A DNA stretch of 64,000 nt, taken from assembly GCF_013401515.1 (NCBI RefSeq), contig NZ_CP058529.1, positions 372,001-436,000 of the forward strand. The letters run 5' to 3'. The DNA comes from Halorarum halophilum (GTDB lineage Archaea > Halobacteriota > Halobacteria > Halobacteriales > Haloferacaceae). A program made the position numbers and the translations under genes. Shown here in pieces: positions 1 to 64,000 of this stretch (the stretch's first letter is position 1; each line of letters opens with the position of its first letter). The notes under the pieces are model-generated. The model had not been told where the DNA came from. It saw nothing but the letters and a program-made list of their open reading frames with translations, and searched no databases.

Positions 1-550
1 CGTTGATGCTGTCGAACCCCTCCTCGAGGCTCTCGCCCGAACTGTGCCAGGAGTCGTTGTCGATGAGGAGGACCGAGTCCGCCTCGCGGGCCAGCGTCTT
101 CAGCGAGCGACCCGCGTTCACCTGGTACATCGCCCCCTCGCCCCGGCCGGGGAGGATGCCGAGCGCGTACACCGGCACGTCGTACACGCGCTTCAGCTCC
201 TTCGCGAGGACCGGCGCGCCGCCCGACCCGGTGCCGCCGCCGAGCCCCGCGACGACCACGATGGACTCCGCCTCGGCCGTGATGCGGCCGTCGAGCGCAG
301 CCATTACCTCGCGCGCGTCGCTCTGCATCACCTCGGCGCCGAGTTCGTTGTCGCCGCCGACGCCGTGACCTTTCACCCGGTCCTGACCGACGAGGACCGT
401 GTCGAACTGGAGGGACTGGAGGTCGGCTTTCGCGGTGTTGACGCCGAGCGCGCCGATGATCGAGCCGAACCCCATCTCGTGATCGAAGTCGACGAGCGCG
501 GACGTCACCTTGCCGCCCGCCTGTCCGACCCCGACGAGGACCGTCTTCAT
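1..550 (-). CDS. cetZ: CetZ-family tubulin-like GTPase (N-terminal part)
   Basis: Only the first 183 or so residues are inside the window; the gene runs off the left edge. The protein starts MKTVLVGVGQAGGKV, the glycine-rich nucleotide-binding start of the FtsZ/tubulin superfamily, followed by VNTAKADL near residues 38-45 and the tubulin signature loop GGGTGSG at about 104-110. The N-terminus is right at the glycine-rich strand, without the N-terminal extension usual in haloarchaeal FtsZ, and a YALGILPGRGEGAMYQVNAGRSL stretch follows. Both fit CetZ rather than FtsZ1 or FtsZ2. CetZ proteins form cytoskeletal filaments that affect cell shape and motility in haloarchaea. Full-length members have roughly 350-400 residues. 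The CetZ subtype cannot be assigned from this part. The start ATG (complement of 548-550) overlaps the first ATG of the divergent gene to the right. Confidence 0.9.
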   Translation of the reverse strand, partial: MKTVLVGVGQAGGKVTSALVDFDHEMGFGSIIGALGVNTAKADLQSLQFDTVLVGQDRVKGHGVGGDNELGAEVMQSDAREVMAALDGRITAEAESIVVVAGLGGGTGSGGAPVLAKELKRVYDVPVYALGILPGRGEGAMYQVNAGRSLKTLAREADSVLLIDNDSWHSSGESLEEGFDSIN

Positions 551-3161
551 GAGCCAACCCAATCGGCCCCCCCGCTTCAATCTTCCCACAGGTTCAAGGG
601 GGATACCGGGACCACCGCCCCCATGTCAGACCCATCGAACTGGACGGCGAGACGAGGCGACCGGTCCGGAGCGAGGACGGACGCGGCGGTACGAACGACG
701 GTTGAACGCGGGCCCGCTGGACAGCCCCGGGCTCGGAAGACAGCTCACGTGGCGACTGACCGCCGTCGCCGAGGCGCGCGGCCTCGCCCAGTACGGCGGC
801 GCGCCCGTCCGGAACGTGCTCGCGAACAGGCACGTCGAACTGTCGACGAACGCGGCGGCGCTCCGCGAACAGCGCACCGCGTTCGGACGTGCCGACGCCG
901 ACGGCAGAGCGGGGACCGTCCGCGCGACAGCCAGAGTGGGGACGACCGACCTCCTCGGACCCGCCGTCGAGCGGGGGCCAGCGTGGACCGACACGGTCCT
1001 CTCGGCTACGTCCGCTGGTGACGGTGACCGCGTCGGTGAGCTACCGGCAACGTCCGGACGATCGATCGGATCGAACGTCACGGTCGGCGTCGACCACGCC
1101 GCGGACCTGGCCTTCGAGCAGTTCCTTCGAGACGATCTGGACGAGGCGAGTCGACGCTCGTATCGGGCGGAAGTGACACGCAGCGTCCGCGTCGTATCGT
1201 CGAGCAAGGGGAGAACACCGCCCCGCGATCCGCCGGGTCCGGACTGGACGCTCGTGAACGATCGCCGATCAGTCAGCACCCACGTGCTCGACCGTACGAC
1301 GAGGGAGACCACGAATCCTCGGACGTTCCTCGATACCACGCTGACGGTCCAGGTGAACCACGAAGCCGTCCGGACGTGGCGGAACGGGACGGTGATCGAG
1401 CGGACGCGCGTCGAGTGGACGGAGGAGTCCACGGTTCGAGCCGGACTCGAGGCGAACCGTCTCGACCCGGACGACGGCCCGGAACGTCCGGTTTCGCCCG
1501 TCTTCGTCGAAGGTGGCGCGCTGGACGGCCCGAACCTCGTGGACGTCCGCCTGATCGCGCTCGACCGGTTCGCCGGAGCGGATCGCGTCGACGAACTGGC
1601 GCGCGACGCGGCGAGGGACGGCGGTGGTACCACGACGACGGTCGTCACGGCCGAACGGCCGGGAGAACTGGAGCCGTGGGTCTACGCTGACGTCGCCGCT
1701 CTCCGGGAACGGGTCCGGAACGTGTCGGTCCAGGTCCCCCGAGACGACGTCGCGGCCGGCGAGGCGAACGCGCCTGCCGCGCTGGCGGCCACGTTGCGGG
1801 AGTGGCGTTCGTCGCTCATCGACGCGCCCGAAACCTACGACGGGGTCGCCGATCGCGCGCGCGTCGCGGCACGAGCGAAGTACCTCGATCTGGTCATCGC
1901 CCGACTCGACGATCGAGCGGAAACCGCCGCCGACCGGAACGACGCGTATCACGATGCGCTGACCGAGGCGGACGTCCCCTTAACGGACCGACTCGACGAG
2001 GTGAGCGACGCGGCCACAGAGACGCTCGCGCCCGACCCCCGTCCCATCGGCGACGGACTCGCCGGCGAAGTAGTGTTGACCCCGGACGCCGAGCCGGGGT
2101 ACCTCACGCTCACGGCCGTCCCCAGCGAGCGGGTACGGGGTGCAGGGAGCGCGGACAGCGTCCACCCGCTCGCGGCACGAAACACGAACGTGTTCACCGT
2201 CCCGGGGGACGACGTGGCCGATTCCGTGACGGACACCGTCCTGCCGGAGCGCCGGACTGCGACGCTCCGAACGGCCGGCTTGTCGCTCGTCCGGGCCAAC
2301 CGGACGCTCGCGGCCGAGGATGACCGAACGCTCCGGGACCAGCGCGATCGCTTGGCGTCGGAGGTTGATACCTCCACGGCGGTCGTCCGTGGCCGTGCCA
2401 CGTTCCTCCTCGCGGATCGGGCGGGAGACCGCCTTACGGCGCGTGACCGACGGGCGGTCCTCGACGCGGCGGACGCCAGGTTCGCGGGACTCGGCGTCCG
2501 GGCCGTCGCGATGACGAACGGATCGTACGCGGGCGCCGTCGCGCAAGAGGGGGCGGCGCGCGCGGATCTCTCGCCGATGGAACGGGACTGGCTGGGCGTC
2601 CACCTCAGAATCGCGCTGGGCTCCGCGGCGAGCGACGAGCGCGTCGCGGTTCCGGAGGGAGTCACAGTCGGCACCGTCACGGCGGAGCGTCGCGTGACCC
2701 GGAGTCTCGTCCACGACGCGGTGTCGGAGGGGACGGATCGCGCAGCGGCGAGGCTCCGCGAGCGATACGCGGGCGGGAAGTTCGGTCCGGTGGTCGCCGG
2801 ACTCCCCGTCGCCCCCGTCCCGGGCTACTGGTACGCGACCGTCAACGTCTGGTCGGTCGAGGTTCGGGGGTACTATCCCCGGTTCGCCGTAGAGGCTCGC
2901 CTCGGAGCTCCTGACGGGGCGGGGACGGTGCTCCGGTACGTCCGGGACGGTCGGGAGGTCAGGTTCGACGCGGACGGCGACGGGGTGGCCGAGCACGTGG
3001 GCCGGAACGAGCGGGTGTCGTTCCAGACCCGAACCGTGGTTCTGGTCGCCGTCCCGGCCGGGAAGAGCGGCGTCGGGGACGTCGACGGGAACGCCGACGA
3101 ACGGTCGGCCGGCTGGCCGTGTCCGAACCACACCGTTCCGGAGTGCGGGGACGAGCCGTGA
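549..3161 (+). CDS. Large haloarchaeal protein resembling DUF7286, probably 5'-truncated
   Basis: An intact frame runs to the TGA at 3159-3161, and its composition and acidic content look fully coding from about position 690 onward. From there (YERRLNAGP, then LTWRLTAVAEARGLAQYGGAP) it matches what I remember of the haloarchaeal DUF7286 family of large, probably cell-surface proteins. Family members normally have about 150-200 further N-terminal residues including a membrane segment. Here no signal peptide or hydrophobic helix is present and the first 45 or so codons (Pro/Arg-rich) look non-coding. An ATG at 623 in another frame, after a leaderless-type upstream sequence, may be the original start (MSDPSNWT). 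That would imply an out-of-frame internal deletion. The start given is merely the first in-frame ATG. Function is unknown and the product is possibly not made. Confidence 0.6.
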   Translation: MSQPNRPPRFNLPTGSRGIPGPPPPCQTHRTGRRDEATGPERGRTRRYERRLNAGPLDSPGLGRQLTWRLTAVAEARGLAQYGGAPVRNVLANRHVELSTNAAALREQRTAFGRADADGRAGTVRATARVGTTDLLGPAVERGPAWTDTVLSATSAGDGDRVGELPATSGRSIGSNVTVGVDHAADLAFEQFLRDDLDEASRRSYRAEVTRSVRVVSSSKGRTPPRDPPGPDWTLVNDRRSVSTHVLDRTTRETTNPRTFLDTTLTVQVNHEAVRTWRNGTVIERTRVEWTEESTVRAGLEANRLDPDDGPERPVSPVFVEGGALDGPNLVDVRLIALDRFAGADRVDELARDAARDGGGTTTTVVTAERPGELEPWVYADVAALRERVRNVSVQVPRDDVAAGEANAPAALAATLREWRSSLIDAPETYDGVADRARVAARAKYLDLVIARLDDRAETAADRNDAYHDALTEADVPLTDRLDEVSDAATETLAPDPRPIGDGLAGEVVLTPDAEPGYLTLTAVPSERVRGAGSADSVHPLAARNTNVFTVPGDDVADSVTDTVLPERRTATLRTAGLSLVRANRTLAAEDDRTLRDQRDRLASEVDTSTAVVRGRATFLLADRAGDRLTARDRRAVLDAADARFAGLGVRAVAMTNGSYAGAVAQEGAARADLSPMERDWLGVHLRIALGSAASDERVAVPEGVTVGTVTAERRVTRSLVHDAVSEGTDRAAARLRERYAGGKFGPVVAGLPVAPVPGYWYATVNVWSVEVRGYYPRFAVEARLGAPDGAGTVLRYVRDGREVRFDADGDGVAEHVGRNERVSFQTRTVVLVAVPAGKSGVGDVDGNADERSAGWPCPNHTVPECGDEP

Positions 3162-3232
3162 CGGCTGTCTCAGCATCCGGTCCCTCTCCGGTAGTGACAA
3201 CCGTTTTGCCCGCGGGGAGGGGAGGGGCCAGT

Positions 3233-3658
3233 ATGCTCTACGATGCCCACGGCGACCCCGAGGGGGCGACGCCGGACGAACTCCTCGCGGCGTACGCCGA
3301 GGAACTCTCCGCCGTCGTCGCCGATCACGGCGTCGACTCCACCGTCGAGGAGACGGGGCTCGACCCCGGGACGGTGGAGTCGATCGCCGCGGGCGACGTC
3401 GCGGACGTCCGCCTCGCCGAAGCCGTTTCCGTGCTCGCGCTCACCGAGGACGCGCCCCCGGAAGATCTCGCGTACGAGGTGCGGGACCACCTGATGATGG
3501 AGATGGTGACGGCCATCCTCGACGTGGACACCATCGCGGCCAACATCGAACCCGACCTCACCGGACAGGAGGTCCAGCAGGCGCTGGAGGGTCGGACGCG
3601 GCTCACGCTCGGGGAACTCGCGGCGATCCACGCGCTCGTTCTCGAGCGACAGCAGTGA
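3233..3658 (+). CDS. Small conserved haloarchaeal protein (DUF5791-like)
   Basis: A 141-residue acidic protein without membrane segments. It begins MLYDAHGDPEGATPDELLAA and is largely helical, with a repeated pattern in which residues 30-75 (VDSTVEETGLDPGTVESIAAGD) resemble a degenerate helix-turn-helix. The C-terminal half ends LTLGELAAIHALVLERQQ. I recall such proteins as haloarchaeal DUF5791; function unknown. The ATG at 3233 is chosen because the sequence upstream in this frame is Ser/Pro/Arg-rich and unlike coding sequence, and because a TTTTG-containing A/T-rich stretch (3202-3208) sits about 28 nt upstream. Its stop lies 2 nt before the ATG of the following SDR gene, suggesting one transcript. 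Confidence 0.82.
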   Translation: MLYDAHGDPEGATPDELLAAYAEELSAVVADHGVDSTVEETGLDPGTVESIAAGDVADVRLAEAVSVLALTEDAPPEDLAYEVRDHLMMEMVTAILDVDTIAANIEPDLTGQEVQQALEGRTRLTLGELAAIHALVLERQQ

Positions 3659-3660
3659 CG

Positions 3661-4557
3661 ATGCGGGTCGTCATCGTCGGCTGCGGCTACGTCGGCCTCG
3701 AACTCGGTCGACGGTTGACGGAGGCGGGCCACGCGGTGACCGGCGTCCGTCGGTCGGACGAGGGACTCGACGCGATTCGGTCCGCGGGGTTCGACGCCGT
3801 GCGGGGTGATGCGACCGACACCGCTTCGCTCGGATCCCTACCGGACGCGGACGCGGTCGTCTTCGCCGCGAGCACCGGCGGTCGCGGCGCGGACGCCGCC
3901 AGGGAGGTGTACGTCGATGGACTCTCGAACGTCCTGGCCGAGTACGGGTCGCGGGAGGAATCGCCGGAGCGGCTCATTTACACGTCGAGTACCGGCGTCT
4001 ACGGCGACCACGACGGCGACTGGGTCGACGAGGAGACGCCGCTCGAGCCGACGACGGGGAAGACGGCCGTACTCGTCGAGGCCGAACGGTTGGCGATCGA
4101 GTCGGCGGCGGAGCGGGGAATCGACGGGACGGTCGCCCGCTTCGCCGGGCTCTACGGGCCGGAGCGGTATCGCCTCGATCGATACCTCGAGGGGCCGGTA
4201 ACGGCGGGTTACCTCAACATGGTCCACCGCACGGACGCGGCCGGGGCCGTCGCCCACCTGCTCGAAACCGACAGCGCCCGCGGTGAGGTCGTGCTCGTAG
4301 TCGACGACGAACCCGTCGACAAGTGGACGTTCGCCGACTGGCTCGCGGACGAGTGCGACGTTCCGCGCCCGGAGAAGCGGACGACGGAAGAGCGGATCGC
4401 GACGGGGGACCTCACGCCGGCCGCGGAGCGACGGATCCGGACGAGCAAGCGCTGCTGCAACGCGAAACTCCTGGACCTCGGGTACGGGCTCGCCTACCCG
4501 ACCTACAGGGAGGGGTATCGGGCGGCTATCCGTTCGTTCTCCGCCGAGCGACGGTGA
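3661..4557 (+). CDS. Atypical SDR / NAD(P)-dependent epimerase-like protein
   Basis: The 298-residue protein starts MRVVIVGCGYVGLELG, a Rossmann NAD(P)-binding strand with GxxGxxG at residues 7-12. It contains the extended-SDR strand YTSSTGVYGDHDG in the middle and RFAGLYGPERY further on. The usual catalytic YxxxK after the Tyr is not visible, as in YeeZ-type atypical SDRs, so dehydrogenase activity is doubtful. The substrate is unknown. ATG 3661 is preferred; a GTG at 3655, two codons upstream and overlapping the preceding stop, is equally possible. It probably forms an operon with the upstream small gene. Confidence 0.85.
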   Translation: MRVVIVGCGYVGLELGRRLTEAGHAVTGVRRSDEGLDAIRSAGFDAVRGDATDTASLGSLPDADAVVFAASTGGRGADAAREVYVDGLSNVLAEYGSREESPERLIYTSSTGVYGDHDGDWVDEETPLEPTTGKTAVLVEAERLAIESAAERGIDGTVARFAGLYGPERYRLDRYLEGPVTAGYLNMVHRTDAAGAVAHLLETDSARGEVVLVVDDEPVDKWTFADWLADECDVPRPEKRTTEERIATGDLTPAAERRIRTSKRCCNAKLLDLGYGLAYPTYREGYRAAIRSFSAERR

Positions 4558-4623
4558 CGGATCCGCCGATACACGATTAAACCGTCTGGTACTTTCTTGG
4601 TACCCCAGTTCGTGGCCCATCGT

Positions 4624-5793
4624 ATGCAAGGTGACGTGAGGGGGCAACTCGTCCGACAGGTGGACGGTCTCCCCGAGGTCGACCAGCAGGTGGTCGCCGC
4701 GGCGCTGGGCGGTCTCCTCCTCCTCGCGGTCGGCATCTTCGTCTATCGGTGGCTGAAACGCCCGGCCGGCAAGCGGTTCGCGGCGGTGCTGGCCGAACAC
4801 GACGCGATCGCGGTCCTCCTCCACCCGAACCCCGACGCGGATGCGATGGCGTCCGCCCTCGGCGTGGCGCGGATGGCCGAGTCCGTCGACACCGAGGCGA
4901 CCCTCCAGTTCCCCGGACAGATCCGCCGCCAGGAGAACCGGGCGTTCAGGACGGTCCTGGACGTGGAGATGGTGAAACTCGAGCACGTCTCGGAGATCGA
5001 TGCCGAGGCGGTCGTGCTCGTCGATCACAACGAACCGCGGGGCTTCACCGGCGCCGACGGCGTCCTCCCGACGTGCGTCGTCGACCACCATCCCGGCGGG
5101 GGCGCAGGGAAGGAGTTCACCGACGTCCGGACGGAGTACGGCGCCTGTTCGAGCATCCTCACCGAGTACCTCCGCGACATCGGGGCGACCCCCGTTCCCC
5201 CGGACCGCCACGACAGCGAGGTCGAGGGGCTGGCGCTCCCCACCCGAACCGCGACGGGGCTGCTGTACGGCATCCTCTCGGACACGAACCGCCTGACGCG
5301 CGGCGTCTCGCCGGCCGACTTCGAGGCGGCGAGTTTCCTCCACCCCGGCGTCGACGAGGACCTGCTCACGCGGATCGCCGACCCCGAGGTCAGCACGGAG
5401 ACGCTCGAGGTGAAGGCGCGCGCCATCGCCGGCAGGGACGTCCGCGGCTCCTTCGCGGTCAGCGACGTGGGCGCGGTCTCGAACGTCGACGCCATCCCGC
5501 AGGCCGCCGACGAACTCGTCGGGCTGGAAGGCGTGACGGCCGTCGTCGTCCTCGGCGAACGCGACGGGACGGTCCACCTCTCGGGCCGGTCGCGCGACGA
5601 CCGGGTCCACATGGGTCGCAGTCTCGCCGCCGCGGTCGGCGACCTCGCGAACGCCAGCGCGGGCGGGCACGCCCGCATGGGCGGCGGTCAGATCCCGCCG
5701 GCGGTGCAGGCCGACGGGACGCGCGAGGTGTCCGCGCCGCGCGGGGAGGCGCTCCTCGATCGGCTGTTCGACGCGATGAGCGGCGACGTATAG
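4624..5793 (+). CDS. DHH-family phosphoesterase (NrnA-like), membrane-anchored
   Basis: A 389-residue protein. Residues about 24-44 (VVAAALGGLLLLAVGIFVYRW) form one N-terminal transmembrane helix, after which the catalytic part faces the cytoplasm. DHH motifs are complete: NPDADAMASALG (motif I), VDHNEPRG (II), VDHHPGG (III, the DHH triad) and GILSDTNRL (IV). The C-terminal DHHA1 domain ends with the glycine-rich GGHARMGGGQ substrate loop. Such enzymes hydrolyse short oligonucleotides, pAp or cyclic dinucleotides using Mn2+; which of these is not readable here. The ATG at 4624 is chosen because the upstream TTG codon would add a stretch unlike coding sequence. Downstream, TTTT at 5801-5804 may serve as a terminator. 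Confidence 0.9.
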   Translation: MQGDVRGQLVRQVDGLPEVDQQVVAAALGGLLLLAVGIFVYRWLKRPAGKRFAAVLAEHDAIAVLLHPNPDADAMASALGVARMAESVDTEATLQFPGQIRRQENRAFRTVLDVEMVKLEHVSEIDAEAVVLVDHNEPRGFTGADGVLPTCVVDHHPGGGAGKEFTDVRTEYGACSSILTEYLRDIGATPVPPDRHDSEVEGLALPTRTATGLLYGILSDTNRLTRGVSPADFEAASFLHPGVDEDLLTRIADPEVSTETLEVKARAIAGRDVRGSFAVSDVGAVSNVDAIPQAADELVGLEGVTAVVVLGERDGTVHLSGRSRDDRVHMGRSLAAAVGDLANASAGGHARMGGGQIPPAVQADGTREVSAPRGEALLDRLFDAMSGDV

Positions 5794-5828
5794 CCAGCGC
5801 TTTTCCTCCCGGCGACCGGGGGTCAACT

Positions 5829-6917
5829 ATGGCGACCGCAGCGGGTACGTGGGGCTACCGCGACCGGTTCGGCAACGCGTTCGGGCGGACGTACTTTCGC
5901 CGGTTCGGTCCCGGCGTCGTCTCCAGTTTCGGGCTCGGTACGTACCTCGGCGAGCCGACGGACGCGGTCGACGAGCGGTACCGGGAGGCGATCCGAACCG
6001 CTCTCGACTCGGGCGTGAACCTCGTCGACACCGCGGTCAACTACCGCTGCCAGCGGAGCGAGCGGGCCGTCGGCGACGCCCTCCGCGCGTCGTCGGCCGG
6101 GCGCGAGGAAGTCGTCGTCGCGACGAAGGGCGGGTTCCTCCCGTTCGACGGCGGCCGTCCGGACGACCCGGGCGCGTACGTCCGCGAGCAGTTCGTCGAA
6201 CCGGGCCTCGTCGATCCGGCGGACCTGGCGCGGGGCAGCCACAGCATCGAACCCGACTTCCTGGAGACGATGCTCGACCGGTCGCTGGCGAACCTCAACC
6301 TCGACGCCGTCGACCTCTACTACGTCCACAACCCCGAGACGCAGCTCGCGGCACGGGACCGCGAAGCGGTGTACGACCAGTTAGCCGACGCATTCCGCGC
6401 GCTCGAACGACGCCGCGCCGCGGGCGATATCGGCGGGTACGGCGTCGCGACGTGGGAGGCGTTCCGGGTTCAGCCGGATCACGACGCGTACCTCGACCTG
6501 GCGGAGGTCCTCGCGCGGGCGGAGGACGCGGCGGATGTGGCGGGCGCGGACGAGTGCGGGCTCCGGGCGATCCAGCTCCCGTTCAACGTCGGGATGGCGG
6601 ACGCGTTCACCGTTCGGGCCCACACCGGCGGGGACGAGCGGGTGAGCGCGCTGGAGTTCGCGCACAGGGAGGGGCTCGGCGTGTTCGCGAGCGCGGCCCT
6701 CGGGCAGGGCGAACTGGCCGCCGGGATCCCGCCCGAAATCGCGGCCGAACTCGAGGGGGATACGACGGCACAGCGTGCGCTGAACTTCGTGCGCTCGGCA
6801 CCTGCGGTGACCGCTGCGCTGGTCGGTGCGAGCACCGTCGAGCACGTGCGGGAGAACGTCGCCGCAGGTACGTTCGATCCGCTCGGTTCCTCGGCGTTCG
6901 ACGCCGTCTTCGAGTAA
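5829..6917 (+). CDS. Aldo/keto reductase
   Basis: A 362-residue cytosolic oxidoreductase with the AKR tetrad: Asp and Tyr in VDTAVNYR, Lys in VVATKGGF and His in LYYVHNPE. The (beta/alpha)8 barrel is recognisable to the C-terminal NADP-binding segment (AVTAALVGASTVEHVREN, with a typical ALVGAS strand). Residues 105-150, between the Lys strand and the His strand, are longer than in many bacterial AKRs. The substrate is unknown. The gene begins 35 nt after the DHH gene and ends 7 nt before the convergent zinc-finger gene. Confidence 0.9.
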   Translation: MATAAGTWGYRDRFGNAFGRTYFRRFGPGVVSSFGLGTYLGEPTDAVDERYREAIRTALDSGVNLVDTAVNYRCQRSERAVGDALRASSAGREEVVVATKGGFLPFDGGRPDDPGAYVREQFVEPGLVDPADLARGSHSIEPDFLETMLDRSLANLNLDAVDLYYVHNPETQLAARDREAVYDQLADAFRALERRRAAGDIGGYGVATWEAFRVQPDHDAYLDLAEVLARAEDAADVAGADECGLRAIQLPFNVGMADAFTVRAHTGGDERVSALEFAHREGLGVFASAALGQGELAAGIPPEIAAELEGDTTAQRALNFVRSAPAVTAALVGASTVEHVRENVAAGTFDPLGSSAFDAVFE

Positions 6918-6924
6918 TCGAACG

Positions 6925-7095
6925 TTACCGGAGCTCCTTCCACTCGCGGCCGCATTCGGGGCAGATCCGCAGCGTGAACACCTCGTCCGGGTCGTTCTCC
7001 GTCTTCAGCGACTCGCCGCACTGGCTGCACAGCAGGCGCTCGTAGTTGTCCTTCTCGAGGTCGCCGTCCCGGAGCCCCTTGCGCGTCGATTTCAT
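6925..7095 (-). CDS. HVO_0758-family small zinc finger protein
   Basis: A 56-residue protein starting MKSTRKGLRDGDLEKDNYERL. It has two CPxCG-like knuckles, LCSQCGE and ICPECGR, that should bind one zinc. Length, the basic N-terminus and the C-terminal WKELR match the haloarchaeal HVO_0758 family of mini zinc-finger proteins, which in Haloferax volcanii has been linked to biofilm formation and motility phenotypes. The start is set by the ATG at 7093-7095; an upstream GTG would add unrelated residues. It is convergent with the aldo/keto reductase and divergent from the MFS gene. Confidence 0.88.
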   Translation of the reverse strand: MKSTRKGLRDGDLEKDNYERLLCSQCGESLKTENDPDEVFTLRICPECGREWKELR

Positions 7096-7194
7096 AGGCG
7101 GGGCTTTCGAGGCCGGGGTCAAAAAGACGACGCACGGTTCGAGTACCTGAATCGAGTCGGAAGCTTTGACCTACCGGGTGCCGAACTCCGCGTT

Positions 7195-8376
7195 GTGTCA
7201 CGGGGTCGGCTGTTCGGAACGCTGTGTGGCGCGGTCTTCCTCGTCAACCTTGGCCGGATGGTGTTCGCGCCGCTCCTCTCGGAGTTCATCGCGGTGTTCG
7301 GTCTCACGGCGGGGACCGCAGGGCTGCTCGCCACGCTGGCGTGGGTGGGGAGCGCCGCGTTGAGGCTCCCGACCGGCTGGGTGCTCACCCGCGTTCCCCG
7401 GCACCACGTCGTGCTGGCGACCGGCGCGCTGTTGACGGCCGCCGCCTCGTTCGTCGCCGTCGCCGACTCGCTCCCGGTCCTCATGGTCGGTACCGTCGGA
7501 ATGGGACTGGCATCGGGCGCGTACTTCGTCGCGGCGAACCCCCTGGTCTCGGAGCTGTTCCCGAACCGCGTCGGCCGCGTCATGGGTATCCACGGGACGG
7601 CGAGCCAGCTCGCGGCCGTCGCGGCGGCCCCCGTCGTCACCGTCGCGCTGGCGATCCGGTGGCCGCTCGCCGTCGAGGAGCGGTGGCGCGTCGTCTTCGT
7701 CGGGATCGCGCTCGGCGCGGCGACGGTGACGATCCTCCTGTTCTTCAGCGCCCGCGACGCCAAGCTTCCGGAGGCAGGCGCGTCGGACCGGGACCTACTG
7801 GGGGGCGCCCGGCGGGAGTGGCGGACCGTCCTGACGGGGGTCGTGATCCTCGGTGCGGCCGGGTTCCTCTGGCAGGGCGTGTTCAACTTCTTCGAGCTGT
7901 ACATGGGGACGAAATCGATCCCCCCGACGCTCGAACGGAACCTCCTGACCGTCATCTTCGCCGCCGGCGTCCCGGCGTTCCTCGTCTCCGGGCGCCTCGC
8001 GGACCGGTTTCCCCACGTGCCGTACATGCTGAGCATCGTCGGGGCGTTCGTCGTCGCGCTGCTCGGGCTCGTCGCGGCGCAGGGCGTCCTCCAGGTGGTG
8101 CTCGCCTCCGCCGTGCTCGGCCTCGTCGTCCACTCGCTGTTCCCCGCGATGGACACGTACATGCTGGATACCCTGCCGGACGAGACCCGCGGCTCGGCGT
8201 ACGCGGTGTACAGCGGGACGATGATGTTCGTGCAGGCCGGCGGCTCCTGGGCCGTCGGCGGGCTCCGGGACGCCGGCTACGCCTTCGACACCGTGTTCTC
8301 GGTCGGCGCGGTCGGGCTGGCGCTTCTGCTCGTCCCGCTCGTCGTACTGAGTCGTCTCGAGAAACTTCCTCAATAG
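7195..8376 (+). CDS. MFS transporter
   Basis: A 393-residue integral membrane protein with 12 predicted helices. The first half has the MFS loop RLPTGWVLTRVPRHH after helix 2 (a GxxxDRxGRR-like position), and the equivalent loop SGRLADRFPHVP occurs in the second half. The substrate is unknown; the closest general class is nitrate/nitrite-porter-like or oxalate-type MFS. The GTG at 7195 is chosen because the frame upstream does not resemble a membrane protein and an A/T-rich patch (AGCTTTGAC at 7162-7170) lies about 27 nt upstream, as expected for a leaderless mRNA. It ends 25 nt from the convergent metG. Confidence 0.88.
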   Translation: MSRGRLFGTLCGAVFLVNLGRMVFAPLLSEFIAVFGLTAGTAGLLATLAWVGSAALRLPTGWVLTRVPRHHVVLATGALLTAAASFVAVADSLPVLMVGTVGMGLASGAYFVAANPLVSELFPNRVGRVMGIHGTASQLAAVAAAPVVTVALAIRWPLAVEERWRVVFVGIALGAATVTILLFFSARDAKLPEAGASDRDLLGGARREWRTVLTGVVILGAAGFLWQGVFNFFELYMGTKSIPPTLERNLLTVIFAAGVPAFLVSGRLADRFPHVPYMLSIVGAFVVALLGLVAAQGVLQVVLASAVLGLVVHSLFPAMDTYMLDTLPDETRGSAYAVYSGTMMFVQAGGSWAVGGLRDAGYAFDTVFSVGAVGLALLLVPLVVLSRLEKLPQ

Positions 8377-8401
8377 GAGTCCGCGATAGGGTCAGCGGTC
8401 C

Positions 8402-10570
8402 CTATCGAACTCTCGTCCCCGGTTCGCTGTCGCCGTGGGTCGTGAGGAGGTCGGCCTCCTCGCCGGCAGCGAGCACCATGCCGTTCGACTCCTCGCCGAA
8501 CAGCTCCGCCTTCTCGAGGTTCGCGACGATCACGACCTTCGTCCCGGGAAGCTCGTCGACGTCGTGTAGCTGCTTGATGCCGGCGACGATGCCGCGGGTC
8601 TCGACGCCGATGTCCACCTCCAGCTTCACGAGCTTGTCCGAGTCCTCGATGGGCTCGGCGCTCGTGATCTCCCCGACCCGGAGGTCGAGGTCCTGGAACT
8701 GCTCGAAGCTGATGCGCTCGTCGACGACGGGTTCGAGTTCGCTCACGTCACCCTCCTCGTCGGCGTCCGCCTCGTCGCTTTCGCTTTCCGCCTCGGCGGC
8801 CTCGGCGGCCTCGGCGACGCGGGCCTCCAGTTTCTCGTTCAGCTCTTCGACGCGCTCCTCCTCGACCTTCTCGTACAGCTCCTCGGGGTGGTCGAACTCG
8901 CGCGGCGGCGCCTCGAGCGCCGCCTCGGCGGGAACGTCGTGGACGCTCCCGTCCTCGCCGAGTTGGTCCCAGAGCGCCTCGCTCTTGCCGGGCGCGACCG
9001 GCTCGAAGAGCACCGCGACGGCCTTCGCGAGCTGGACGCAGTCGCGGATGACCTGGGCCGCCGCCTCCTCGTCCTCGCCGACGAGGTTCCAGGGCTCCTC
9101 GCGCTGGATGTACTCGTTGCCGAAGCGCGCGAGGTCGACGGTAGCGTTGCCGACCGCGCGGACGGAGTAGTCGTTCACGCCGGCCGCGAGGTCGTCGATG
9201 GCCTCCTCGATGCGCGATTCGACCTCATCGGAGACGCTCGCGTCCGGGGTTCCGTCGAAGTTCCGGTGGGCGAACAGCAGCGACCGGTAGAGGAAGTTGC
9301 CGACCGTGCCGACGAGTTCGTTGTTCACGCGGTCGCGGAACTTCTCCCACGAGAAGTCGACGTCCTGCTGGAAGCCGCCGTTAGTGGCGAGGTAGTAGCG
9401 GAGGAGGTCGGGGTGGAACCCCTCGTCGAGATACTCCCTCGCCCAGACAGCGCGGTTCCGCGAGGTGGAGAACCCGTTCCCGTCGAGGGTCATGAAACCG
9501 GAGGCCATCACCGCCCGGGGCTCGTTGTAGTCGACGCCGCGGAGCATCGCCGGCCAGAAGACGGTGTGGTGCTGGATGATGTCCCGGCCGATGACGTGGA
9601 CGATCTCGCCGTCGTCCTGCCAGACCCCCGCCCAGCCGTACTCGTCGCTGCCGACGCGCTCGGAGTACTGCTTCGTCGAGGAGACGTACTCGATGGGGGC
9701 GTCGACCCAGACGTACAGGACGAGGTCGGTCGCCTCTCCCGACCCCTCGCCGTCGGACGTGTGCTCCTCGGTGGCTCCGGCGGCTTCGCCGCCTCCGTCT
9801 CGTTGCTCCTCCGGAGCAACGCTCTCCCCCGGATAGTCGATACCCCAGTCCATGTCCCGGGTGATACACCAGTCGCGAAGTTCGCCCTCGACCCACTCGC
9901 GGGGCTGGTTCCGCGCGTTCGAGGTGCCCTCCAGCCGGTCGAGGAACCCGGAGAGGTACTCCTTGAACTCGGAGACGCGGAAGAACTTGTGCGTCTGCTC
10001 GCGGTACTCGGCCGGGTTGCCCGTGACCGTCGAGCGCGGGTCCTCGATCTCGCCGGGTTCGAGGTGTCGGCCACACCCCTCGTCGCACTCGTCGCCGCGG
10101 GCCTTCGCCCCGCAGTAGGGGCAGGTGCCCTCGACGTACCGGTCTGGGAGCGACTGGTCCGCCTCGGGGTCGTAGGCCACCATGATCTCCTTCTCGTACA
10201 CGTGCCCGTTCGACTCCAGCGTGCGGACGAACTCCTGGGTGAGTTCGGTGTTCGTCGCGTCGTGGGTGTGGCCGTAGTTGTCGAACTCCACCCCGAAGCG
10301 GGGGAACGTCTCCTCGTACTGCTCGTGCCACGCCAGCGCGAACTCCTCCGGGTCCATCCCCTCCCGTTCGGCGTTCACCGCGACCGGGGTACCGTGCATG
10401 TCCGAGCCGCTGACGAACGCCGTCCGCTGGCCGAGTGATTCGAGGGCGCGCGAATACACGTCGCCGCCCACGTACGTCCGGAGGTGGCCGATGTGCAGGT
10501 CGCCGTTCGCGTACGGTAACCCGCAGGTCACCACCGCCGGCGTCTCCGTCGGGAACTCCTCGTGGCTCAT
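8402..10570 (-). CDS. metG: Methionyl-tRNA synthetase
   Basis: A 722-residue class I synthetase. The HIGH motif is HIGHL near residue 22 (DLHIGHLRTYVGGD). The zinc knuckle domain has CPYCGAKARGDECDEGC near 150. The KMSKS equivalent is FSTSRN in MTLDGNGFSTSRN, the form usual in haloarchaea. The anticodon-binding domain follows, then an acidic linker (about 575-615) and a C-terminal OB-fold tRNA-binding domain (ISFEQFQDLDLRVGEI onward). The catalytic domain is interrupted near residues 248-283 by a low-complexity segment of Glu, Gly, Ala and Ser encoded by two perfect DNA hairpins (listed separately). The ATG at 10568-10570 gives the expected N-terminus. Confidence 0.96.
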   Translation of the reverse strand: MSHEEFPTETPAVVTCGLPYANGDLHIGHLRTYVGGDVYSRALESLGQRTAFVSGSDMHGTPVAVNAEREGMDPEEFALAWHEQYEETFPRFGVEFDNYGHTHDATNTELTQEFVRTLESNGHVYEKEIMVAYDPEADQSLPDRYVEGTCPYCGAKARGDECDEGCGRHLEPGEIEDPRSTVTGNPAEYREQTHKFFRVSEFKEYLSGFLDRLEGTSNARNQPREWVEGELRDWCITRDMDWGIDYPGESVAPEEQRDGGGEAAGATEEHTSDGEGSGEATDLVLYVWVDAPIEYVSSTKQYSERVGSDEYGWAGVWQDDGEIVHVIGRDIIQHHTVFWPAMLRGVDYNEPRAVMASGFMTLDGNGFSTSRNRAVWAREYLDEGFHPDLLRYYLATNGGFQQDVDFSWEKFRDRVNNELVGTVGNFLYRSLLFAHRNFDGTPDASVSDEVESRIEEAIDDLAAGVNDYSVRAVGNATVDLARFGNEYIQREEPWNLVGEDEEAAAQVIRDCVQLAKAVAVLFEPVAPGKSEALWDQLGEDGSVHDVPAEAALEAPPREFDHPEELYEKVEEERVEELNEKLEARVAEAAEAAEAESESDEADADEEGDVSELEPVVDERISFEQFQDLDLRVGEITSAEPIEDSDKLVKLEVDIGVETRGIVAGIKQLHDVDELPGTKVVIVANLEKAELFGEESNGMVLAAGEEADLLTTHGDSEPGTRVR
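9779..9821. repeat. Pair of perfect hairpins inside metG
   Basis: Two inverted repeats lie 7 nt apart. GGCGGC-TTC-GCCGCC occupies 9779-9793 (6-bp stem, 3-nt loop). CGTTGCTCC-TCC-GGAGCAACG occupies 9801-9821 (9-bp stem, 3-nt loop). They code in frame for the low-complexity Glu/Gly/Ala insert of methionyl-tRNA synthetase, so they look like a small palindromic element tolerated within the gene. Confidence 0.75.
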
Positions 10571-10870
10571 GGTTCTCGTGTCGTGGATGCGGGCCTAAAG
10601 CCCGCCGAATCGGGCGAAGCCCTCGCCCGTCGGTCGATCGTCGCTGCGACCCGGTGCGCCGGCGTTCGCGACCCGTCCCGACCGTCCCCCGTTACGGGGC
10701 CGACCGGGGCGGGAGGGTCCACCCGGTGCAGAAGAGGACGTGCATACGCATGGGGGAGGCCGGGTCGGGCGTCATCACACGTCCGTCCGTGGGGGAACAA
10801 CGTAAACCTCGCGACGACCACGCGTGCCGGAGCCGCTGGCTATTTCGGCGACAGACCACTTCAACCGGCT
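10571..10870. other. Divergent intergenic region, no gene seen
   Basis: This 300-nt stretch lies between the starts of metG (minus) and the YbaK-type gene (plus). Open frames through it have Pro/Arg-rich translations unlike haloarchaeal proteins. GGCTATTTCGG at 10838-10848 lies about 27 nt upstream of ATG 10871 and is a plausible TATA element for the plus gene. Otherwise no repeat, tRNA or strong hairpin was recognised. Confidence 0.5.
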
Positions 10871-11347
10871 ATGCATCCGACCGCAGACCGGTTCGCGACG
10901 CGGGCCCGGGAGGAACTCGGGTTCGACGCACGCATCGAGGAGTTCCCCGAGGGGACGAAGACCGCCGCGGACGCGGCGGCGGCCATCGGCTGTGACGTGG
11001 GCCAGATCGTGAAGAGCCTCGTGTTCGCCGCCGACGGCGACCCGGTCGTTGTCCTGACCGCCGGCAACAGTCGGGTGGACGAGGCTGCCCTCGCGTCCGA
11101 ACTCGGGGCCGAGGAGGTCCGAACGGCCGACGCCGACGAGGTGAAGTCCGCCACCGGGTGGAGCATCGGCGGCGTCCCGCCGTTCCTCCACGAGACCGAC
11201 GTGCCCGTGTACCTCGACGAGTCGCTGGCCACGCACGACCGGATCTGGGCAGCCGCTGGGACGCCATCCGCCGTCTTCGAGCTCTCTCCCGGCGACTTAC
11301 GGCGTTTCGCCGGCCCAGAAGAAATTGATGTCTTCGCAAGGTCATAA
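10871..11347 (+). CDS. YbaK/EbsC-type aminoacyl-tRNA deacylase
   Basis: A 158-residue protein with the YbaK/ProX fold. It has an N-terminal helix, then TKTAADAAAAIGCDVGQIVKSLVF (the Lys of VKSLVF is the conserved catalytic-site residue), VVVLTAGNSRVD, and the substrate-loop motif GWSIGGVPPFLH in place of the usual GxVxPxG. These proteins hydrolyse mischarged aminoacyl-tRNA such as Cys-tRNAPro or Ala-tRNAPro in trans. The ATG at 10871 matches the family N-terminus. Its TAA stop is immediately followed, with no gap, by the ATG of the next gene. Confidence 0.88.
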   Translation: MHPTADRFATRAREELGFDARIEEFPEGTKTAADAAAAIGCDVGQIVKSLVFAADGDPVVVLTAGNSRVDEAALASELGAEEVRTADADEVKSATGWSIGGVPPFLHETDVPVYLDESLATHDRIWAAAGTPSAVFELSPGDLRRFAGPEEIDVFARS

Positions 11348-11626
11348 ATGCCATTTCGCGATATTAAATCACTCCCGGACCGCCCGCTTCGCGCTGCCGA
11401 ACTGGACGCACTTCGCGAGGCGGACGCAGTGGTCGAGGCAGCACCGCTCGGCGTCGCGGACAGCGATATCAGGGCCCTGGCCGTCCAACTGGGGGAGACG
11501 CTGTACGGTCTCGGTTACGACGAGGCCGACGGCTGGACCGTCGTCGACGAGCGCGAGGCCGGCGACCCGGAGGACCTGTCGGCCGTCCGTGAAGCGCTGA
11601 AGGAGTGGGAGGCGACGACCGAGTAG
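11348..11626 (+). CDS. Hypothetical acidic 92-residue protein
   Basis: Not recognised. A soluble protein of 92 residues beginning MPFRDIKSLPDRPLRAAELD, with Ala- and Asp-rich helices and ending LKEWEATTE; no Cys motif or membrane segment. It begins at the first base after the stop of the deacylase gene, so the two are probably cotranscribed and translationally coupled. The coding bias (Asp/Glu content, GC at third positions) agrees with a real gene. Confidence 0.72.
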   Translation: MPFRDIKSLPDRPLRAAELDALREADAVVEAAPLGVADSDIRALAVQLGETLYGLGYDEADGWTVVDEREAGDPEDLSAVREALKEWEATTE

Positions 11627-11707
11627 CGAGCGGGACGAACGGTAGTGTCGCGGCGATACCCGGTTCGGAACCGAACCCCTTTGTAGCGAGGCGGCGTAGC
11701 GGTTCAC

Positions 11708-12052
11708 ATGGCAGTGGACGGGGACCTCGTCGACGGGGACGACACCGGGCCGTGTGCGGTCATCGACGCGCTCGAACAGCTCGGCTCGCAGTGGCGGCTG
11801 GTCGTCCTGCACGACCTCCAGGAGGGCGAGAAGCGGTTCAACGAGCTGAAACGCTCGACCGACGCCAGCGCCCGGACGCTCTCCCGCGTGCTCGACGACC
11901 TCCAGGAACTGGGCTTCGTCGCCCGCCGGATGGAGCCCGACGCGCCCGTCGCAACGTTCTACTCGCTCACCGACAAGGGCGAGTCGCTACGGCCGGTGCT
12001 CGGGGAGATCGAGTCGTGGGCGGACGAGTGGCTCGAGGCGTGCAACGAGTAG
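11708..12052 (+). CDS. HxlR-family winged-helix regulator
   Basis: A 114-residue protein with the HxlR layout. There is a Cys near the start (GPCAVIDALEQLGSQWRLVVLHDLQ), then a recognition region with the pattern KRFNELKRSTDASARTLSRVLDDLQELGFV, the wing VATFYSLTDKGESL, and a C-terminal dimerisation helix IESWADEWLEAC. Members respond to aldehydes, electrophiles or other stress through the N-terminal Cys, or act as general repressors. The target is unknown. It stands alone, upstream of the DNA methyltransferase on the same strand with a 64-nt gap. Confidence 0.9.
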   Translation: MAVDGDLVDGDDTGPCAVIDALEQLGSQWRLVVLHDLQEGEKRFNELKRSTDASARTLSRVLDDLQELGFVARRMEPDAPVATFYSLTDKGESLRPVLGEIESWADEWLEACNE

Positions 12053-12116
12053 CGGGCGTCCGTCCCGTCCGTCACCGATAGCCGGATTTATCCTCGGGGG
12101 GAGACCGTTTCGGGTG

Positions 12117-13175
12117 ATGACCGGCCCGGAGCCACCCGAGCGCCGCCGGAGCCACCACGCGATAAGCGTCGGCGACGCCCGGGCGCTTCCCCTCCCGGCC
12201 GACAGCGTCGAGCTCGTCGTGACCTCGCCGCCGTATCCGATGATCGAGCAGTGGGATGGGACGTTCGCAGCGCTCGACCCGGCGGTCGCGGACGCGCTCG
12301 ACGCCGGCGACGGCGAACGCGCCTTCGACCTGATGCACGCAGTGCTCGACGAGGCGTGGGCGGAACTCGACCGCGTCCTGGCGCCGGGCGGGATCGTCTG
12401 CGTCAACGTCGGCGACGCGACACGATCGCTGGCGGACCGGTTCCGGCTCTACTCCAACCACGCGCGCATCACCGAGTCGTTCTCCGCGCTCGGGTTCGAC
12501 CAGCTCCCGGGGATCCTCTGGCGGAAGCCGACGAACTCCCCGACGAAGTTCATGGGCTCGGGAACCCTGCCGCCGAACGCCTACGTCACGCTCGAACACG
12601 AGCACGTACTGGTCTTCCGGAAGGGCGACCGGAGGTCGTTCCCACCCCACGACTCGGACCGGTACGGGGCGGCCTACTTCTGGGAGGAGCGCAATCGCTG
12701 GTTCTCCGACGTCTGGGAGGGCCTCACGGGCGTCGACCAGGAACTCGGCCTGGACGCGCCGCGCGAGCGCGCCGCGGCGTTCCCGTTCGAACTCCCGTAC
12801 AGGCTGGTGACGATGTTCTCCGTGCACGGCGACACCGTCCTCGACCCGTTCTGGGGAACCGGCACGACGACGCTCGCCGCGATGGCTACTGCGCGCGACT
12901 CGATCGGCGTCGAGCGCGACGCTGGCTTCCCCGCCGAGTTCGAGGACCGCCTCGACGGGCTACCGAGCCGCACCGAAAGGCGGACACAGCGGAGGCTTTC
13001 GGAGCATCGGGAGTTCCTCGAAGACCGGAACGAGGCTCCGGATTATCGGGCCGACCACTACGACTTCGACGTGGTGACCCGGACCGAACGGTCCATCCGA
13101 CTCTACGGCATCACTGAGGTCGCCCCGATCGCTGGCGGTTATCGAGTCGACCATCGGGCACTCAACGACGAGTGA
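12117..13175 (+). CDS. Orphan DNA methyltransferase, N4-cytosine type
   Basis: A 352-residue protein with methyltransferase motif IV as TSPPYPMI near residue 38, before motif I (LDPFWGTGTTTLAAM) near 243: a permuted beta-class order. TSPPY is the form typical of N4-cytosine rather than N6-adenine enzymes. Additional motifs include the LAPGGIVCVNVGD strand. No restriction endonuclease or specificity subunit is adjacent. In Haloferax volcanii an orphan m4C methyltransferase (HVO_0794) modifies CTAG; the type, the lack of a partner and the scarcity of CTAG here make this a likely counterpart, which is inference. ATG 12117 is preferred over the GTG one codon upstream. Confidence 0.87.
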   Translation: MTGPEPPERRRSHHAISVGDARALPLPADSVELVVTSPPYPMIEQWDGTFAALDPAVADALDAGDGERAFDLMHAVLDEAWAELDRVLAPGGIVCVNVGDATRSLADRFRLYSNHARITESFSALGFDQLPGILWRKPTNSPTKFMGSGTLPPNAYVTLEHEHVLVFRKGDRRSFPPHDSDRYGAAYFWEERNRWFSDVWEGLTGVDQELGLDAPRERAAAFPFELPYRLVTMFSVHGDTVLDPFWGTGTTTLAAMATARDSIGVERDAGFPAEFEDRLDGLPSRTERRTQRRLSEHREFLEDRNEAPDYRADHYDFDVVTRTERSIRLYGITEVAPIAGGYRVDHRALNDE

Positions 13176-13598
13176 TGCTCCGATTCCGGTCGCCCTCAAG
13201 CGATTTCGGACCGCGAACTGGACGTCGAGACCCGGCTCACAGATTCCCTTCGTAGGGACGTCTCCCCGACTCTCCCGAAGTCGGACGCGAACCTACCCGG
13301 GTCAGGGTCGTCCTACCCTTCCCGGTGTGACTGGTTTCCGACGATTCGGGTTGCACGACGCGCAGACGCGGAACTGTTCACCTCCGGATTCCGCTCCCCC
13401 ATTGGACTCTTCACGGTTGTCGGGGACAGGTGAAAACCGGAACCAGGCGAACCGATTCGGAGCGGCTCGACTCGGGACGGACCGATCGAACTGTGGTCCG
13501 CATAGCCGGGCGTGTAACCGAGAGGCCATCGAGGAGAGGCGACGTTCGTGACGGGGTCGGAACCGGACCCAGGCCGACTGAAACCTGAACGAAGCCGA
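13176..13598. other. 423-nt intergenic region, no gene recognised
   Basis: This lies between the convergent ends of the methyltransferase and the VTT-family gene. Short open frames exist on both strands (for example complement 13302-13529, containing a single CxxC pair), but their composition is Ser/Arg/Pro-rich and not haloarchaeal-like. It may be decayed coding sequence. No repeats, tRNA or clear terminators were found. Confidence 0.5.
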
Positions 13599-14213
13599 CT
13601 AAAGGAGCCACTCCAGGAGCGCGATGGCGTTGTTCCCGGCGCTCCACAGCCCGAGGGTCACGAGCAGCCGGCCGACGCTCCCGACGAAGGTGGCCAGCGC
13701 GAACTTCCGGTAGTCGCGTTCGAGGACGGCGAACGCGTAGATGGAGACGGTGTCGGGGAAGAACGGGACGCAGAGCGCGAGCGCGAGGCCGGCGTAGCCG
13801 TACTTTCGAGCGATCTCGGCCGTCTGGGATTCGGACCACTCGATGATGTCGAACCGCGAGTTGCGGAGCCAGCGGACGATCGGGCCGGACTCCTTCGCCT
13901 CCTGCCCGATGTGGAAGGCGAACACGGAGCCCGCGGCCTTGCCGACCCCGGAGAAGAGGATGATGAGGAACAGGTGGGCGTACCGACCGAGCCCGAGTTC
14001 GATCGGGGCGAGCAGAACGATCTCGCTCACGCCCGGCAGCGCGAACGCGATGAGGAACGAGTAGACGAAGATGATGCCGAGCCCGACCCACCCCGTGGCG
14101 CTCTCGACCAGCGACTCGAGCCAGCCGAACTCCGGCAGGATCGACGCTGGTGGGAGGGCGCCCCCCAGGGTCACCAGTTGTGGATCGAGCGCGGTGGCGA
14201 GGAGCGGGGACAC
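13599..14213 (-). CDS. YqaA/VTT-domain membrane protein
   Basis: A 204-residue integral membrane protein with about five hydrophobic segments. The stretch ALPGVSEIVLLAPIELGLG and the later VPFFPDTVSIYAFAVLERDYRKFALATFVGSVGRLL are the paired re-entrant VTT/DedA-like elements with conserved Pro and Gly. The family is thought to scramble or move lipids. The start is the GTG at 14211-14213; no ATG gives a better N-terminus. It precedes mfnA in the same direction of transcription but stands downstream of it by 30 nt, so the two may share a transcript. Confidence 0.85.
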   Translation of the reverse strand: MSPLLATALDPQLVTLGGALPPASILPEFGWLESLVESATGWVGLGIIFVYSFLIAFALPGVSEIVLLAPIELGLGRYAHLFLIILFSGVGKAAGSVFAFHIGQEAKESGPIVRWLRNSRFDIIEWSESQTAEIARKYGYAGLALALCVPFFPDTVSIYAFAVLERDYRKFALATFVGSVGRLLVTLGLWSAGNNAIALLEWLL

Positions 14214-14243
14214 GTGTTAATCCGAGGATGGCGCTTGGTAGGG

Positions 14244-15326
14244 TTAAACTCCGACGGTTCCGGCCAGCCGGTCCAGCGTCCCGAGGAACACCTCGAGTCG
14301 TTCCCGGCTCACGTGGGGCATCACGACCACGCGGGCCTCCCCCGCCCCCGTCCGCGTGATTCGCCACCCCACCTCGCGCAGTTCGTCGAACAGCGGGTCG
14401 GGGAGGTCGACCGCCACGAGCGGGAGTTCGGGATCGACGGCGCGGTAGCCGCGCTCGGAGAGCTCCCCGGCGAACCACGCGGCGAGGTCGGCGGCGCGCT
14501 CGTACTCCGCGCGGTACCCGGCGGGCCACAACTCCGCGAGTGCGGCCGCGGCGGACGCGACGCCCGCGCCGGACCGGGTGCCGGTGAGGCTCGCCTGCGA
14601 CGGCGTCTCGAGGTAGGGGGTCTCTACGGCGAGCGCGTCCAGCGTCGCCGCGTCGCGGGCGAGCAGGCCGCCGGCGGGGACGACCGCCCGCCCGACCTTG
14701 TGCGGGTCGACGGTGAGCGTGTCGACCGCGGCGTCGGCGAAGTCCCACTCGTGGTCGGTGAACGGGAGGTAGAACCCGCCCCAGGCGGCGTCGACGTGGA
14801 ACCGCGTGCCAGCATCCTCGGCGACGGCCGCGAGTTCGGGAATCGGGTCTACGCGGCCGTACTCCGTACTGCCGGCAACGCCGACGACGAGCGCCGTGTC
14901 GTCGTCGACGGCCGCCGCGACGGCGTCGACGTCGGCGCGGTGGTCCCCGTCGGTCGGGACCGTCCGCAGTTCCATCCCGAGCAGTTCGGCGGCCTTGCTG
15001 AAACTGAAGTGGGCGGACTCGGGGGCGACCAGGTTCGAGTTCCCCGCGTTCCCGAGGTTCCGGGCTGCGTGGACGGCCTGGACGTTCGCCTCCGTCCCGC
15101 CGCTGGTGACGTACCCGTGCGCCTCGGGCAGGCCGGCGAGTTCGCCGAGCGCCGCGACCGCTTCCGTCTCCAGGTCGGCGACGGCGTCGTAGGTTCCCGG
15201 GTCGCCGGGGTTCGACGCGATGAACCGTTCGGCGGCGCGACTGGCGGCCGGATGTGGTTCGGTGCACATCGAGGAGAGGACGCGTTCGAACGACTGGGGG
15301 CGACGCTCGCCGACCGACGGCTGCAT
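14244..15326 (-). CDS. mfnA: MfnA-type pyridoxal-phosphate decarboxylase (tyrosine/aspartate)
   Basis: A 360-residue group II PLP decarboxylase. It has the [15 protein letters not shown] motif near residue 75, the Asp of [13 protein letters not shown], and the PLP lysine in TVDPHKVG. Its length is close to that of methanogen MfnA. In methanogens MfnA makes tyramine for methanofuran; haloarchaea lack methanofuran, and the related enzyme is believed to decarboxylate aspartate to beta-alanine for coenzyme A, which is the likelier role here. The N-terminus [20 protein letters not shown] fits the family. A 59-nt gap separates it from the CPBP protease gene upstream. Confidence 0.9.
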
Positions 15327-15385
15327 ACTGGATACGGACGATTGGTCGTCGTATAGCGATTCCGTTTCGGTGTTCCCCTCCTGCT

Positions 15386-16138
15386 TCAGACGAGCAGGTA
15401 GGCGGATCCGAGCAGGACGGCGTTGTAGGCGGCGTGGGCGACGGTCGGGACCGCGAGGTTCCTAGTTCGCTCGTACGCCGCGCCGAGCACCGCGCCGGTC
15501 GTGGCGATGAGCAGCGCGCCGGCCACGACGGCCGCGAGCGAGCCGGTGTAGTTCAGGAGGTGGACCGAACCGAACAGGAGGCTGGATCCGGCGACGGCGC
15601 CGACGGGGCCGAACGACTCGCGGAGCCTGCCCTGGACGACGCCGCGGAAGAGGAACTCCTCGATCGGCGCGATGACGACGGCGGAGAGGACGACCAGTCC
15701 CAGCAACACCGTCGCATCGGCGGTCGCGGCGTCGCCGATGACCGACCCCGGGATCAGACCGAACTCGGAGAGCACGACCGACAGACCGGTGGCAGCCGCG
15801 AGCGCGACGACCGTGGCGCCGACGACGTAGCCTACCTCGCGCCGCGTCGGGACGGCGGTACGGATCCGGAGGCCGCGTCGGCGGGCGTACGCGAGGGCGA
15901 CGGCGAGGAAGCCGACCTGTCCGGCGACCGTCAGCGAGAGGAAGACGGCGGGGTCCGAAACGTCCACGTCCAGGCCGAGTAGCACCGCGGGTACGATGAG
16001 CCCGACGCCGACGGCGGCCGAGACGATGAAGGCGGCGAGAGTGATGCCGACGGCGACGCCTGCTGCACGGGGACGATCGGAACGAGTCGTCGTCTCGGAT
16101 GGTGGCACGGGTGAACTGGTGTCGGCGGTGATCGGCAT
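15386..16138 (-). CDS. CPBP-family intramembrane metalloprotease
   Basis: A 250-residue polytopic membrane protein with about seven hydrophobic segments. The Abi/CPBP motifs are present: [16 protein letters not shown] (EExxxR), FGSVHLL (FxxxH) and HAAYN near the C-terminus. These are intramembrane, metal-dependent proteases of the Rce1 type; in archaea some process or anchor membrane proteins, substrate unknown. The N-terminal 25 residues are hydrophilic. It lies 84 nt downstream of ppsA on the same strand. Confidence 0.9.
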
Positions 16139-16222
16139 GATGTGGACTCCTCGAGGGAGTTACCAGTTCCTACGCGACGTCGAGGGATAAATCAGCAGTG
16201 AGAGGGCTTCTCTCGCCCGGTA

Positions 16223-18553
16223 TCAGCGAACCGAGTCGAGCACGAGCTTCTGTTCGGTGCGCTTGACCTCGTGCTGGACGTCCCGGACGGCGTCGATGTT
16301 CGCCGAGATGGAGGTGATGCCCTCCTCGACGAGGAAGTCGACCATGTCGGGCTTCGAGGCCGCCTGACCGCAGATGCTCGTGTCGACCCCGAGCTCCCGG
16401 CACGTCCCGATGACGTCGGCGATGAGTTCGAGCACGGTCGGGTGGAGTTCGTCGAACCGGTCGGCGACGTTGCTGTTGTTCCGGTCCACCGCGAGGGTGT
16501 ACTGCGTCAGGTCGTTCGTGCCGAAGGAGGCGAAGTCGATGCCCTCGGACGCCATCTCCTCGATGGAGAGGGCGGACGCCGGGGTCTCGATCATCACGCC
16601 CCAGCGCTGCTTCTCGACGTCGATGCCGACGTCGCGCATGATCGACTTCGCCCGCCGGACGTCCTCGGCGTCGTTCACCAGGGGGAGCATGAGTTCGAGG
16701 TTGTCGTAGCCCATCCCCCACAGCTCCTGGAACGCCCGGAGCTCCTTCTCGAACACGTCCGTCTTGTCCAGCGAGCGACGGACGCCGCGCCAGCCGAGCA
16801 TCGGGTTGTGCTCGTTCGGCTCGTCCTCGCCGCCCTCGAGTTCGCGGAACTCGTCGGTCGGGGCGTCGAGCGTCCGAGCCCGGACCGGCCGCGGGTAGAA
16901 CTCCTCGGCGACGCCGCGGATCCCGTCGACGAGCTCCTGAACGTACGCGTCCTCGCCGTTGTCGGCGATGTACTTGGCCGGCGTCTTGCCGAGCGAGAGC
17001 ACCATGTGCTCGATACGGAGCAGGCCGACGCCGTCCGCGCCGGTCGCGGCGGCGCGCTCCGCGGCCTCGGGGATGGAGACGTTCACCTTGACCTCGGTCG
17101 CGGTCATCGGCTTCACCGGAGTCTCGGGGCGAACCGACTCGACGGGTTCGTACTCCTCGACGCCGCGGTCGGCCGCCGAACCCTCGCGGATGGTCCCCTT
17201 GTCGCCGTCGATCGTGACGATCTGACCGTCCTCCAGCGTCCGCGTGGCGGAGCCGGTGCCGACTACCGCCGGGACGCCGAGCTCCCGGGAGACGATGGCG
17301 GCGTGGGAGGTCATGCCCCCCTCGTCGGTGACGATGCCGTCCGCCCGCTTCATCGCGGGCACCATGTCGGGCATCGTCATCTCGGTCACGATGATGTCAC
17401 CGTCGGCGACCTGGTCGAGGTGATCGAGCTTGGTGACGATCCGAACAGCGCCGGAGACGATGCCGGGGGAGGCGCCGAGGCCGCGGAGCAACTCCTCGTC
17501 GTTGCCGTCACCACCGTCCGTGGCGCCGGTCGCGCCGGAGCCGGGGGTGGAGGCCGCCTCGCCGGCCGGGTCGCCGGTTCGGTCGCGGTCGTCGACGCCG
17601 GCCGGGTCGGAGATGGTCGTGATGGGACGGGACTGGAGCATGTACACGTCGCCCTCGAAGATGGCCCACTCCACGTCCTGCGGGTCGCCGTAGTGGTCCT
17701 CGACGAGCCGTCCGAGTTCGACGAGCCGCTCGATCTCCGCGTCCGAGAGCACGCGCTCCTCGCGTCGGTCCTCGGGGACGTCGCGCTCGACCGTCTCGCC
17801 CGTCTCAAGGTCCTTCTCCATCATCACCTTCTTGTCCGCGACGGTGACCTCGTCGACGGCTGCCGTCTCGCGGTCGACGACGTAGTTGTCCGGCGAGACC
17901 GAGCCGGAGACGACCGCCTCGCCGAGGCCCCACGCCGCCTCGATGATGATCTGCGGCTCGCCGGTGGAGGGGTGGCTGGTGAACATCACGCCCGACTTCT
18001 CGGCGTCGACCATCCGCTGGACGACGACGGCGATGTCGACCTCGTCGTGGGGGAACCCCTTCTGCTGGCGGTAGTAGATGGCTCGCTGGGAGAACAGCGA
18101 CGCCCAGCACTCCTTCACGCGCCGGATGAGCGCCTCCTCGCGGACGTTGAGGAACGTCTCCTGCTGGCCGGCGAAGGAGGCGTCGGGGAGGTCCTCCGCG
18201 GTGGCCGACGATCGGACGGCGACGAACGCCTCGCCGTCCTCTCCCATCGTTCGGTAGGTGTCGATGATCTCCTCGGCCACCTCGTCGGGGAGGTCCGTGC
18301 CGAGGATGAGCTCGTGTGCCGTCTCCTGAGCCTGCTTCAGCGCGGCGCTGTCCTCGGGGTCGATCTCCATCGCGGCGAACAGTTCCTCGTCGATGCCCGC
18401 CTCCTCGATGAACGTCCGATAGGTACCGGCGGTGACCACGAAGCCCGGCGGGACCGGGAGGCCCGCGCCGGTGAGTTCGCCCAGCGAGGCCGCCTTGCCG
18501 CCGACCGTCTCCAGGTCGCCGGCCGACACGTCGTCCAGCCAAAGTACAGCCAT
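16223..18553 (-). CDS. ppsA: Phosphoenolpyruvate synthase (pyruvate, water dikinase)
   Basis: A 776-residue enzyme with three domains: ATP-grasp N-terminal domain (VRSSATAEDLPDASFAGQQETFLN near 120-145), mobile phosphohistidine domain (GGMTSHAAIVSRELGVPAVVG near 415), and the PEP/pyruvate barrel (FGTNDLTQYTLAVDRNNS, then CGQAASKPDM with the catalytic Cys). It converts pyruvate and ATP to PEP, AMP and phosphate for gluconeogenesis. A hydrophilic Gly/Asp/Thr-rich linker of about 35 residues separates the first two domains. The ATG (complement of 18551-18553) gives the typical MAVLWLDDVSAGDLETVGGKAASLGEL start. Confidence 0.96.
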   Translation of the reverse strand: MAVLWLDDVSAGDLETVGGKAASLGELTGAGLPVPPGFVVTAGTYRTFIEEAGIDEELFAAMEIDPEDSAALKQAQETAHELILGTDLPDEVAEEIIDTYRTMGEDGEAFVAVRSSATAEDLPDASFAGQQETFLNVREEALIRRVKECWASLFSQRAIYYRQQKGFPHDEVDIAVVVQRMVDAEKSGVMFTSHPSTGEPQIIIEAAWGLGEAVVSGSVSPDNYVVDRETAAVDEVTVADKKVMMEKDLETGETVERDVPEDRREERVLSDAEIERLVELGRLVEDHYGDPQDVEWAIFEGDVYMLQSRPITTISDPAGVDDRDRTGDPAGEAASTPGSGATGATDGGDGNDEELLRGLGASPGIVSGAVRIVTKLDHLDQVADGDIIVTEMTMPDMVPAMKRADGIVTDEGGMTSHAAIVSRELGVPAVVGTGSATRTLEDGQIVTIDGDKGTIREGSAADRGVEEYEPVESVRPETPVKPMTATEVKVNVSIPEAAERAAATGADGVGLLRIEHMVLSLGKTPAKYIADNGEDAYVQELVDGIRGVAEEFYPRPVRARTLDAPTDEFRELEGGEDEPNEHNPMLGWRGVRRSLDKTDVFEKELRAFQELWGMGYDNLELMLPLVNDAEDVRRAKSIMRDVGIDVEKQRWGVMIETPASALSIEEMASEGIDFASFGTNDLTQYTLAVDRNNSNVADRFDELHPTVLELIADVIGTCRELGVDTSICGQAASKPDMVDFLVEEGITSISANIDAVRDVQHEVKRTEQKLVLDSVR

Positions 18554-18735
18554 TTCGTGTTCGTGGGGACCGCCGACTCGATAAAGAAGGTTCCGACCCG
18601 CGCAAGGATGGAGAAAACACTACTCGCGACCGAGTGTATCCTGGCTCCCGGTAGGGAGCTGTTACCGAAGTCATCCGAGCTGGTGACGGAACGGAGTCTG
18701 TGGGGAAAATCGCGAGACTGCAGGCCGAATCGGAG

Positions 18736-19716
18736 CTACGCCTCGATGATGTCGTCCTCGTCGGACCCCGGGACGGAGATCGTCCCCTCGAACGACGTGA
18801 CCGCGTCGCCGCCGACGGCCGGGGGGCCGCCGCCAGCGGCGCGGACGCGCACCGTCCCCGGCCGGTCCACGTAGTGCCCCTGCTCGAACAGCATCTCGTC
18901 GGGGGTCCCGTGTCCGTCGTCCGCCTCCTCGCCCTCGTCGCCGGTCGCCCGGTCTTCCACGCTGCCCCCACCGCTGTCGAACGCGGCGAACCGACCGAGG
19001 TACGCCCCGCAGGCGCCGGAGGCGGTGCCCGTCACCGGGTCCTCCGGAATGCCGACGCCGGGGACGAAACACCGCCCGTGGACGGTCGCGTCCGCGTCCA
19101 GCGTGTCGAAGGTGAACGCGTAGACGCCGGCCGCGTCGTGGTCCTCGGCCAGCGCCGCGACCGCCTCCAGGTCCGGGTCCATTCCGCCGAGCGCTTCGAG
19201 GAAGTTGACCGGGACGACGAGGAACGGGAGGCCGGTGCTGGCGTACGCCAGCGGGAGGTCGGCACCCACGTCCCGCATCGCGTTCGGGTCGCAACCCAGC
19301 GCGTCGCCGACCCGTTCGTAGGACTCCTCGACCTCGTGGATCGACGGGTCGTTCTGGCTCATCCAGACCCGCCCTCCCTCGGCCACCTCGACGTCGATGA
19401 CGCCGACGTTCGTCTCCAGCGAGTGGGTTCCGGCCTCGATGGTTCCCCGTTCGAACAGTCGGGCGTGCGAGGCGATCGTCGCGTGACCGCAGAGGTCGAC
19501 CTCCGTGGTCGGCGAGAAGTACCGGACCGCCCGATCGGCCTCGTCGGAGGGATGCAGGAACGCCGTCTCGCTGACGGAGAGTTCGCGCGCGACCGCCCGC
19601 ATCTGTTCGTCCGTGAGCCCCCCGGCGTCCGGGACCACCCCTGCGGCGTTGCCCGCGAGCGGTTCGGTCGTGAAGGCGTCGACGAGGCTGGCCTCGCGGG
19701 CGTCCGACTCGGTCAT
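18736..19716 (-). CDS. PhzF-family isomerase/epimerase-like protein
   Basis: A 326-residue protein with the PhzF double hotdog-like fold. The catalytic Glu sits in LSVSETAFLHP, and DLCGHATIAS is the conserved loop. The second half repeats the pattern with DPVTGTASGACGAYLGRF. PhzF members are isomerases in phenazine and other pathways; the substrate here is unknown and phenazine genes are absent. There is a haloarchaeal-style Gly/Asp/Glu insertion near residues 260-285. The ATG at 19714-19716 is chosen because sequence upstream in frame is basic and atypical. Confidence 0.88.
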   Translation of the reverse strand: MTESDAREASLVDAFTTEPLAGNAAGVVPDAGGLTDEQMRAVARELSVSETAFLHPSDEADRAVRYFSPTTEVDLCGHATIASHARLFERGTIEAGTHSLETNVGVIDVEVAEGGRVWMSQNDPSIHEVEESYERVGDALGCDPNAMRDVGADLPLAYASTGLPFLVVPVNFLEALGGMDPDLEAVAALAEDHDAAGVYAFTFDTLDADATVHGRCFVPGVGIPEDPVTGTASGACGAYLGRFAAFDSGGGSVEDRATGDEGEEADDGHGTPDEMLFEQGHYVDRPGTVRVRAAGGGPPAVGGDAVTSFEGTISVPGSDEDDIIEA

Positions 19717-19822
19717 GGCTCCACCTGCGGCGGCATCCGGTAAAACGCTACGTGGTCGCGTCGCTCGAACGACCTCGATCGTCACCGACACCGATTTGTC
19801 GACACGACGAAACGACCCGACG

Positions 19823-20221
19823 ATGCCCTCCATCGGCTACTACGCGCTCCTCGGTGCGTTCATCGTAATGTGGCTCTCGGTCGGCTACTGGGTGACCGCC
19901 GACGCGGACGCACGCGGCGCTCGTACACCCTGGCTTTGGGGTGGTCTGGCGCTGTTCTTCTTCCCGCTCTTGCTCTACTACCTCCTCGTCTACCGGCGAC
20001 GGTACGACCGGAAACGGCCGGCTAGCGGGGTAGAACGCGGTGCGGGAACGGTGGCCCTCGCGTCGACTGTGGCGATGGTGGTCGCCGTGTTCCTCGGTCC
20101 ACCTGACCCGTACACACAGGCGCTGTGGTGGGCTGGAGCTGCCGCCTTCCTGCTGATTCCCTCGACCCTGCTCGTCTACCGGGACGGATACGGGCGACTG
20201 GCGAGCGGCGGTGGGAACTGA
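19823..20221 (+). CDS. Small integral membrane protein, unknown function
   Basis: A 132-residue protein with four predicted transmembrane helices: residues about 4-24, 38-58, 77-96 and 103-122. A charged loop YRRRYDRKRPASGVERG lies after helix 2. There is no recognised domain. The start ATG at 19823 lies on a promoter region shared with the divergent PhzF gene (106 nt apart). The ACCGATTTG element around 19790 is only weakly TATA-like. Confidence 0.75.
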   Translation: MPSIGYYALLGAFIVMWLSVGYWVTADADARGARTPWLWGGLALFFFPLLLYYLLVYRRRYDRKRPASGVERGAGTVALASTVAMVVAVFLGPPDPYTQALWWAGAAAFLLIPSTLLVYRDGYGRLASGGGN

Positions 20222-20307
20222 GTCCGGTGTGAGGACGCCCCGTCCCGACACTTGGGACGGAACGGACCCCGACACGACTAAACCGCCGGTCCGACACCAC
20301 GGACGTA

Positions 20308-20805
20308 ATGACCGAGATTCACCCCGGCCAGCGGGTCGCCGTCCTCGTCGACTCACAGAACCTCTACCACTCCGCCCAGAGCGTCTACTCGCGCAACATC
20401 GACTACTCGTCGATGCTGGAGAAGGCGGTCCAGGACCGGACGCTGACTCGGGCTATCGCCTACGTCATCCGAGCGGACTCCCCGGAGGAGGAGTCGTTCT
20501 TCGAGGCGCTGCGGGACATAGGCTTCGAGACCAAGATCAAGGACATCAAGACGTTCGGCGACGGGTCGAAGAAGGCCGACTGGGACCTGGGCATGAGCCT
20601 CGACGCCGTGTCGCTCGCCGACCACGTCGACACGGTCGTCCTCTGCAGCGGCGACGGGGACTTCGCGCGCCTCTGCTCGCACCTCCGTCACGAGGGCGTC
20701 CGGATCGAGGTGATGAGCTTCGGCTCCTCCACGGCGACGGAACTCGTCGAGGCCGCCGACGCCTTCGTCGACATGGGCGAACGGGAGGACACGTTCCTGC
20801 TGTGA
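20308..20805 (+). CDS. NYN-domain (LabA-like, PIN-fold) putative ribonuclease
   Basis: A 165-residue protein. Acidic catalytic positions typical of NYN/LabA nucleases are present: VLVDSQNLY (D15, N18), KKADWDLGMSLDA (D91) and SGDGDFARL (D116, D118). The order and spacing fit a single-domain metal-dependent RNase of the PIN superfamily. Its last codons overlap the start of the PUA-domain gene by 4 nt (GTGA), so translation is coupled and joint function in RNA processing is a reasonable inference. ATG 20308 fits the family; the upstream sequence is non-coding. Confidence 0.9.
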   Translation: MTEIHPGQRVAVLVDSQNLYHSAQSVYSRNIDYSSMLEKAVQDRTLTRAIAYVIRADSPEEESFFEALRDIGFETKIKDIKTFGDGSKKADWDLGMSLDAVSLADHVDTVVLCSGDGDFARLCSHLRHEGVRIEVMSFGSSTATELVEAADAFVDMGEREDTFLL

Positions 20806-21272
20806 GTTCCACGCCCACCGTCGCGGACCTCCGTACCGTCGCCGACTACCAGTTCGGCGCCGGCGCCGGTTCGGCGCTGTTCCCCGACGACGAGGTGGAG
20901 GTCCGACGATCGACCAGCGGTCGTCCGAGACAGGTCGTCGCGGACGGCGAGCGGGTCGTCTCCTACCGGACCGACGGCCGCTTCACGCTCGGCCTGGAGG
21001 GTGGTCGTCGGCTCCGGGCGGCGCTCGACCATCCCGTCTACAGCGTCGTCGTCGGCGACGAGAGCGCGCCGTTCGTCCGCGACGGGAAGAACGTCTTCGC
21101 GAAGTTCGTGACCGAGGTCGACCCTGCGGTCAGGCCCCACGACGAGGTGGCCGTCGTCCACGTCGAGGGGGACCTGCTCGGCGTCGGCCGGGCGGAACTG
21201 TCGGCAGAGGGAATGCTGGATTTCGACACCGGTATGGCCGTCAAGATCCGCGACGGCGCGGGGCCCGCCTGA
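20802..21272 (+). CDS. PUA-domain RNA-binding protein
   Basis: A 156-residue protein. The C-terminal half (from about residue 75: HPVYSVVVGDESAPFVRDGKNVFAKFVTEVDPAVRPHDEVAVVHVEGDLLGVGRAELS) is a PUA domain of the archaeosine-transglycosylase type, including the GKNVFAKFV strand. The N-terminal 70 residues resemble the small domain that precedes PUA in tRNA-modifying enzymes. There is no catalytic domain, so it likely binds structured RNA or serves as a guide partner. It starts with GTG, overlapping the NYN gene stop. It is convergent with the presenilin genes (68 nt gap). Confidence 0.87.
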   Translation: MSSTPTVADLRTVADYQFGAGAGSALFPDDEVEVRRSTSGRPRQVVADGERVVSYRTDGRFTLGLEGGRRLRAALDHPVYSVVVGDESAPFVRDGKNVFAKFVTEVDPAVRPHDEVAVVHVEGDLLGVGRAELSAEGMLDFDTGMAVKIRDGAGPA

Positions 21273-21340
21273 CGGACCGCGACGACAAACCCGAGGTTCC
21301 CGGCCGGAGTGTTCCCCCCACACCGTTCTCACCGACCCTC

Positions 21341-22237
21341 TCAGACGACGGCCGGGCCGAACAGCACGGCGAGCAGGAACCCCAAAACTGCGCCACCGTT
21401 GACGAACGGGAGCCCCGCGTGGATCCCGCCGCGACGCTGGACGAGGATCTGGAGCGCCGCGAACCCGACCAGCGAGCCGAGGAGCGAGCCGAACGCCCGC
21501 GGTGCGAGGCCGAGTACGAGCGGTGGCGCGTGTCCGAACCAGGCGCCGGTCGCGTGCTCGACCGCGGCGCTGGCCGTAAGCATCGCCGGGAAGAGCGCGT
21601 CGCCCGCACCCAGCGCCGTCGCCACCGGTTTCCCGCCGCCGTTCCCGCCGAGGGAGCCGCGGTCGCCGTAGTCGGCGTCCGTCGGGACGACGAACATCGC
21701 GGGGACCTCCATCCGCTCGCTCGCTTCCGCGACGGTTCGCATGTGCCCCGAGACGTAGACCGCGTAGGCGTCGTAGCCCGCGGCGACGATGAGCGCGGCG
21801 AGCGCGTACCCCGGCGAGAGGCTCGCGCCGAACAGCCCCGCCGCGCCCGCGACACCGACGACGGCGACGACGTTCCGGACCTCCCAGCGCGGCACTCGCC
21901 AGGCGAGGGCCGCGCCGACGGCCGCGCCGATCGCGCCGGGGACTGGCCCGAGGAACGCCGACAGCGCGACCCAGATGGCGACGCCGAGCGAGAGGAGCAT
22001 CACGCCGCGCACGAGGCGTTCGCTCCGTCGGTACCGAACGACGGCGAGCGAGAGGAGCGTCCCGACGACGAGGCCGAGGACGAGTGGGACGAGCGCGTCG
22101 CCGCCCTCGCCGTAGCTGACGCCGCTCGACGCGAGGCGTGGGGCGACGGCGACCGCGAGAACCTGCACCGCGAGGAACAGCGCGCCGGTCCCGAGCGCAC
22201 CGCGAACTCGGGGATCGATCGCGCCGAGGTCGGTCAC
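21341..22237 (-). CDS. Presenilin/SPP-family intramembrane aspartyl protease (copy 1)
   Basis: A 298-residue polytopic protein with nine predicted membrane segments. The two catalytic aspartates are in GYDAYAVY (D156, the YD motif) and GAGDALFP (D213, the GxGD motif). The C-terminal PAL-equivalent is GLPFVNGG. These enzymes cleave transmembrane helices of client proteins within the membrane. It is the downstream member of a two-gene unit; its ATG overlaps the stop of the second presenilin gene by 4 nt. The short Gly/Asn-rich loop between the aspartates (about 190-205) replaces the long acidic loop of its partner. Confidence 0.9.
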   Translation of the reverse strand: MTDLGAIDPRVRGALGTGALFLAVQVLAVAVAPRLASSGVSYGEGGDALVPLVLGLVVGTLLSLAVVRYRRSERLVRGVMLLSLGVAIWVALSAFLGPVPGAIGAAVGAALAWRVPRWEVRNVVAVVGVAGAAGLFGASLSPGYALAALIVAAGYDAYAVYVSGHMRTVAEASERMEVPAMFVVPTDADYGDRGSLGGNGGGKPVATALGAGDALFPAMLTASAAVEHATGAWFGHAPPLVLGLAPRAFGSLLGSLVGFAALQILVQRRGGIHAGLPFVNGGAVLGFLLAVLFGPAVV

Positions 22238-23262
22238 AGGTACGTCCCGATGCCGAGTGCGGTCGCCAGAGGGACGCCGGCGAGGACGGACCCGAGCAGG
22301 TAGCCGCCGATGGCGCCGCCGTTCAACAGCGGGAGTCCCGCGTGGGCACGCCCCTTCAACACCATCCGGAGGAGGAGACCGAGTCCGAGGAAGGTGCCGA
22401 CCATCGCCAGCAGCGAGGGGAGCCCCATCGCCGGCAGACCGGCGATCCCGAGGGGCGTCGCGGGGGACCAGAACGCCGCCGAGGCGACCATCACCGCCGG
22501 CATCACGGCGTCGCCGAGGCCGATGAAGAACACCTCCCGGTCGTCGGGATCGACGCCCTCCACCTGTCTCTCCGCGTCCGTGGGGGTGTCGTTCGCCTCG
22601 TCAGCAACCCCCGCCGTCGTGTCACCATCGGTCTTGTTGTCCCCCTCGACCGACCCGTTCGCCTCCCCAGACTCGCCCGAGAAGTCGGCGTCGAGCAGCG
22701 AGTACGACCAGGTGAGCGGGATGACGAGCACGACGGGGATGCGGAGCGCCATGACACCCTCGGCCAGGTCGAGCATGTGCTCGGTACCGTACACCGAGAT
22801 TGCGTCGTACACCGCCAGCACGGAGAGGAGGATGATCGCCGGCAGGAGGCCGAAACTGATGCCGAACAGTCCGGCCGCACCGGCGCCCATGAGCGCGCCG
22901 GCGGTGTCGATGACGTACCACTCCGGGTACACCCAGAGCGCGACAGCGACGGCTCCCGCGGCGACGAGCGCCGCCGTCGAGGGGAGCACGATCGAGAACA
23001 CGTACCAGGCGAGCATGCCGGACGAGGCCACGATCACCCCCCGGATGACCAGGTCCAGGTTGTACCGGAACGCTGCGAGCATCAGCGCGGTTACGACCAG
23101 GATGGCGACGAGGTAGACGAGGCTGTTCGTCGGGTTCTGCGGGTTCTCGACCGCCTGATAGCCGGCCGAGTCGAAGGCGGGGACGAGCGACACCGCCCCG
23201 ACCTGGACGACGAGGAAGACCAGGGCCGCGACACCGACGCCACGGGCGGCGCGAAGATTCAT
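22234..23262 (-). CDS. Presenilin/SPP-family intramembrane aspartyl protease (copy 2)
   Basis: A 342-residue paralogue of the adjacent gene. Catalytic motifs are VYDAISVYGTEHM (D153) and FIGLGDAVMP (D251); the PAL-equivalent is GLPLLNGG near 312. Between the two aspartates is an acidic hydrophilic loop of about 50 residues (192-241) carrying many Asp, Glu, Gly and Thr, in the place where eukaryotic presenilin is autoprocessed; whether that occurs here is unknown. It is the first gene of the pair. Its ATG is at the complement of 23260-23262 and the promoter lies in the region shared with the smc operon. Confidence 0.9.
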   Translation of the reverse strand: MNLRAARGVGVAALVFLVVQVGAVSLVPAFDSAGYQAVENPQNPTNSLVYLVAILVVTALMLAAFRYNLDLVIRGVIVASSGMLAWYVFSIVLPSTAALVAAGAVAVALWVYPEWYVIDTAGALMGAGAAGLFGISFGLLPAIILLSVLAVYDAISVYGTEHMLDLAEGVMALRIPVVLVIPLTWSYSLLDADFSGESGEANGSVEGDNKTDGDTTAGVADEANDTPTDAERQVEGVDPDDREVFFIGLGDAVMPAVMVASAAFWSPATPLGIAGLPAMGLPSLLAMVGTFLGLGLLLRMVLKGRAHAGLPLLNGGAIGGYLLGSVLAGVPLATALGIGTYL

Positions 23263-23605
23263 GGGCGACGAGTCGGCGGGCCGAGGGTTTGGGGGTTGTG
23301 GTTCGGATGCTCTCCCGTCCGTCGTCTCGACGCCGGTTCTCGTCCCCGAAGCTCCGTCCGCGGACGACTGATCGGTCCTGAGTCGCCGCGAGACGGTCGC
23401 TTCGGCGGCGGCGCCGGTCAGATCCCGGATAGCGGGGGTCTCGGACCGAACAACGGGTTTCGTATAGCGTGGAATGATTTATAAACTACCACCCCCTAAA
23501 CGGGGAAGAAGCCCCGAAATACCCGAATACAAGCGTTTCGAGCGAACCGGCCGTCATTCGATTGTCTGACACAGGTTTATACGTCAGGGCCGACCCAACC
23601 CGTAC
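23263..23605. promoter_or_regulatory. Divergent promoter region with two TATA boxes and alternative hairpins
   Basis: This 343-nt region has two TATA-like elements: TTTATAAA at 23478-23485 and TTTATA at 23576-23581. The second is centred 27 nt before ATG 23606, as expected for a leaderless smc-operon mRNA. The first would give a transcript starting near 23505. Between them, CCCC (23492-23496), GGGG (23502-23505) and CCCC (23512-23515) can form two mutually exclusive hairpins. No coding sequence is seen. Confidence 0.6.
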
Positions 23606-23935
23606 ATGGGAAACCGGGTGGAAGACCTCGAAACGCAGGTTGCGGAACTCCAGGCGGCGGTCGACGGACTGACCGAGGAACTGGTGGAGTCGAAAGAGCG
23701 GATCAACCAGCTCGAGTCGGCCGCCGACGTCCGGCAGGAGGAGTCGTCGCGCGGCTCCCACGCCGAGTTCGTTCCGAACTCGTCGGCCACCGCCGACGCG
23801 GCCGACGCGAACCGGTCGGAGGCGGACGCGTCGCAGGGCTCGCCCGAGGGCGCCGACGAAGTGGACGCCGAGGACGACGGGGCCAGCGACGACGGTAGCG
23901 AATCGGAGGAGACGGACGACATCATCGTCGCGTAA
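23606..23935 (+). CDS. Coiled-coil protein upstream of smc (DUF7518-like)
   Basis: A 109-residue protein. Residues 1-42 (RVEDLETQVAELQAAVDGLTEELVESKERINQLES) form a strong heptad coiled coil. The rest is a disordered Ala/Glu/Asp-rich tail ending DDIIVA. I recall this as a haloarchaeal family next to smc, possibly DUF7518. It is transcribed with smc (67-nt gap) and may be an accessory of condensin. A TATA box at 23576-23581 supports a leaderless start at this ATG. Confidence 0.8.
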   Translation: MGNRVEDLETQVAELQAAVDGLTEELVESKERINQLESAADVRQEESSRGSHAEFVPNSSATADAADANRSEADASQGSPEGADEVDAEDDGASDDGSESEETDDIIVA

Positions 23936-24001
23936 GCGACACGCCGATCCGGGTTACCCGTTCCCGAAGAACACCATACGGGTCCAACCGGCACACATCA
24001 C

Positions 24002-27000
24002 ATGCACATCAAGGAACTCGTTCTTAACGACTTCAAGAGCTTCGGGCGCAAGACCCGAATCCCCTTCTACGAGGACTTCACCGTCATCACCGGCCCGAAC
24101 GGGTCCGGCAAGTCGAACATCATCGACGGCGTCCTGTTCGCGCTGGGTCTCGCGCGAACGCGCGGCATCCGCGCGGAGAAACTCACCGACCTCATCTACA
24201 ACCCCGGCGACGATGGCGAGGCGACGGGCGGTGGCGTCCGGGAGGCGAGCGTCGAGGTGATCCTCGACAACAGCGACGGCAACGTCGACAGGTCGCAGGT
24301 CGTCAACGCGGCGGGCACCGACAAGGTCGGCGACGTGGAGGAGATCAGCATCCGTCGGCGCGTGAAGGAGACGGACGAGAACTACTACTCCTACTACTAC
24401 CTGAACGACCGCTCGGTGAACCTCTCCGACATCCGGGACCTGCTCGCGCAGGCGGGCGTCACCCCTGAGGGGTACAACGTCGTCATGCAGGGCGACGTCA
24501 CCGAGATCATCAACATGACGCCGTTCCAGCGGCGCGAGATCATCGACGAGATCGCCGGCGTCGCCGAGTTCGACGCGAAGAAGGAGGACGCGTTCGCCGA
24601 ACTCGAGACGGTCGAGGAGCGCATCGACGAGGCCGACCTCCGGATCGAGGAGAAGGAGGGGCGCCTCGAGCAGCTCTCGGACGAGCGCGAGACCGCCCTC
24701 CGGTACAAGGACCTCCGCGAGGAGAAAGGGGAGTACGAGGGCTACCTCATGGCCGCGGAACTCGAGGACAAGCGCGCCGACCTCGACTCCACCGAGTCGC
24801 GCATCGACACCAGCGAGGAGAAACTCGAGGGGCTCCGCGAGGAACTCGAGGAGCGACAGTCGGTCGTCGACGACCTCCAGGCCGACCTCGACGAGCTGAA
24901 CCGCGAGATCGAGCGGAAGGGCGAGGACGAACAGCTCGCCATCAAGGCCGAGATCGAGGAGATCAAGGGCGAGGTGTCGCGGCTCGAGGGCAAGATCGAG
25001 AACCAGGAGGAGCGCGTCGAGGAGGCCGAGAACGAACGGCGCGGCGCGTTCATCGACATCGACCGCAAGGGCGAGGAGGTCGAGGAGCTGGAGGCGGACA
25101 TCCGCGAGGTGAAAGTCGAGAAGGCGAACCTGAAGTCGACGGTCGCCTCGAAGCAGACCGAACTCGCGGAGGTCGAGGCCGAGATCGACAACGCGGACAC
25201 GGCGTACGACGAGCTGAAGGAGGACCTCGCCGAGCGGAAGGCGGAACTGGAGGAGCTGAAGTCGGCCAAGAACGAGCTCCAGCGGGAGAAGGACCGCCTG
25301 CTCGACGAGGCCCGCCGACGCTCGAACGAGATCTCGGAGCACGAGACCGACCTGCAGGAGACCGAGGAGGAGCTCCCCAAGCTGAAGCGGCGGGTGTCCG
25401 ACCTCCACTCGGAGCTCGACAAGGCCGAGAAGAACAAGGAGACCGCCGAGGGCGTCATCGAGGAGCTGCAGGCGGAGAAGAAGGAGCTCCAGTGGGACCT
25501 CAGCGAAGTCGAGGAGGACATCCGCGAGAAGCAGCAGGAGTACTCGAAGCTTGACGCGCAGGCGTCGAACTCGGGCGACTCGTCCTGGCCGCGCTCGGTC
25601 ACGACCGTCTCGAACGCCGAGTTCTCGGGCGTCCACGGACCGGTCGGCGAACTCGCGTCCGTCCCCTCCGAATACGCCAAGGCGTGTGAGAACGCGGCGG
25701 GCGGCCGGCTGGCGAACGTCGTCGTCGACGACGACGGCGTCGGCTCGCAGTGCATCGACTACCTGAAGCAGCGCAACGCGGGCCGGGCGACGTTCCTGCC
25801 CATCACGGAGATGGACGAGCGCGGCCTCCCGCGACTGCCGAACGACCCCGGCGTCGTCGACTTCGCGCGGAACCTCGTCGACTACGAGCCGCGCTACGAG
25901 GGGATCTTCTCGTACGTGCTCGGCTCGACGCTCGTCGTCGAGGACATGAACACCGCGCGGAACCTGATGGGCGACTTCCGGATGGTCACGCTCGACGGCG
26001 ACCTCGTCGAGCGCTCGGGCGCGATGACCGGCGGCTCGGGCAGCGGTACGCGGTTCGCCTTCTCGAAGTCCGGGAAGGGGAAGCTCGAGCGCGTCGCCGA
26101 GGAGATCCACTCGCTCGAGGACGACCGACAGGCGCTGAAGGCCGACATCGCCGACGTCGAGGACGACCTCGAGGACGCCCGCTCGCGGGCCTCGGACGCC
26201 GCCGACAAGGTGCGCGACGTCAAGGGCGACCTCGAGCTCGCCGAACAGAACGTGTCGGCCAAGGAGCAGCGGATCGACGGGCTCGAGAACCGGCTCGACG
26301 AGCTCCGCGCGGAGCGCGAGTCGGTCGACGAGGAGATGACCGAACTCGACGAGGAGCTCGACGAGCGCGAGGAGGAGATCCGGGCGGTCGAGGCCGACAT
26401 CGCCGATCTCGAGGCGGAGCTCCAGGACTCGAGGATCCCCGAGCTCTCCGCGCGGGCCGACGAGATCCGCGAGGAGGTCTCGGAGCTGGAGGACCGGATG
26501 GACGACCTCGACGGCGACCTCAACGAGCTCCAGCTCCAGAAGCAGTACGCCGAGGACGCCATCGACGACCTCCACGACGCAGTCGAGGAGGCCCAGAACA
26601 AGAAGGCAGACGCCGAGGAGCGCATCGCCGAATTCGAGGCGGAGATCGAGGACCGGGAGGCCGGCCTCGAGGACAAGCGGGACGCGATCGCCGAACTCGA
26701 GGAGGAGCTCTCGGACCTGAAGGAGGACCGCGAGGCCGTGCGCGAGGAGCTCCGCGAGGCGAAGGAGTCCCGCGACGAACAGGAGGCCGACGTGGAGCGC
26801 GTCCAGTCCAAGCTCGACTCGCTGCGCGAGACCGCCGAGCGTCTCGACTGGGAGATCGACGAGCTGGAGGACCAGGTCGGCGACTACGACCCGGAGGACG
26901 TGCCGGACCACGACACGGTCGAATCGGAGATCGACCGACTCGAGAGCGAGATGGAGGCGCTCGAACCGGTGAACATGCTCGCCATCGACGAGTACGACGA

Positions 27001-27592
27001 GGTCCAGTCGGACCTGGAGGGCATGCAGGAGCGCCGGAGCGTGCTCGCCGAGGAGCGCGACGCCATCGAGGAGCGCATCGAACGGTTCGAGGCCGAGAAG
27101 AAGGGGACGTTCATGGACGCCTACGAGGCGATCGACGAGCAGTTCCAGGACATCTTCCAGCGGCTCTCGGCCGGTACCGGCGAACTCGTCCTCGAGAACG
27201 AGGACGACCCGTTCGACGGCGGCCTGACGATGAAGGCCCAGCCCGCGGACAAGCCAGTCCAGCGGCTCGACGCGATGTCGGGCGGCGAGAAGTCGCTCAC
27301 CGCGCTGGCGTTCATCTTCGCCATCCAGCGGCACAACCCGGCGCCGTTCTACGCGCTCGACGAGATCGACGCGTTCCTCGACGCCGTCAACGCCGAGCGC
27401 GTCGGCGAGATGGTCGACGAGCTCGCGGGCGACGCGCAGTTCGTCGTCGTCAGCCACCGTTCGGCGCTGCTCGAACGCTCCGAGCGCGCCATCGGCGTGA
27501 CGATGCAGGAGGACAACGTCTCGGCCGTCACGGGCATCCAGCTCGGCGAGGACGGCGACGTCGAGGGCGCGGGGGTGAGCGCCGATGATTGA
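24002..27592 (+). CDS. smc: Chromosome segregation protein SMC
   Basis: A 1196-residue ABC-type ATPase with the full SMC layout. Walker A is GPNGSGKSN near residue 32. Two long coiled coils of charged heptads flank a hinge at about 515-675 (with VHGPVGELASVPSEYAKACENAAGGRLANVVVDDD and MTGGSGSGTRFAFS). The C-terminal head has the signature AMSGGEKSLTALAF and Walker B FYALDEIDAFLD. It works with the kleisin ScpA, whose gene overlaps its 3' end, to organise and segregate chromosomes. The ATG at 24002 gives the standard MHIKELVLNDFKSFGRKT start. Confidence 0.97.
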   Translation: MHIKELVLNDFKSFGRKTRIPFYEDFTVITGPNGSGKSNIIDGVLFALGLARTRGIRAEKLTDLIYNPGDDGEATGGGVREASVEVILDNSDGNVDRSQVVNAAGTDKVGDVEEISIRRRVKETDENYYSYYYLNDRSVNLSDIRDLLAQAGVTPEGYNVVMQGDVTEIINMTPFQRREIIDEIAGVAEFDAKKEDAFAELETVEERIDEADLRIEEKEGRLEQLSDERETALRYKDLREEKGEYEGYLMAAELEDKRADLDSTESRIDTSEEKLEGLREELEERQSVVDDLQADLDELNREIERKGEDEQLAIKAEIEEIKGEVSRLEGKIENQEERVEEAENERRGAFIDIDRKGEEVEELEADIREVKVEKANLKSTVASKQTELAEVEAEIDNADTAYDELKEDLAERKAELEELKSAKNELQREKDRLLDEARRRSNEISEHETDLQETEEELPKLKRRVSDLHSELDKAEKNKETAEGVIEELQAEKKELQWDLSEVEEDIREKQQEYSKLDAQASNSGDSSWPRSVTTVSNAEFSGVHGPVGELASVPSEYAKACENAAGGRLANVVVDDDGVGSQCIDYLKQRNAGRATFLPITEMDERGLPRLPNDPGVVDFARNLVDYEPRYEGIFSYVLGSTLVVEDMNTARNLMGDFRMVTLDGDLVERSGAMTGGSGSGTRFAFSKSGKGKLERVAEEIHSLEDDRQALKADIADVEDDLEDARSRASDAADKVRDVKGDLELAEQNVSAKEQRIDGLENRLDELRAERESVDEEMTELDEELDEREEEIRAVEADIADLEAELQDSRIPELSARADEIREEVSELEDRMDDLDGDLNELQLQKQYAEDAIDDLHDAVEEAQNKKADAEERIAEFEAEIEDREAGLEDKRDAIAELEEELSDLKEDREAVREELREAKESRDEQEADVERVQSKLDSLRETAERLDWEIDELEDQVGDYDPEDVPDHDTVESEIDRLESEMEALEPVNMLAIDEYDEVQSDLEGMQERRSVLAEERDAIEERIERFEAEKKGTFMDAYEAIDEQFQDIFQRLSAGTGELVLENEDDPFDGGLTMKAQPADKPVQRLDAMSGGEKSLTALAFIFAIQRHNPAPFYALDEIDAFLDAVNAERVGEMVDELAGDAQFVVVSHRSALLERSERAIGVTMQEDNVSAVTGIQLGEDGDVEGAGVSADD

Positions 27593-28460
27593 GACGCCGG
27601 AGGAGGTCATCCCCGACGTGAGCGACGACTCGGCGGGGTCCGACGACGGGAAGGTGGAGCCGGTCGAACTGCTCGTCCAGCTCGCCGAGGAGGGGGAGAT
27701 CGATCCGTGGGACATCGACGTGGTGGAGGTGACCGACGCCTTCCTCGAACGGCTGGACTCCGCAGACCTCCGGACCGGCGGGCGCGCGCTGTTCTACGCG
27801 TCGGTGCTCCTCCGGATGAAGTCCGACGCGATGCTCGCCGAGGACGACGAGGAGGAGGTCGAGGAGATCGAACCCTGGGAGGCCGCCTTCGAGCGCGGCC
27901 CGATGGACGGCGACCCGGACGATGGGGAGTTCGCCGGCTTCGACCCCGTCGACGCGCTGGAGGAGGAGATGGACCGTCGCATCGAGCGCAAGTCCACCCG
28001 TGGCTCGCCCGAGACGCTGGACGAACTCGTCCGGGAACTCCGCGACGCCGAGCGCGGCACTTGGTGGAAGGAGTCCCGCGAGTACGACACCAGCGACTCG
28101 CCCCGCGGTTTCTCGCGGGGGACCCAGACGCTGGAGTACCACGGCGGCGACGACCTCCGGCGCGACGGCGAACCCGGCGAGGGCGACGTCACCGGCGCGA
28201 CCCACGAGGAGGACATCGAGGCAGTCATCGACGACGTCCGCGCCCGCCTGCGCCCCCACTACGAGCGCGGGCGCGCGGAGGTCCTGTTCCGCGAACTCCG
28301 CGGCGGCGAGTCGGCCGAGACCCCGGTCATGACCTACCTCGCGCTCCTCTTCCTCGCACACCGCGGGGCGCTCACGCTCCAGCAGGACGACCTGTTCGGC
28401 GACCTCTGGGTGAAGGACGCCAACGCGACGACGGTCGGCGACGAGGCGACGGCGGACTGA
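27585..28460 (+). CDS. scpA: Segregation and condensation protein A (kleisin)
   Basis: A 291-residue acidic protein. The N-terminal part VEPVELLVQLAEEGEIDPWDIDVVEVTDAFLERL is the characteristic ScpA SMC-neck-binding region. An acidic, low-complexity middle follows, and the C-terminal winged helix contains VMTYLALLFLAHRGALTLQQDDLFGDLWVK, the SMC-cap contact. Its start overlaps smc by 8 nt (translational coupling), which is typical of archaeal smc-scpA. No scpB is visible. A TTTT run at 28470-28473 may terminate this transcript before the convergent mtnP. Confidence 0.92.
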   Translation: MIETPEEVIPDVSDDSAGSDDGKVEPVELLVQLAEEGEIDPWDIDVVEVTDAFLERLDSADLRTGGRALFYASVLLRMKSDAMLAEDDEEEVEEIEPWEAAFERGPMDGDPDDGEFAGFDPVDALEEEMDRRIERKSTRGSPETLDELVRELRDAERGTWWKESREYDTSDSPRGFSRGTQTLEYHGGDDLRRDGEPGEGDVTGATHEEDIEAVIDDVRARLRPHYERGRAEVLFRELRGGESAETPVMTYLALLFLAHRGALTLQQDDLFGDLWVKDANATTVGDEATAD

Positions 28461-28497
28461 CGAACCCGGTTTTCACTTCGGAGTCGCGGCGCCCCCG

Positions 28498-29361
28498 TCA
28501 GTCGTCGAGGTACTGCCCGATGAACGGGTCCAGTTTCTCCCTGGTCTCGTCCGGAATCGCCCCTGCGGGCGTGTTGATGGTCCCCTCGAGCGAGCCGTGC
28601 GCCTCGCACTCCAGGTCCTCGGGGAACGTTCGGATCGCGTGCTCGACCGCCTCCTTGATGGCCGCCTCGTTCTCCGCCGCGTTCTCCAGCACCTCCTCCA
28701 GCGTGACCTCGCTGTCGTCGTTCCACACGTCGTAGTCGGTCACGCCCGCGAGCGTCGCGTAGGCCATCTCGGCCTCCCGGGCCAGTTTCGCCTCCGGGAT
28801 CGCGGTCATGCCGATGATCTCCCACCCCTGGTCGCGGTAGAACTCCGACTCGGCCTTCGTGGAGTACTGCGGCCCCTCGATACAGACGTACGTCCCGCCC
28901 TCGGCCACCTGCGCGTCGGTCGCCTCGCGGGCCGACGTCGCGAGGTGTTCGACGAGTTCCGGCGAGTACGGTCGCGAGAACGGCTGGTGGACGACGACAC
29001 CGTCGCCGAAGTACGAGAGGTCCCGCAGCTTCGTCCGGTCGTAGATCTGGTCGGGCACGACGAGCGTCTGCGGCGGGAGGTCCTCACGGAGCGACCCGAC
29101 GGCGTTGCTGGCGAGGACGTACTCGACACCGGCTTGCTTGAGCGCGTACATGTTCGCCTTGTACGGCAGGTCGGTGGGCGACCGCTGGTGATCCGGGCCG
29201 TGGCGGGGGAGGAAGACGATCTCGCGGCCGGTGTCGCCGAACTCGCCGATCTCCAGCGGAGCGGACGGTTCGCCGAAGGGCGTGCTGATCTCCGCGGTAC
29301 GGGTGTTCTCGAGCGGGAGCGCCTCGTAGATTCCGCTGCCGCCGATGAAGCCGATGGTCAT
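28498..29361 (-). CDS. mtnP: S-methyl-5'-thioadenosine phosphorylase
   Basis: A 287-residue purine nucleoside phosphorylase-type enzyme. Motifs are IGFIGGSGIYEAL at the start, FLPRHGPDHQRSPTDLPYKANMYALK, the NAVGSL loop, GGTYVCIEGPQYSTKAES and GMTAIPEAKLAREAEMAYA. It splits methylthioadenosine into adenine and methylthioribose-1-phosphate in methionine salvage. The ATG (complement of 29359-29361) is standard for the family. The nearby amidohydrolase may act on the same or related nucleosides. Confidence 0.93.
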   Translation of the reverse strand: MTIGFIGGSGIYEALPLENTRTAEISTPFGEPSAPLEIGEFGDTGREIVFLPRHGPDHQRSPTDLPYKANMYALKQAGVEYVLASNAVGSLREDLPPQTLVVPDQIYDRTKLRDLSYFGDGVVVHQPFSRPYSPELVEHLATSAREATDAQVAEGGTYVCIEGPQYSTKAESEFYRDQGWEIIGMTAIPEAKLAREAEMAYATLAGVTDYDVWNDDSEVTLEEVLENAAENEAAIKEAVEHAIRTFPEDLECEAHGSLEGTINTPAGAIPDETREKLDPFIGQYLDD

Positions 29362-29508
29362 GATTCGGGTGCGTGGTTCTCGCGAGTTCGGCTAAAGGGT
29401 GTGGTTTGGCGTTCGTCGAAGGAATCGCAGGGGGGACGCGAAGGCGGTGATTTACCGGGGGTATGGAACCGGGGGGCGTTTTCCCCACCTGAACTGACCT
29501 CGGCGTAC

Positions 29509-29691
29509 TCAGTTATCGGTCCACTTCATCACCAGGCCGGCAACCAGATACGAGGGAGCAACGACGATTCCGAATAGGCAGACGAGACCAACGACGGTCT
29601 CGAACGGTTCGTTGATACCGAGAGATCGTGTTAACACGAAATTGCTAACCAGAAACAACGTGAGGGCATTGAATACTTCGTTCATATCCAT
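29509..29691 (-). CDS. Small two-helix membrane protein, A/T-rich
   Basis: A 60-residue protein with two hydrophobic stretches, about residues 9-22 (ALTLFLVSNFVLTR) and 33-53 (TVVGLVCLFGIVVAPSYLVAGLV), ending KWTDN. Base composition is clearly lower in GC than neighbouring genes, and the region on its right is also A/T-rich, suggesting recent acquisition or a poorly constrained gene. It starts MDMNEVF, with a second ATG two codons later. No homologue is recognised and function is unknown. Confidence 0.5.
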   Translation of the reverse strand: MDMNEVFNALTLFLVSNFVLTRSLGINEPFETVVGLVCLFGIVVAPSYLVAGLVMKWTDN

Positions 29692-29899
29692 GCAGTGGTT
29701 GGGCTAACCTAGGAGATTAGAAAATTTTCGTCATCCTCGTTTCTGCGATACTGCTTCCCCCGTACAGAAGGAACGTCCACTCCGGGTTGGTTCGATGATT
29801 GCCGGATGGCGGTCTTAGCGGTCTGGCCGGAAACTCGAGCCATCGAAGAACGGTTGAATGGACAGGTATTTCGGTCGCGCCGGCGGACGGTTCGGAGGT

Positions 29900-31195
29900 A
29901 TGCTACTCGCGGGGACGGTCATCGCCGATTCCGGGACGGTCGTCGAGGACGGCGCGGTGGTCGTCGAGGGCGACACCATCGCCGCCGTCGGCGAGCGCGC
30001 GACGCTCGTGGACGAGCACCCCGACCACGAGCGCACGGGCTACGACATCATCGCGCCCGGGGTCGTCGGCGGGCACGTCCACTCCGTCCAGTCGCTCGGC
30101 CGCGGCATCGCCGACGACGCCCCGCTGCTCGACTGGCTGTTCGACCACGTCCTCCCGATGGAGGCCGGCCTCGGGGCGGAGGGGATGCGACTCGGCGCCG
30201 AACTCGGCTACCTGGAGTGCATCGAGTCAGGCGTCACGACCGTCGTCGACCACCTCTCGGTCCACCACGCCGACGAGGCGTTCGAGGCGGCCGCCGACAT
30301 CGGCATCCGCGCGCGCATGGGGAAGGTGTTGATGGACAAGGACTGCCCCGAGGGCCTCCGCGAGGACGCCGACGAGGCGCTCGCGGAGTCCGAGGACCTG
30401 ATCCGTCGGTACCACGGCGACCGCGACGGGAGGATCGGGTACGCGGTCACCCCTCGATTCGCCGTCTCGTGTACCGAGGAGTGCCTCCGCGGAGCGCGTG
30501 AACTCGCGGACGCCTACGACGGCGTGCGCATCCACACCCACGCGAGCGAGAACCGGGACGAGATCGCGGCCGTCGAGAAGGACACCGGGATGCGGAACAT
30601 CCACTGGCTCAACGAGGTCGGCCTCACCGGCGAGGACGTCGTGCTCGCCCACTGCGTCCACACCGACGAGTCCGAACGCGAGGTGCTCGCCGAGACGGGC
30701 ACGCACGTCACCTACTGCCCGTCCTCGAACATGAAACTCGCCTCCGGCATCGCGCCGATCCCGGACTACGTCCGTCGGGGCATCAACGTCGCCCTCGGCA
30801 ACGACGGCCCGCCCTGCAACAACACGCTCGACCCGTTCACCGAGATGCGGCAGGCGAGCCTGCTCCAGAAGGTCGACGCTCTCGACGCGACGACGACGCC
30901 CGCCGAACTCGTCCTCGAGATGGCGACCGCGAACGGCGCCCGCGCGGCCGGGTTCGACCGGGTCGGGAAGCTCCGGGAGGGCTGGAAGGCCGACGTCGTC
31001 GGCCTGACGACCGACATCACCCGGGCGACGCCGCTCCACGACCCCCTCTCGCACCTCGTGTTCGCCGCCCACGGCGACGACGTCGAGTTCACCATGGTCG
31101 ACGGCGAGGTGCTGTACCGGGACGGCGAACTGCTGACGGGCGACGCGGTAGACGTGCGCGAACGCGCCCGTGAGTTCGACGTGCCGGCTGCCTGA
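29900..31195 (+). CDS. Amidohydrolase, SAH/MTA/5'-deoxyadenosine deaminase type
   Basis: A 431-residue metal-dependent hydrolase of the TrzN/MtaD group. Metal ligands are in PGVVGGHVHS (HxH), RIHTHASENRDE, VLAHCVHTDE and LGNDGPPCNNTLD (Asp). The enzyme is likely a nucleoside deaminase turning S-adenosylhomocysteine, MTA or 5'-deoxyadenosine into the inosine form; which is not readable. The start at ATG 29900 matches the family (MLLAGTVIADSGTVVEDGAVV). An upstream ATG at 29858 is less likely because the added residues are basic. Neighbouring mtnP suggests a shared purine/methionine salvage role. TTTTT at 31217-31221 follows the stop. Confidence 0.87.
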   Translation: MLLAGTVIADSGTVVEDGAVVVEGDTIAAVGERATLVDEHPDHERTGYDIIAPGVVGGHVHSVQSLGRGIADDAPLLDWLFDHVLPMEAGLGAEGMRLGAELGYLECIESGVTTVVDHLSVHHADEAFEAAADIGIRARMGKVLMDKDCPEGLREDADEALAESEDLIRRYHGDRDGRIGYAVTPRFAVSCTEECLRGARELADAYDGVRIHTHASENRDEIAAVEKDTGMRNIHWLNEVGLTGEDVVLAHCVHTDESEREVLAETGTHVTYCPSSNMKLASGIAPIPDYVRRGINVALGNDGPPCNNTLDPFTEMRQASLLQKVDALDATTTPAELVLEMATANGARAAGFDRVGKLREGWKADVVGLTTDITRATPLHDPLSHLVFAAHGDDVEFTMVDGEVLYRDGELLTGDAVDVRERAREFDVPAA

Positions 31196-31216
31196 ACTGC
31201 ACGTATTCCACCGTCG

Positions 31217-31221
31217 TTTTT
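31217..31221 (+). terminator. T-run terminator after the amidohydrolase gene
   Basis: A TTTTT tract 22 nt after the stop codon, in an otherwise GC-rich stretch. This is the usual archaeal intrinsic signal. There is no strong stem before it. Confidence 0.5.
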
Positions 31222-31433
31222 CACCGGACGTCGAGTTCCCCACGGCTCCGAGGAACACCGGTCACAGCACGTATCGCCTCCAGACCCTCCGGAGTCGTCA
31301 CGCGTTGCGAACCCGTTGGTCGTGAAGGGCGTTCACCGGGAGATAAGCTCCTCCTACCGTCTATCCACCTCCGGTGTGGCACGGGCTACCAACAGTTACG
31401 AGCTTTCAAGAGGTGCCGCCACGACCTGCCGGT

Positions 31434-32858
31434 ATGACTGGCCCTCCAACCGCCAGCCGCGCGAACGACCTCACGGAGGGTGATCTGCTCCGGCCGATGC
31501 TGCGCGTCGCCTGGCCGCTGGTCCTCATCCAGCTCCTCCAGGTGATGTACAACGTCGCGGACACGTTCTGGCTCGGCCGGCTGTCCGCCGACGCCGTCGG
31601 CGCGCTCTCGCTCGCGTTCCCCATCGTCTTCCTCTTCATCAGCGTCGGCGCAGGCTTCACCGCGGCGGGAGCCATCCTCGTGGCCCAGCACACGGGCGCG
31701 GGCGGCGACCGGCAGGCGGGCCGCGTCGCCGGCACGACGCTCGGGTTCGTCATGCTCGTCTCGCTCGTCATCGCCGCCGTCGGCTACGTCGCGGTCGAGC
31801 CGATGCTCGCGCTGTTGCCCGCGGACGTCGCGACCGCCCGGGACATCGTCCCCCTCGCCGCCGAGTACATGCGGGTGTTCTTCCTCGCGACGCCGTTCCT
31901 GTTCGGGTTCTACGTGTTCGTCTCGCTGATGCGGGGCTACGGCGACACGAGGGGTCCCCTTCGAGTGATGGTCATCTCGGTCGCCCTGAACGTCGTCCTC
32001 GACCCGATCCTCATCTTCGGGTTCGGCCCGATCAACGGCTCGGGCATCGAGGGCGCCGCGTGGGCGACGCTCGTCTCCCGGGCGGTCGCAACGGTCGTCG
32101 GCTGGTACGTCATCTTCGGCACCTCGGCCGGTCCGGACGTCCGCCCGCCCGACCTGGTTCCGGACCTCGACATCGTGCGCGACGTGGTGACGCTGGGCGT
32201 CCCGTCGGCGCTCGAACAGTCCGGCGTCTCGCTGGCGTTCGTCGTCCTGACGGGCATGGTCGCGTCGTTCCCCCCGGCCATCGTCGCCGCGTACGGGCTG
32301 GGGAACCGCCTCATCTCGCTGGTGTTCCTGCCGGCATTGGGGCTCTCGCAGGCGACGAACACCGTGGTGGGCCAGAACCTCGGGGCCGAGCGCGCGGACC
32401 GGGCCTGGCGGGCGGTCCGGGCCGCGCTGACGGTGGTCGTCGCGGTGATGATCCCGGTGAGCCTCTTCGCCGCGGCGTTCCCCGAGGCCATCGTCACGGT
32501 GTTCCTCCCGCCCGACGCCCCGGACGCCGGCCAGACCATCGAGTACGCGACGGTCTACCTCCGGACGGCGGCGGTGATGTTCGCGTTCACGGGCGTCTTC
32601 GAGGTCGGCCGCGGCGCGTTCCGGGGCGCTGGCCGGACGAAGACGGCGCTGGTGTTCTCCCTGATCGCGCTCTGGGGCGTCCGCGTCCCCGCGACGTACG
32701 TCCTCGTGTTCGAACAGGGCTGGGGGACGACCGGTATCTGGTGGGCGGTCGTCTTCGGCGACGTCGTCGGGGCGGTGGTCGTCCTCGCGTGGCTGCTCCG
32801 CGGGACCTGGACCTCGGCCGTCGTCGAGACGGGCGAACCGTCGCACGCCGACGACTGA
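31434..32858 (+). CDS. MATE-family efflux transporter
   Basis: A 474-residue protein with 12 hydrophobic helices in two repeats. The repeats start LLRPMLRVAWPLVLIQLLQVMYNVADTFWLGRL and IVRDVVTLGVPSALEQSG. The first contains the YGDTRGP loop, and the second ends with GAGRTKTALVFSLIALWGVRVP. It probably uses a Na+ or H+ gradient to export cationic compounds. The start at ATG 31434 follows a typical acidic N-terminus (MTGPPTASRANDLTEGDL). It stands alone, with a 238-nt region upstream. Confidence 0.9.
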   Translation: MTGPPTASRANDLTEGDLLRPMLRVAWPLVLIQLLQVMYNVADTFWLGRLSADAVGALSLAFPIVFLFISVGAGFTAAGAILVAQHTGAGGDRQAGRVAGTTLGFVMLVSLVIAAVGYVAVEPMLALLPADVATARDIVPLAAEYMRVFFLATPFLFGFYVFVSLMRGYGDTRGPLRVMVISVALNVVLDPILIFGFGPINGSGIEGAAWATLVSRAVATVVGWYVIFGTSAGPDVRPPDLVPDLDIVRDVVTLGVPSALEQSGVSLAFVVLTGMVASFPPAIVAAYGLGNRLISLVFLPALGLSQATNTVVGQNLGAERADRAWRAVRAALTVVVAVMIPVSLFAAAFPEAIVTVFLPPDAPDAGQTIEYATVYLRTAAVMFAFTGVFEVGRGAFRGAGRTKTALVFSLIALWGVRVPATYVLVFEQGWGTTGIWWAVVFGDVVGAVVVLAWLLRGTWTSAVVETGEPSHADD

Positions 32859-33100
32859 CTACTCGTCGCGCCGACCCCGCTCGGTAGGCATCCGTTACGA
32901 CGGACGTACCGTCTGGTTTCAACGGTGTTCGGAACCGTCCACGGTCGCATCCGGTAGACGGGGCTTAAAAAGGAGTTTCCATGGAAAGCAGATGGGTTTA
33001 CCACGACGTGGCTAATCGACTCACCGATGAACTACTCCGAGGAACGGCTGGGTTTGCGATCACGCACAAGGATACGTCCGGATCGGCGTACAACAGGGGT

Positions 33101-33604
33101 ATGAGCGGCTCGAAAGTACGAACAGTTCTCTCCGAGGTGTGGGCGCGGATCGCGGGCACGTTGGGATCGTCGGAGCGGTCGGACGAGACAACCGGGTCCG
33201 ATCCCAGGGCGGGTCGAGCGAGCGAACGCCCGAACCCCGGAGCAAACCACGCCACGGCGATCGACGAACTCGTCGCGCGGGACCGGATCTCGAAGAAGGA
33301 CATCCGGATGGCGACCGGGCTCCAGCCCAACGAGTTCCTCGTCGAACTCATCCACCACAACGACGGTCAGATGTGGCAGGGTGAACTCGCGGACGTGATG
33401 GGCTGGTCCTCCTCGTCGATGAGCCGCTCGCTCAACGAGCTGGAGTCCGCCGGGGAGATCGAGCGCCGCCAGTTCGGCCGTCGAAAACGGGTGTTCCTCC
33501 CCGAATCCAAACCCGACTCCCTCTCCGACAGCCGGTTCGAACGGACGGAGCGTCCCGAATCGAGCTCGGAGACGACCCCTCCCCGGGACCGCGAGTCGGC
33601 GTAG
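33101..33604 (+). CDS. Winged-helix transcription regulator
   Basis: A 167-residue protein. The central winged helix at about residues 68-132 (RISKKDIRMATGLQPNEFLVELIHHNDGQMWQGELADVMGWSSSSMSRSLNELESAGEIERRQFGRRKRVFLPE) contains a recognition helix in SSSSMSRSLNELE and a basic wing. Both tails are hydrophilic and disordered, the C-terminal one rich in Ser, Glu and Pro. There is no sensor domain. ATG 33101 is preferred to the in-frame ATG at 32981 because the stretch between has an atypical composition. The target is unknown. Confidence 0.8.
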   Translation: MSGSKVRTVLSEVWARIAGTLGSSERSDETTGSDPRAGRASERPNPGANHATAIDELVARDRISKKDIRMATGLQPNEFLVELIHHNDGQMWQGELADVMGWSSSSMSRSLNELESAGEIERRQFGRRKRVFLPESKPDSLSDSRFERTERPESSSETTPPRDRESA

Positions 33605-33679
33605 CTGGAGGCGCTCTCCTCCGTCGTCCATCTTTCTACGGTTCGAGGTCCGATCGTCGGCGTCGGTCGAACGGTCAGT

Positions 33680-34648
33680 TCAGACCACGAACCCGCCCTG
33701 CAACAGCGCGATGAGGCCGGTGAGGAGCGGCAGCGACGCCACCGTCGTCACCAGTACGATGGTGCTCACGTACTCGGGGATGGAGACCCCGCCGATCTGC
33801 CTGTCGCCCGCGAACTCCGTCACGAGGATGACGGGCGTGATGGCCGCCGGCATCGCCGACTCGAGGACGAACACCCGCGCGACCGTCGGGTCGCTGAAGC
33901 CGACGACGAGCGCGACGGCGACGGCGACCGCCGGCGCGACGACCATCTTCAGTACGGACGGGACGCCGACCTGCGAGAGCGCCGTCCCGTAGTCGGTCCG
34001 CGCGAGCTGGATGCCGAGGATGAGCAGCATGACCGGGATGGAGGAGTCGCCGACGAGCTGGAGCGTCGTCATCGCGGAGCCGTCCACGGGTGGAACCACG
34101 CCGAGCCAGCGCGCGCCGAGCGCGACAGGGACGGCCCAGACGAGCGGGATGCGGAGGACGCGCTTCACCCCGGAGAGGCCGCCGCCCCCGCCGGCGCGGG
34201 AGGCGACGTAGACGCCGACGGTGTAGATGAGCACGGACTGGATGGCGAGGTAGAGCACGGCGGTCGCGCGTCCCCCGCCGGGGAACGCGAAGTCCGAGAG
34301 GGGGATGCCGTAGTTGCCGCAGTTCGGGAAGGTTGCCGCGAGGACGAGCGCAGAGAGTCGGGGCTCCGATTCGCCGAGCAGCCGACCCACGGCCTCCCCG
34401 AGGACGACCATCCCGAGGATGTAGGCTGTCACCGCGATCGTCAGTTTCGCGATGGTCTCGCCCGAGAGCGAGGCCGTCGCGAGGCTGTGGAGGACGAGCG
34501 CCGGCGCCAGCACGTACACCACGCCGGTGTTCAGCGGCCCCGGGTCAACGTCCTTGATCCGCCCGAGGACGAACCCGACGCCCGAGATGGCGACGATGGG
34601 GAGGACGGCGCCGAGGAAGATGTCGAGGAGCGACACGGGCGTGCTCAC
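33680..34648 (-). CDS. AEC-family (auxin efflux carrier-like) transporter
   Basis: A 322-residue integral membrane protein with ten predicted helices in two five-helix halves. Typical elements are GRIKDVDPGPLNTGVVYVLAPALVLHSL and TFPNCGNYGIPL in the first half, and GDSSIPVMLLILGIQLAR and ESAMPAAITPVILVTEFAGD in the second. AEC members transport organic acids or other anions; the substrate is unknown. The start is the GTG at complement 34646-34648, just before the first helix; upstream codons look non-coding. It is divergent from the TVP38-type gene. Confidence 0.85.
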   Translation of the reverse strand: MSTPVSLLDIFLGAVLPIVAISGVGFVLGRIKDVDPGPLNTGVVYVLAPALVLHSLATASLSGETIAKLTIAVTAYILGMVVLGEAVGRLLGESEPRLSALVLAATFPNCGNYGIPLSDFAFPGGGRATAVLYLAIQSVLIYTVGVYVASRAGGGGGLSGVKRVLRIPLVWAVPVALGARWLGVVPPVDGSAMTTLQLVGDSSIPVMLLILGIQLARTDYGTALSQVGVPSVLKMVVAPAVAVAVALVVGFSDPTVARVFVLESAMPAAITPVILVTEFAGDRQIGGVSIPEYVSTIVLVTTVASLPLLTGLIALLQGGFVV

Positions 34649-34700
34649 GAATGGCAACGACAAGAGGTGTTCGAAAGCGGCACTGCGTCGAGACACGAGG

Positions 34701-34706
34701 TTTATG
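34701..34706 (+). promoter_or_regulatory. TATA box of the TVP38-type gene
   Basis: TTTATG, centred 27 nt upstream of the GTG at 34731. The spacing is that of a leaderless haloarchaeal mRNA and decides the start of the following gene in favour of this GTG over the ATG at 34704. Confidence 0.55.
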
Positions 34707-34730
34707 CCGATTCCCGGAGGGGTCACTCCC

Positions 34731-35432
34731 GTGAACCCGTTCGTCTCCGCGGACGCGCGACGGCGGTTCCTGCGGTCGGCCGCGCTGGTCGCGGTGTGCC
34801 TGCTCGGCGGCGCGTTCACCCTCCGGACGTTCACGCCCTCCCTCTCGGACCCGGACGCGCTCCGTTCGGCGTTCCTCGGACTCGGCCCGTACGCGGGTGC
34901 CGGATTCGTCCTCTTCGCGGCGCTCGCGGTCGTCCTCGCGCCCGTGCCGGGACAGGTGGTCGCGTTCCTCGGCGGCTACCTGTTCGGGCCGGTCGCCGGG
35001 ACCGCCTACTCCCTGGTCGGCTTCACGCTCGGGAGCGGCGCGGCGTTCCTGCTCTCGCGGACGTACGGGCGTCCGTTCCTGGAACGGACGATCGCCGGCG
35101 ACCTGCTCGCGCGCTTCGACGGGTTCGTCGGCGAGACGGGGATCCTCGGGGTGTTCGTCGTCTTCCTGGTTCCCGGACTGCCGGACGACGTGGTGTGTTT
35201 CGCGGCCGGGTTGACGCGAATCAGGCTCTCACGGCTCCTCGCAGCGGCGTTCCTCGGACGAGCGCCGGGGATCACGCTCGTCGCGCTGGCCGGCGCGAGC
35301 GTCGAGACCGGTTCGTTCAACGCGGCGCTCGCGATACTGGCCGCTGTCGCCGTGGTGACACTGCTCGGGTGGTACTCCCGGAGGAGGATCGAGCGTCTGG
35401 TCCGCGACTACTCGGCGTCTACGAGACGGTAG
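34731..35432 (+). CDS. TVP38/TMEM64-family membrane protein
   Basis: A 233-residue protein with about six hydrophobic segments and the VTT/SNARE-associated core: APVPGQVVAFLGGYLFGPVAGTAYSLVGFTLGSGAAFLLSRTYGRPF, then FLVPGLPDDVVCFAAGLTRI. Members probably act on membrane lipids. GTG at 34731 is preferred because a TTTATG box lies 27 nt upstream; an in-frame ATG at 34704 overlaps that box. Its 3' end overlaps the convergent phosphoribosyltransferase gene by 25 nt. Confidence 0.86.
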   Translation: MNPFVSADARRRFLRSAALVAVCLLGGAFTLRTFTPSLSDPDALRSAFLGLGPYAGAGFVLFAALAVVLAPVPGQVVAFLGGYLFGPVAGTAYSLVGFTLGSGAAFLLSRTYGRPFLERTIAGDLLARFDGFVGETGILGVFVVFLVPGLPDDVVCFAAGLTRIRLSRLLAAAFLGRAPGITLVALAGASVETGSFNAALAILAAVAVVTLLGWYSRRRIERLVRDYSASTRR

Positions 35433-36106
35433 CCGCCGTCCGTCTCGCGAACGACGCCCCGCCGGACCATCTCGGACATGACCTCGTCGAGGCGACCGGG
35501 CTGGGCGATCTCCATGCCGATGCGGTCGACGTCGTGGTACTCCGAGAGGAAGTGCCGCACGTCCTCCTTCGAGAACCGGTCCCGGTCGGCCCGCTCCATC
35601 ACGCCGGAGATGAGGTCGACCATGTCCTCGATGAAGTTCCAGGGGTACACCACCCACGTCCACTCCTCGAGCCGCTCGCCGATGAAGTCGGGCTCGAACG
35701 TCGAACTCTGGAGGAGCTGGAGCGTCGCCGTCCGGATCTCGCCGCCGTCGCGTTCGTCCACGTACTCGTGGGCGCGCTTGATGGAGCCGCCGGTGTCGGC
35801 GATGTCGTCGATGATGAGCACGTCCTTCCCCTGGACGCTGCCCTCCGGCATCGGGTAGCGCACGGTCGGTTCGCCGGACTTCTCGGCGGTGCCCACGTAG
35901 TGTTCCATCTTCAGGCTCGTGAGGTCGTCCATCCCGAGGAAGTCGCAGATGCACCGCCCCGCGAACCAGCCGCCCCGGGCGAGCGCGACCACCACGTCCG
36001 GCTCGAAGTCGGCCGCCTTCACCTCGTCGGAGACCTGGCGGCAGAGGTCGTAGATGTACTCCCAGTTGGTGATAGTGCAGTTGAAGTCGTCCGGGAGATC
36101 GCTCAT
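35408..36106 (-). CDS. Phosphoribosyltransferase with C-terminal winged-helix-like domain
   Basis: A 232-residue protein. Residues about 1-150 form a type I PRTase fold: ALARGGWFAGR, the PRPP loop VLIIDDIADTGGS near 96-108, and WNFIEDMVDLISG at the end. The remaining 70 or so residues (FSKEDVRHFLSEYHDVDRIGMEIAQPGRLDEVMSEMVRRGVVRE) form a small helical, wHTH-like domain. Haloarchaeal proteins of this type are annotated as purine (xanthine/guanine) phosphoribosyltransferases; a regulatory role as in GfcR is also possible. The ATG (complement of 36104-36106) is typical. Confidence 0.82.
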   Translation of the reverse strand: MSDLPDDFNCTITNWEYIYDLCRQVSDEVKAADFEPDVVVALARGGWFAGRCICDFLGMDDLTSLKMEHYVGTAEKSGEPTVRYPMPEGSVQGKDVLIIDDIADTGGSIKRAHEYVDERDGGEIRTATLQLLQSSTFEPDFIGERLEEWTWVVYPWNFIEDMVDLISGVMERADRDRFSKEDVRHFLSEYHDVDRIGMEIAQPGRLDEVMSEMVRRGVVRETDGGYRLVDAE

Positions 36107-36380
36107 GACACTGGGAGTGACGCGTGCCCCGGTAAAAGGATTTATAGGTGCGTTTCGGGGGTAGACGCGAGAGGGAGATCCCAGAGCGTCGCCACTCCCT
36201 GTTGGGCGTCGGTCGTCCAGGAAATCTGCCGGTGGCGCGCGGCGGCAGCCCTTCCGCTCACGCGCGCTTCGCCCGCGTGATGGTTCGAGACGGTTTCGCC
36301 GTCTCGAAGTTCATCGGACGTTTCCAGCAGCGATACGCCAGCCGAAACCGACGAGCAACATCGGCCCCTGGCGCAACGCA
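36107..36380. other. Intergenic region with two palindromes, upstream of the lysine leader
   Basis: This 274-nt stretch holds no convincing gene. Two perfect inverted repeats lie 3 nt apart: TCACGCG/CGCGTGA at 36258-36280 (7-bp stem, 9-nt loop) and TTCGAGACGG/CCGTCTCGAA at 36284-36308 (10-bp stem, 5-nt loop). Each loop region includes TTCG(CC), as in the metG hairpins. An open frame at 36148-36384 is Arg-rich and cut through by the palindromes, so it is not called. Confidence 0.6.
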
Positions 36381-36387
36381 TTAGTAG
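36380..36387 (+). promoter_or_regulatory. TATA-like element of the lysine operon leader
   Basis: ATTAGTAG, centred about 26 nt upstream of the ATG at 36409. The spacing fits a transcript that begins exactly at the leader mini-ORF. Confidence 0.5.
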
Positions 36388-36408
36388 CCGCCACACTCCG
36401 TACCACGT

Positions 36409-36498
36409 ATGCGAGACACGTCGCGCCGCGCTGGGGCCGCCCCCCACGAGCGCGGCGTGTCGGCCGCCTTCTCGGGTCGGAAACCGAAACGCGCGTAG
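36409..36498 (+). CDS. Candidate leader peptide of the lysine (dap) operon
   Basis: A 29-codon frame, ATG to TAG, beginning MRDTSRRAGAA and ending SGRKPKRA. It starts at the expected first base of a leaderless mRNA, contains a long hairpin (36415-36461) and ends 96 nt before the dapA ATG. Near its end are two AAA lysine codons (KPK), while dapA itself uses only AAG. It is also Arg-rich (6 of 29). A regulatory leader sensing lysine or arginine supply is an inference; no such archaeal attenuator is known to me. It could instead be a chance frame. Confidence 0.35.
   Translation: MRDTSRRAGAAPHERGVSAAFSGRKPKRA
36415..36461 (+). promoter_or_regulatory. Long GC-rich hairpin in the dap leader
   Basis: GACACG (36415-36420) pairs with CGTGTC (36456-36461). 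After a 5-nt bulge, CCGCGCT (36426-36432) pairs with AGCGCGG (36449-36455). GGGG (36433-36436) can pair with CCCC (36442-36445) around a 5-nt loop. Seventeen GC-rich pairs make this a very stable RNA element between the promoter and dapA. Confidence 0.65.
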
Positions 36499-36594
36499 TC
36501 CGCTCGCGGCGGGAGTGGCACCCCCGTCCCGGGCGACCCCGGACGACCGCACCGCGTGACGACCGAACCCATCGACACCACCGACCCACACAGC

Positions 36595-37500
36595 ATGACG
36601 ATCCACCACGACACGTTCGCCGGCGTCTACCCGGCGATGACGACACCGTTCACGGACAGCGACGACGTCGACCACGAGCAACTCGCCGCCGACGCCCGAC
36701 GGCTCGAAGCCGCCGGCGTCGACGGACTCGTTCCGGTCGGCTCCACCGGGGAGTCGGCGACCCTGACCCACGCCGAACACGGCGAGGTCGTCGAGACCGT
36801 CGTCGATGCCGTCGAGATTCCGGTCATCGCGGGCACCGGCTCGAACTCGACCCACGAGGCGGTCGACCTCTCCGAGCGCGCGGCCGAGGCGGGCGCGGAC
36901 GCCCTGTTGCTCATCTCGCCGTACTACAACAAGCCGGAGCCGCGGGGCCAGTACGAACACTTCGCGGCGGTCGCGGAGGCGGTCGACCTGCCGCAGATAG
37001 TCTACAACGTCCCCTCGCGCACCGGGCAGAGCCTCGACCTCGACACGGTCGTCGAGCTCGCGGCGCTCCCGAACGTCCAGGGGTACAAGGCGGCATCCGG
37101 CGACATCGGACGCATCTCCGAGATCATCGAGCGGACGCGCGGGGAGACGTTCGACGTGCTCTCGGGCGACGACGCGCTGACGGTGCCGACGATGTCCGTC
37201 GGCGCGACGGGCACCATCAGCGTCGGGGGGAACGTCGTCCCGGAGCGGACGACCGAGATGGTCCACGCCGCGCTCGAGGACGACTTCGAGCGCGCGCGGG
37301 AGCTCCACCACGAACTCGCGCCGCTGTTCCGAGAACTGTTCCGCGAGACGAACCCCATCCCGGTGAAGGAGGCGATGGAGATCCGAGGGTACGGCCCGGC
37401 CGACCTCCGCCTCCCGCTCACGCGAGCGACAGACGAGACCCGTGCGGTCCTCGAGGACCTGCTCGCCGACCTCGAGGAGTCGGAGGTGGCCGAGGCGTGA
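36595..37500 (+). CDS. dapA: 4-hydroxy-tetrahydrodipicolinate synthase
   Basis: A 301-residue TIM-barrel enzyme. Motifs are GVYPAMTTPF at the start, GSTGESATL, the catalytic Tyr in YNVPSRTG and the Schiff-base Lys in YKAASGD. It condenses aspartate semialdehyde with pyruvate, the first committed step of lysine synthesis. The ATG at 36595 is chosen by the family N-terminus; GTG at 36556 in the same frame is possible. No Shine-Dalgarno sequence is visible. First structural gene of the six-gene operon. Confidence 0.93.
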   Translation: MTIHHDTFAGVYPAMTTPFTDSDDVDHEQLAADARRLEAAGVDGLVPVGSTGESATLTHAEHGEVVETVVDAVEIPVIAGTGSNSTHEAVDLSERAAEAGADALLLISPYYNKPEPRGQYEHFAAVAEAVDLPQIVYNVPSRTGQSLDLDTVVELAALPNVQGYKAASGDIGRISEIIERTRGETFDVLSGDDALTVPTMSVGATGTISVGGNVVPERTTEMVHAALEDDFERARELHHELAPLFRELFRETNPIPVKEAMEIRGYGPADLRLPLTRATDETRAVLEDLLADLEESEVAEA

Positions 37501-37552
37501 GCTCCCTCGAACGCGAAGCGCGTCCGGAACACACGACCGGTGGTGACCGGTC

Positions 37553-38317
37553 GTGAGCACACGGGTCGCCGTCACCGGCGCGGGGGGACGGATGGGCCGG
37601 GAGGTCATCGAGGCAGCCGTCGACCGCGACGACGTCGACGTCGCGTTCGCGGTGAACCGATCGCCGGCGGAGGCCGTCGCGGGGATCGAGGTCCACGACG
37701 CGGCCGACCTCCCGTCCCTGCTGGCCGAGCACGACACGGACGCGCTGGTGGACTTCACCGGACCCGAGTCGAGCGTGGAGTACGTGGCCGCCTGCGCGGA
37801 GGCCGGCGTACCGGTCGTCGTGGGGACGACGGGCTACACGGACGAGCAGGAGCGGGCGCTCTCGGCGGCCGCGGAAACCGTGCCCGTCCTCCGCGCGTCG
37901 AACTTCTCACGCGGGGTCGCGGCGCTCCGCCGGGCGGTCCGGGCGGCGGTCGGGGCGCTCCCGGGCTACGACGTTGAGGTGACGGAGACCCACCACAACG
38001 GAAAGTGGGACGCGCCGAGCGGCACCGCGCTCACGCTCCTCGACGACATCGAGGAGGAGCGCGAGGACCTCACGAGCCGCACGCACGGGCGCGAGGGGGA
38101 CGCCCCCCGTTCGGCCGAGGAGATCGGCGTCCACGCGCGCCGTGCCGGCGACGTCGCCGGCGAACACGAGGTCCTGCTCGCGGGCGACGACAACGTCCTG
38201 GAACTGACCCACCGAGCGGGTTCGCGGCGAGTGTTCGCCGCCGGCGCGCTCGACGCGGCGGTCTGGCTGGCCGGCCGGGAGGCCGGCGAACACGACTTCA
38301 CGGAGGTACTCGAATGA
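37553..38317 (+). CDS. dapB: 4-hydroxy-tetrahydrodipicolinate reductase
   Basis: A 254-residue enzyme. It has VAVTGAGGRMGREV (nucleotide-binding GxGxxGR), VDFTGPESSVEY, and the substrate motif ETHHNGKWDAPSGTAL with the conserved Lys. It reduces DapA's product to tetrahydrodipicolinate using NAD(P)H. It starts with GTG 52 nt after dapA; its stop overlaps dapD by 4 nt. Confidence 0.93.
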   Translation: MSTRVAVTGAGGRMGREVIEAAVDRDDVDVAFAVNRSPAEAVAGIEVHDAADLPSLLAEHDTDALVDFTGPESSVEYVAACAEAGVPVVVGTTGYTDEQERALSAAAETVPVLRASNFSRGVAALRRAVRAAVGALPGYDVEVTETHHNGKWDAPSGTALTLLDDIEEEREDLTSRTHGREGDAPRSAEEIGVHARRAGDVAGEHEVLLAGDDNVLELTHRAGSRRVFAAGALDAAVWLAGREAGEHDFTEVLE

Positions 38318-39153
38318 CGCTGGAATCCGACATCGACGACCTGTGGCACCGCTACGACGACGGCCTGACGGCCGGCGACCTGACCGACGAGGACCGGGCG
38401 ACCCTGGAGGCGTTCCTCGACGCGCTCGAGGCGGGCGAGGTCCGCGCGGCCGAGAAGGCCGGCTCCTCCGTGACCGACTGGGAGGCCAACGAGTGGGTGA
38501 AGCGCGGCGTCCTGCTCAACTTCGGACTGCGGGAGACCGAGCGGCGGGAGTACGGCGGCGTCGGCTACTACGACGTCCTCCCGTTACGGGACACAGCAGA
38601 TCTCGAGGCCGGCGGCGCGCGGAACACGCCGGACGGGACCGTCCTCCGGCGGGGCGCACACCTCGGCGACGACGCCATCATGATGAGCCCGTCGTTCGTC
38701 AACATCGGCGCGTACGTGGGTCCGGGGACTCTCGTCGACTCCTGCGACACGGTCGGCTCGTGCGCCCAGCTCGGACAGGGCGTGAAGCTCGGTGCCAACA
38801 CGCTCGTCGGCGGCGTGCTCGAACCGGTCGAGGACGCCCCCGTGGTGATCGAGGAGGGCGTCTCGCTCGGCGCCGGCTGCCGCGTCACCTCGGGGTTCCG
38901 CGTCGGCGCGAACTCCGTCGTGGGCGAGAACACGCTGCTGACGCCCAGGATCCCGGTGTACGACCTCGTCGAGGAGGAGGTCCTCTACGGCCACCTTCCC
39001 GAGGACCGCCGCGCGTTCGCGCGGTTCGTCGAGTCGAGCGTCTCGGACCACGACCTGTTCGAGGGCGGCGCGTACAAGCCCGCGGTCGTCGCCACCCACA
39101 TCGAGGAGGAGACGCTCGAGGCGACGCGGCGGGAGGACGCGCTCCGGGAATGA
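38314..39153 (+). CDS. dapD: Tetrahydrodipicolinate N-succinyltransferase
   Basis: A 279-residue protein with an N-terminal helical domain and left-handed beta-helix hexapeptide repeats from about residue 105 to 220 (RGAHLGDDAIMMSPSFVNIGAYVGPGTLVDSCDTVGSCAQLGQGVKLG). This fixes the operon to the succinylase DAP pathway. Succinyl-CoA is the acyl donor. ATGA overlaps with dapB upstream and lysA downstream show strong translational coupling. Confidence 0.93.
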   Translation: MTLESDIDDLWHRYDDGLTAGDLTDEDRATLEAFLDALEAGEVRAAEKAGSSVTDWEANEWVKRGVLLNFGLRETERREYGGVGYYDVLPLRDTADLEAGGARNTPDGTVLRRGAHLGDDAIMMSPSFVNIGAYVGPGTLVDSCDTVGSCAQLGQGVKLGANTLVGGVLEPVEDAPVVIEEGVSLGAGCRVTSGFRVGANSVVGENTLLTPRIPVYDLVEEEVLYGHLPEDRRAFARFVESSVSDHDLFEGGAYKPAVVATHIEEETLEATRREDALRE

Positions 39154-40436
39154 GCGACGATGCCACCCCGGTCACCGATGGGGGCGAGTCCGTCGCCGAC
39201 GCCGCGGACGCCGACCCGGAGGATTCGCCGGCGATCCGCCGCCTCGCCGACTGGGACGCGGACCGGCTGTCGGACATCGCGGACGAACACGACACGCCGT
39301 TGTACGTCACCGACCTCGACCGCGTCGCGGAGAACTGCGCCCGGCTGCGCGCCGCGTTCCCCGACGCGGACCTCCGGTACGCGGTGAAGGCGAACACCGC
39401 CCGTGCGGTGCTCGAAGCGGTTCGCGACGCGGGACTTGGCGCGGAGTGCGCCTCGGCCGGGGAAGTGCGGCGCGCGCTCGACGCCGGGTTCGACGGCGAC
39501 GACGTGGACTACACCGCCGTCAACCCGCCCGAGAGGGACCTCGACGCGGTCGTGGAGTGGTGGGAGGACGGTGCCGACCTCACGATCACGGTCGGCGCGG
39601 CGGACACGCTCGACCGCCTGCGCGAGCGAGGGTACGACGGACGGGTCTGCGTCCGCGCGAACCCCGGCGTCGGCGCCGGCCACCACGAGAAGGTCCGGAC
39701 GGGCGGCGCGGCGAAGTTCGGCGTGCCGGCCGAGCGCGTCGCCGAGGTCTTCGCCAGTGCGAGGCCCGACTTCGACGTGGTCGGACTGCACGCCCACGCG
39801 GGCTCGGGAATCCACGGCGATGAGGACCTCGCGGCCCACCGGGAGTTCCTCGCGCGCGTCGCGGACCTCGCGGGGGACGTCGGCGACCTCGAGTACGTGA
39901 ACGTCGGCGGCGGAATCGGAGTCCCCTACCGCGACGACGAGGAACCGCTCGACCTCGACGCCGTCGCGGCGGCGATCCGGGAGGAGCTCGACGGACTCGA
40001 CGCGAGGCTGGCGCTCGAGCCGGGCCGCTACGTCGTCGCCGACGCGGCCGTGCTCCTGACCAGGGTGAACACCGTGAAGGGGGCGCCGAACGAACTCGTC
40101 GCGGGCGTCGACGCCGGCATGACGGACCTGCTGCGGCCGGCGATGTACGATGCCTTCCACGAGATCCGCTCCCTGGAACCGGACTCCGTCGACCGCGAGG
40201 AGGCCCCCGTCACCGTCGCCGGCCCCATCTGCGAGAGCGGCGACACCTTCTGCGAGGGCCGTCCGCTTCCGGTCCCGGAACGGGGCGACCTCCTCGCGCT
40301 GGGCAACGTCGGCGCGTACGGCTACGAGATGGCTTCGACGTACAACTCCCGCCCGCGTCCCGCGGACGTGTCGCTCGCGGGCGAGCTGCTCCGGGAGCGC
40401 GAATCGCTCGCGGACCTCACCCGACTGGAGCGATGA
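39150..40436 (+). CDS. lysA: Diaminopimelate decarboxylase
   Basis: A 428-residue fold type III PLP enzyme. The PLP lysine is in LRYAVKANTARAVLEAV; a His is in VGLHAHAGSGIHG; the glycine loop is VNVGGGIGVPY; and the catalytic Cys is in GPICESGDTFCEG. It makes lysine from meso-diaminopimelate. The first 30 residues are an acidic haloarchaeal extension. It overlaps dapD and dapF by 4 nt each. Confidence 0.94.
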   Translation: MSDDATPVTDGGESVADAADADPEDSPAIRRLADWDADRLSDIADEHDTPLYVTDLDRVAENCARLRAAFPDADLRYAVKANTARAVLEAVRDAGLGAECASAGEVRRALDAGFDGDDVDYTAVNPPERDLDAVVEWWEDGADLTITVGAADTLDRLRERGYDGRVCVRANPGVGAGHHEKVRTGGAAKFGVPAERVAEVFASARPDFDVVGLHAHAGSGIHGDEDLAAHREFLARVADLAGDVGDLEYVNVGGGIGVPYRDDEEPLDLDAVAAAIREELDGLDARLALEPGRYVVADAAVLLTRVNTVKGAPNELVAGVDAGMTDLLRPAMYDAFHEIRSLEPDSVDREEAPVTVAGPICESGDTFCEGRPLPVPERGDLLALGNVGAYGYEMASTYNSRPRPADVSLAGELLRERESLADLTRLER

Positions 40437-41290
40437 CCGCCGTCGAGTTCGTGAAGTACCACGGGACCGGGAACGACTTCCTCGTCGTCGACGCCAGCGC
40501 CCCAGTTCCCGACCGCGAGGCGTTCGCCGTCGCGCACTGCGACCGCGAGACTGGCGTCGAGGCGGGGGAACGGCGCGGCGCGGACGGGGTGTTGTTCCTC
40601 GACCTCGACGTCGACGCCGATCCGGCGAGGGTCGAGATGACGCTCGTCCAGCCGGACGGCTCCATCGCCGAGATGTGTGGGAACGGCGCCCGGTGCGTCG
40701 CCTCCTGGGCCGCGGAGCGGAGCGGGGCGACGGAGTTCGTCGTCGAAACGCCGGCGGGTGACCGCCGCGCGGTCGTCCGCGACGACGGGGTGCAGGTCGA
40801 GATGGGCCGGCCGTCGTTCGCGCCGGCGGACGTGCCGCTCGCGCGCGAGGAACCGCTCGTCGAGGAGTCGGTCGAGGGGCTGACCGTGACGGCGGTGAAC
40901 ACGGGCGTCCCGCACGCCGTAGCGTTCGTCGACGACGTGGACGCCGTCGATCTCCCGGCGATCGCCCCGGCGGTCCGTCACGCCGACGTCTTCCCGGAGG
41001 GCGCGAACGTCACCCTCGCGGAAGCGGTCGACGCCGAGGAGGACGATAAGGGAGTCCGCTACCGCCAGCGTACGTTCGAACGCGGCGTCGAGGACGAGAC
41101 CCGCGCGTGCGGGACCGGCGCCGTGGCGGTCCTGGCGGCTGCCCGGCGAACCGGACGGACCGACGGCGAATCGGCCGTGGTGTCGCCGCCCGGCGGCGAC
41201 CTCCGTGTGACCGTCCCCGACGACGGGTCGGCCACGCTCGCGGGACCCACCGAGCGCGAGGCGTCTGGAACGCTGGAGGTGGAGCCGTGA
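40433..41290 (+). CDS. dapF: Diaminopimelate epimerase
   Basis: A 285-residue protein. It has the start VEFVKYHGTGNDFLVVD, the catalytic Cys pair in EMCGNGARCVA and in ETRACGTGAVAVLAA, and the VNTGVPHAV motif. It interconverts LL- and meso-diaminopimelate. It overlaps lysA and the following M20 gene by 4 nt each. Haloarchaea lack DAP peptidoglycan, so the product serves lysine only. Confidence 0.93.
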   Translation: MTAVEFVKYHGTGNDFLVVDASAPVPDREAFAVAHCDRETGVEAGERRGADGVLFLDLDVDADPARVEMTLVQPDGSIAEMCGNGARCVASWAAERSGATEFVVETPAGDRRAVVRDDGVQVEMGRPSFAPADVPLAREEPLVEESVEGLTVTAVNTGVPHAVAFVDDVDAVDLPAIAPAVRHADVFPEGANVTLAEAVDAEEDDKGVRYRQRTFERGVEDETRACGTGAVAVLAAARRTGRTDGESAVVSPPGGDLRVTVPDDGSATLAGPTEREASGTLEVEP

Positions 41291-42390
41291 CCGACGAGTT
41301 CGACCCCGTCGAGTTCCTAGTGGCGGCGGTCCGGGTCGACTCGCACGAGTCGGTCGAGGAGATGCGGGAACTCCTTGTCGAGACGCTGGCGGACGCGGGC
41401 GAGGAACCGGTCGTCGACGACGCCGGCAACGTCCGCGCCGCGAAAGGACGGGACGACGGGCCCCACCTCGTACTGAACACGCACATCGACACCGTCCCGC
41501 CGGGACTCCCCGTCGAGCGAGAGGGGGACGTCCTCAGAGGGCGTGGCGCGTGTGACGCGAAGGGACCGCTGGCAGCGCTGCTGGCGGCATTTCTGGCAGT
41601 CGAACCCTCGAACGGGCGGCTCACGCTCGCGATCACCCCCGACGAGGAGACGATCTCGACCGGTGCGCACGCGCTGGTGACCGGCGAAGACGCGCTGAAC
41701 GCGGACATGTTCGTCGTCGGCGAGCCAACCGACTGCGACGTCTGTACTGCCGCGCGCGGCCGGTTCGAGGGAACCCTGGCGCTCTCGGGAGGCGCGGCGC
41801 ACGCGGCGGAGCCCGAGTCGGGGGTCAACGCGGTAGCCGCGCTGGAGTCCGCGCTCGGGGCGATCCGACGGTTCGACGACGACCGCGACCCCCATCCGCG
41901 ACTCGGTGCGCCGACGCTGGTCCCGACCGGCGTAGGTGGCGGCGAGGCGTCGAACCAGGTGCCCGCCGAGGCGCGACTCACCCTCGACCGCCGGTCCGTG
42001 CCGCCGGAGACGGCCGAGGGGTTTCGCGCCGAACTGACGTCGTCGGTGCGGGAGGTCGTCCCCCGGGACGTCGGCGTCGAGTTCTCGCTGACCGATCGCC
42101 CGACGCCGTTCCTCGAGGCGTTCGACACCGACGCGGAGCACGAACTGGTCGGCGCGCTCGCGACCGCCGCGAGCAGCGTCGGCGAGGCGGGTGACGGCGA
42201 GGTTCGGCCCTTCGGGGCCGCCACGGAGGCGTCGTACTTCGCGCCGGCGCCGACGGTCGTGTTCGGGCCCGGCCACCTCGCCGACGACGAGGGGGCCGTC
42301 GCCCACTCGGAACGCGAATACGTCCGGTCGAGCCGCGTTCGAACGGCGGCCGAGGCGGTGACTCGCGCCGTGGACGGACTGGTTGGGTGA
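41287..42390 (+). CDS. dapE: M20 amidohydrolase, likely succinyl-diaminopimelate desuccinylase
   Basis: A 367-residue binuclear zinc hydrolase. Metal-site motifs are LNTHIDTVPPG, GRGACDAKGPLAALLAA and ITPDEETISTGA; VGEPTDCDV follows, and a dimerisation lid domain occupies about residues 150-270. M20 enzymes vary in substrate, but the position as last gene of the dap operon, overlapping dapF by 4 nt with a GTG start, argues strongly for DapE. The aminotransferase (DapC/ArgD) step is not encoded nearby. Confidence 0.88.
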   Translation: MTDEFDPVEFLVAAVRVDSHESVEEMRELLVETLADAGEEPVVDDAGNVRAAKGRDDGPHLVLNTHIDTVPPGLPVEREGDVLRGRGACDAKGPLAALLAAFLAVEPSNGRLTLAITPDEETISTGAHALVTGEDALNADMFVVGEPTDCDVCTAARGRFEGTLALSGGAAHAAEPESGVNAVAALESALGAIRRFDDDRDPHPRLGAPTLVPTGVGGGEASNQVPAEARLTLDRRSVPPETAEGFRAELTSSVREVVPRDVGVEFSLTDRPTPFLEAFDTDAEHELVGALATAASSVGEAGDGEVRPFGAATEASYFAPAPTVVFGPGHLADDEGAVAHSEREYVRSSRVRTAAEAVTRAVDGLVG

Positions 42391-42486
42391 GCGCCGGTTC
42401 GCCGGCCGGCGGTCGGTTCCCGCTTCGCCGGTCAGTTTCACCCCCGACCGCCCCCGCTTTTCCCCACGGACCGTGTACCCGGTTCC

Positions 42487-43248
42487 ATGTGTACGCTCAC
42501 CCTCGCCTGGGACGTCTTCCCCGAGGCGCCGGTCCTCGTCGCCGCGAACCGCGACGAGTCGATCGACCGGCCGTCCGAACCGCCCGGCCAACTGGAACCG
42601 GGCGTCGTCGGCCCGCGGGACGCGCAGGCCGGCGGGACGTGGATCGGATACAACGAGGACGGGGTGTTCGTCGGCATCACCAACCGATGGGTCGAGGGGT
42701 TGCCCGCGGGGCGCTCGCGGGGGCTCCTCGTGCGCGACTGCCTCCGGGAGCCGTCCGCTGACGAGGCGGCGAGCCTCGTCGAGGAGTCGTGTGCGACCCA
42801 CGACTACGACGGCTTCAACCTCGTGCTCGCGGACGGGGACACCGCCCTGTTGCTCGAGTGGGGCGGCACGCTCCGAGTCACCGAACTCGGGGAGGGCGTG
42901 CACGTCGTCGGCAACGTCGGGTTCGACGGGACGTACTACGAACCGCCGGGTCGCGTCGAGATCGCTGAGCAGCAGGCCCGCAACGCCCGCAGGCTCGCCG
43001 ACCACCTCGGTCCGTTTCCCGACGAGACGCCCGAGGAGTGGCTCGAACGCGCCGGCGATGCGCTCGGAAACCACCAGTTCGGTGTCTGCGTCCACGAGGA
43101 CGGCTACGGCACGCGCTCGTCGTCGCTGGTGCTGCTGGGTGCCGACGGGAGCCGACGGTACGACTTCGCCGACGGACCGCCGTGCCGGACGCCGTACGAG
43201 ACCGTGATCGAGACCCAGGCTGCCGGCGGGGACGAAGGCCAAAGTTAA
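42487..43248 (+). CDS. NRDE-family (TANGO2-like) protein
   Basis: A 253-residue protein with an N-terminal Cys (MCTLTLAW), the fingerprint VAANRDESIDRPSEPP (NRDE) and GGTWIGYNEDGVFVGITNR. It resembles NTN hydrolases in which Cys2 becomes the nucleophile, though family activity is unproven; in eukaryotes TANGO2 is linked to heme and lipid handling. ATG 42487. It is followed 26 nt later by a winged-helix gene. Confidence 0.88.
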   Translation: MCTLTLAWDVFPEAPVLVAANRDESIDRPSEPPGQLEPGVVGPRDAQAGGTWIGYNEDGVFVGITNRWVEGLPAGRSRGLLVRDCLREPSADEAASLVEESCATHDYDGFNLVLADGDTALLLEWGGTLRVTELGEGVHVVGNVGFDGTYYEPPGRVEIAEQQARNARRLADHLGPFPDETPEEWLERAGDALGNHQFGVCVHEDGYGTRSSSLVLLGADGSRRYDFADGPPCRTPYETVIETQAAGGDEGQS

Positions 43249-43274
43249 ACGGGGGCCGCGCCGTGAGTCACCGT

Positions 43275-43628
43275 ATGAGCGCCGCCGAGGCCGAAGCCGA
43301 CCTCTCCGACGACGAACGCGCAGGGCTCGAACTCGTCCGTGAGACGGGCGGAGTCCACCAGAGCGACTTCTGGAAGGAGCTCGACGTCTCCTCCCGCAAG
43401 GGGAGCCGCATCGCCGAGAAACTCGCCGATCTGGAGCTCATCAACCGCGAGGACGCGGTGTACAACGGGCACAACACCTACTACCTCGAGCCGACCGCCG
43501 CCGATCTCGACTTCTCGCTGCTGATGGCCGGCGACCTGCTCTCGCCGTTCATCGGCGAGGAGGAGATCGACCCCAACAGTGACGCGTTCACGCAGTGGTT
43601 GATGAACCTCGCGTACGAGGAGTACTGA
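43275..43628 (+). CDS. Small winged-helix protein
   Basis: A 117-residue protein. Residues about 15-75 form a winged helix: LELVRETGGVHQSDFWKELDVSSRKGSRIAEKLADLELINREDAVYNGHNTYYL. The C-terminus DLLSPFIGEEEIDPNSDAFTQWLMNLAYEEY is conserved-looking and may dimerise. It is a probable DNA-binding regulator with unknown targets. Its stop codon is embedded in the first unit of a 37-nt tandem repeat. Confidence 0.82.
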   Translation: MSAAEAEADLSDDERAGLELVRETGGVHQSDFWKELDVSSRKGSRIAEKLADLELINREDAVYNGHNTYYLEPTAADLDFSLLMAGDLLSPFIGEEEIDPNSDAFTQWLMNLAYEEY

Positions 43629-43721
43629 TCCGAGGCGGCACGAGGAGGCCGCCGAAGTGTACTGACCTGAGGCGGTACGAGGAGGCCGCCAGGACATTCT
43701 GACCCGAGGCGGCACTGACGG
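43625..43721 (+). repeat. Two and a half tandem copies of a 37-nt unit
   Basis: Units at 43625-43661, 43662-43698 and partial 43699-43721 share CTGAnCyGAGGCGGyACGAGGAGGCCGCC. Each full copy can fold as GGCGGC/GCCGCC (the second with one G-T pair). The first unit contains the TGA stop of the preceding gene. The role is unknown: possibly 3' UTR structure or a recent tandem duplication. Confidence 0.75.
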
Positions 43722-43743
43722 ACCGTCGCCGTAAGCCGGTTCG

Positions 43744-43749
43744 AAAAAA
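43744..43749 (-). terminator. T-run on the minus strand (distal)
   Basis: AAAAAA on the plus strand, TTTTTT in the direction of the PRC-barrel-like gene transcript, about 125 nt past its stop; a second back-up terminator. Confidence 0.4.
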
Positions 43750-43828
43750 GGCTCTAAACGAATCCTCCACTTCGTCGCTCGACGCTGTCGGCGCAGTCAA
43801 CGCTGGCCGGGGAGTCGCCGGACACCGT

Positions 43829-43834
43829 AAAAAA
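43829..43834 (-). terminator. T-run terminator of the PRC-barrel-like gene
   Basis: TTTTTT in the minus direction, 38 nt after the stop codon at 43872. It is preceded by GC-rich sequence, as usual for archaeal termination. Confidence 0.5.
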
Positions 43835-43871
43835 CGCTCGTGGATTCGGACTGACCTCGACTCGCTCCGAC

Positions 43872-44114
43872 TTACCGTCGGTCCCGCAGTCGGACCTCGT
43901 CGTCGTTGACGGTGTCGACGTGCTCGTTGCGGATCTCGTTCGAGTCGTCGTCGTCCCATCCCAGCATGTCCTTCACCTTGTCCGTGAGGCTCTTGTCCCT
44001 GTCGCGTTTGACCGTCGCGCGGTCGTCGTTCACGTCGTCGATGGTGCCGATGCGGTTCCCCTCGGAGGTGACGACGTTCTTGTCGCGGTCATCGTCGGTG
44101 AAGTTTCGTGCCAT
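43872..44114 (-). CDS. PRC-barrel-like small acidic protein
   Basis: An 80-residue, very acidic protein starting MARNFTDDDRDKNVVTSEGNRIGTIDDVNDDRATVKRDRDKSLTDKVKDMLGW. The VVTSEGNRIGTIDDV pattern is that of small haloarchaeal PRC-barrel-like proteins. The rest is Asp-rich with a DNEIRNEHVDTV strand. The function is unknown; such genes are often stress-related. The ATG at 44112-44114 is favoured over an ATG ten residues upstream because the N-terminus MARNFTDDD is the common form. Confidence 0.72.
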   Translation of the reverse strand: MARNFTDDDRDKNVVTSEGNRIGTIDDVNDDRATVKRDRDKSLTDKVKDMLGWDDDDSNEIRNEHVDTVNDDEVRLRDRR

Positions 44115-44361
44115 TGCGTCCGTTCCTTGCACCGGATCTCACAGAGTGCTGGTGCCTGTACCTGCTTGCCCCTTATACCCCGATAACCCGTTTCTACGTA
44201 TCAATATAATACGAATCCGGAACCACGCCTCCTTTCGGGCGATTCTCTCGAGTAGTGTTCGAAATTCGCCAACTTCACCCCCGGGTGTCTGCTGGAGCAT
44301 CGCGCCCGACGATCGAGGTCCCCAGGTGAGTACCCGACCGAAGATCGTCGCGGTCCGTCGG

Positions 44362-45756
44362 TCAGGTCTCCTCGTCGAGTTCGCCGACGAGTTCGTCGGC
44401 GTAGCCGGTGTAGGTGGCCGGCGTGAGCGCGCGTAGCTCCTCCCGGGTCGCGTCGTCCACGTCGAGGTCGTCGAAGAGTGCGCGGAAGTCGTCGAGGGTG
44501 GTCCTGCTCCCCCGGGTGAGTTCCTTCACGCGCTCGTACGCCCCGGTGTCGCCCTCGCGCCGGAGGATCGTCTGCACGGCCTCGCCGACGACCTCGGGGT
44601 TCGCCTCCAGTTCCTCGCGCATGACCCGCTCGTTGGGGGCGACCTTGTCGAGGCCGGCGCTCGTCTTGGTGTAGCCGATCAGGCAATGCGCGAGCGCGGC
44701 GCCGACGTTCCGCTTCACGGTCGAATCTGAGAGGTCCCGCTGGAGCCGGGAGGTCGTGACGTAGTCCCCCAGGAACGTGAGGTCCGAGTTCGCCTTGGAG
44801 AGGTTCCCCTCGGAGTTCTCGAAGTCGATGGGGTTCACCTTGTGGGGCATCGTCGACGACCCGGTTTCGCCGGCGGCGGCCTCCTGACCGAGGTAGCGGT
44901 CCGAGACGTAGAGCCAGACGTCGCGATCGAGGTCGAGGAGGACGTTGTTGGCCCCGCGGAGCGCGTCGAACAGCGCCGCGAGGTCGTCGCAGGGGTTCAC
45001 CTGGGTCGCGAGCGGGGTGTGTTCGAGGCCGAGTCCGGCGACGAACTCCCTGGAGAACGAGCGCCAGTCGACGTCTGGGTAGGCGGCGCGGTGGGCGGCG
45101 TAGGTGCCGGAGGCGCCGGCGAGTTTCCCGGAGAGGTCGTCCGTCGCGGCGTCGATTCGGCCGAGTGCCCGCCCGAGTCTGGCGGCGTAGACGGCCATCT
45201 CCTTCCCGAACGTCGTTGGTGTCGCGGGCTGACCGTGCGTCCGGGCGAGCATCGGCACGTCGCGGTGCTCCCTGGCCATCTCGGTCAGGTCGTCGCGCAC
45301 CTCTCGTAGCGCGGGAACGATGACCTCCTCGACGGCGGGCTTCACGAGGAGGCGGTGGGCGAGGTTGTTAACGTCCTCGCTGGTCAGGCCGAAGTGGATC
45401 CACGGGTGGACGCGCTCGGGCGTCTCGGTGCGAACGAAGTACTCGACGGCCTTCACGTCGTGGTTCGTGGCTGAGTAGCCTGCCGCGCCCTCCGTCTCCA
45501 GCCGCTTCACGAGACGGGCGTCCTCAGCGTCGAACTCCGCGAGGATATCGCGAAGCGCGTCGGCTTCGTCGTCCGAGAGCGTCAGGCCGACACCGGGTTC
45601 CTCGGCGAGCGCGAGCAGGTACTCGACCTCGACGCGGACGCGGGCGCGGATCAGCCCGGCCTCGCTCGCGTACGGGACCAGCGGCGCGGTCCGCCCGGCG
45701 TACCGTCCGTCGAGCGGCGAGACGGCCGCCAGCGGGTCCTCGCGGGGGATGTCCAT
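44362..45756 (-). CDS. purB: Adenylosuccinate lyase
   Basis: A 464-residue fumarase/ASL-superfamily enzyme. It has the TSEDVNNLAHRLL motif, RTHGQPATPTTFGKEM, and the signature SSTMPHKVNPIDFENSEGN with the flexible catalytic Ser loop. It cleaves SAICAR and adenylosuccinate in purine synthesis. The ATG at 45754-45756 (MDIPREDPLAAVSPLDGRYAGR) is chosen because upstream codons lack coding character. It is divergent from purNH. Confidence 0.95.
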   Translation of the reverse strand: MDIPREDPLAAVSPLDGRYAGRTAPLVPYASEAGLIRARVRVEVEYLLALAEEPGVGLTLSDDEADALRDILAEFDAEDARLVKRLETEGAAGYSATNHDVKAVEYFVRTETPERVHPWIHFGLTSEDVNNLAHRLLVKPAVEEVIVPALREVRDDLTEMAREHRDVPMLARTHGQPATPTTFGKEMAVYAARLGRALGRIDAATDDLSGKLAGASGTYAAHRAAYPDVDWRSFSREFVAGLGLEHTPLATQVNPCDDLAALFDALRGANNVLLDLDRDVWLYVSDRYLGQEAAAGETGSSTMPHKVNPIDFENSEGNLSKANSDLTFLGDYVTTSRLQRDLSDSTVKRNVGAALAHCLIGYTKTSAGLDKVAPNERVMREELEANPEVVGEAVQTILRREGDTGAYERVKELTRGSRTTLDDFRALFDDLDVDDATREELRALTPATYTGYADELVGELDEET

Positions 45757-45848
45757 ACGCGCTCGTGCCGTCGCATCGGGCAAAGGCGTTCCGGTCGCTG
45801 CCACCACGGCCGTGCATACTCGACTTGGTTCGGCGCCTCCTAGACGAC

Positions 45849-45873
45849 GATTTTATGCGAGTACGTGTATAAG
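45849..45873 (+). promoter_or_regulatory. Promoter elements between purB and purNH
   Basis: TTTTATG at 45851-45857 and GTATAAG at 45867-45873 in an otherwise GC-rich gap. The second is about 55 nt before the purNH ATG, giving a 5' leader of about 30 nt with a TTTTT stretch. Confidence 0.45.
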
Positions 45874-45924
45874 TCGGCGCTACGGACCGCAATCGTTTTT
45901 CCGCCGGCGCGGGTCCCCTCAACC

Positions 45925-47508
45925 ATGAAGATTGCCGGCATGGCGAGCAATCGCGGGCGGAACATCCGGAACATCGCGGACAGGGCGCCCGGCGGCGCCG
46001 AGCTCTCGGTCGTGCTGACGAACGACGCCGACGCGCCCGTGCTCGACGCGGCCGACGAGCGCGGGATCGCCACCGAGGTCGTCGAGCGCGACGCCGAGGA
46101 GTCCCGGGAGTCGCACGAGCGACGGGTGCTCGACGCGCTGGAGGGGTACGAGTTCGACCTCGTCTGCCTGGACGGCTACATGCGCGTGCTCACGGCCGAG
46201 TTCCTCGACGCCGTGCCGACGACGACGCTGAACGTCCACCCGTCGCTGCTCCCGTCGTTCCCCGGAAGGGATGCCCACGAGCAGGTGCTCGAGGCCGGCG
46301 TCCGCACGACCGGCTGCACGGTCCACGTCGTCACCGAGGCCGTCGACGCCGGTCCGATCGTGACCCAGGAACCGGTTCCGGTGTACGAGGGCGACGACGT
46401 CGACGACCTGAAGGAGCGCGTGCTGTACGAGGCGGAGTTCGCCGCGTACCCCCGCGCGATCAAGTGGTTCGCGGAGGGTCGCGTTGCGGTGGACGACGAG
46501 GAGCGGACAGTCACCGTGGACGGCGACGACGGCGGCGATTTCCCCGCCCGCAGGCTCGCGGGCGATGACCGCGTTCGGGAGCTCCGTTACGGGGAGAACC
46601 CCCATCAGGACGCCGCGCTGTACGCCGACACCACTTGCGAGGAGGCGAACGTCGTCGCGGCGGACCAGCTGAACGAGGGGGCGAAGGCGCTCTCGTACAA
46701 CAACTACAACGACGCCGACGGCGCGCTGAACCTCATCAAGGAGTTCGACGAGCCGGCGGCTGCGGTCATCAAGCACACCAACCCGGCCGGCTGTGCGACC
46801 GCGGACACGCTCGCCGATGCCTACGCCGACGCGCTCGCGACCGACCCGAAGTCCGCGTTCGGCGGCATCGTCGCGCTCAATCGCGAGTGCGACGCGTCCA
46901 CCGCGGAGCAGGTGGTCGACTCGTTCAAGGAGGTCGTCGTCGCCCCCGGCTACACGGACGACGCGCTCGACGTGCTCACCGGGAAGAAGAACCTCCGCGT
47001 GCTCGACGTCGGCGACCTCGGGGAGGTCACGGAGACGCACACCGAGAAGCCCCTCGTCGGGGGTCGGCTGATCCAGGAGCGCGACCGCCAGTCGCCGACC
47101 CGCGAGGACCTGGAGTTCGTCACTGAGCGCGAGCCGACCGACGACGAGGTGGAGACAATGCTGTTCGCGTGGCGGGTCCTGAAGCACGTCAAGTCGAACG
47201 GCATCCTCTTCGCGACCGGCACCGAGACCGTCGGCGTCGGCATGGGGCAGGTGTCCCGCGTCGACGCGGTCACGCTCGCGGCGATGAAGGCCGAAAAGGA
47301 CGCGGAGGGCAAGTCCGCCGAGGGCGCCGTGATGGCCTCGGACGCGTTCTTCCCGTTCCCGGACGGCATCGAGGAGGCGGCCGACGCGGGCATCGAGGCG
47401 GTCGTCCAGCCCGGCGGCTCCGTCAACGACGAGGACGTGATCGAGGCAGCCGACGAGCACGGCATGGCGATGGCGTTCACCGGCTCGCGGTCGTTCCGCC
47501 ACGACTGA
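45925..47508 (+). CDS. purNH: Fused phosphoribosylglycinamide formyltransferase / AICAR transformylase
   Basis: A 527-residue fusion. Residues about 1-200 are a PurN formyltransferase: NVHPSLLPSFPGRDAHEQVLEAG with the catalytic His, and TEAVDAGPIVTQ with the Asp. Residues about 220-527 are the AICARFT part of PurH: YGENPHQDAALYAD, SYNNYNDADGAL, KHTNPAGCA and VQPGGSVND. The IMP cyclohydrolase (MGS-like) N-terminal domain of PurH is absent, as in haloarchaea that use PurO. Both steps use formyl-tetrahydrofolate. The ATG at 45925 fits. Confidence 0.93.
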   Translation: MKIAGMASNRGRNIRNIADRAPGGAELSVVLTNDADAPVLDAADERGIATEVVERDAEESRESHERRVLDALEGYEFDLVCLDGYMRVLTAEFLDAVPTTTLNVHPSLLPSFPGRDAHEQVLEAGVRTTGCTVHVVTEAVDAGPIVTQEPVPVYEGDDVDDLKERVLYEAEFAAYPRAIKWFAEGRVAVDDEERTVTVDGDDGGDFPARRLAGDDRVRELRYGENPHQDAALYADTTCEEANVVAADQLNEGAKALSYNNYNDADGALNLIKEFDEPAAAVIKHTNPAGCATADTLADAYADALATDPKSAFGGIVALNRECDASTAEQVVDSFKEVVVAPGYTDDALDVLTGKKNLRVLDVGDLGEVTETHTEKPLVGGRLIQERDRQSPTREDLEFVTEREPTDDEVETMLFAWRVLKHVKSNGILFATGTETVGVGMGQVSRVDAVTLAAMKAEKDAEGKSAEGAVMASDAFFPFPDGIEEAADAGIEAVVQPGGSVNDEDVIEAADEHGMAMAFTGSRSFRHD

Positions 47509-47604
47509 CGACGGGCCCGTCGTGCCGGGAGGCTAGCTGCTGCGTTTTCTCACCGCCCACTGGGAGATTCGGCACCCAACGGCTGGTGTCCGATTTTCGA
47601 GCGT

Positions 47605-48399
47605 TCAGGACGAGAACTCGTCGGGATCGATCGGCGACGCTGTCCGCCAGTAGTGATCGAACGTGTCGTGCGCCCAGGAGTAGACGGCCGGGTCGTCGGT
47701 GTCCACGGACGCCTGCAGCACCCCGTTCTCGTCGCGTAACAGCAGGTGGACCACGTCGTCCGCGATCGTCACCGCGAGGGGGACCCCCTCCTCGTGGATC
47801 CGCATCCCCGCGCCGTCGGACTCGAGGAGCCGTTCCAGCCGTCGCCGCAACCCGGAGTCGTCGGCGAGCGCGTCGATGGCGTTCCGCGAGAAGACGCCCC
47901 TGAACGTCCGGTCGGGGCCGGTTACCCGCTCCTGGACGGCGGTGAGGCTCTGCTCGTTGAACGCGTGGGAGAACACTCGGACGTCGTCCGCGTCGCGGAG
48001 GAGGTCGACGACCCGCTGTACCGGCGCGTTCGGCCTCGTCCCGCTGGGGACGGTCACGGTGGCGTCCGCGAGGCGGCCGAGGTCGAAGTCCATCGCGTGC
48101 GTCGGCAGGTACCGGACGATGTCGCGGAGCTTCCGCTCGGTCTCGACGATCCCCAGCAGGTCGGTAAAGCCCGACGCGACGAGCCGTCCCGTCGCCGTCG
48201 CCACGTACTCGCCGTCCTCCTGCCTGATCCACGAGAGGTCCTCGAAGTCGCCGAGGATCCGGCCGAGCGTCGCCTGCGAGGCGCCGGTCTCCCGGGCGAG
48301 CTCCGTCCGCGTCCGCCGGCCCACAGCGAGGAGTTCGAGCACCTCGACCCGGTTCGACGAGAGCGCGAGGAACTCGATCGTCTCCAGCGCCGATTCCAT
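47605..48399 (-). CDS. FilR1-like transcriptional regulator (HTH plus effector domain)
   Basis: A 264-residue protein. The N-terminal winged helix, residues 1-70, contains LSSNRVEVLELLAVGRRTRTELARETGASQATLGRILGDFEDLSWI. A C-terminal domain of about 180 residues resembles the DUF1724/FilR1 domain of archaeal regulators (VDLLRDADDVRVFSHAFNEQ, RTFRGVFSRNAID, GVPLAVTIADDVVHLLLRDENGVLQASVDTDD, AYSWAHDTFDHYW-like ending). The ligand is unknown. The ATG at 48397-48399. It is divergent from an EamA exporter, with palindromes in the shared promoter. Confidence 0.87.
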   Translation of the reverse strand: MESALETIEFLALSSNRVEVLELLAVGRRTRTELARETGASQATLGRILGDFEDLSWIRQEDGEYVATATGRLVASGFTDLLGIVETERKLRDIVRYLPTHAMDFDLGRLADATVTVPSGTRPNAPVQRVVDLLRDADDVRVFSHAFNEQSLTAVQERVTGPDRTFRGVFSRNAIDALADDSGLRRRLERLLESDGAGMRIHEEGVPLAVTIADDVVHLLLRDENGVLQASVDTDDPAVYSWAHDTFDHYWRTASPIDPDEFSS

Positions 48400-48439
48400 G
48401 GCTCCCCTGGAACCCGTCCCCGTAAACCGTTTTCGCACC

Positions 48440-48454
48440 GTGAAACCGTTTCAC
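48440..48454. promoter_or_regulatory. Palindrome, candidate operator 1
   Basis: GTGAAA-CCG-TTTCAC, a perfect 6-bp inverted repeat, 41-55 nt upstream of the regulator gene start, close to where its TATA box would lie. A likely autoregulatory site (inference). Confidence 0.45.
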
Positions 48455-48531
48455 CGCACGAGTGAGTTCCGCGGAGCCGGGTTATTTCTTCCCTTGAAAT
48501 TATTTCTGAACGAAACTATACGTGCGGTTCC

Positions 48532-48547
48532 CGTACCGACTGGTACG
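48532..48547. promoter_or_regulatory. Palindrome, candidate operator 2
   Basis: CGTACC-GACT-GGTACG, a perfect 6-bp inverted repeat, 78 nt before the EamA gene. It is next to the A/T-rich stretch at 48482-48520 (TTATTTCTT, GAAATTATTTC, ACTATA), which probably holds the divergent promoters. Confidence 0.45.
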
Positions 48548-48624
48548 ATGATCCACTCGTCTCCCTCGCCGCTCTCCCCCGGTGCAGCGTCCCCGACCCT
48601 CCAACACCGAACGGAGGGCCCCCG

Positions 48625-49608
48625 GTGATCGACCGGCGCTCGCTCGCCTTCATTGCGGTCACCGCCGTCCTCTTCGGCGGCACGTTCGTCGCCGCGAAGG
48701 CCGGGCTCGACTACTTCCCTCCGCTGCTGTTCGTCGCGTTCAGGTTCGACGTCGCGGCCGTCGTGCTGGCGGGCTACGCCCTCCTCACGACGTCGCGGGA
48801 GGACCTGCTCCCGCGGACGCGTGGCGACGCGGCCGGGATCCTCGCGACCGGGCTCCTCGTCATCGGCGCGGCCAACGCGTTGCTGTTCGTGGGCCAGCAG
48901 TACGCCACCAGCGCCGTTGGATCGATCGTCTTCAGCCTCAACCCCATCCTGACGCCGGTGTTCGCGGCGGTCGCCCTGTCGGACGAACGCCTCTCCGCGC
49001 GCGGGTCGGCCGGGATGCTCCTCGGCCTCCTGGGCGTCGGTCTCGTCGTCAGCCCCGACCCCGCCAACCTCCTCGGCGGCGGAGTGGTGGGCAAGGCGTT
49101 GCTGTTCGCGGGGGCGACGTGCGGGGCGCTCGGGAGCGTGCTCATCCGACGGGCCGACGGGACCCTGTCGAGCACGGTTCGAACCGCCTGGGGGCTCCCG
49201 TTCGGGGCGCTCCTGTGTCACCTCCTCTCGCTGTCCGCCGGCGAGTCGGCCGCTGCCATCACGTGGGCTCCCGAGGCGATCGTCGCGCTCGGGTATGTCG
49301 GGGTGTTCGCCGGCGCCGTCGCGTACATCACGTACTTCTCGCTCATCGACGAGGCCGGCGCCATCCGGGCGAACCTTGTCTTCTACGTCGTGCCGGTCGT
49401 CGCGACGCTGGGCGGGTGGGCGCTGCTCGGGGAGTCGATCTCCCCGCTCGCGATCGCCGGCTTCCTGACCATCTTCGCCGGGTTCGCGGTGCTCGGGAGC
49501 GAGTCGATCGACGCCCGGTCTGTCCTCCCGACGCTGCGCACCGACCGCGCGGAACCGGACGGACGACTTGGCGACCGCGGCGAACTGCGCGGTCACGAGT
49601 CGGACTGA
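48625..49608 (+). CDS. EamA/DMT-family exporter
   Basis: A 327-residue membrane protein with ten predicted helices in two EamA repeats: FGGTFVAAKAGLDYFPPLLFVAFRF in the first, YVGVFAGAVAYITYFSLIDEAGAIRANLVFYVVPVVATLGGWALLGE in the second. Such transporters export metabolites such as amino acids or are drug pumps. The C-terminal tail (about 45 residues) is hydrophilic. It starts with GTG at 48625 (family N-terminus). It probably responds to the divergent FilR1-like regulator. Confidence 0.87.
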   Translation: MIDRRSLAFIAVTAVLFGGTFVAAKAGLDYFPPLLFVAFRFDVAAVVLAGYALLTTSREDLLPRTRGDAAGILATGLLVIGAANALLFVGQQYATSAVGSIVFSLNPILTPVFAAVALSDERLSARGSAGMLLGLLGVGLVVSPDPANLLGGGVVGKALLFAGATCGALGSVLIRRADGTLSSTVRTAWGLPFGALLCHLLSLSAGESAAAITWAPEAIVALGYVGVFAGAVAYITYFSLIDEAGAIRANLVFYVVPVVATLGGWALLGESISPLAIAGFLTIFAGFAVLGSESIDARSVLPTLRTDRAEPDGRLGDRGELRGHESD

Positions 49609-49695
49609 GGCTCGCGGTGCGGCCAAGGGACCGAAGCCCCCTCACCGTCGCGGAGACCCGTTAGCCTAAAGCGGCACCCGCGGGTCCCACGGTGT

Positions 49696-52182
49696 ATGGA
49701 GTACTACGAGGCGGCGAACTTCCTCTTCGACCTCCGCCGCTTCCAGGTCAAGCCGGGCACCGAGTCGGTGCGAGACCTGCTGGCGCACCTCGGTGATCCG
49801 CACGAGGACGTGGACTTCGTGCAGGTCGCGGGGTCGAACGGGAAGGGGAGCGTCGCGCGGATGGTCGAGTCCGTCCTCCGCGCGGACGGGCGGACCGTCG
49901 GCCTCTACACGTCACCGCACTTCGAGGACCTCCGCGAGCGGATCCGGGTCGACGGCCGGAAGGTCCCGCGACGCGAGGTCACGGCGTTCGTCGAGGAGGC
50001 GAAGCCGTGGCTGATCGAGCGCGCGGCCGACGGCGAGCCGCTGACGTTCTTCGAGGTCGTCACCGCGCTGGCAGTCTGGCGGTTCGGCCGCGCCGACGTC
50101 GACGTGGCGGTGCTGGAGGTCGGGATGGGCGGGGAACTCGACGCGACGAGCGTCGTCGACCCGGTCGCCGCGTGCGTGACGAACGTCGCGCTCGAACACA
50201 CGAGCGTCCTCGGGGACACGGTCGAGGAGATCGCCGAGACGAAGGCGAAGGTGGCGCCGGCCGACGCGCCGCTCGTCACCGCCACGGACGGGGTCGCCCT
50301 CGAGACGGTCCGCGAGGTGGCCGGCGACGTGGTGACCGTCGGGGACCAGGGTAGCGACGCGGACGTGACCGCCGAGTACGGCGGCGCGGTGAGCCACCAG
50401 GAGTCGCGCGTGTCGCTCGCAGGCGACGACTGGGCTGTCGACTCCCGGATTCCGCTGCTCGGCGCCTACCAGGCTGCCAACGCCGGGGTCGCCGCCGCGC
50501 TCGTCCGACAACTCGGCGTCACCGACGGGGGGACCCTCGGTCGGGGGCTCCGGAACGCCCACTGGCCGGGCCGCTTCGAGGTGATGGAGACCGGCCCATT
50601 CGTCGTCCTCGACGGCGCGCACAACCCCGGTGCGTGTGCGACGCTCTCGGCCACGCTGGCCGAACTCGACTTCGAGGCGCTCCACCTCGTCTTCGGCGCC
50701 ATGCACGACAAGGACCACGACGAGATGGTCGAGGCCCTCCCCGATCCCGACACCGTCCGGACGTGCGCCCCGACGCTCGACAGGGCCGAGGACCCCGAGG
50801 TCCTCGCGGAGGTGTTCCGACGCAGGACCGACGCCGCGGTGACGGCCGACTCGTCGGTCCCGGACGCGCTTCGGGCCGCCAGGGAATCGGCCGACCCGGG
50901 CGACTGCGTGCTCCTCACCGGCTCGCTGTTCTGCGTCGCGGAAGCGCGCACGGAGTGGACCCGGACCGGGATCCGGAAGGACGTGGAGTCGGCGGCGGAG
51001 GCCCGCTCGGTGCTCCGCGAGGCGAACGTCACGGAGGCCGGCGTCGAGCGGATGGGCGGGAAGGCAGTTCACCGCGTCGTCGAGACTCGCGTATCGGCGC
51101 GCCAAGCGGAGTACCTCAAACAGGAGCTGCTCGCGCTCGGCGGGGAGTGCGCCACTCCTGGGCTCGACAGCGACGGGGAACTCCACGACGTGGTGTTGAT
51201 GGGCACCGATCGACAGTTCCGCTCGCTCGCCCGCGCGCTGGACGACCAGGGGATAGGGTTGCCGGCGGTCGGCGAACACGTCCGCGACTGGCTCGAGTTC
51301 GACGAGGAGTCCGCCTCGCGGGGGTATCCCTGGGAGGACGGCACGGCGGTGATGGGCGTCCTGAACGTCACGCCCGACTCCTTCCACGACGGCGGGGAGT
51401 TCTTCGATCCCGCGGACGCGCTGGCCCGCGCGGAACGGCTCGTCGAGGCCGGCGCGGACATCGTCGACGTCGGCGGGGAGAGCACGCGTCCGGGCGCCGA
51501 GACCGTGCCCGTCGACGAGGAAATCGACCGCATCGTCCCGGTCATCGAGGCCGTCGCGGACGCCGACGCGCTCGTCTCGGTCGACACGCGGAAGGCGGCG
51601 GTCGCGGAGGCCGCGCTCGACGCGGGGGCGGACGTCCTCAACGACGTGACCGGGCTGGAGGACCCGGAGATGCGCTTCCTCGCTGCCGAGCGCGACGTGC
51701 CCGTCATCGTGATGCACAGCATCGACGCGCCGGTCGACCCGACCACCGAGGTGGAGTACGACGACGTGGTCGAGGACGTGATCGACCAGCTCAGCGAGCG
51801 CGTCCTGCTCGCGGAGAAGGCGGGCATCCCGCGAGAGAACGTGATCGTCGACCCCGGGATCGGCTTCGGGAAGTCGAGGCGGGAGAACTTCGAGATCCTC
51901 GGGCGGGTCGACGAGTTCCACGCGCTCGGCTGCCCGGTGCTCGTCGGCCACTCGCACAAGTCGATGTTCGAATTGGTCGGCGGTGAGGCGGGCGACGCGG
52001 GTGCCGAGACGGTGGCGGGGACCGCGCTCGCGGCGGCCAACGGCGCCGACATCGTCCGGGTGCACGACGTCGAGGAGAACGTCCGAGCAGTTCGGATCGC
52101 GGAGGCCGTGAGCGACCCGGATGGGTTCGACACGCCCGACGGATCCGACGGGTCTCCCCGCTCCGAGGGGCCGGAGCCGTGA
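49696..52182 (+). CDS. folCP: Fused folylpolyglutamate/dihydrofolate synthase and dihydropteroate synthase
   Basis: An 828-residue bifunctional protein. Residues about 1-420 are a FolC: VAGSNGKGSVARM P-loop near 45, YTSPHFEDLRERI, VALEHTSVLGDTVEEIAETKA and LDGAHNPGA. Residues about 545-800 are FolP: MGVLNVTPDSFHDGG, VDVGGESTRPGAE, NDVTGLEDPEM, VIVMHS, DPGIGFGKSR and GHSHKSM. About 110 residues of linker (435-545) join them. This FolC-FolP fusion is known in haloarchaea (H. volcanii). Its stop overlaps rnp3 by 4 nt. Confidence 0.94.
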   Translation: MEYYEAANFLFDLRRFQVKPGTESVRDLLAHLGDPHEDVDFVQVAGSNGKGSVARMVESVLRADGRTVGLYTSPHFEDLRERIRVDGRKVPRREVTAFVEEAKPWLIERAADGEPLTFFEVVTALAVWRFGRADVDVAVLEVGMGGELDATSVVDPVAACVTNVALEHTSVLGDTVEEIAETKAKVAPADAPLVTATDGVALETVREVAGDVVTVGDQGSDADVTAEYGGAVSHQESRVSLAGDDWAVDSRIPLLGAYQAANAGVAAALVRQLGVTDGGTLGRGLRNAHWPGRFEVMETGPFVVLDGAHNPGACATLSATLAELDFEALHLVFGAMHDKDHDEMVEALPDPDTVRTCAPTLDRAEDPEVLAEVFRRRTDAAVTADSSVPDALRAARESADPGDCVLLTGSLFCVAEARTEWTRTGIRKDVESAAEARSVLREANVTEAGVERMGGKAVHRVVETRVSARQAEYLKQELLALGGECATPGLDSDGELHDVVLMGTDRQFRSLARALDDQGIGLPAVGEHVRDWLEFDEESASRGYPWEDGTAVMGVLNVTPDSFHDGGEFFDPADALARAERLVEAGADIVDVGGESTRPGAETVPVDEEIDRIVPVIEAVADADALVSVDTRKAAVAEAALDAGADVLNDVTGLEDPEMRFLAAERDVPVIVMHSIDAPVDPTTEVEYDDVVEDVIDQLSERVLLAEKAGIPRENVIVDPGIGFGKSRRENFEILGRVDEFHALGCPVLVGHSHKSMFELVGGEAGDAGAETVAGTALAAANGADIVRVHDVEENVRAVRIAEAVSDPDGFDTPDGSDGSPRSEGPEP

Positions 52183-52901
52183 CCGACGCTCCGCCGTACG
52201 AGGCCGTGTTCGCCCACCCCGACGGCGACGCGACCGTCGGGCGCTACGCCCGGACGGCCCGCGAGTACGGCTTCGGGGGCGTCGTTGTCCGGACGCGGAC
52301 GGCCGAGTTCGACGCGGAGGCGCTCGCCGGGACCACCGGCGTCGACGTCGTGCCGGCAGTCGAGATCGTCGCCGACGACCCACCCTCCGCGAGCGGGAGC
52401 GTCGGCAACTTCCGACCCGACTTCCCGCTCGTGCTGGTCCGAGGTGGCACGAACGCGCTCAACCGGTTCGCGGTCGAGCAGGACCGCGTGGACGTGCTCG
52501 CCCGGCCGATGGAGGGCGACGGCGACTTCAACCACGTGCTCGCGAAGGCCGCGAGGGAGTACGGGACCCGGGTCGAGTTCGACCTCGGCCCCGTGCTCCG
52601 GGAGTCCGGCGGGTCGCGGGTTCGGGCGCTGAAGGACCTCCGGAAGCTCCGGGAGCTCGTGACCCAGTACGACGCGCCGTTCGTGGTGAGCGCCCGGCCG
52701 TCCTCGCACCTCGAACTGCGCGCGCCGCGGGAACTCGTGGCCGTGGGGCGGGAGGTCGGTTTCACGGTCGAGCAGGTCCGGACCGGCCTCGCCGAGTGGG
52801 GTCGACTCGCCGAGCGAAATCGCGACCGACTCTCCGAGGAGTTCATTTCCCCCGGGGTCGAACGGGGCAGGTATGAAGGGGACGATCGAGGAGCACGCTG
52901 A
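52179..52901 (+). CDS. rnp3: Ribonuclease P protein component 3 (Rpp30/p30)
   Basis: A 240-residue TIM-barrel-like protein: YEAVFAHPDGD at the start, YGFGGVVVRTR, FPLVLVRGGTNALNRFAVEQDRVDVLARPM, and the PHP-type FVVSARPSSHLELRAPREL. It is the archaeal Rpp30 subunit that supports the RNase P RNA in tRNA 5' processing. It overlaps folCP by 4 nt and the methyltransferase by 29 nt. Confidence 0.9.
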   Translation: MTDAPPYEAVFAHPDGDATVGRYARTAREYGFGGVVVRTRTAEFDAEALAGTTGVDVVPAVEIVADDPPSASGSVGNFRPDFPLVLVRGGTNALNRFAVEQDRVDVLARPMEGDGDFNHVLAKAAREYGTRVEFDLGPVLRESGGSRVRALKDLRKLRELVTQYDAPFVVSARPSSHLELRAPRELVAVGREVGFTVEQVRTGLAEWGRLAERNRDRLSEEFISPGVERGRYEGDDRGAR

Positions 52902-53529
52902 GCGCTTCTCGGAGATCGCGGCGGAGTACGACGACGACAAGACGCCCGAGTACGAGGCGTGCGCCGGGCTCGTGGTGAAACGGGCGCGGCCGAACGGGAC
53001 GGATACCGTGCTCGATCTCGGCTGCGGGACCGGCGCAATCGCGCTGGCGCTCGCGGAGGACGCCGAGCGCGTCGTCGGGCGCGACATCAGCGAGGGGATG
53101 CTCGCGGAAGCGCGCCGGAAGGCGGAGGAACGCGGGCTCGGGAACGTCGAGTTCGGCGAGGGGGAGTTCCGCGAACCGAACTACGACGGGCCGGCGAACG
53201 TCGTCACGTCCAACTTCGCGTTACACCACCTGAGCGAGGCAGAGAAGCGGGAGACGATCGAGACGATCGCGGGCCTCGACGGCGGGCAGTCCCCCTCGCG
53301 GACGTCGTCCGTCGGCCCGCGACGGGTCGTGCTGGGCGACGTGATGTTCTTCGGCTCGCCCGACCCGGACGAGCCGTTCTACAGCCCCGAGGTCGACGAC
53401 CCGTCCACGGTCGGCTCCCTCGTGGAGATGTTCACGAGCGTCGGCTACGCGGTCACGAAGGTGGACAGAGTACACGACCAGGTCGGTGTCATCACGGCCG
53501 AGCGTGTGCTCGCGAGCGGGCAGGAGTAG
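52873..53529 (+). CDS. Class I SAM-dependent methyltransferase
   Basis: A 218-residue protein. Motif I is VLDLGCGTGAIALALAEDAERVVGRDISEGML near residue 45. Motif IV region is VTSNFALHHLSEAEKRETIETIAGL, then RVVLGDVMFFGSPDPDEPFYSPEVDD. The substrate is unknown. It lies between two RNase P protein genes, overlapping rnp3 by 29 nt; cotranscription is likely. An unusual Ser/Gly/Pro insert (GGQSPSRTSSVGP) interrupts the strand after the helix. Confidence 0.85.
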   Translation: MKGTIEEHAERFSEIAAEYDDDKTPEYEACAGLVVKRARPNGTDTVLDLGCGTGAIALALAEDAERVVGRDISEGMLAEARRKAEERGLGNVEFGEGEFREPNYDGPANVVTSNFALHHLSEAEKRETIETIAGLDGGQSPSRTSSVGPRRVVLGDVMFFGSPDPDEPFYSPEVDDPSTVGSLVEMFTSVGYAVTKVDRVHDQVGVITAERVLASGQE

Positions 53530-53582
53530 CCCGAGGCGACCAGTACGGTACGGACGAGAACGACGCAACCGGAATCCCACCG

Positions 53583-54065
53583 ATGAAACACCTCCCCAAG
53601 CACATCAGGCCCAGGTGGCGCTACCTGGCCGTCGGCATCGAGGCGTGGCCCGACGCCACGCTCGCGCGCGGGTCGTTCCAGCGGCAAGTGTGGTACTCGG
53701 CCCAGAACCTCCTCGGCGACCCGGGGAGCGCCGACGCCGACCTCACGGTCGTCCGCTTCCGGTTCGCGGACGGGACGGGCGAGGCGCTGGTCCGGACGCG
53801 CCGGGACGAGGTCGACGCCGCCAGGGCCACGCTGGCCTGCGTCGACGAGGTGGACGGCGACGCGGTGGGCCTTCGCGTGCGGGGGGTCTCGGGGACGATA
53901 CGGGCCTGTGAGGAAAGGTATTTAGGACGCGCGGGCGGAACCGTTGACGAGAGAGACGTCGTGTTCGAAAGCGAGCCCCGGCACGGTCACGTGCGGGACG
54001 GCGCGGTCGACGTCGAGACGCCGTCGGGGTTCGTGGCTGCGATCGACGAGGACATCTCACAGTAA
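53583..54065 (+). CDS. rnp2: Ribonuclease P protein component 2 (Pop5/Rpp14)
   Basis: A 160-residue protein: MKHLPKHIRPRWRYLAVGIEAWPDATLARGSFQRQVWYSAQNLLGD is the Pop5/Rpp14 start, and TVVRFRFADGTGEALVRTRRDEVDAARATLACV follows. It partners with Rpp30 in RNase P. The C-terminal 40 residues are acidic and extend past the family core. The gap to psmA is 4 nt. A TATTTAGG motif inside this gene (53919-53926) could be an internal promoter for psmA. Confidence 0.88.
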   Translation: MKHLPKHIRPRWRYLAVGIEAWPDATLARGSFQRQVWYSAQNLLGDPGSADADLTVVRFRFADGTGEALVRTRRDEVDAARATLACVDEVDGDAVGLRVRGVSGTIRACEERYLGRAGGTVDERDVVFESEPRHGHVRDGAVDVETPSGFVAAIDEDISQ

Positions 54066-54069
54066 TATC

Positions 54070-54849
54070 ATGCAGGGTCAAGCCCAACAGCAGGCGTACG
54101 ACCGGGGTATCACCATCTTCTCCCCGGACGGTCGCCTCTACCAGGTCGAGTACGCGCGCGAAGCGGTCAAGCGAGGCACGGCGAGCATCGGCGTCCGGAC
54201 CGATGAGGGGGTCGTGCTCGCGGCGGACAAGCGGTCGCGCTCCCCGCTGATGGAGCCGGCGTCCGTCGAGAAGCTCCACAAGGCCGACGACCACGTCGGC
54301 ATCGCCTCCGCCGGCCACGTGGCCGACGCCCGACAGCTCATCGACTTCGCCCGCCGCCAGGCGCAGGTGAACCGCCTCCGCTACGGCGAACCGATGGGAA
54401 TCGAGACGCTGACGAAGACGATCACCGACCACATCCAGCAGTACACCCAGGTCGGGGGCGCGCGCCCGTTCGGCGTCGCGCTCATCATCGGCGGCATCGA
54501 GAACGGTCGGCCCCGCCTGTTCGAGACGGACCCCTCGGGGACGCCCTACGAGTGGAAGGCGCTCTCCATCGGCGCCAACCGCACGGACGTCCGCGACTAC
54601 CTAGAGGAGGGGTACGAGGACGAACTGGGGCTCGAGGACGGGATCGAACTCGCGCTCGGCGCGCTCGCCGAAGCGAACGAGGAGGGGCTCGAACCGGAGG
54701 GCGTCGGCCTCGCGACGATCGAGGCCGAGGAGCCACAGTACGTCGACCACGGCGTCGAGCGCATCGAGGGCTACCTCTCGGAGTTCGGCTACCTCGCCGA
54801 GGACGCCGAGGAGTCCGAGGACGACGACGGCTCCGAGGAAGCCGAGTAG
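54070..54849 (+). CDS. psmA: Proteasome alpha subunit
   Basis: A 259-residue protein with the alpha signature AYDRGITIFSPDGRLYQVEYAREAV at residues 9-33, then VLAADKRSRSPLMEPASVEKLHKADDHVGIASAGHVADARQL and GARPFGVALIIGG. The outer ring of the 20S proteasome; it gates entry and binds PAN ATPases. The C-terminal 20 residues are an acidic tail, usual in haloarchaea. It follows rnp2 by 4 nt, as in the archaeal superoperon, but exosome genes do not follow. Confidence 0.95.
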   Translation: MQGQAQQQAYDRGITIFSPDGRLYQVEYAREAVKRGTASIGVRTDEGVVLAADKRSRSPLMEPASVEKLHKADDHVGIASAGHVADARQLIDFARRQAQVNRLRYGEPMGIETLTKTITDHIQQYTQVGGARPFGVALIIGGIENGRPRLFETDPSGTPYEWKALSIGANRTDVRDYLEEGYEDELGLEDGIELALGALAEANEEGLEPEGVGLATIEAEEPQYVDHGVERIEGYLSEFGYLAEDAEESEDDDGSEEAE

Positions 54850-54913
54850 TCGGCCCCGTCACGGTTTCGCATGGGACCGTTCCATTGACGGTCCCCCCAC
54901 GATACGTCCGCGC

Positions 54914-55357
54914 GTGAGCTACGAACTCAGGGAGGGTCCGCCGTCGGTCGAAGACTTCCAGCACCTCCGCTCCGCGGCGGACATGACCGCTCGTCCCCGC
55001 GAGGGCGTCGAACGCGGCCTGCCGAACAGCGTCTACGCCGTCCACGTCGCCGCTGTCCCCGACGAGGGGGAGGCACCCGGAAGCGAGGGAACACGGTCAG
55101 CGGAGACCGTCGGGATGGCTCGCGTCGTCGGCGACGGCGGTTCCGTCTACCACGTCTGCGACATGGCGGTCCACCCGGCCCATCAGGGTCGCGGGCTCGG
55201 AACGAAACTGATGGACGCGGTGATGGCGTTCGTCGAGGTGGACGCGCCGCCCGGCTCCTACGTGAACCTCATGGCGGACGTCGACGGGTTCTACGAGCGG
55301 TTCGGCTTCGCGGAGACGCGCCCCGCGTCGAAGGGGATGTTCTACCGGGTCGAGTGA
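54914..55357 (+). CDS. GNAT-family N-acetyltransferase
   Basis: A 147-residue protein. The acetyl-CoA-binding loop MAVHPAHQGRGLGTKLMDAVMAFVE is clear near residue 87; the last strand is FYERFGFAETRP. It begins with GTG at 54914, which matches the usual MSYELREGPPSVEDF start. The substrate is unknown. It stands 64 nt after psmA on the same strand. Confidence 0.88.
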   Translation: MSYELREGPPSVEDFQHLRSAADMTARPREGVERGLPNSVYAVHVAAVPDEGEAPGSEGTRSAETVGMARVVGDGGSVYHVCDMAVHPAHQGRGLGTKLMDAVMAFVEVDAPPGSYVNLMADVDGFYERFGFAETRPASKGMFYRVE

Positions 55358-55468
55358 GACAGGTCCCCGATTCCGGTGCGGGTGCCAGGCGAACGGCGCG
55401 CCACAGTCGGCACAATCTTTACTCGGAATAGAAGAAACTATTTGGCGAAGTGGCCCCAACCTCGGCTC

Positions 55469-56530
55469 ATGAAAGCGATCGCGGTTCGGCGGGGGGAGAC
55501 GTCGCCGTCCCTCGTCGAGCACCCCCGACCGGAGCCGGGACCGGGAGAGGCGCTCGTACGGACTCTCCGCGTCGGCGTCGACGGGACCGACCACGGGGTG
55601 CTCGCAGGGGGACACGGGCAGTTCCCCGCCGGTGCGGAGCACATGGTGCTCGGACACGAGGCGGTCGGCGTCGTCGCGGACCCGAACGGGACCGGGTTCG
55701 AGGCGGGCGACGTCGTCGTCCCGACGGTGCGCCGGCAATCGAACGGCCCCAACGAGTACTTTGCGCGAGGCGAACCCGACATGGCGCCCGCCGGGGAGTA
55801 CGTCGAGCGGGGGATCGAGGGGGCACACGGGTTCATGGCCGAGTACTTCACCAGTCCGGCCGAGACCCTCGTCGAGGTCCCCTCAGCGTTCGCGGAGCTG
55901 GGGTTCCTGGTCGAGCCGATCTCGATCACCGTGAAGGCGATGGAGCACGCGAGGGCGTCCCGGTCGGCGTTCGACTGGTCGCCCGAGTCGGCGCTGGTGC
56001 TCGGCAACGGGAGTCTCGGCCTGCTCACGCTCGCCATGTTCCGGGAGCCGTTCGACCGGCTGTACTGTCTCGGGCGGCGGGACCGACCGGATCCGTCCAT
56101 CGAGCTCATCGAGGCGCTCGATGCGACGTACGTCGACTCGCGCGAGACGCCCGTGTCCGAGGTCGCGGACATGCACGAGGGGATGGACGTCGTGTACGAG
56201 GCGACCGGCTACCCGAAACACGCGTTCGAGTCGATCCGTGCGCTCGCACCGAACGGCGTGGCGGCGCTGCTCGGAGTCCCCGACCCGTGGACGTTCGAGA
56301 TCGACGGCGGCGCCCTGCACCGGGAACTCGTCCTCCACAACAAGGCGCTCGTCGGGTCGGTCAACTCGAACGTGGGTCACTTCGAGCGCGCGGTCGACAC
56401 GCTCGGCGACTTCCCCGGGTGGTTCCTTGACGACCTGGTGACCGGGGTGTACGGCATCGACGAGTTCGGGCAGGCCTTCGCGGACGACGACACCACTATC
56501 AAGGCGGCCGTGGAATTCGGCACGAGATGA
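55469..56530 (+). CDS. gdh: Glucose 1-dehydrogenase (zinc-dependent)
   Basis: A 353-residue medium-chain dehydrogenase. The catalytic zinc ligands follow the haloarchaeal GlcDH pattern: D38 in GVDGTDHG (replacing Cys), H63-E64 in GHEAVG, and E149 in VEPISI. The cofactor motif is LGNGSLGLL. It oxidises glucose to gluconolactone in the semiphosphorylative Entner-Doudoroff pathway, using NADP. The start at ATG 55469 is preferred over the upstream GTG. Its ATGA overlap with gfcR couples it to its likely regulator. Confidence 0.9.
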   Translation: MKAIAVRRGETSPSLVEHPRPEPGPGEALVRTLRVGVDGTDHGVLAGGHGQFPAGAEHMVLGHEAVGVVADPNGTGFEAGDVVVPTVRRQSNGPNEYFARGEPDMAPAGEYVERGIEGAHGFMAEYFTSPAETLVEVPSAFAELGFLVEPISITVKAMEHARASRSAFDWSPESALVLGNGSLGLLTLAMFREPFDRLYCLGRRDRPDPSIELIEALDATYVDSRETPVSEVADMHEGMDVVYEATGYPKHAFESIRALAPNGVAALLGVPDPWTFEIDGGALHRELVLHNKALVGSVNSNVGHFERAVDTLGDFPGWFLDDLVTGVYGIDEFGQAFADDDTTIKAAVEFGTR

Positions 56531-57177
56531 AGAACGTCGACGACCTGATCGAGGACGCGGCGGCGCTGGCGGAGCGCGGGCTCGCGAAGGGGGAGATCGC
56601 GGACGAACTGAACGTGTCGCGCGAGACGGCGTCGTGGCTCGTCGAACGCGCCGGCGCGACCACCGAGGGGAGTACCGTCCGGGACGAGTCCCGGCAGACA
56701 CAGCCGAGCGGGCCGAGCGACATCCACGTCGACTGGAGTACGATCGGACGCGACAGCCAGCGGCTCACCCACGTCGGCCGGGCGATGGCGGACCTGCTCG
56801 CGAAGGAGGGCGAGGACGTGGACCTCACCGTCGGCATCGAGAAGGCGGGGACGCCACTCGCGACGACGATCGCGCGCGAACTGGACACCGACCTCGCTGC
56901 GTACGCCCCCGCGAAGCACCAGTGGGAGGAGGGCGACATCGACGAGCGCGGCGGCGGCTTCTCCCGGAACTTCGCGACCATCCGGGACCGCGAGTGCTAC
57001 GTCGTCGACGACACGGTGACGAGCGGGACGACCCTCACCGAGACGGTCGAGGCGGTGAAGGAGGAGGGCGGCGACCCAGTTGCCTGCGGGGTCATCGTGG
57101 ACAAGCAGGGGCTCGAGGAAGTCGCCGGGGTCCCGGTCTACTCGCTCATCACCGTGGTGGGCGTCGGCCGCGACTGA
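56527..57177 (+). CDS. gfcR: Transcriptional activator of sugar catabolism GfcR (HTH-PRTase)
   Basis: A 216-residue protein. Residues 1-45 are a helix-turn-helix (LAKGEIADELNVSRETASWLVERAG); residues 60-216 resemble an orotate phosphoribosyltransferase with a PRPP loop CYVVDDTVTSGTTL. In Haloferax volcanii, GfcR (HVO_1082) is adjacent to glucose dehydrogenase and activates glucose/fructose degradation genes; the order is the same here. It overlaps gdh by 4 nt. Confidence 0.9.
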   Translation: MKNVDDLIEDAAALAERGLAKGEIADELNVSRETASWLVERAGATTEGSTVRDESRQTQPSGPSDIHVDWSTIGRDSQRLTHVGRAMADLLAKEGEDVDLTVGIEKAGTPLATTIARELDTDLAAYAPAKHQWEEGDIDERGGGFSRNFATIRDRECYVVDDTVTSGTTLTETVEAVKEEGGDPVACGVIVDKQGLEEVAGVPVYSLITVVGVGRD

Positions 57178-57283
57178 CCAGCGCCTGGGGGACGATGGGG
57201 GACGACTGTCCGGTTCGCTCGTCGCCACGTCGGGTCCGTTCAGCGGCGCAACGTCTTTGAGTCGGTGCCACCTACGAACGGGT

Positions 57284-57631
57284 ATGACGTTCCAACCCGA
57301 CGGCGAACTCTCCGCCGAGGACGCCCGTGGACGGGTCGACGAGGCCATCGCCGGTAACGACGTGGTGCTGTTCATGAAGGGGAACCGCCTGATGCCCCAG
57401 TGCGGCTACTCGAAACGGGCGCTCGAACTCATCTCGGCCCACGTCGAGGAGTTCGAGACGGTCGACGTCCTCCCGGCGCTCCCCGCGTACCGGGAGGCGC
57501 TCGAGGCAGAGAGCGGGTGGGAGACCATCCCGCAGACGTACGTCGACGGCGAGTTCGTCGGCGGGAGCGACATCCTCGCCGAACTCGAGGAACGAGGAGA
57601 GCTGGGTCGGACGCTCGCGGGCGAGGCGTGA
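57284..57631 (+). CDS. Monothiol glutaredoxin-like protein
   Basis: A 115-residue thioredoxin-fold protein: VVLFMKGNRLMPQCGYSKRALELI (one active Cys in PQCGYS in place of the usual CGFS), then PALPAYREALEAESGWETIPQTYVDGEFVGGSDILAELEERGEL. It is of the Grx4 type, implicated in iron-sulfur cluster transfer; haloarchaea use gamma-glutamylcysteine rather than glutathione. The ATG 57284. Confidence 0.88.
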   Translation: MTFQPDGELSAEDARGRVDEAIAGNDVVLFMKGNRLMPQCGYSKRALELISAHVEEFETVDVLPALPAYREALEAESGWETIPQTYVDGEFVGGSDILAELEERGELGRTLAGEA

Positions 57632-57784
57632 ACGAACGAACGGCTCCAGCGGTGGCGGTGAGGGCGACGACCGCATCGCCGCCGACCCCGCGAAACGTGT
57701 CCGAGTCATCGGGTGACCGGACGGCGAACCGCGTCCGGCCCGGGCCGTCGCCGGTCTCGGTCCCTTGCGTACGAGGGGCAGACC

Positions 57785-57790
57785 CTATAA
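57785..57790 (+). promoter_or_regulatory. TATA box upstream of the conserved haloarchaeal gene
   Basis: CTATAA in a GC-rich stretch, 80 nt before ATG 57870, implying a 5' leader of about 55 nt. The gap 57632-57869 shows nothing else. Confidence 0.4.
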
Positions 57791-57869
57791 GCCCGGGGCA
57801 CGTATCTACCGCCGAGCAGATTCCTGAACACGGTCCACACCGCCAATCCCCCACCTCTCGAACCCATCA

Positions 57870-58436
57870 ATGACAGGCCGCGTATACAGACTCCATTCGA
57901 CGCTCGAACTGCCACTCGAAGACGTGGAAGCCCACTTCGACGGGAACCCCGACCTCCCCGAGGGCGTCGAGGACGTGGACATCACCCGTCGGAACAACAC
58001 GCTCATCATCAAGGCCGTCGCCGAGGACGAGAGCCTGAGCAAGTACACGCCCACCGCTCAGCTCAAGGCCAGCGTCTCGGAGACGCGCGTGTACGAGGAG
58101 GAGCCTCCGAAGACCGGCGGGGGCTGGATGCAGGAGGAGGAGGAGGAGATCCCGAGCGAACTCGTGGAGTTCGCCTGCTTCAAGGGCGACCGCGAGACGG
58201 TGCTCCAGAACACCGCCCTCCAGTACCCGATGTTCGAGGTGCTGCGCGACATCGCACTCCTGTCGGAGAAGGGCACGCTCACCGCCATCACCGAGAAGGA
58301 CGGCGACCTCCGGGCGACCCGGATCGTCGAGGGCGAGGAGCGACCGGCGAGCGTGGAAGTCGTCGAGAGCCCGCGCAAGGACGGCGCCAACGGCGGCGGC
58401 GTCAACTGGCGCGACAACAAGTTCATCTCGGACTGA
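57870..58436 (+). CDS. Conserved haloarchaeal protein (DUF7110-like)
   Basis: A 188-residue soluble protein. The N-terminal 75 residues (MTGRVYRLHSTLELPLEDVEAHFDGNPDLPEGVEDVDITRRNNTLIIKAVAEDESLSKYTPTAQL-like pattern) form a small alpha/beta domain; an EEEEE loop follows, then helix ELVEFACFKGDRETVLQNTALQYPMFEVLRDIALLSEKGTL. I recall it as haloarchaea-specific, probably DUF7110. The function is unknown. High conservation of this family suggests a core role. Confidence 0.82.
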   Translation: MTGRVYRLHSTLELPLEDVEAHFDGNPDLPEGVEDVDITRRNNTLIIKAVAEDESLSKYTPTAQLKASVSETRVYEEEPPKTGGGWMQEEEEEIPSELVEFACFKGDRETVLQNTALQYPMFEVLRDIALLSEKGTLTAITEKDGDLRATRIVEGEERPASVEVVESPRKDGANGGGVNWRDNKFISD

Positions 58437-58586
58437 GGACACGTCGCCTGCCGTACTCCCGTTCTATACCAACCAGTTCCATCCCCAGTAGAATCGCTTC
58501 CACCGGTCTCGACTGCCGATTCGCCGTTCGACCAACACCGTCGATCGGATTTCATTGGCAGTCGAGACCGGTACCCGATCGAACCG

Positions 58587-59339
58587 TTAGGAGACGACGA
58601 AGACGAACAGGTACGCTCCGGCGCCGAGCAGGATGCTCGGAACCGCGACGCAGACGTACACGGAGGTATTCCAGAGATACACCTTCCCGCCGTCCAGCGG
58701 GCCGAACGGGAGCATGTTGAACCCCGCGAGGATGCAGTTCACGACGACTCCGATGCCGCCGACGGTAAGGAGCAACCCGTCGGTCGAGAGAGTGAACCCT
58801 CCGACCCGGGCGACATCGGCCGGATCGAGCACCGGCGAAACAGCCATCACGAGTCCGAACACAACCGCGAGGGCGACGTTCGTCACCGGGCCGGCCAGGG
58901 CGATCAGACCGCGTTCGCGCAGGGGGATATCCCGCCGGTGGTAGACGCCGCCGGGCGCGGCGAAGATGAATCCGGCGAGGGCGGTTGCGATTCCCAGCGC
59001 TAGCATTCCGTAGTGAGCGCGAAACGCGGCAGCGCGTCCGAATCTGATGGCAACCATCCTGTGGGCCAGTTCGTGGGAGACGAACCCGACTCCCACTGTC
59101 AGAAAGCTCAGCGCGAAGAGGTAGGACGTGAAGAACGGCATCGCTTCGAACGCACCCTTGAGCGCCTTGCCGCCGCCAACGAACAGGATGCCGAACGTTA
59201 CACTCAACAGTACGTACGACGCCGCAAAGTCCCGCAACTCCCACCGCGTCGGAAGATAGCTGGGCTCGATGTCCGATGTCTTTCTCACCTCCTTCGGAGG
59301 AGGGGCCTGACTACCGCCCGGGCGCCACGTCATCCACAA
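58587..59339 (-). CDS. M50-family (site-2-protease-like) membrane metalloprotease
   Basis: A 250-residue protein with six predicted membrane segments. The zinc motif is VSHELAHRM (HExxH) near residue 90, and the third ligand lies in FNMLPFGPLDGGKV (NxxPxxxLDG) near 214. There is no PDZ or CBS domain, so it is a minimal family member. It may cleave anti-sigma-like or regulatory membrane proteins; substrates unknown. The start ATG at 59337-59339 precedes a basic, Pro-rich 30-residue N-terminus that includes a CCTCC-TTC-GGAGG DNA palindrome (59287-59299). Confidence 0.86.
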   Translation of the reverse strand: MWMTWRPGGSQAPPPKEVRKTSDIEPSYLPTRWELRDFAASYVLLSVTFGILFVGGGKALKGAFEAMPFFTSYLFALSFLTVGVGFVSHELAHRMVAIRFGRAAAFRAHYGMLALGIATALAGFIFAAPGGVYHRRDIPLRERGLIALAGPVTNVALAVVFGLVMAVSPVLDPADVARVGGFTLSTDGLLLTVGGIGVVVNCILAGFNMLPFGPLDGGKVYLWNTSVYVCVAVPSILLGAGAYLFVFVVS

Positions 59340-59513
59340 TCCCCCACTGTCTTCGATTTTCCCATGAAAACGAGGCCATCGCGGAGGATATTTGAAATAT
59401 CCGTCCCCGATATTAGAACTAGTACTGGCTTTTCCGTGTCCACGAACGCGAGAATCGACTCCGTTCCCGGTCTCAATCGGCCGGATTCGTCCCCTCTTCT
59501 GGTCCCGATCGAC
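59340..59513. other. Region between two minus-strand genes
   Basis: A 174-nt gap containing an A/T-rich stretch (TATTTGAAATATCC at 59389-59402, ATATTAGAACTAGTACT at 59411-59427) that may hold the promoter of the M50 gene and a CTAG site. No gene is seen. Confidence 0.5.
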
Positions 59514-59864
59514 TCACGAACGCCCGACGAACGTCGCGTCCGCCGAGGTCCGTCCGCGGTTGAACGAAAGCACCTTCGCCCGGATGACGTCACCCTCGCC
59601 GAGACTGTTCGGGACGTTCTCGACGAACAGGACGAACCCCTCGACCTTCCCGACGGCGACCCGGTTGCCGGAGTGGTGGTCGGTGAACTCCGTCACGCCG
59701 AACTCGTAGCTCTCGCCGATCGTCACAGGCGGTTCCCGTTCCCTCGCCGCCTCGTGCGCGCGTTTCGATTCGCGGGCGTCCCGCGATCGCCGCCGTCGGA
59801 GCAGCGCCCCCACGAACAGGACGAACACGGCCCCACCCCCCACGGCGAGCCAGATGGTCTCCAT
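59514..59864 (-). CDS. Membrane-anchored TRAM-domain protein
   Basis: A 116-residue protein. Residues 4-23 (IWLAVGGGAVFVLFVGALLR) form one N-terminal helix, followed by a strongly basic segment RRRRSRDARESKRA, then a TRAM RNA-binding domain from residue 45: TIGESYEFGVTEFTDHHSGNRVAVGKVEGFVLFVENVPNSLGEGDVIRAKVLSFNRGRTSADATFV. TRAM proteins in haloarchaea act like RNA chaperones. Here it would tether RNA to the membrane (inference). The ATG at 59862-59864. Confidence 0.85.
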   Translation of the reverse strand: METIWLAVGGGAVFVLFVGALLRRRRSRDARESKRAHEAAREREPPVTIGESYEFGVTEFTDHHSGNRVAVGKVEGFVLFVENVPNSLGEGDVIRAKVLSFNRGRTSADATFVGRS

Positions 59865-60167
59865 GGTGTGTCCGTGACGGCGATGGAGGTTAAAATTGCA
59901 AGCGGTTCGGACACGGTTCGCGATTCCCTGCTGGTCGCGCGTGGGTTCGCGACGTGGGGACTCGTCGACCCCTTCGCTGGTACTGAGGGGATCAGGTCGA
60001 CACACCTTGGGACGGAGGAGATGCTAGCTACGACACAACAGAGGCCCTTCGTCCGACGAGTCGCTCGATCGGCACCGGATCCCAGGCAGGTTAATGCCGC
60101 TTAAACATGCTAAAGAGACATTCAATAAACATGTATTTTAAGCGGCTTCTCCTCGACGTGACCTCCG
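59865..60167. promoter_or_regulatory. Promoter region with inverted and direct repeats
   Basis: A perfect 10-bp inverted repeat GCCGCTTAAA (60096-60105) / TTTAAGCGGC (60137-60146). Its right arm overlaps the TATA-like TATTTTAA (60134-60141) that lies 27-30 nt before ATG 60168. Inside the repeat AAACATG occurs twice, at 60103-60109 and 60127-60133. A likely operator of the winged-helix gene that follows. No gene is seen in 59865-60095. Confidence 0.6.
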
Positions 60168-60599
60168 ATGTCCGACGATGATTTCGCTAAATACGAAGGC
60201 GAAGATAAACCGGGTGAGAACGGGACGCGTCCGTCCGATTCGGTCCGTCTACGGTCGGACATCGGTACATCCGAGGGGGCGGATACGACGGGCCAACTCC
60301 TTCGCACCCTGGCGAACGAGCGACGGCGATCCGTCCTCGCCACGCTCCGCGAATCCGAAGAGGAGGTAGCGTCCCTTGCGGACCTCACGACGGAACTCGT
60401 CCGCGACGATGCGGAAGGGAAAGAGACGCCCGTCGAGCAACGTCTCGAGAGAGTAGCCGTCTCCCTTCACCACGCCCACCTGCCGAAACTCGAGGCGTCG
60501 GGACTGGTCGAGTACGACGAGCAGGCGGGAGTGGTCCGGTATCGGGGGAGCACTGCGGCCGACGCCCTCGTCGCGTTCGTCACCGACGAGGAACCGTAA
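60168..60599 (+). CDS. Winged-helix protein (DUF7344-like)
   Basis: A 143-residue protein. Residues about 43-130 match the haloarchaeal DUF7344 winged helix: LLRTLANERRRSVLATLRESEEEVASLADLTTELV, then RVAVSLHHAHLPKLEASGLVEYDEQAGVVRY. It is a probable DNA-binding regulator. The N-terminal 40 residues are hydrophilic. The promoter carries a 10-bp inverted repeat that overlaps its TATA box, suggesting autoregulation. Confidence 0.85.
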   Translation: MSDDDFAKYEGEDKPGENGTRPSDSVRLRSDIGTSEGADTTGQLLRTLANERRRSVLATLRESEEEVASLADLTTELVRDDAEGKETPVEQRLERVAVSLHHAHLPKLEASGLVEYDEQAGVVRYRGSTAADALVAFVTDEEP

Positions 60600-60734
60600 T
60601 CGGCTTCCCCTCGAACGGCTGGCCCGAATTGACTGTACGGACAAAAGTAGTTCTCCGCCTAACCAGTAGCAGCGAGCGACTTCCGGGTTGCAAAAGCCAC
60701 AAGCTTCTTAGGACCGTAATTATATCTCATTAGT

Positions 60735-61703
60735 ATGGTCCAGCAGTTCCCCGACTACCTCGAAGTGGACTACACGGACGGCGAAGACGAATCGCCCGAG
60801 GACTATCCCTCGCTCGAACACAAGATCGAGAAGGCGATCGAGGTCACCCGCGTCGGCCTCGAGGAGTACGAGAACCCCGCGGTCATGTGGACGGGCGGGA
60901 AGGACTCCACGCTCACGCTCTACTTCGTGAAGGAGGTGTGCGAGCAGTTCGACCTCGAACTCCCGCCGACGGTGTTCATCGACCACTTCCAGCACTTCCA
61001 GGAGATCCACGACTTCGTCGAGCACTGGGCCGACGAGTGGGACCTCGAAGTCATCTACGCGCGCAACGAGGACGTCGGCGACTACGTGGAGGAGCACGAC
61101 CTGGAACCCGGTGACGATATCCCGGTCTCGGAGCTCTCCGAACACAACCAGCACCACGTGCGCGACATCCTCGAGTACGAGGAGGACACGTTCCCGTTCC
61201 TGCTCGACACGTACGTCGGCAACCATCTGCTCAAGACCGTCGCGCTGAACGACGCGCTCGAGGAGTACGACATCGACGGCATCCTCTCGGGCGTTCGCTG
61301 GGACGAACAGGAGGCGCGCGCCGACGAGACGTTCTTCTCGCCGCGTCACGACCCCGACATCTACCCGCCCCACGACCGCATCCAGCCGATCCTCCACTTC
61401 GACGAGCGGTCCGTCTGGGACGCCTTCTGGCACTTCGTCGTCCCGGACACCGTCGAGGGGTACCCCGAGGGACACGTCCCGCAGTCGGACACGGACCTCC
61501 CCGAGGGCCTGACCCAGGACGACATCCCGATCTCGCCGAAGTACTTCGCCGGCTTCCGCTCGCTCGGGAGCGAGGTGAGCACGGAGAAGTCGGCCGACGA
61601 TCCCGCGTGGCTCCAGGACCTCGACAACACGACCGAGCGCGCCGGTCGCGCCCAGGACAAGGAGGACCTGATGGAGCGCCTGCGCGACCTCGGCTACATG
61701 TAG
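60735..61703 (+). CDS. PAPS-reductase/PP-loop family protein
   Basis: A 322-residue protein. The PP-loop is VMWTGGKDSTLTLYFVKEV near residues 50-68, followed by the strand FIDHFQHFQEIHDFVEHWADEW and the GILSGVRWDEQEARADETFFSPRHD region typical of the adenylyl/phosphosulfate-reductase fold. The C-terminal part lacks a Cys pair for an iron-sulfur cluster, so a CysH reductase role is doubtful; a sulfur-transfer or nucleotide-pyrophosphatase role is possible. An A/T-rich stretch (60715-60734) and TTCTTA (60705-60710) mark the promoter. Confidence 0.85.
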   Translation: MVQQFPDYLEVDYTDGEDESPEDYPSLEHKIEKAIEVTRVGLEEYENPAVMWTGGKDSTLTLYFVKEVCEQFDLELPPTVFIDHFQHFQEIHDFVEHWADEWDLEVIYARNEDVGDYVEEHDLEPGDDIPVSELSEHNQHHVRDILEYEEDTFPFLLDTYVGNHLLKTVALNDALEEYDIDGILSGVRWDEQEARADETFFSPRHDPDIYPPHDRIQPILHFDERSVWDAFWHFVVPDTVEGYPEGHVPQSDTDLPEGLTQDDIPISPKYFAGFRSLGSEVSTEKSADDPAWLQDLDNTTERAGRAQDKEDLMERLRDLGYM

Positions 61704-61815
61704 TTCGGCAGAGGGCCACGAAGGAACCGAACTGATTCTCGGTCCGGACCGAGCGAGAGTCCGTTCAGCGCGACGGAGTTCACGGCGGTCGCCGGACGAT
61801 CGCGTCGGGTCGAAC

Positions 61816-62790
61816 TCAGTCCCCGACGCGAATCCGCGTCCAGTTCCCGCCGTCGTCGCTTCCGTGATCGGCCTGCGTCGCCTTCTCCCTGAGCCGCTCG
61901 ATCCGTTCGTCCAGTGACGGGTGCGTCGAGAGCAGCCGCGAGAGGGGGTGTTCCTCCTCCGGCGGTGCCGAGAGCCACTCGAACGGGAACCGGAACTCCG
62001 AGGATCGCTCGATCTTCCGGAGCGCCCGGGCGAGCGCGAGCGGGCGGCCGGTGACCTCGACCGCGCGGTCGTCCGCGGCGTGCTCCTGTCGCCGGGAGTA
62101 CGCCCGGACGAACACCGTCATCGCCAGCAGCAGCAGGGTCAGCGACTGCGCCAGCGCGACGTGGAGCCGTCCCGGCGTCGTCCGCTGCCAGTCGCTCGGC
62201 CTTCCCCGAAGGAGGGCGAGCCCGGCGGCGAACCCCCGGAGGACGAACGAGAGCGGCACGAGCGCGAGGGAGACGACGCCGACGAGGGTGCGGACCCCGC
62301 TGTAGGCGAGCGTCTGGGCCAACCCGTGTCCCGCCTCCAGATGGGCGAACTCGTGCGCGAGGACCGCCTCGAACTCGTCGGGTTCGAGCAGCGTGAACAG
62401 CGAGTAGTCGACCACGGTCGCGGGCGTTCTCCCCCCGAGAACCAGCGCGTTTGGCTCCCCGAGTCTCGCGACGTACACCGACGGGGCGGGACAGTTCATC
62501 GCATCAGCCAGGTCGTCGCGGATGCGGTAGACGCCGGGTGCCCTGTGGGGTGGGAGTTCCCGGGCGTCCAGGCCGGCCAGGGCGTTTCCCGTACCGAACC
62601 GGTAGGTAAGGTACCCGGAGAGCAGTCCCGTCACGACGAGCAGGGCCACGAACGCCACCGGGTCCGGTCGGTTCGCCCAGAGCAGTCGGAGTGCGACCGT
62701 GAGCAGGTACGCTGTGGCGACGTAGAACGCGAGGGTGAGGACTCCGACCACGGCCATCGCTACCCGGAGCCAGCTCCGCGCCGTATCCAT
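61816..62790 (-). CDS. M48-family (HtpX-like) membrane metalloprotease
   Basis: A 324-residue protein. Two N-terminal membrane helices (residues about 10-60) precede the zinc motif AVLAHEFAHLEAGH; a hydrophobic pair follows, then the third ligand Glu in RRQEHAADDRAVEVTGRP and the typical STHPSLDERIERLRE. It is likely involved in membrane protein quality control. The ATG at 62788-62790. Confidence 0.9.
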   Translation of the reverse strand: MDTARSWLRVAMAVVGVLTLAFYVATAYLLTVALRLLWANRPDPVAFVALLVVTGLLSGYLTYRFGTGNALAGLDARELPPHRAPGVYRIRDDLADAMNCPAPSVYVARLGEPNALVLGGRTPATVVDYSLFTLLEPDEFEAVLAHEFAHLEAGHGLAQTLAYSGVRTLVGVVSLALVPLSFVLRGFAAGLALLRGRPSDWQRTTPGRLHVALAQSLTLLLLAMTVFVRAYSRRQEHAADDRAVEVTGRPLALARALRKIERSSEFRFPFEWLSAPPEEEHPLSRLLSTHPSLDERIERLREKATQADHGSDDGGNWTRIRVGD

Positions 62791-62915
62791 CGAACGACGG
62801 TAGGGTCGCGCCGGCAGAAACGGTGTCGGTCGACCGTCGAACCGTCCTGGCCGTCCTGTGCCGTGCACCCGACCGAACCGCCACCCGTAAGTCGGGAACC
62901 GACCGTAGCGTAGGT

Positions 62916-63653
62916 ATGACGAACGACGGCTCGACCCCGGACGAGGGCCGCGCGTGGGTGAGCCTCTTCTCGGGGGGTAAGGACTCGTCGTGGGCGCTGT
63001 ATCGGGCGCTCGAGTCGGGGCTCCCGGTCGAACGTCTCCTCACCGTCCACCCTGCCGGGGACTCCTACATGTACCACGTGCCGGAGACGCGCCTCGCCTC
63101 GCTCGCGGCCGAGAGCGTCGGAATCCCGCTGATTGAGGTGGAACCCGACGATTTCGGCGCGGACGCGGTCGTCGACGCGGGCGAGCAGGGCGACGCGGAA
63201 CTCGAACCCATGGAGGCGGCGCTCCGGGAACTCGCCGCCGATCTCCCGCTCGCGGGCGTCACCGCCGGCGCCGTCGAGAGCGAGTTCCAGACGTCCCGCA
63301 TCGAGGCGATGTGCGAGCGGCTGGGGATCGACCTGTTCGCCCCCCTCTGGCAGCGGGACCCCGCCGAACTCGGCGAGGCGATGCTGGAAGCCGGCTTCGA
63401 GATCACTATTCTGCAGGTCGCGGCCGCGGGCCTCGACGAGTCGTGGCTCGGTCGAACGCTCGACCGTTCGGCCCTCGAGGAACTGGCGGAGCTGAACGAG
63501 GAGTACGGGGTCCACGTGCTCGGGGAGGGCGGGGAGTTCGAGACGTTCGTCACCGACGGGCCGCACATGGACCGTGCCATCGACCTAGAGTACGACGTCG
63601 AGTGGGACGGGACACGCGGGCGGATTCGCGTGACGGACGCACGGCTCGAGTAG
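62916..63653 (+). CDS. dph6: Diphthine-ammonia ligase
   Basis: A 245-residue PP-loop amidotransferase of the Dph6/MJ0570 type: LFSGGKDSSWALYRALESG near residue 18, then GVTAGAVESEFQTSRIEAMCERLGIDLFAPLWQRD (adenylation and CAPLW-like region), and HVLGEGGEFETFVTDGP. It makes the last step of diphthamide on elongation factor 2. The ATG 62916. Confidence 0.92.
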   Translation: MTNDGSTPDEGRAWVSLFSGGKDSSWALYRALESGLPVERLLTVHPAGDSYMYHVPETRLASLAAESVGIPLIEVEPDDFGADAVVDAGEQGDAELEPMEAALRELAADLPLAGVTAGAVESEFQTSRIEAMCERLGIDLFAPLWQRDPAELGEAMLEAGFEITILQVAAAGLDESWLGRTLDRSALEELAELNEEYGVHVLGEGGEFETFVTDGPHMDRAIDLEYDVEWDGTRGRIRVTDARLE

Positions 63654-63790
63654 CGACCCGGTCCGCTCGACGGAGCCCGGATTCGATGGCCGAACGGGAC
63701 AGTTCGCGCCCGTCAGCGCTCGTCCACGTCCGCCCGGTCTCGGCGACGTGAACACACCGGGTTCATGGACGCCGGCGGAGAGCGGCTCGC

Positions 63791-64000
63791 ATGGTCGAAC
63801 TCCAGTTGCTCGTCGGCGGCGTCGCCGCGACGGTCGTCCTGCTCGTGTTCAGCGCCTTCTTCTCGAGCAGCGAGATCGCCATCTTCTCGCTCGCGCCCGA
63901 GTGGATCGGCCAGCGCTCGGACGCCGGTGACGAGAGCGCGAGGGTCCTCGAATCGCTCCGTGCCGATCCGCACCGGCTGCTCGTGACCATCCTCGTCGGG
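63791..64000 (+). CDS. CNNM/DUF21-family membrane protein (N-terminal part)
   Basis: Only the first 70 residues are inside the window; the gene continues past the right edge. They hold a first transmembrane helix (VGGVAATVVLLVFSAFFSS) and the motif SSSEIAIFSLAPEWIGQRSDAGDESARVLESLRADPHRLLVTILVG, the hallmark of DUF21/CNNM (hemolysin C-like, magnesium efflux). Normally two CBS domains follow. The ATG 63791 fits the family. Confidence 0.85.
   Translation, partial: MVELQLLVGGVAATVVLLVFSAFFSSSEIAIFSLAPEWIGQRSDAGDESARVLESLRADPHRLLVTILVG

Follow-up and report, generated by a model that had tools for sequence, protein, structure and literature searches.

Ribosome-mediated attenuation is a textbook mechanism of gene regulation in bacteria. 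In the trp, his and thr operons of E. coli and in the pheST leader, a short ORF with clustered cognate codons directly precedes RNA hairpins and the cognate operon, and a ribosome that stalls on these codons would cover one of the two strands of a helix. The leader of the dapA gene described here is organized in the same manner, but it is archaeal, its mini-ORF is probably leaderless and the window, by which we mean the entire 64-kb stretch of DNA analyzed, has no U-tract terminator. It also differs from the bacterial attenuators in having a conserved GTRGC loop and a basal helix that is built from the codons behind the sensing codons. Genes for amino acid metabolism in bacteria are likewise controlled at the RNA level by the lysine riboswitch (L box, RF00168) and the T-box (RF00230), but the dapA leader is shaped like a translated ORF and has another structure, and neither family gave a match in the leader region up to an E-value of 5. 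An Rfam scan of this region yielded chance-level matches only.

The resemblance to the Rho-dependent uORF attenuators of bacteria is that translation of the uORF would decide on the read-through into an unstructured C-rich stretch. However, archaea have, to our knowledge, no Rho factor. The archaeal factor FttA instead prefers U-rich RNA (PMC11616081). Within the archaea, the closest described cases are the short ORFs in mapped, long 5′-UTRs of H. volcanii, one of which is located before pheS (PMC4983044, Table 2), but no amino-acid-codon logic was proposed for the uORFs in that list and dapA is not included. A preliminary description of the locus had called this type of control unfamiliar in archaea, which agrees with the literature searched: we found no description of a dapA leader or of archaeal leader-peptide attenuation, a mention in Ribo-seq work on H. 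volcanii being possible. The archaeal literature searched calls transcription-translation coupling barely known and names no leader-peptide attenuator.

The features of the locus are as follows.

36380..36387, + strand: TATA-like box of the leader promoter, ATTAGTAG (sequence; the box position recurs in most of 77 leaders)
36409..36498, + strand: leader mini-ORF, probably leaderless, encoding the peptide MRDTSRRAGAAPHERGVSAAFSGRKPKRA followed by a stop (sequence, conservation, motif scan)
36415..36461, + strand: hairpin P0 within the body of the ORF (fold prediction, cross-species stability peak, arm covariation)
36481..36489, + strand: putative regulatory Lys codons AAA CCG AAA, with Lys at 36481-36483 and 36487-36489 (comparison of leaders)
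36489..36502, + strand: 5′ strand of helix P3, covering the end of the last Lys codon, Arg-Ala-stop and the next bases (window fold and covariation)
36504..36536, + strand: hairpin P1/P2 with the conserved loop GTGGC at 36515-36519 (covariation; match to model R1 with an E-value of 1.0e-9)
36540..36557, + strand: 3′ strand of helix P3 (window fold and covariation)
36558..36594, + strand: A/C-rich unstructured spacer before dapA (sequence)
36595..37500, + strand: dapA, the first gene of the operon (PF00701, E-value 3e-87)

The gene order in the operon is dapA-dapB-dapD-lysA-dapF-dapE, and the remaining genes were also matched to their families. All coordinates in the layout first proposed for the mini-ORF were confirmed: the TATA-like box is followed by an ATG at 36409, 29 sense codons and a TAG at 36496-36498, with 96 nt from the stop to the ATG of dapA at 36595. 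The 3′ end of the mini-ORF reads AAA CCG AAA CGC GCG TAG, and the contrast that had been drawn between its terminal pair of AAA codons and a dapA gene that only uses AAG is correct, as the dapA gene in the window contains three AAG and no AAA codons. The spacer at 36558..36594 has no Shine-Dalgarno sequence, U-tract or TATA element. In the window, no sigma-70-type promoter, no terminator of the corresponding type, no hairpin followed by a U-tract as in intrinsic terminators and no tRNA genes were identified.

The leader is divergent from a phosphoribosyltransferase gene (35408-36106, − strand), which also adjoins dapA in a number of Halobaculum-like genomes (L024, L026, L027, L028). The intergenic region between them contains, upstream of the leader promoter, a perfect inverted repeat at 36284-36308, TTCGAGACGG-TTTCG-CCGTCTCGAA, that is present in a single copy in the window.

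To place the leader in a comparative context, dapA loci were taken from whole genomes and named genome contigs, and the upstream DNA was inspected. A small ORF with terminal Lys codons precedes dapA in essentially all of the approximately 100 distinct loci, with a length of about 24-31 codons and a nearly Lys-free body followed by two, rarely three, Lys codons before the stop. We aligned 94 leaders at the stop codon and compared the last 8 codons with the 16 codons before them. The last 8 codons contain two Lys in 86 leaders, three in 6 and one in 2, and the preceding 16 codons contain 2 Lys among 1,504 residues. The spacing between the final two Lys ranges from 1 to 4 codons (KK, KxK, KxxK). 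The tail is KKR in many of the leaders, among them those of Halorubrum. The genus of the window and the relatives of Halobaculum have KPKR, many Natrialbaceae KRKR, and Haladaptatus and Halomicrococcus KRTKR. The ratio of AAA to AAG codons for Lys is 180:19 in the leaders, as compared to 10:289 in the neighboring dapA genes. Decoding of AAA requires tRNA-Lys(UUU), and genes for both this tRNA and tRNA-Lys(CUU) are present among the chromosomal tRNAs read in the genome of the window.

The frame and, as shown below, the hairpin are kept across relatives; the preliminary description had named a lack of their conservation as grounds for refutation, and its reading withstood this check. The doubt it had raised about the identity of the sensed amino acid, Arg codons being more numerous, is settled in favor of Lys, which is restricted to the final codons in almost every species, whereas Arg is spread through the whole peptide. 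In an extra set of 20 dapA upstream regions, picked to include divergent genomes, a strict scan identified a clear leader in 12; inspection by eye revealed the variant tails KRGKR (L293) and KRKRKR (L284), a single Lys in four others (L286, L287, L289, L298) and one region without a clear leader (L285).

In most of the 77 leaders, 28-30 nt separate the TATA-like box from the start codon selected downstream of it, which was ATG in 44 cases and GTG in 32, and the distance from the start to the last Lys is mostly 21-28 codons. It should be noted that the choice of start rewarded a TATA-like word at −34 to −20, so that the spacing was partly selected for; the informative part of the result is that the peak is tight and that the ORF has a fixed length. 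Some automatic picks are too long (e.g., L051, L052, L056), and a shorter in-frame start is available in these. Because the box is placed 28-30 nt before the start, the transcript is probably leaderless and would begin at the start codon of the mini-ORF. Leaderless transcripts are the most common kind in haloarchaea and account for 72% of the protein-coding transcripts in H. volcanii (PMC4983044).

A mechanical scan that required a TATA element at −31 to −23, an ATG or GTG start, a length of 15-45 codons and two or more AAA among the last 8 codons gave exactly one match on the two strands of the window, at 36409. In 1.68 Mb of other haloarchaeal DNA from named loci, again on both strands, there were 60 matches, all of which are dapA leaders; 55 are located within 500 nt upstream of dapA and 5 at loci with dapA at another coordinate. 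The idea of a chance ORF and hairpin in GC-rich intergenic DNA could draw on the unremarkable z-scores of the single-sequence folds, but it is refuted by the absence of background matches in the 1.68 Mb and by all of the conservation tests.

The hairpin that had been proposed within the ORF, at 36415-36461, is indeed predicted, but taken alone it does not exceed shuffled sequences in stability (z −1.2 for the region, −1.5 for the ORF body). Since the single-sequence fold is unremarkable, the test must be comparative. Across 46 diverse leaders, windows in the ORF body exceed shuffled sequences significantly in structure, with a mean z of −1.36 ± 0.19, as compared to a baseline of −0.29 ± 0.09 in the dapA coding sequence, and the arms of P0 covary (permutation z −4.3; −4.1 in the strict set). 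The hairpin is thereby conserved as a structure, without conservation of its sequence.

The most conserved RNA element is, however, a second hairpin past the stop of the mini-ORF, at approximately 36498-36557, which was absent from the earlier account. Its upper part, P1/P2, is two-part with a near-fixed GTRGC loop 3′ of the stop; in 48 diverse sequences, 90.9% of the cells are paired and 9 of the 13 pairs are altered on both sides, a covariation score that was reached by none of 500 shuffles. Helix P3 pairs the codons right behind the last Lys with a strand located 24-48 nt past the loop. Matched strands outbind mismatched species pairs in this helix (0 of 5,000 permutations; z −6.1, or −4.6 after strict dereplication to 32 sequences), and the signal is limited to the two strand windows. 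A covariance model built on the post-stop hairpin identified one strong copy per genome, with a match at E ≤ 0.01 in 47 of 60 relatives, and in the genomes of the family every top match is, by comparison of coordinates, directly upstream of dapA. Three weak additional matches were found elsewhere (G001, G011, G023), and matches over 148 genomes of the phylum were confined to the order.

The Lys codons occupy the unstructured gap that separates P0 from the second hairpin. An alternative helix, exclusive of the other pairing, would join the start of the ORF to the Lys-Arg-stop segment, but it is only suggested by the data (z −3.6, strict −2.9, from a comparison of about 78 pairs of windows). Relatedness among species inflates the covariation z-values, and our claims are for this reason limited to P1, P3 and P0.

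On the basis of these comparisons, we consider it very probable that the leader is a cis-acting, ribosome-read lysine sensor, in which stalling at the Lys codons governs the folding of the RNA and hence the expression of the dap-lys operon. The dap-lys transcript would begin at the start codon of the mini-ORF, and the ribosome would read about 25 almost Lys-free codons before it meets two Lys codons, mostly AAA, that need tRNA-Lys(UUU). If lysine is ample, the ribosome would pass, terminate and depart, after which the RNA, beginning at the Arg-x-stop codons, would fold into a single long hairpin, P3-P1-P2. If lysine is scarce, the ribosome would stall at the Lys codons with its leading edge over the 5′ strand of P3, thereby preventing P3 and allowing the operon to be expressed. 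In 73 of the 77 leaders, the distance from the beginning of the last Lys codon to the GTRGC loop is 28-32 nt, which, given the general size of a ribosome footprint, should place the 5′ strand of P3 within reach of the stalled ribosome. We infer the translation of the mini-ORF, the stalling, its direction and the output step, and it is the biosynthetic logic that suggests that stalling corresponds to the ON state.

Of the two hairpins, the one past the stop is the likelier to act, and its basal helix uses the codons right behind the last Lys. The locus displays a short ORF with clustered cognate codons upstream of the cognate amino acid operon, and a helix, P3, with a 5′ strand that could be masked by a ribosome sitting on the Lys codons. 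The original suggestion of a translation-dependent leader resembling an attenuator is thereby supported by the conserved frame, the position of the Lys codons, the codon bias, the position of the promoter and helices P0, P1 and P3. The term attenuator holds for the translation-dependent, amino-acid-sensing form, but is unproven in its strict sense, as the window has no classical terminator U-tract.

As the output, premature transcription termination seems to have a slight edge over control at the level of translation, since no part of the leader pairs with the start of dapA. Termination in archaea favors U-rich RNA, both by FttA (PMC11616081) and in the intrinsic mode (PMC8116511), and with no U-tract in the window simple termination is unproven; four to five T residues are found directly past the hairpin in some clades (L288, L290, L291; L125), but most leaders are, like the window, without a U-tract. 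These absences, together with the unstructured A/C-rich spacer that precedes dapA in all clades, could also be explained if the lysine sensor is translated but acts on translation or mRNA stability, with the hairpin keeping ribosomes from passing, from reinitiating or from gaining access to dapA from the 5′ side, or else exposing the RNA to nucleases. We regard such an output as somewhat less likely. Sequestration of the dapA start site by the leader is unlikely, as no pairing signal was found between them. The distance from the stop to dapA is also long and variable, roughly 70-290 nt, which counts against a translational output because translational coupling in H. volcanii has little effect past about 30 nt (PMC12548453).

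Other explanations dispense with the reading of codons for lysine. The well-conserved hairpin with its near-fixed loop could belong to a plain structured RNA, protein-binding or riboswitch-like, in an unread ORF where an A-rich segment only mimics Lys codons. We find this improbable, as the spacing of the Lys codons shifts by whole codons (KK, KPK, KRK, KRTK) while frame, start codon and TATA spacing are fixed, the stop position differs, AAG sometimes replaces AAA, the rest of the ORF has no Lys, and the Rfam searches described above matched no family. Nor do we believe that a basic KKR tail stalls in the exit tunnel, with lysine or another ligand acting through the nascent peptide. Arg is usually found behind the last Lys and hydrophobic residues often before it, but the pairing in P3 partly accounts for the Arg codons, the rest of the peptide is unconserved, the tails vary (KKR, KPKR, KRKR, KRTKR, KAKR, KGKR) and the strong AAA bias indicates that it is the codon or the tRNA that is sensed. 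In many species AAA AAA CG precedes a stem, an arrangement that would suit programmed frameshifting at AAAAAA ahead of a hairpin. Such frameshifting is ruled out by the window (AAACCGAAACG) and the KPKR and KRKR clades, in which there is no slippery run.

A Phe-rich leader was also identified upstream of pheS in about 20 of 30 genomes inspected, typically with GFGFFF before the stop, a TATA-like box ahead of the start codon and conserved GGYGGA and CGAAACC motifs 3′ of the mini-ORF. The fit is poorer in L196, L202 and L221 of the set L196-L222, and the covariation of the outer stem was not significant by permutation (p 0.09, 18 sequences). In the genome of the window the leader encodes the peptide MAPEPAADRIAPETTTGGFGFDFFRA (L220; G000:C1 near 2453300, − strand). 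For pheS in H. volcanii, a uORF of 26 amino acids has been reported with a start site mapped by dRNA-seq (PMC4983044, Table 2), a comparison made from the published listing. The pheS mini-ORF is probably a second amino-acid-sensing leader. No cognate leader was found upstream of hisG (His), trpC (Trp) or the Trp and Tyr tRNA synthetases, and these negatives serve as a control.

It is likely, in our opinion, that archaea use ribosome-mediated leader-peptide control, and that the haloarchaea have at least two such sensors (Lys/dapA and Phe/pheS). These would have leaderless mini-ORFs and would differ from the bacterial systems in their RNA structures, their output would probably involve no U-tract terminator, and they would have evolved separately from those in bacteria. 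A Lys-codon leader across the haloarchaea, where genetics is good, would make it possible to test directly if ribosomes in archaea control expression ahead of them, and the dapA leader could serve as a ready reporter of charged tRNA-Lys(UUU).

Two further observations were made. A conserved segment similar to CGGAACNGCTAACTGACG is located some tens of nucleotides before pheS in L198, L203, L206 and L208 and is possibly a second promoter. A 148.9-kb contig in the assembly of the window (G000:C4:45500-60000, L345) contains 31 tRNA genes in about 13 kb, which span nearly all amino acids and resemble a virus or plasmid tRNA array.
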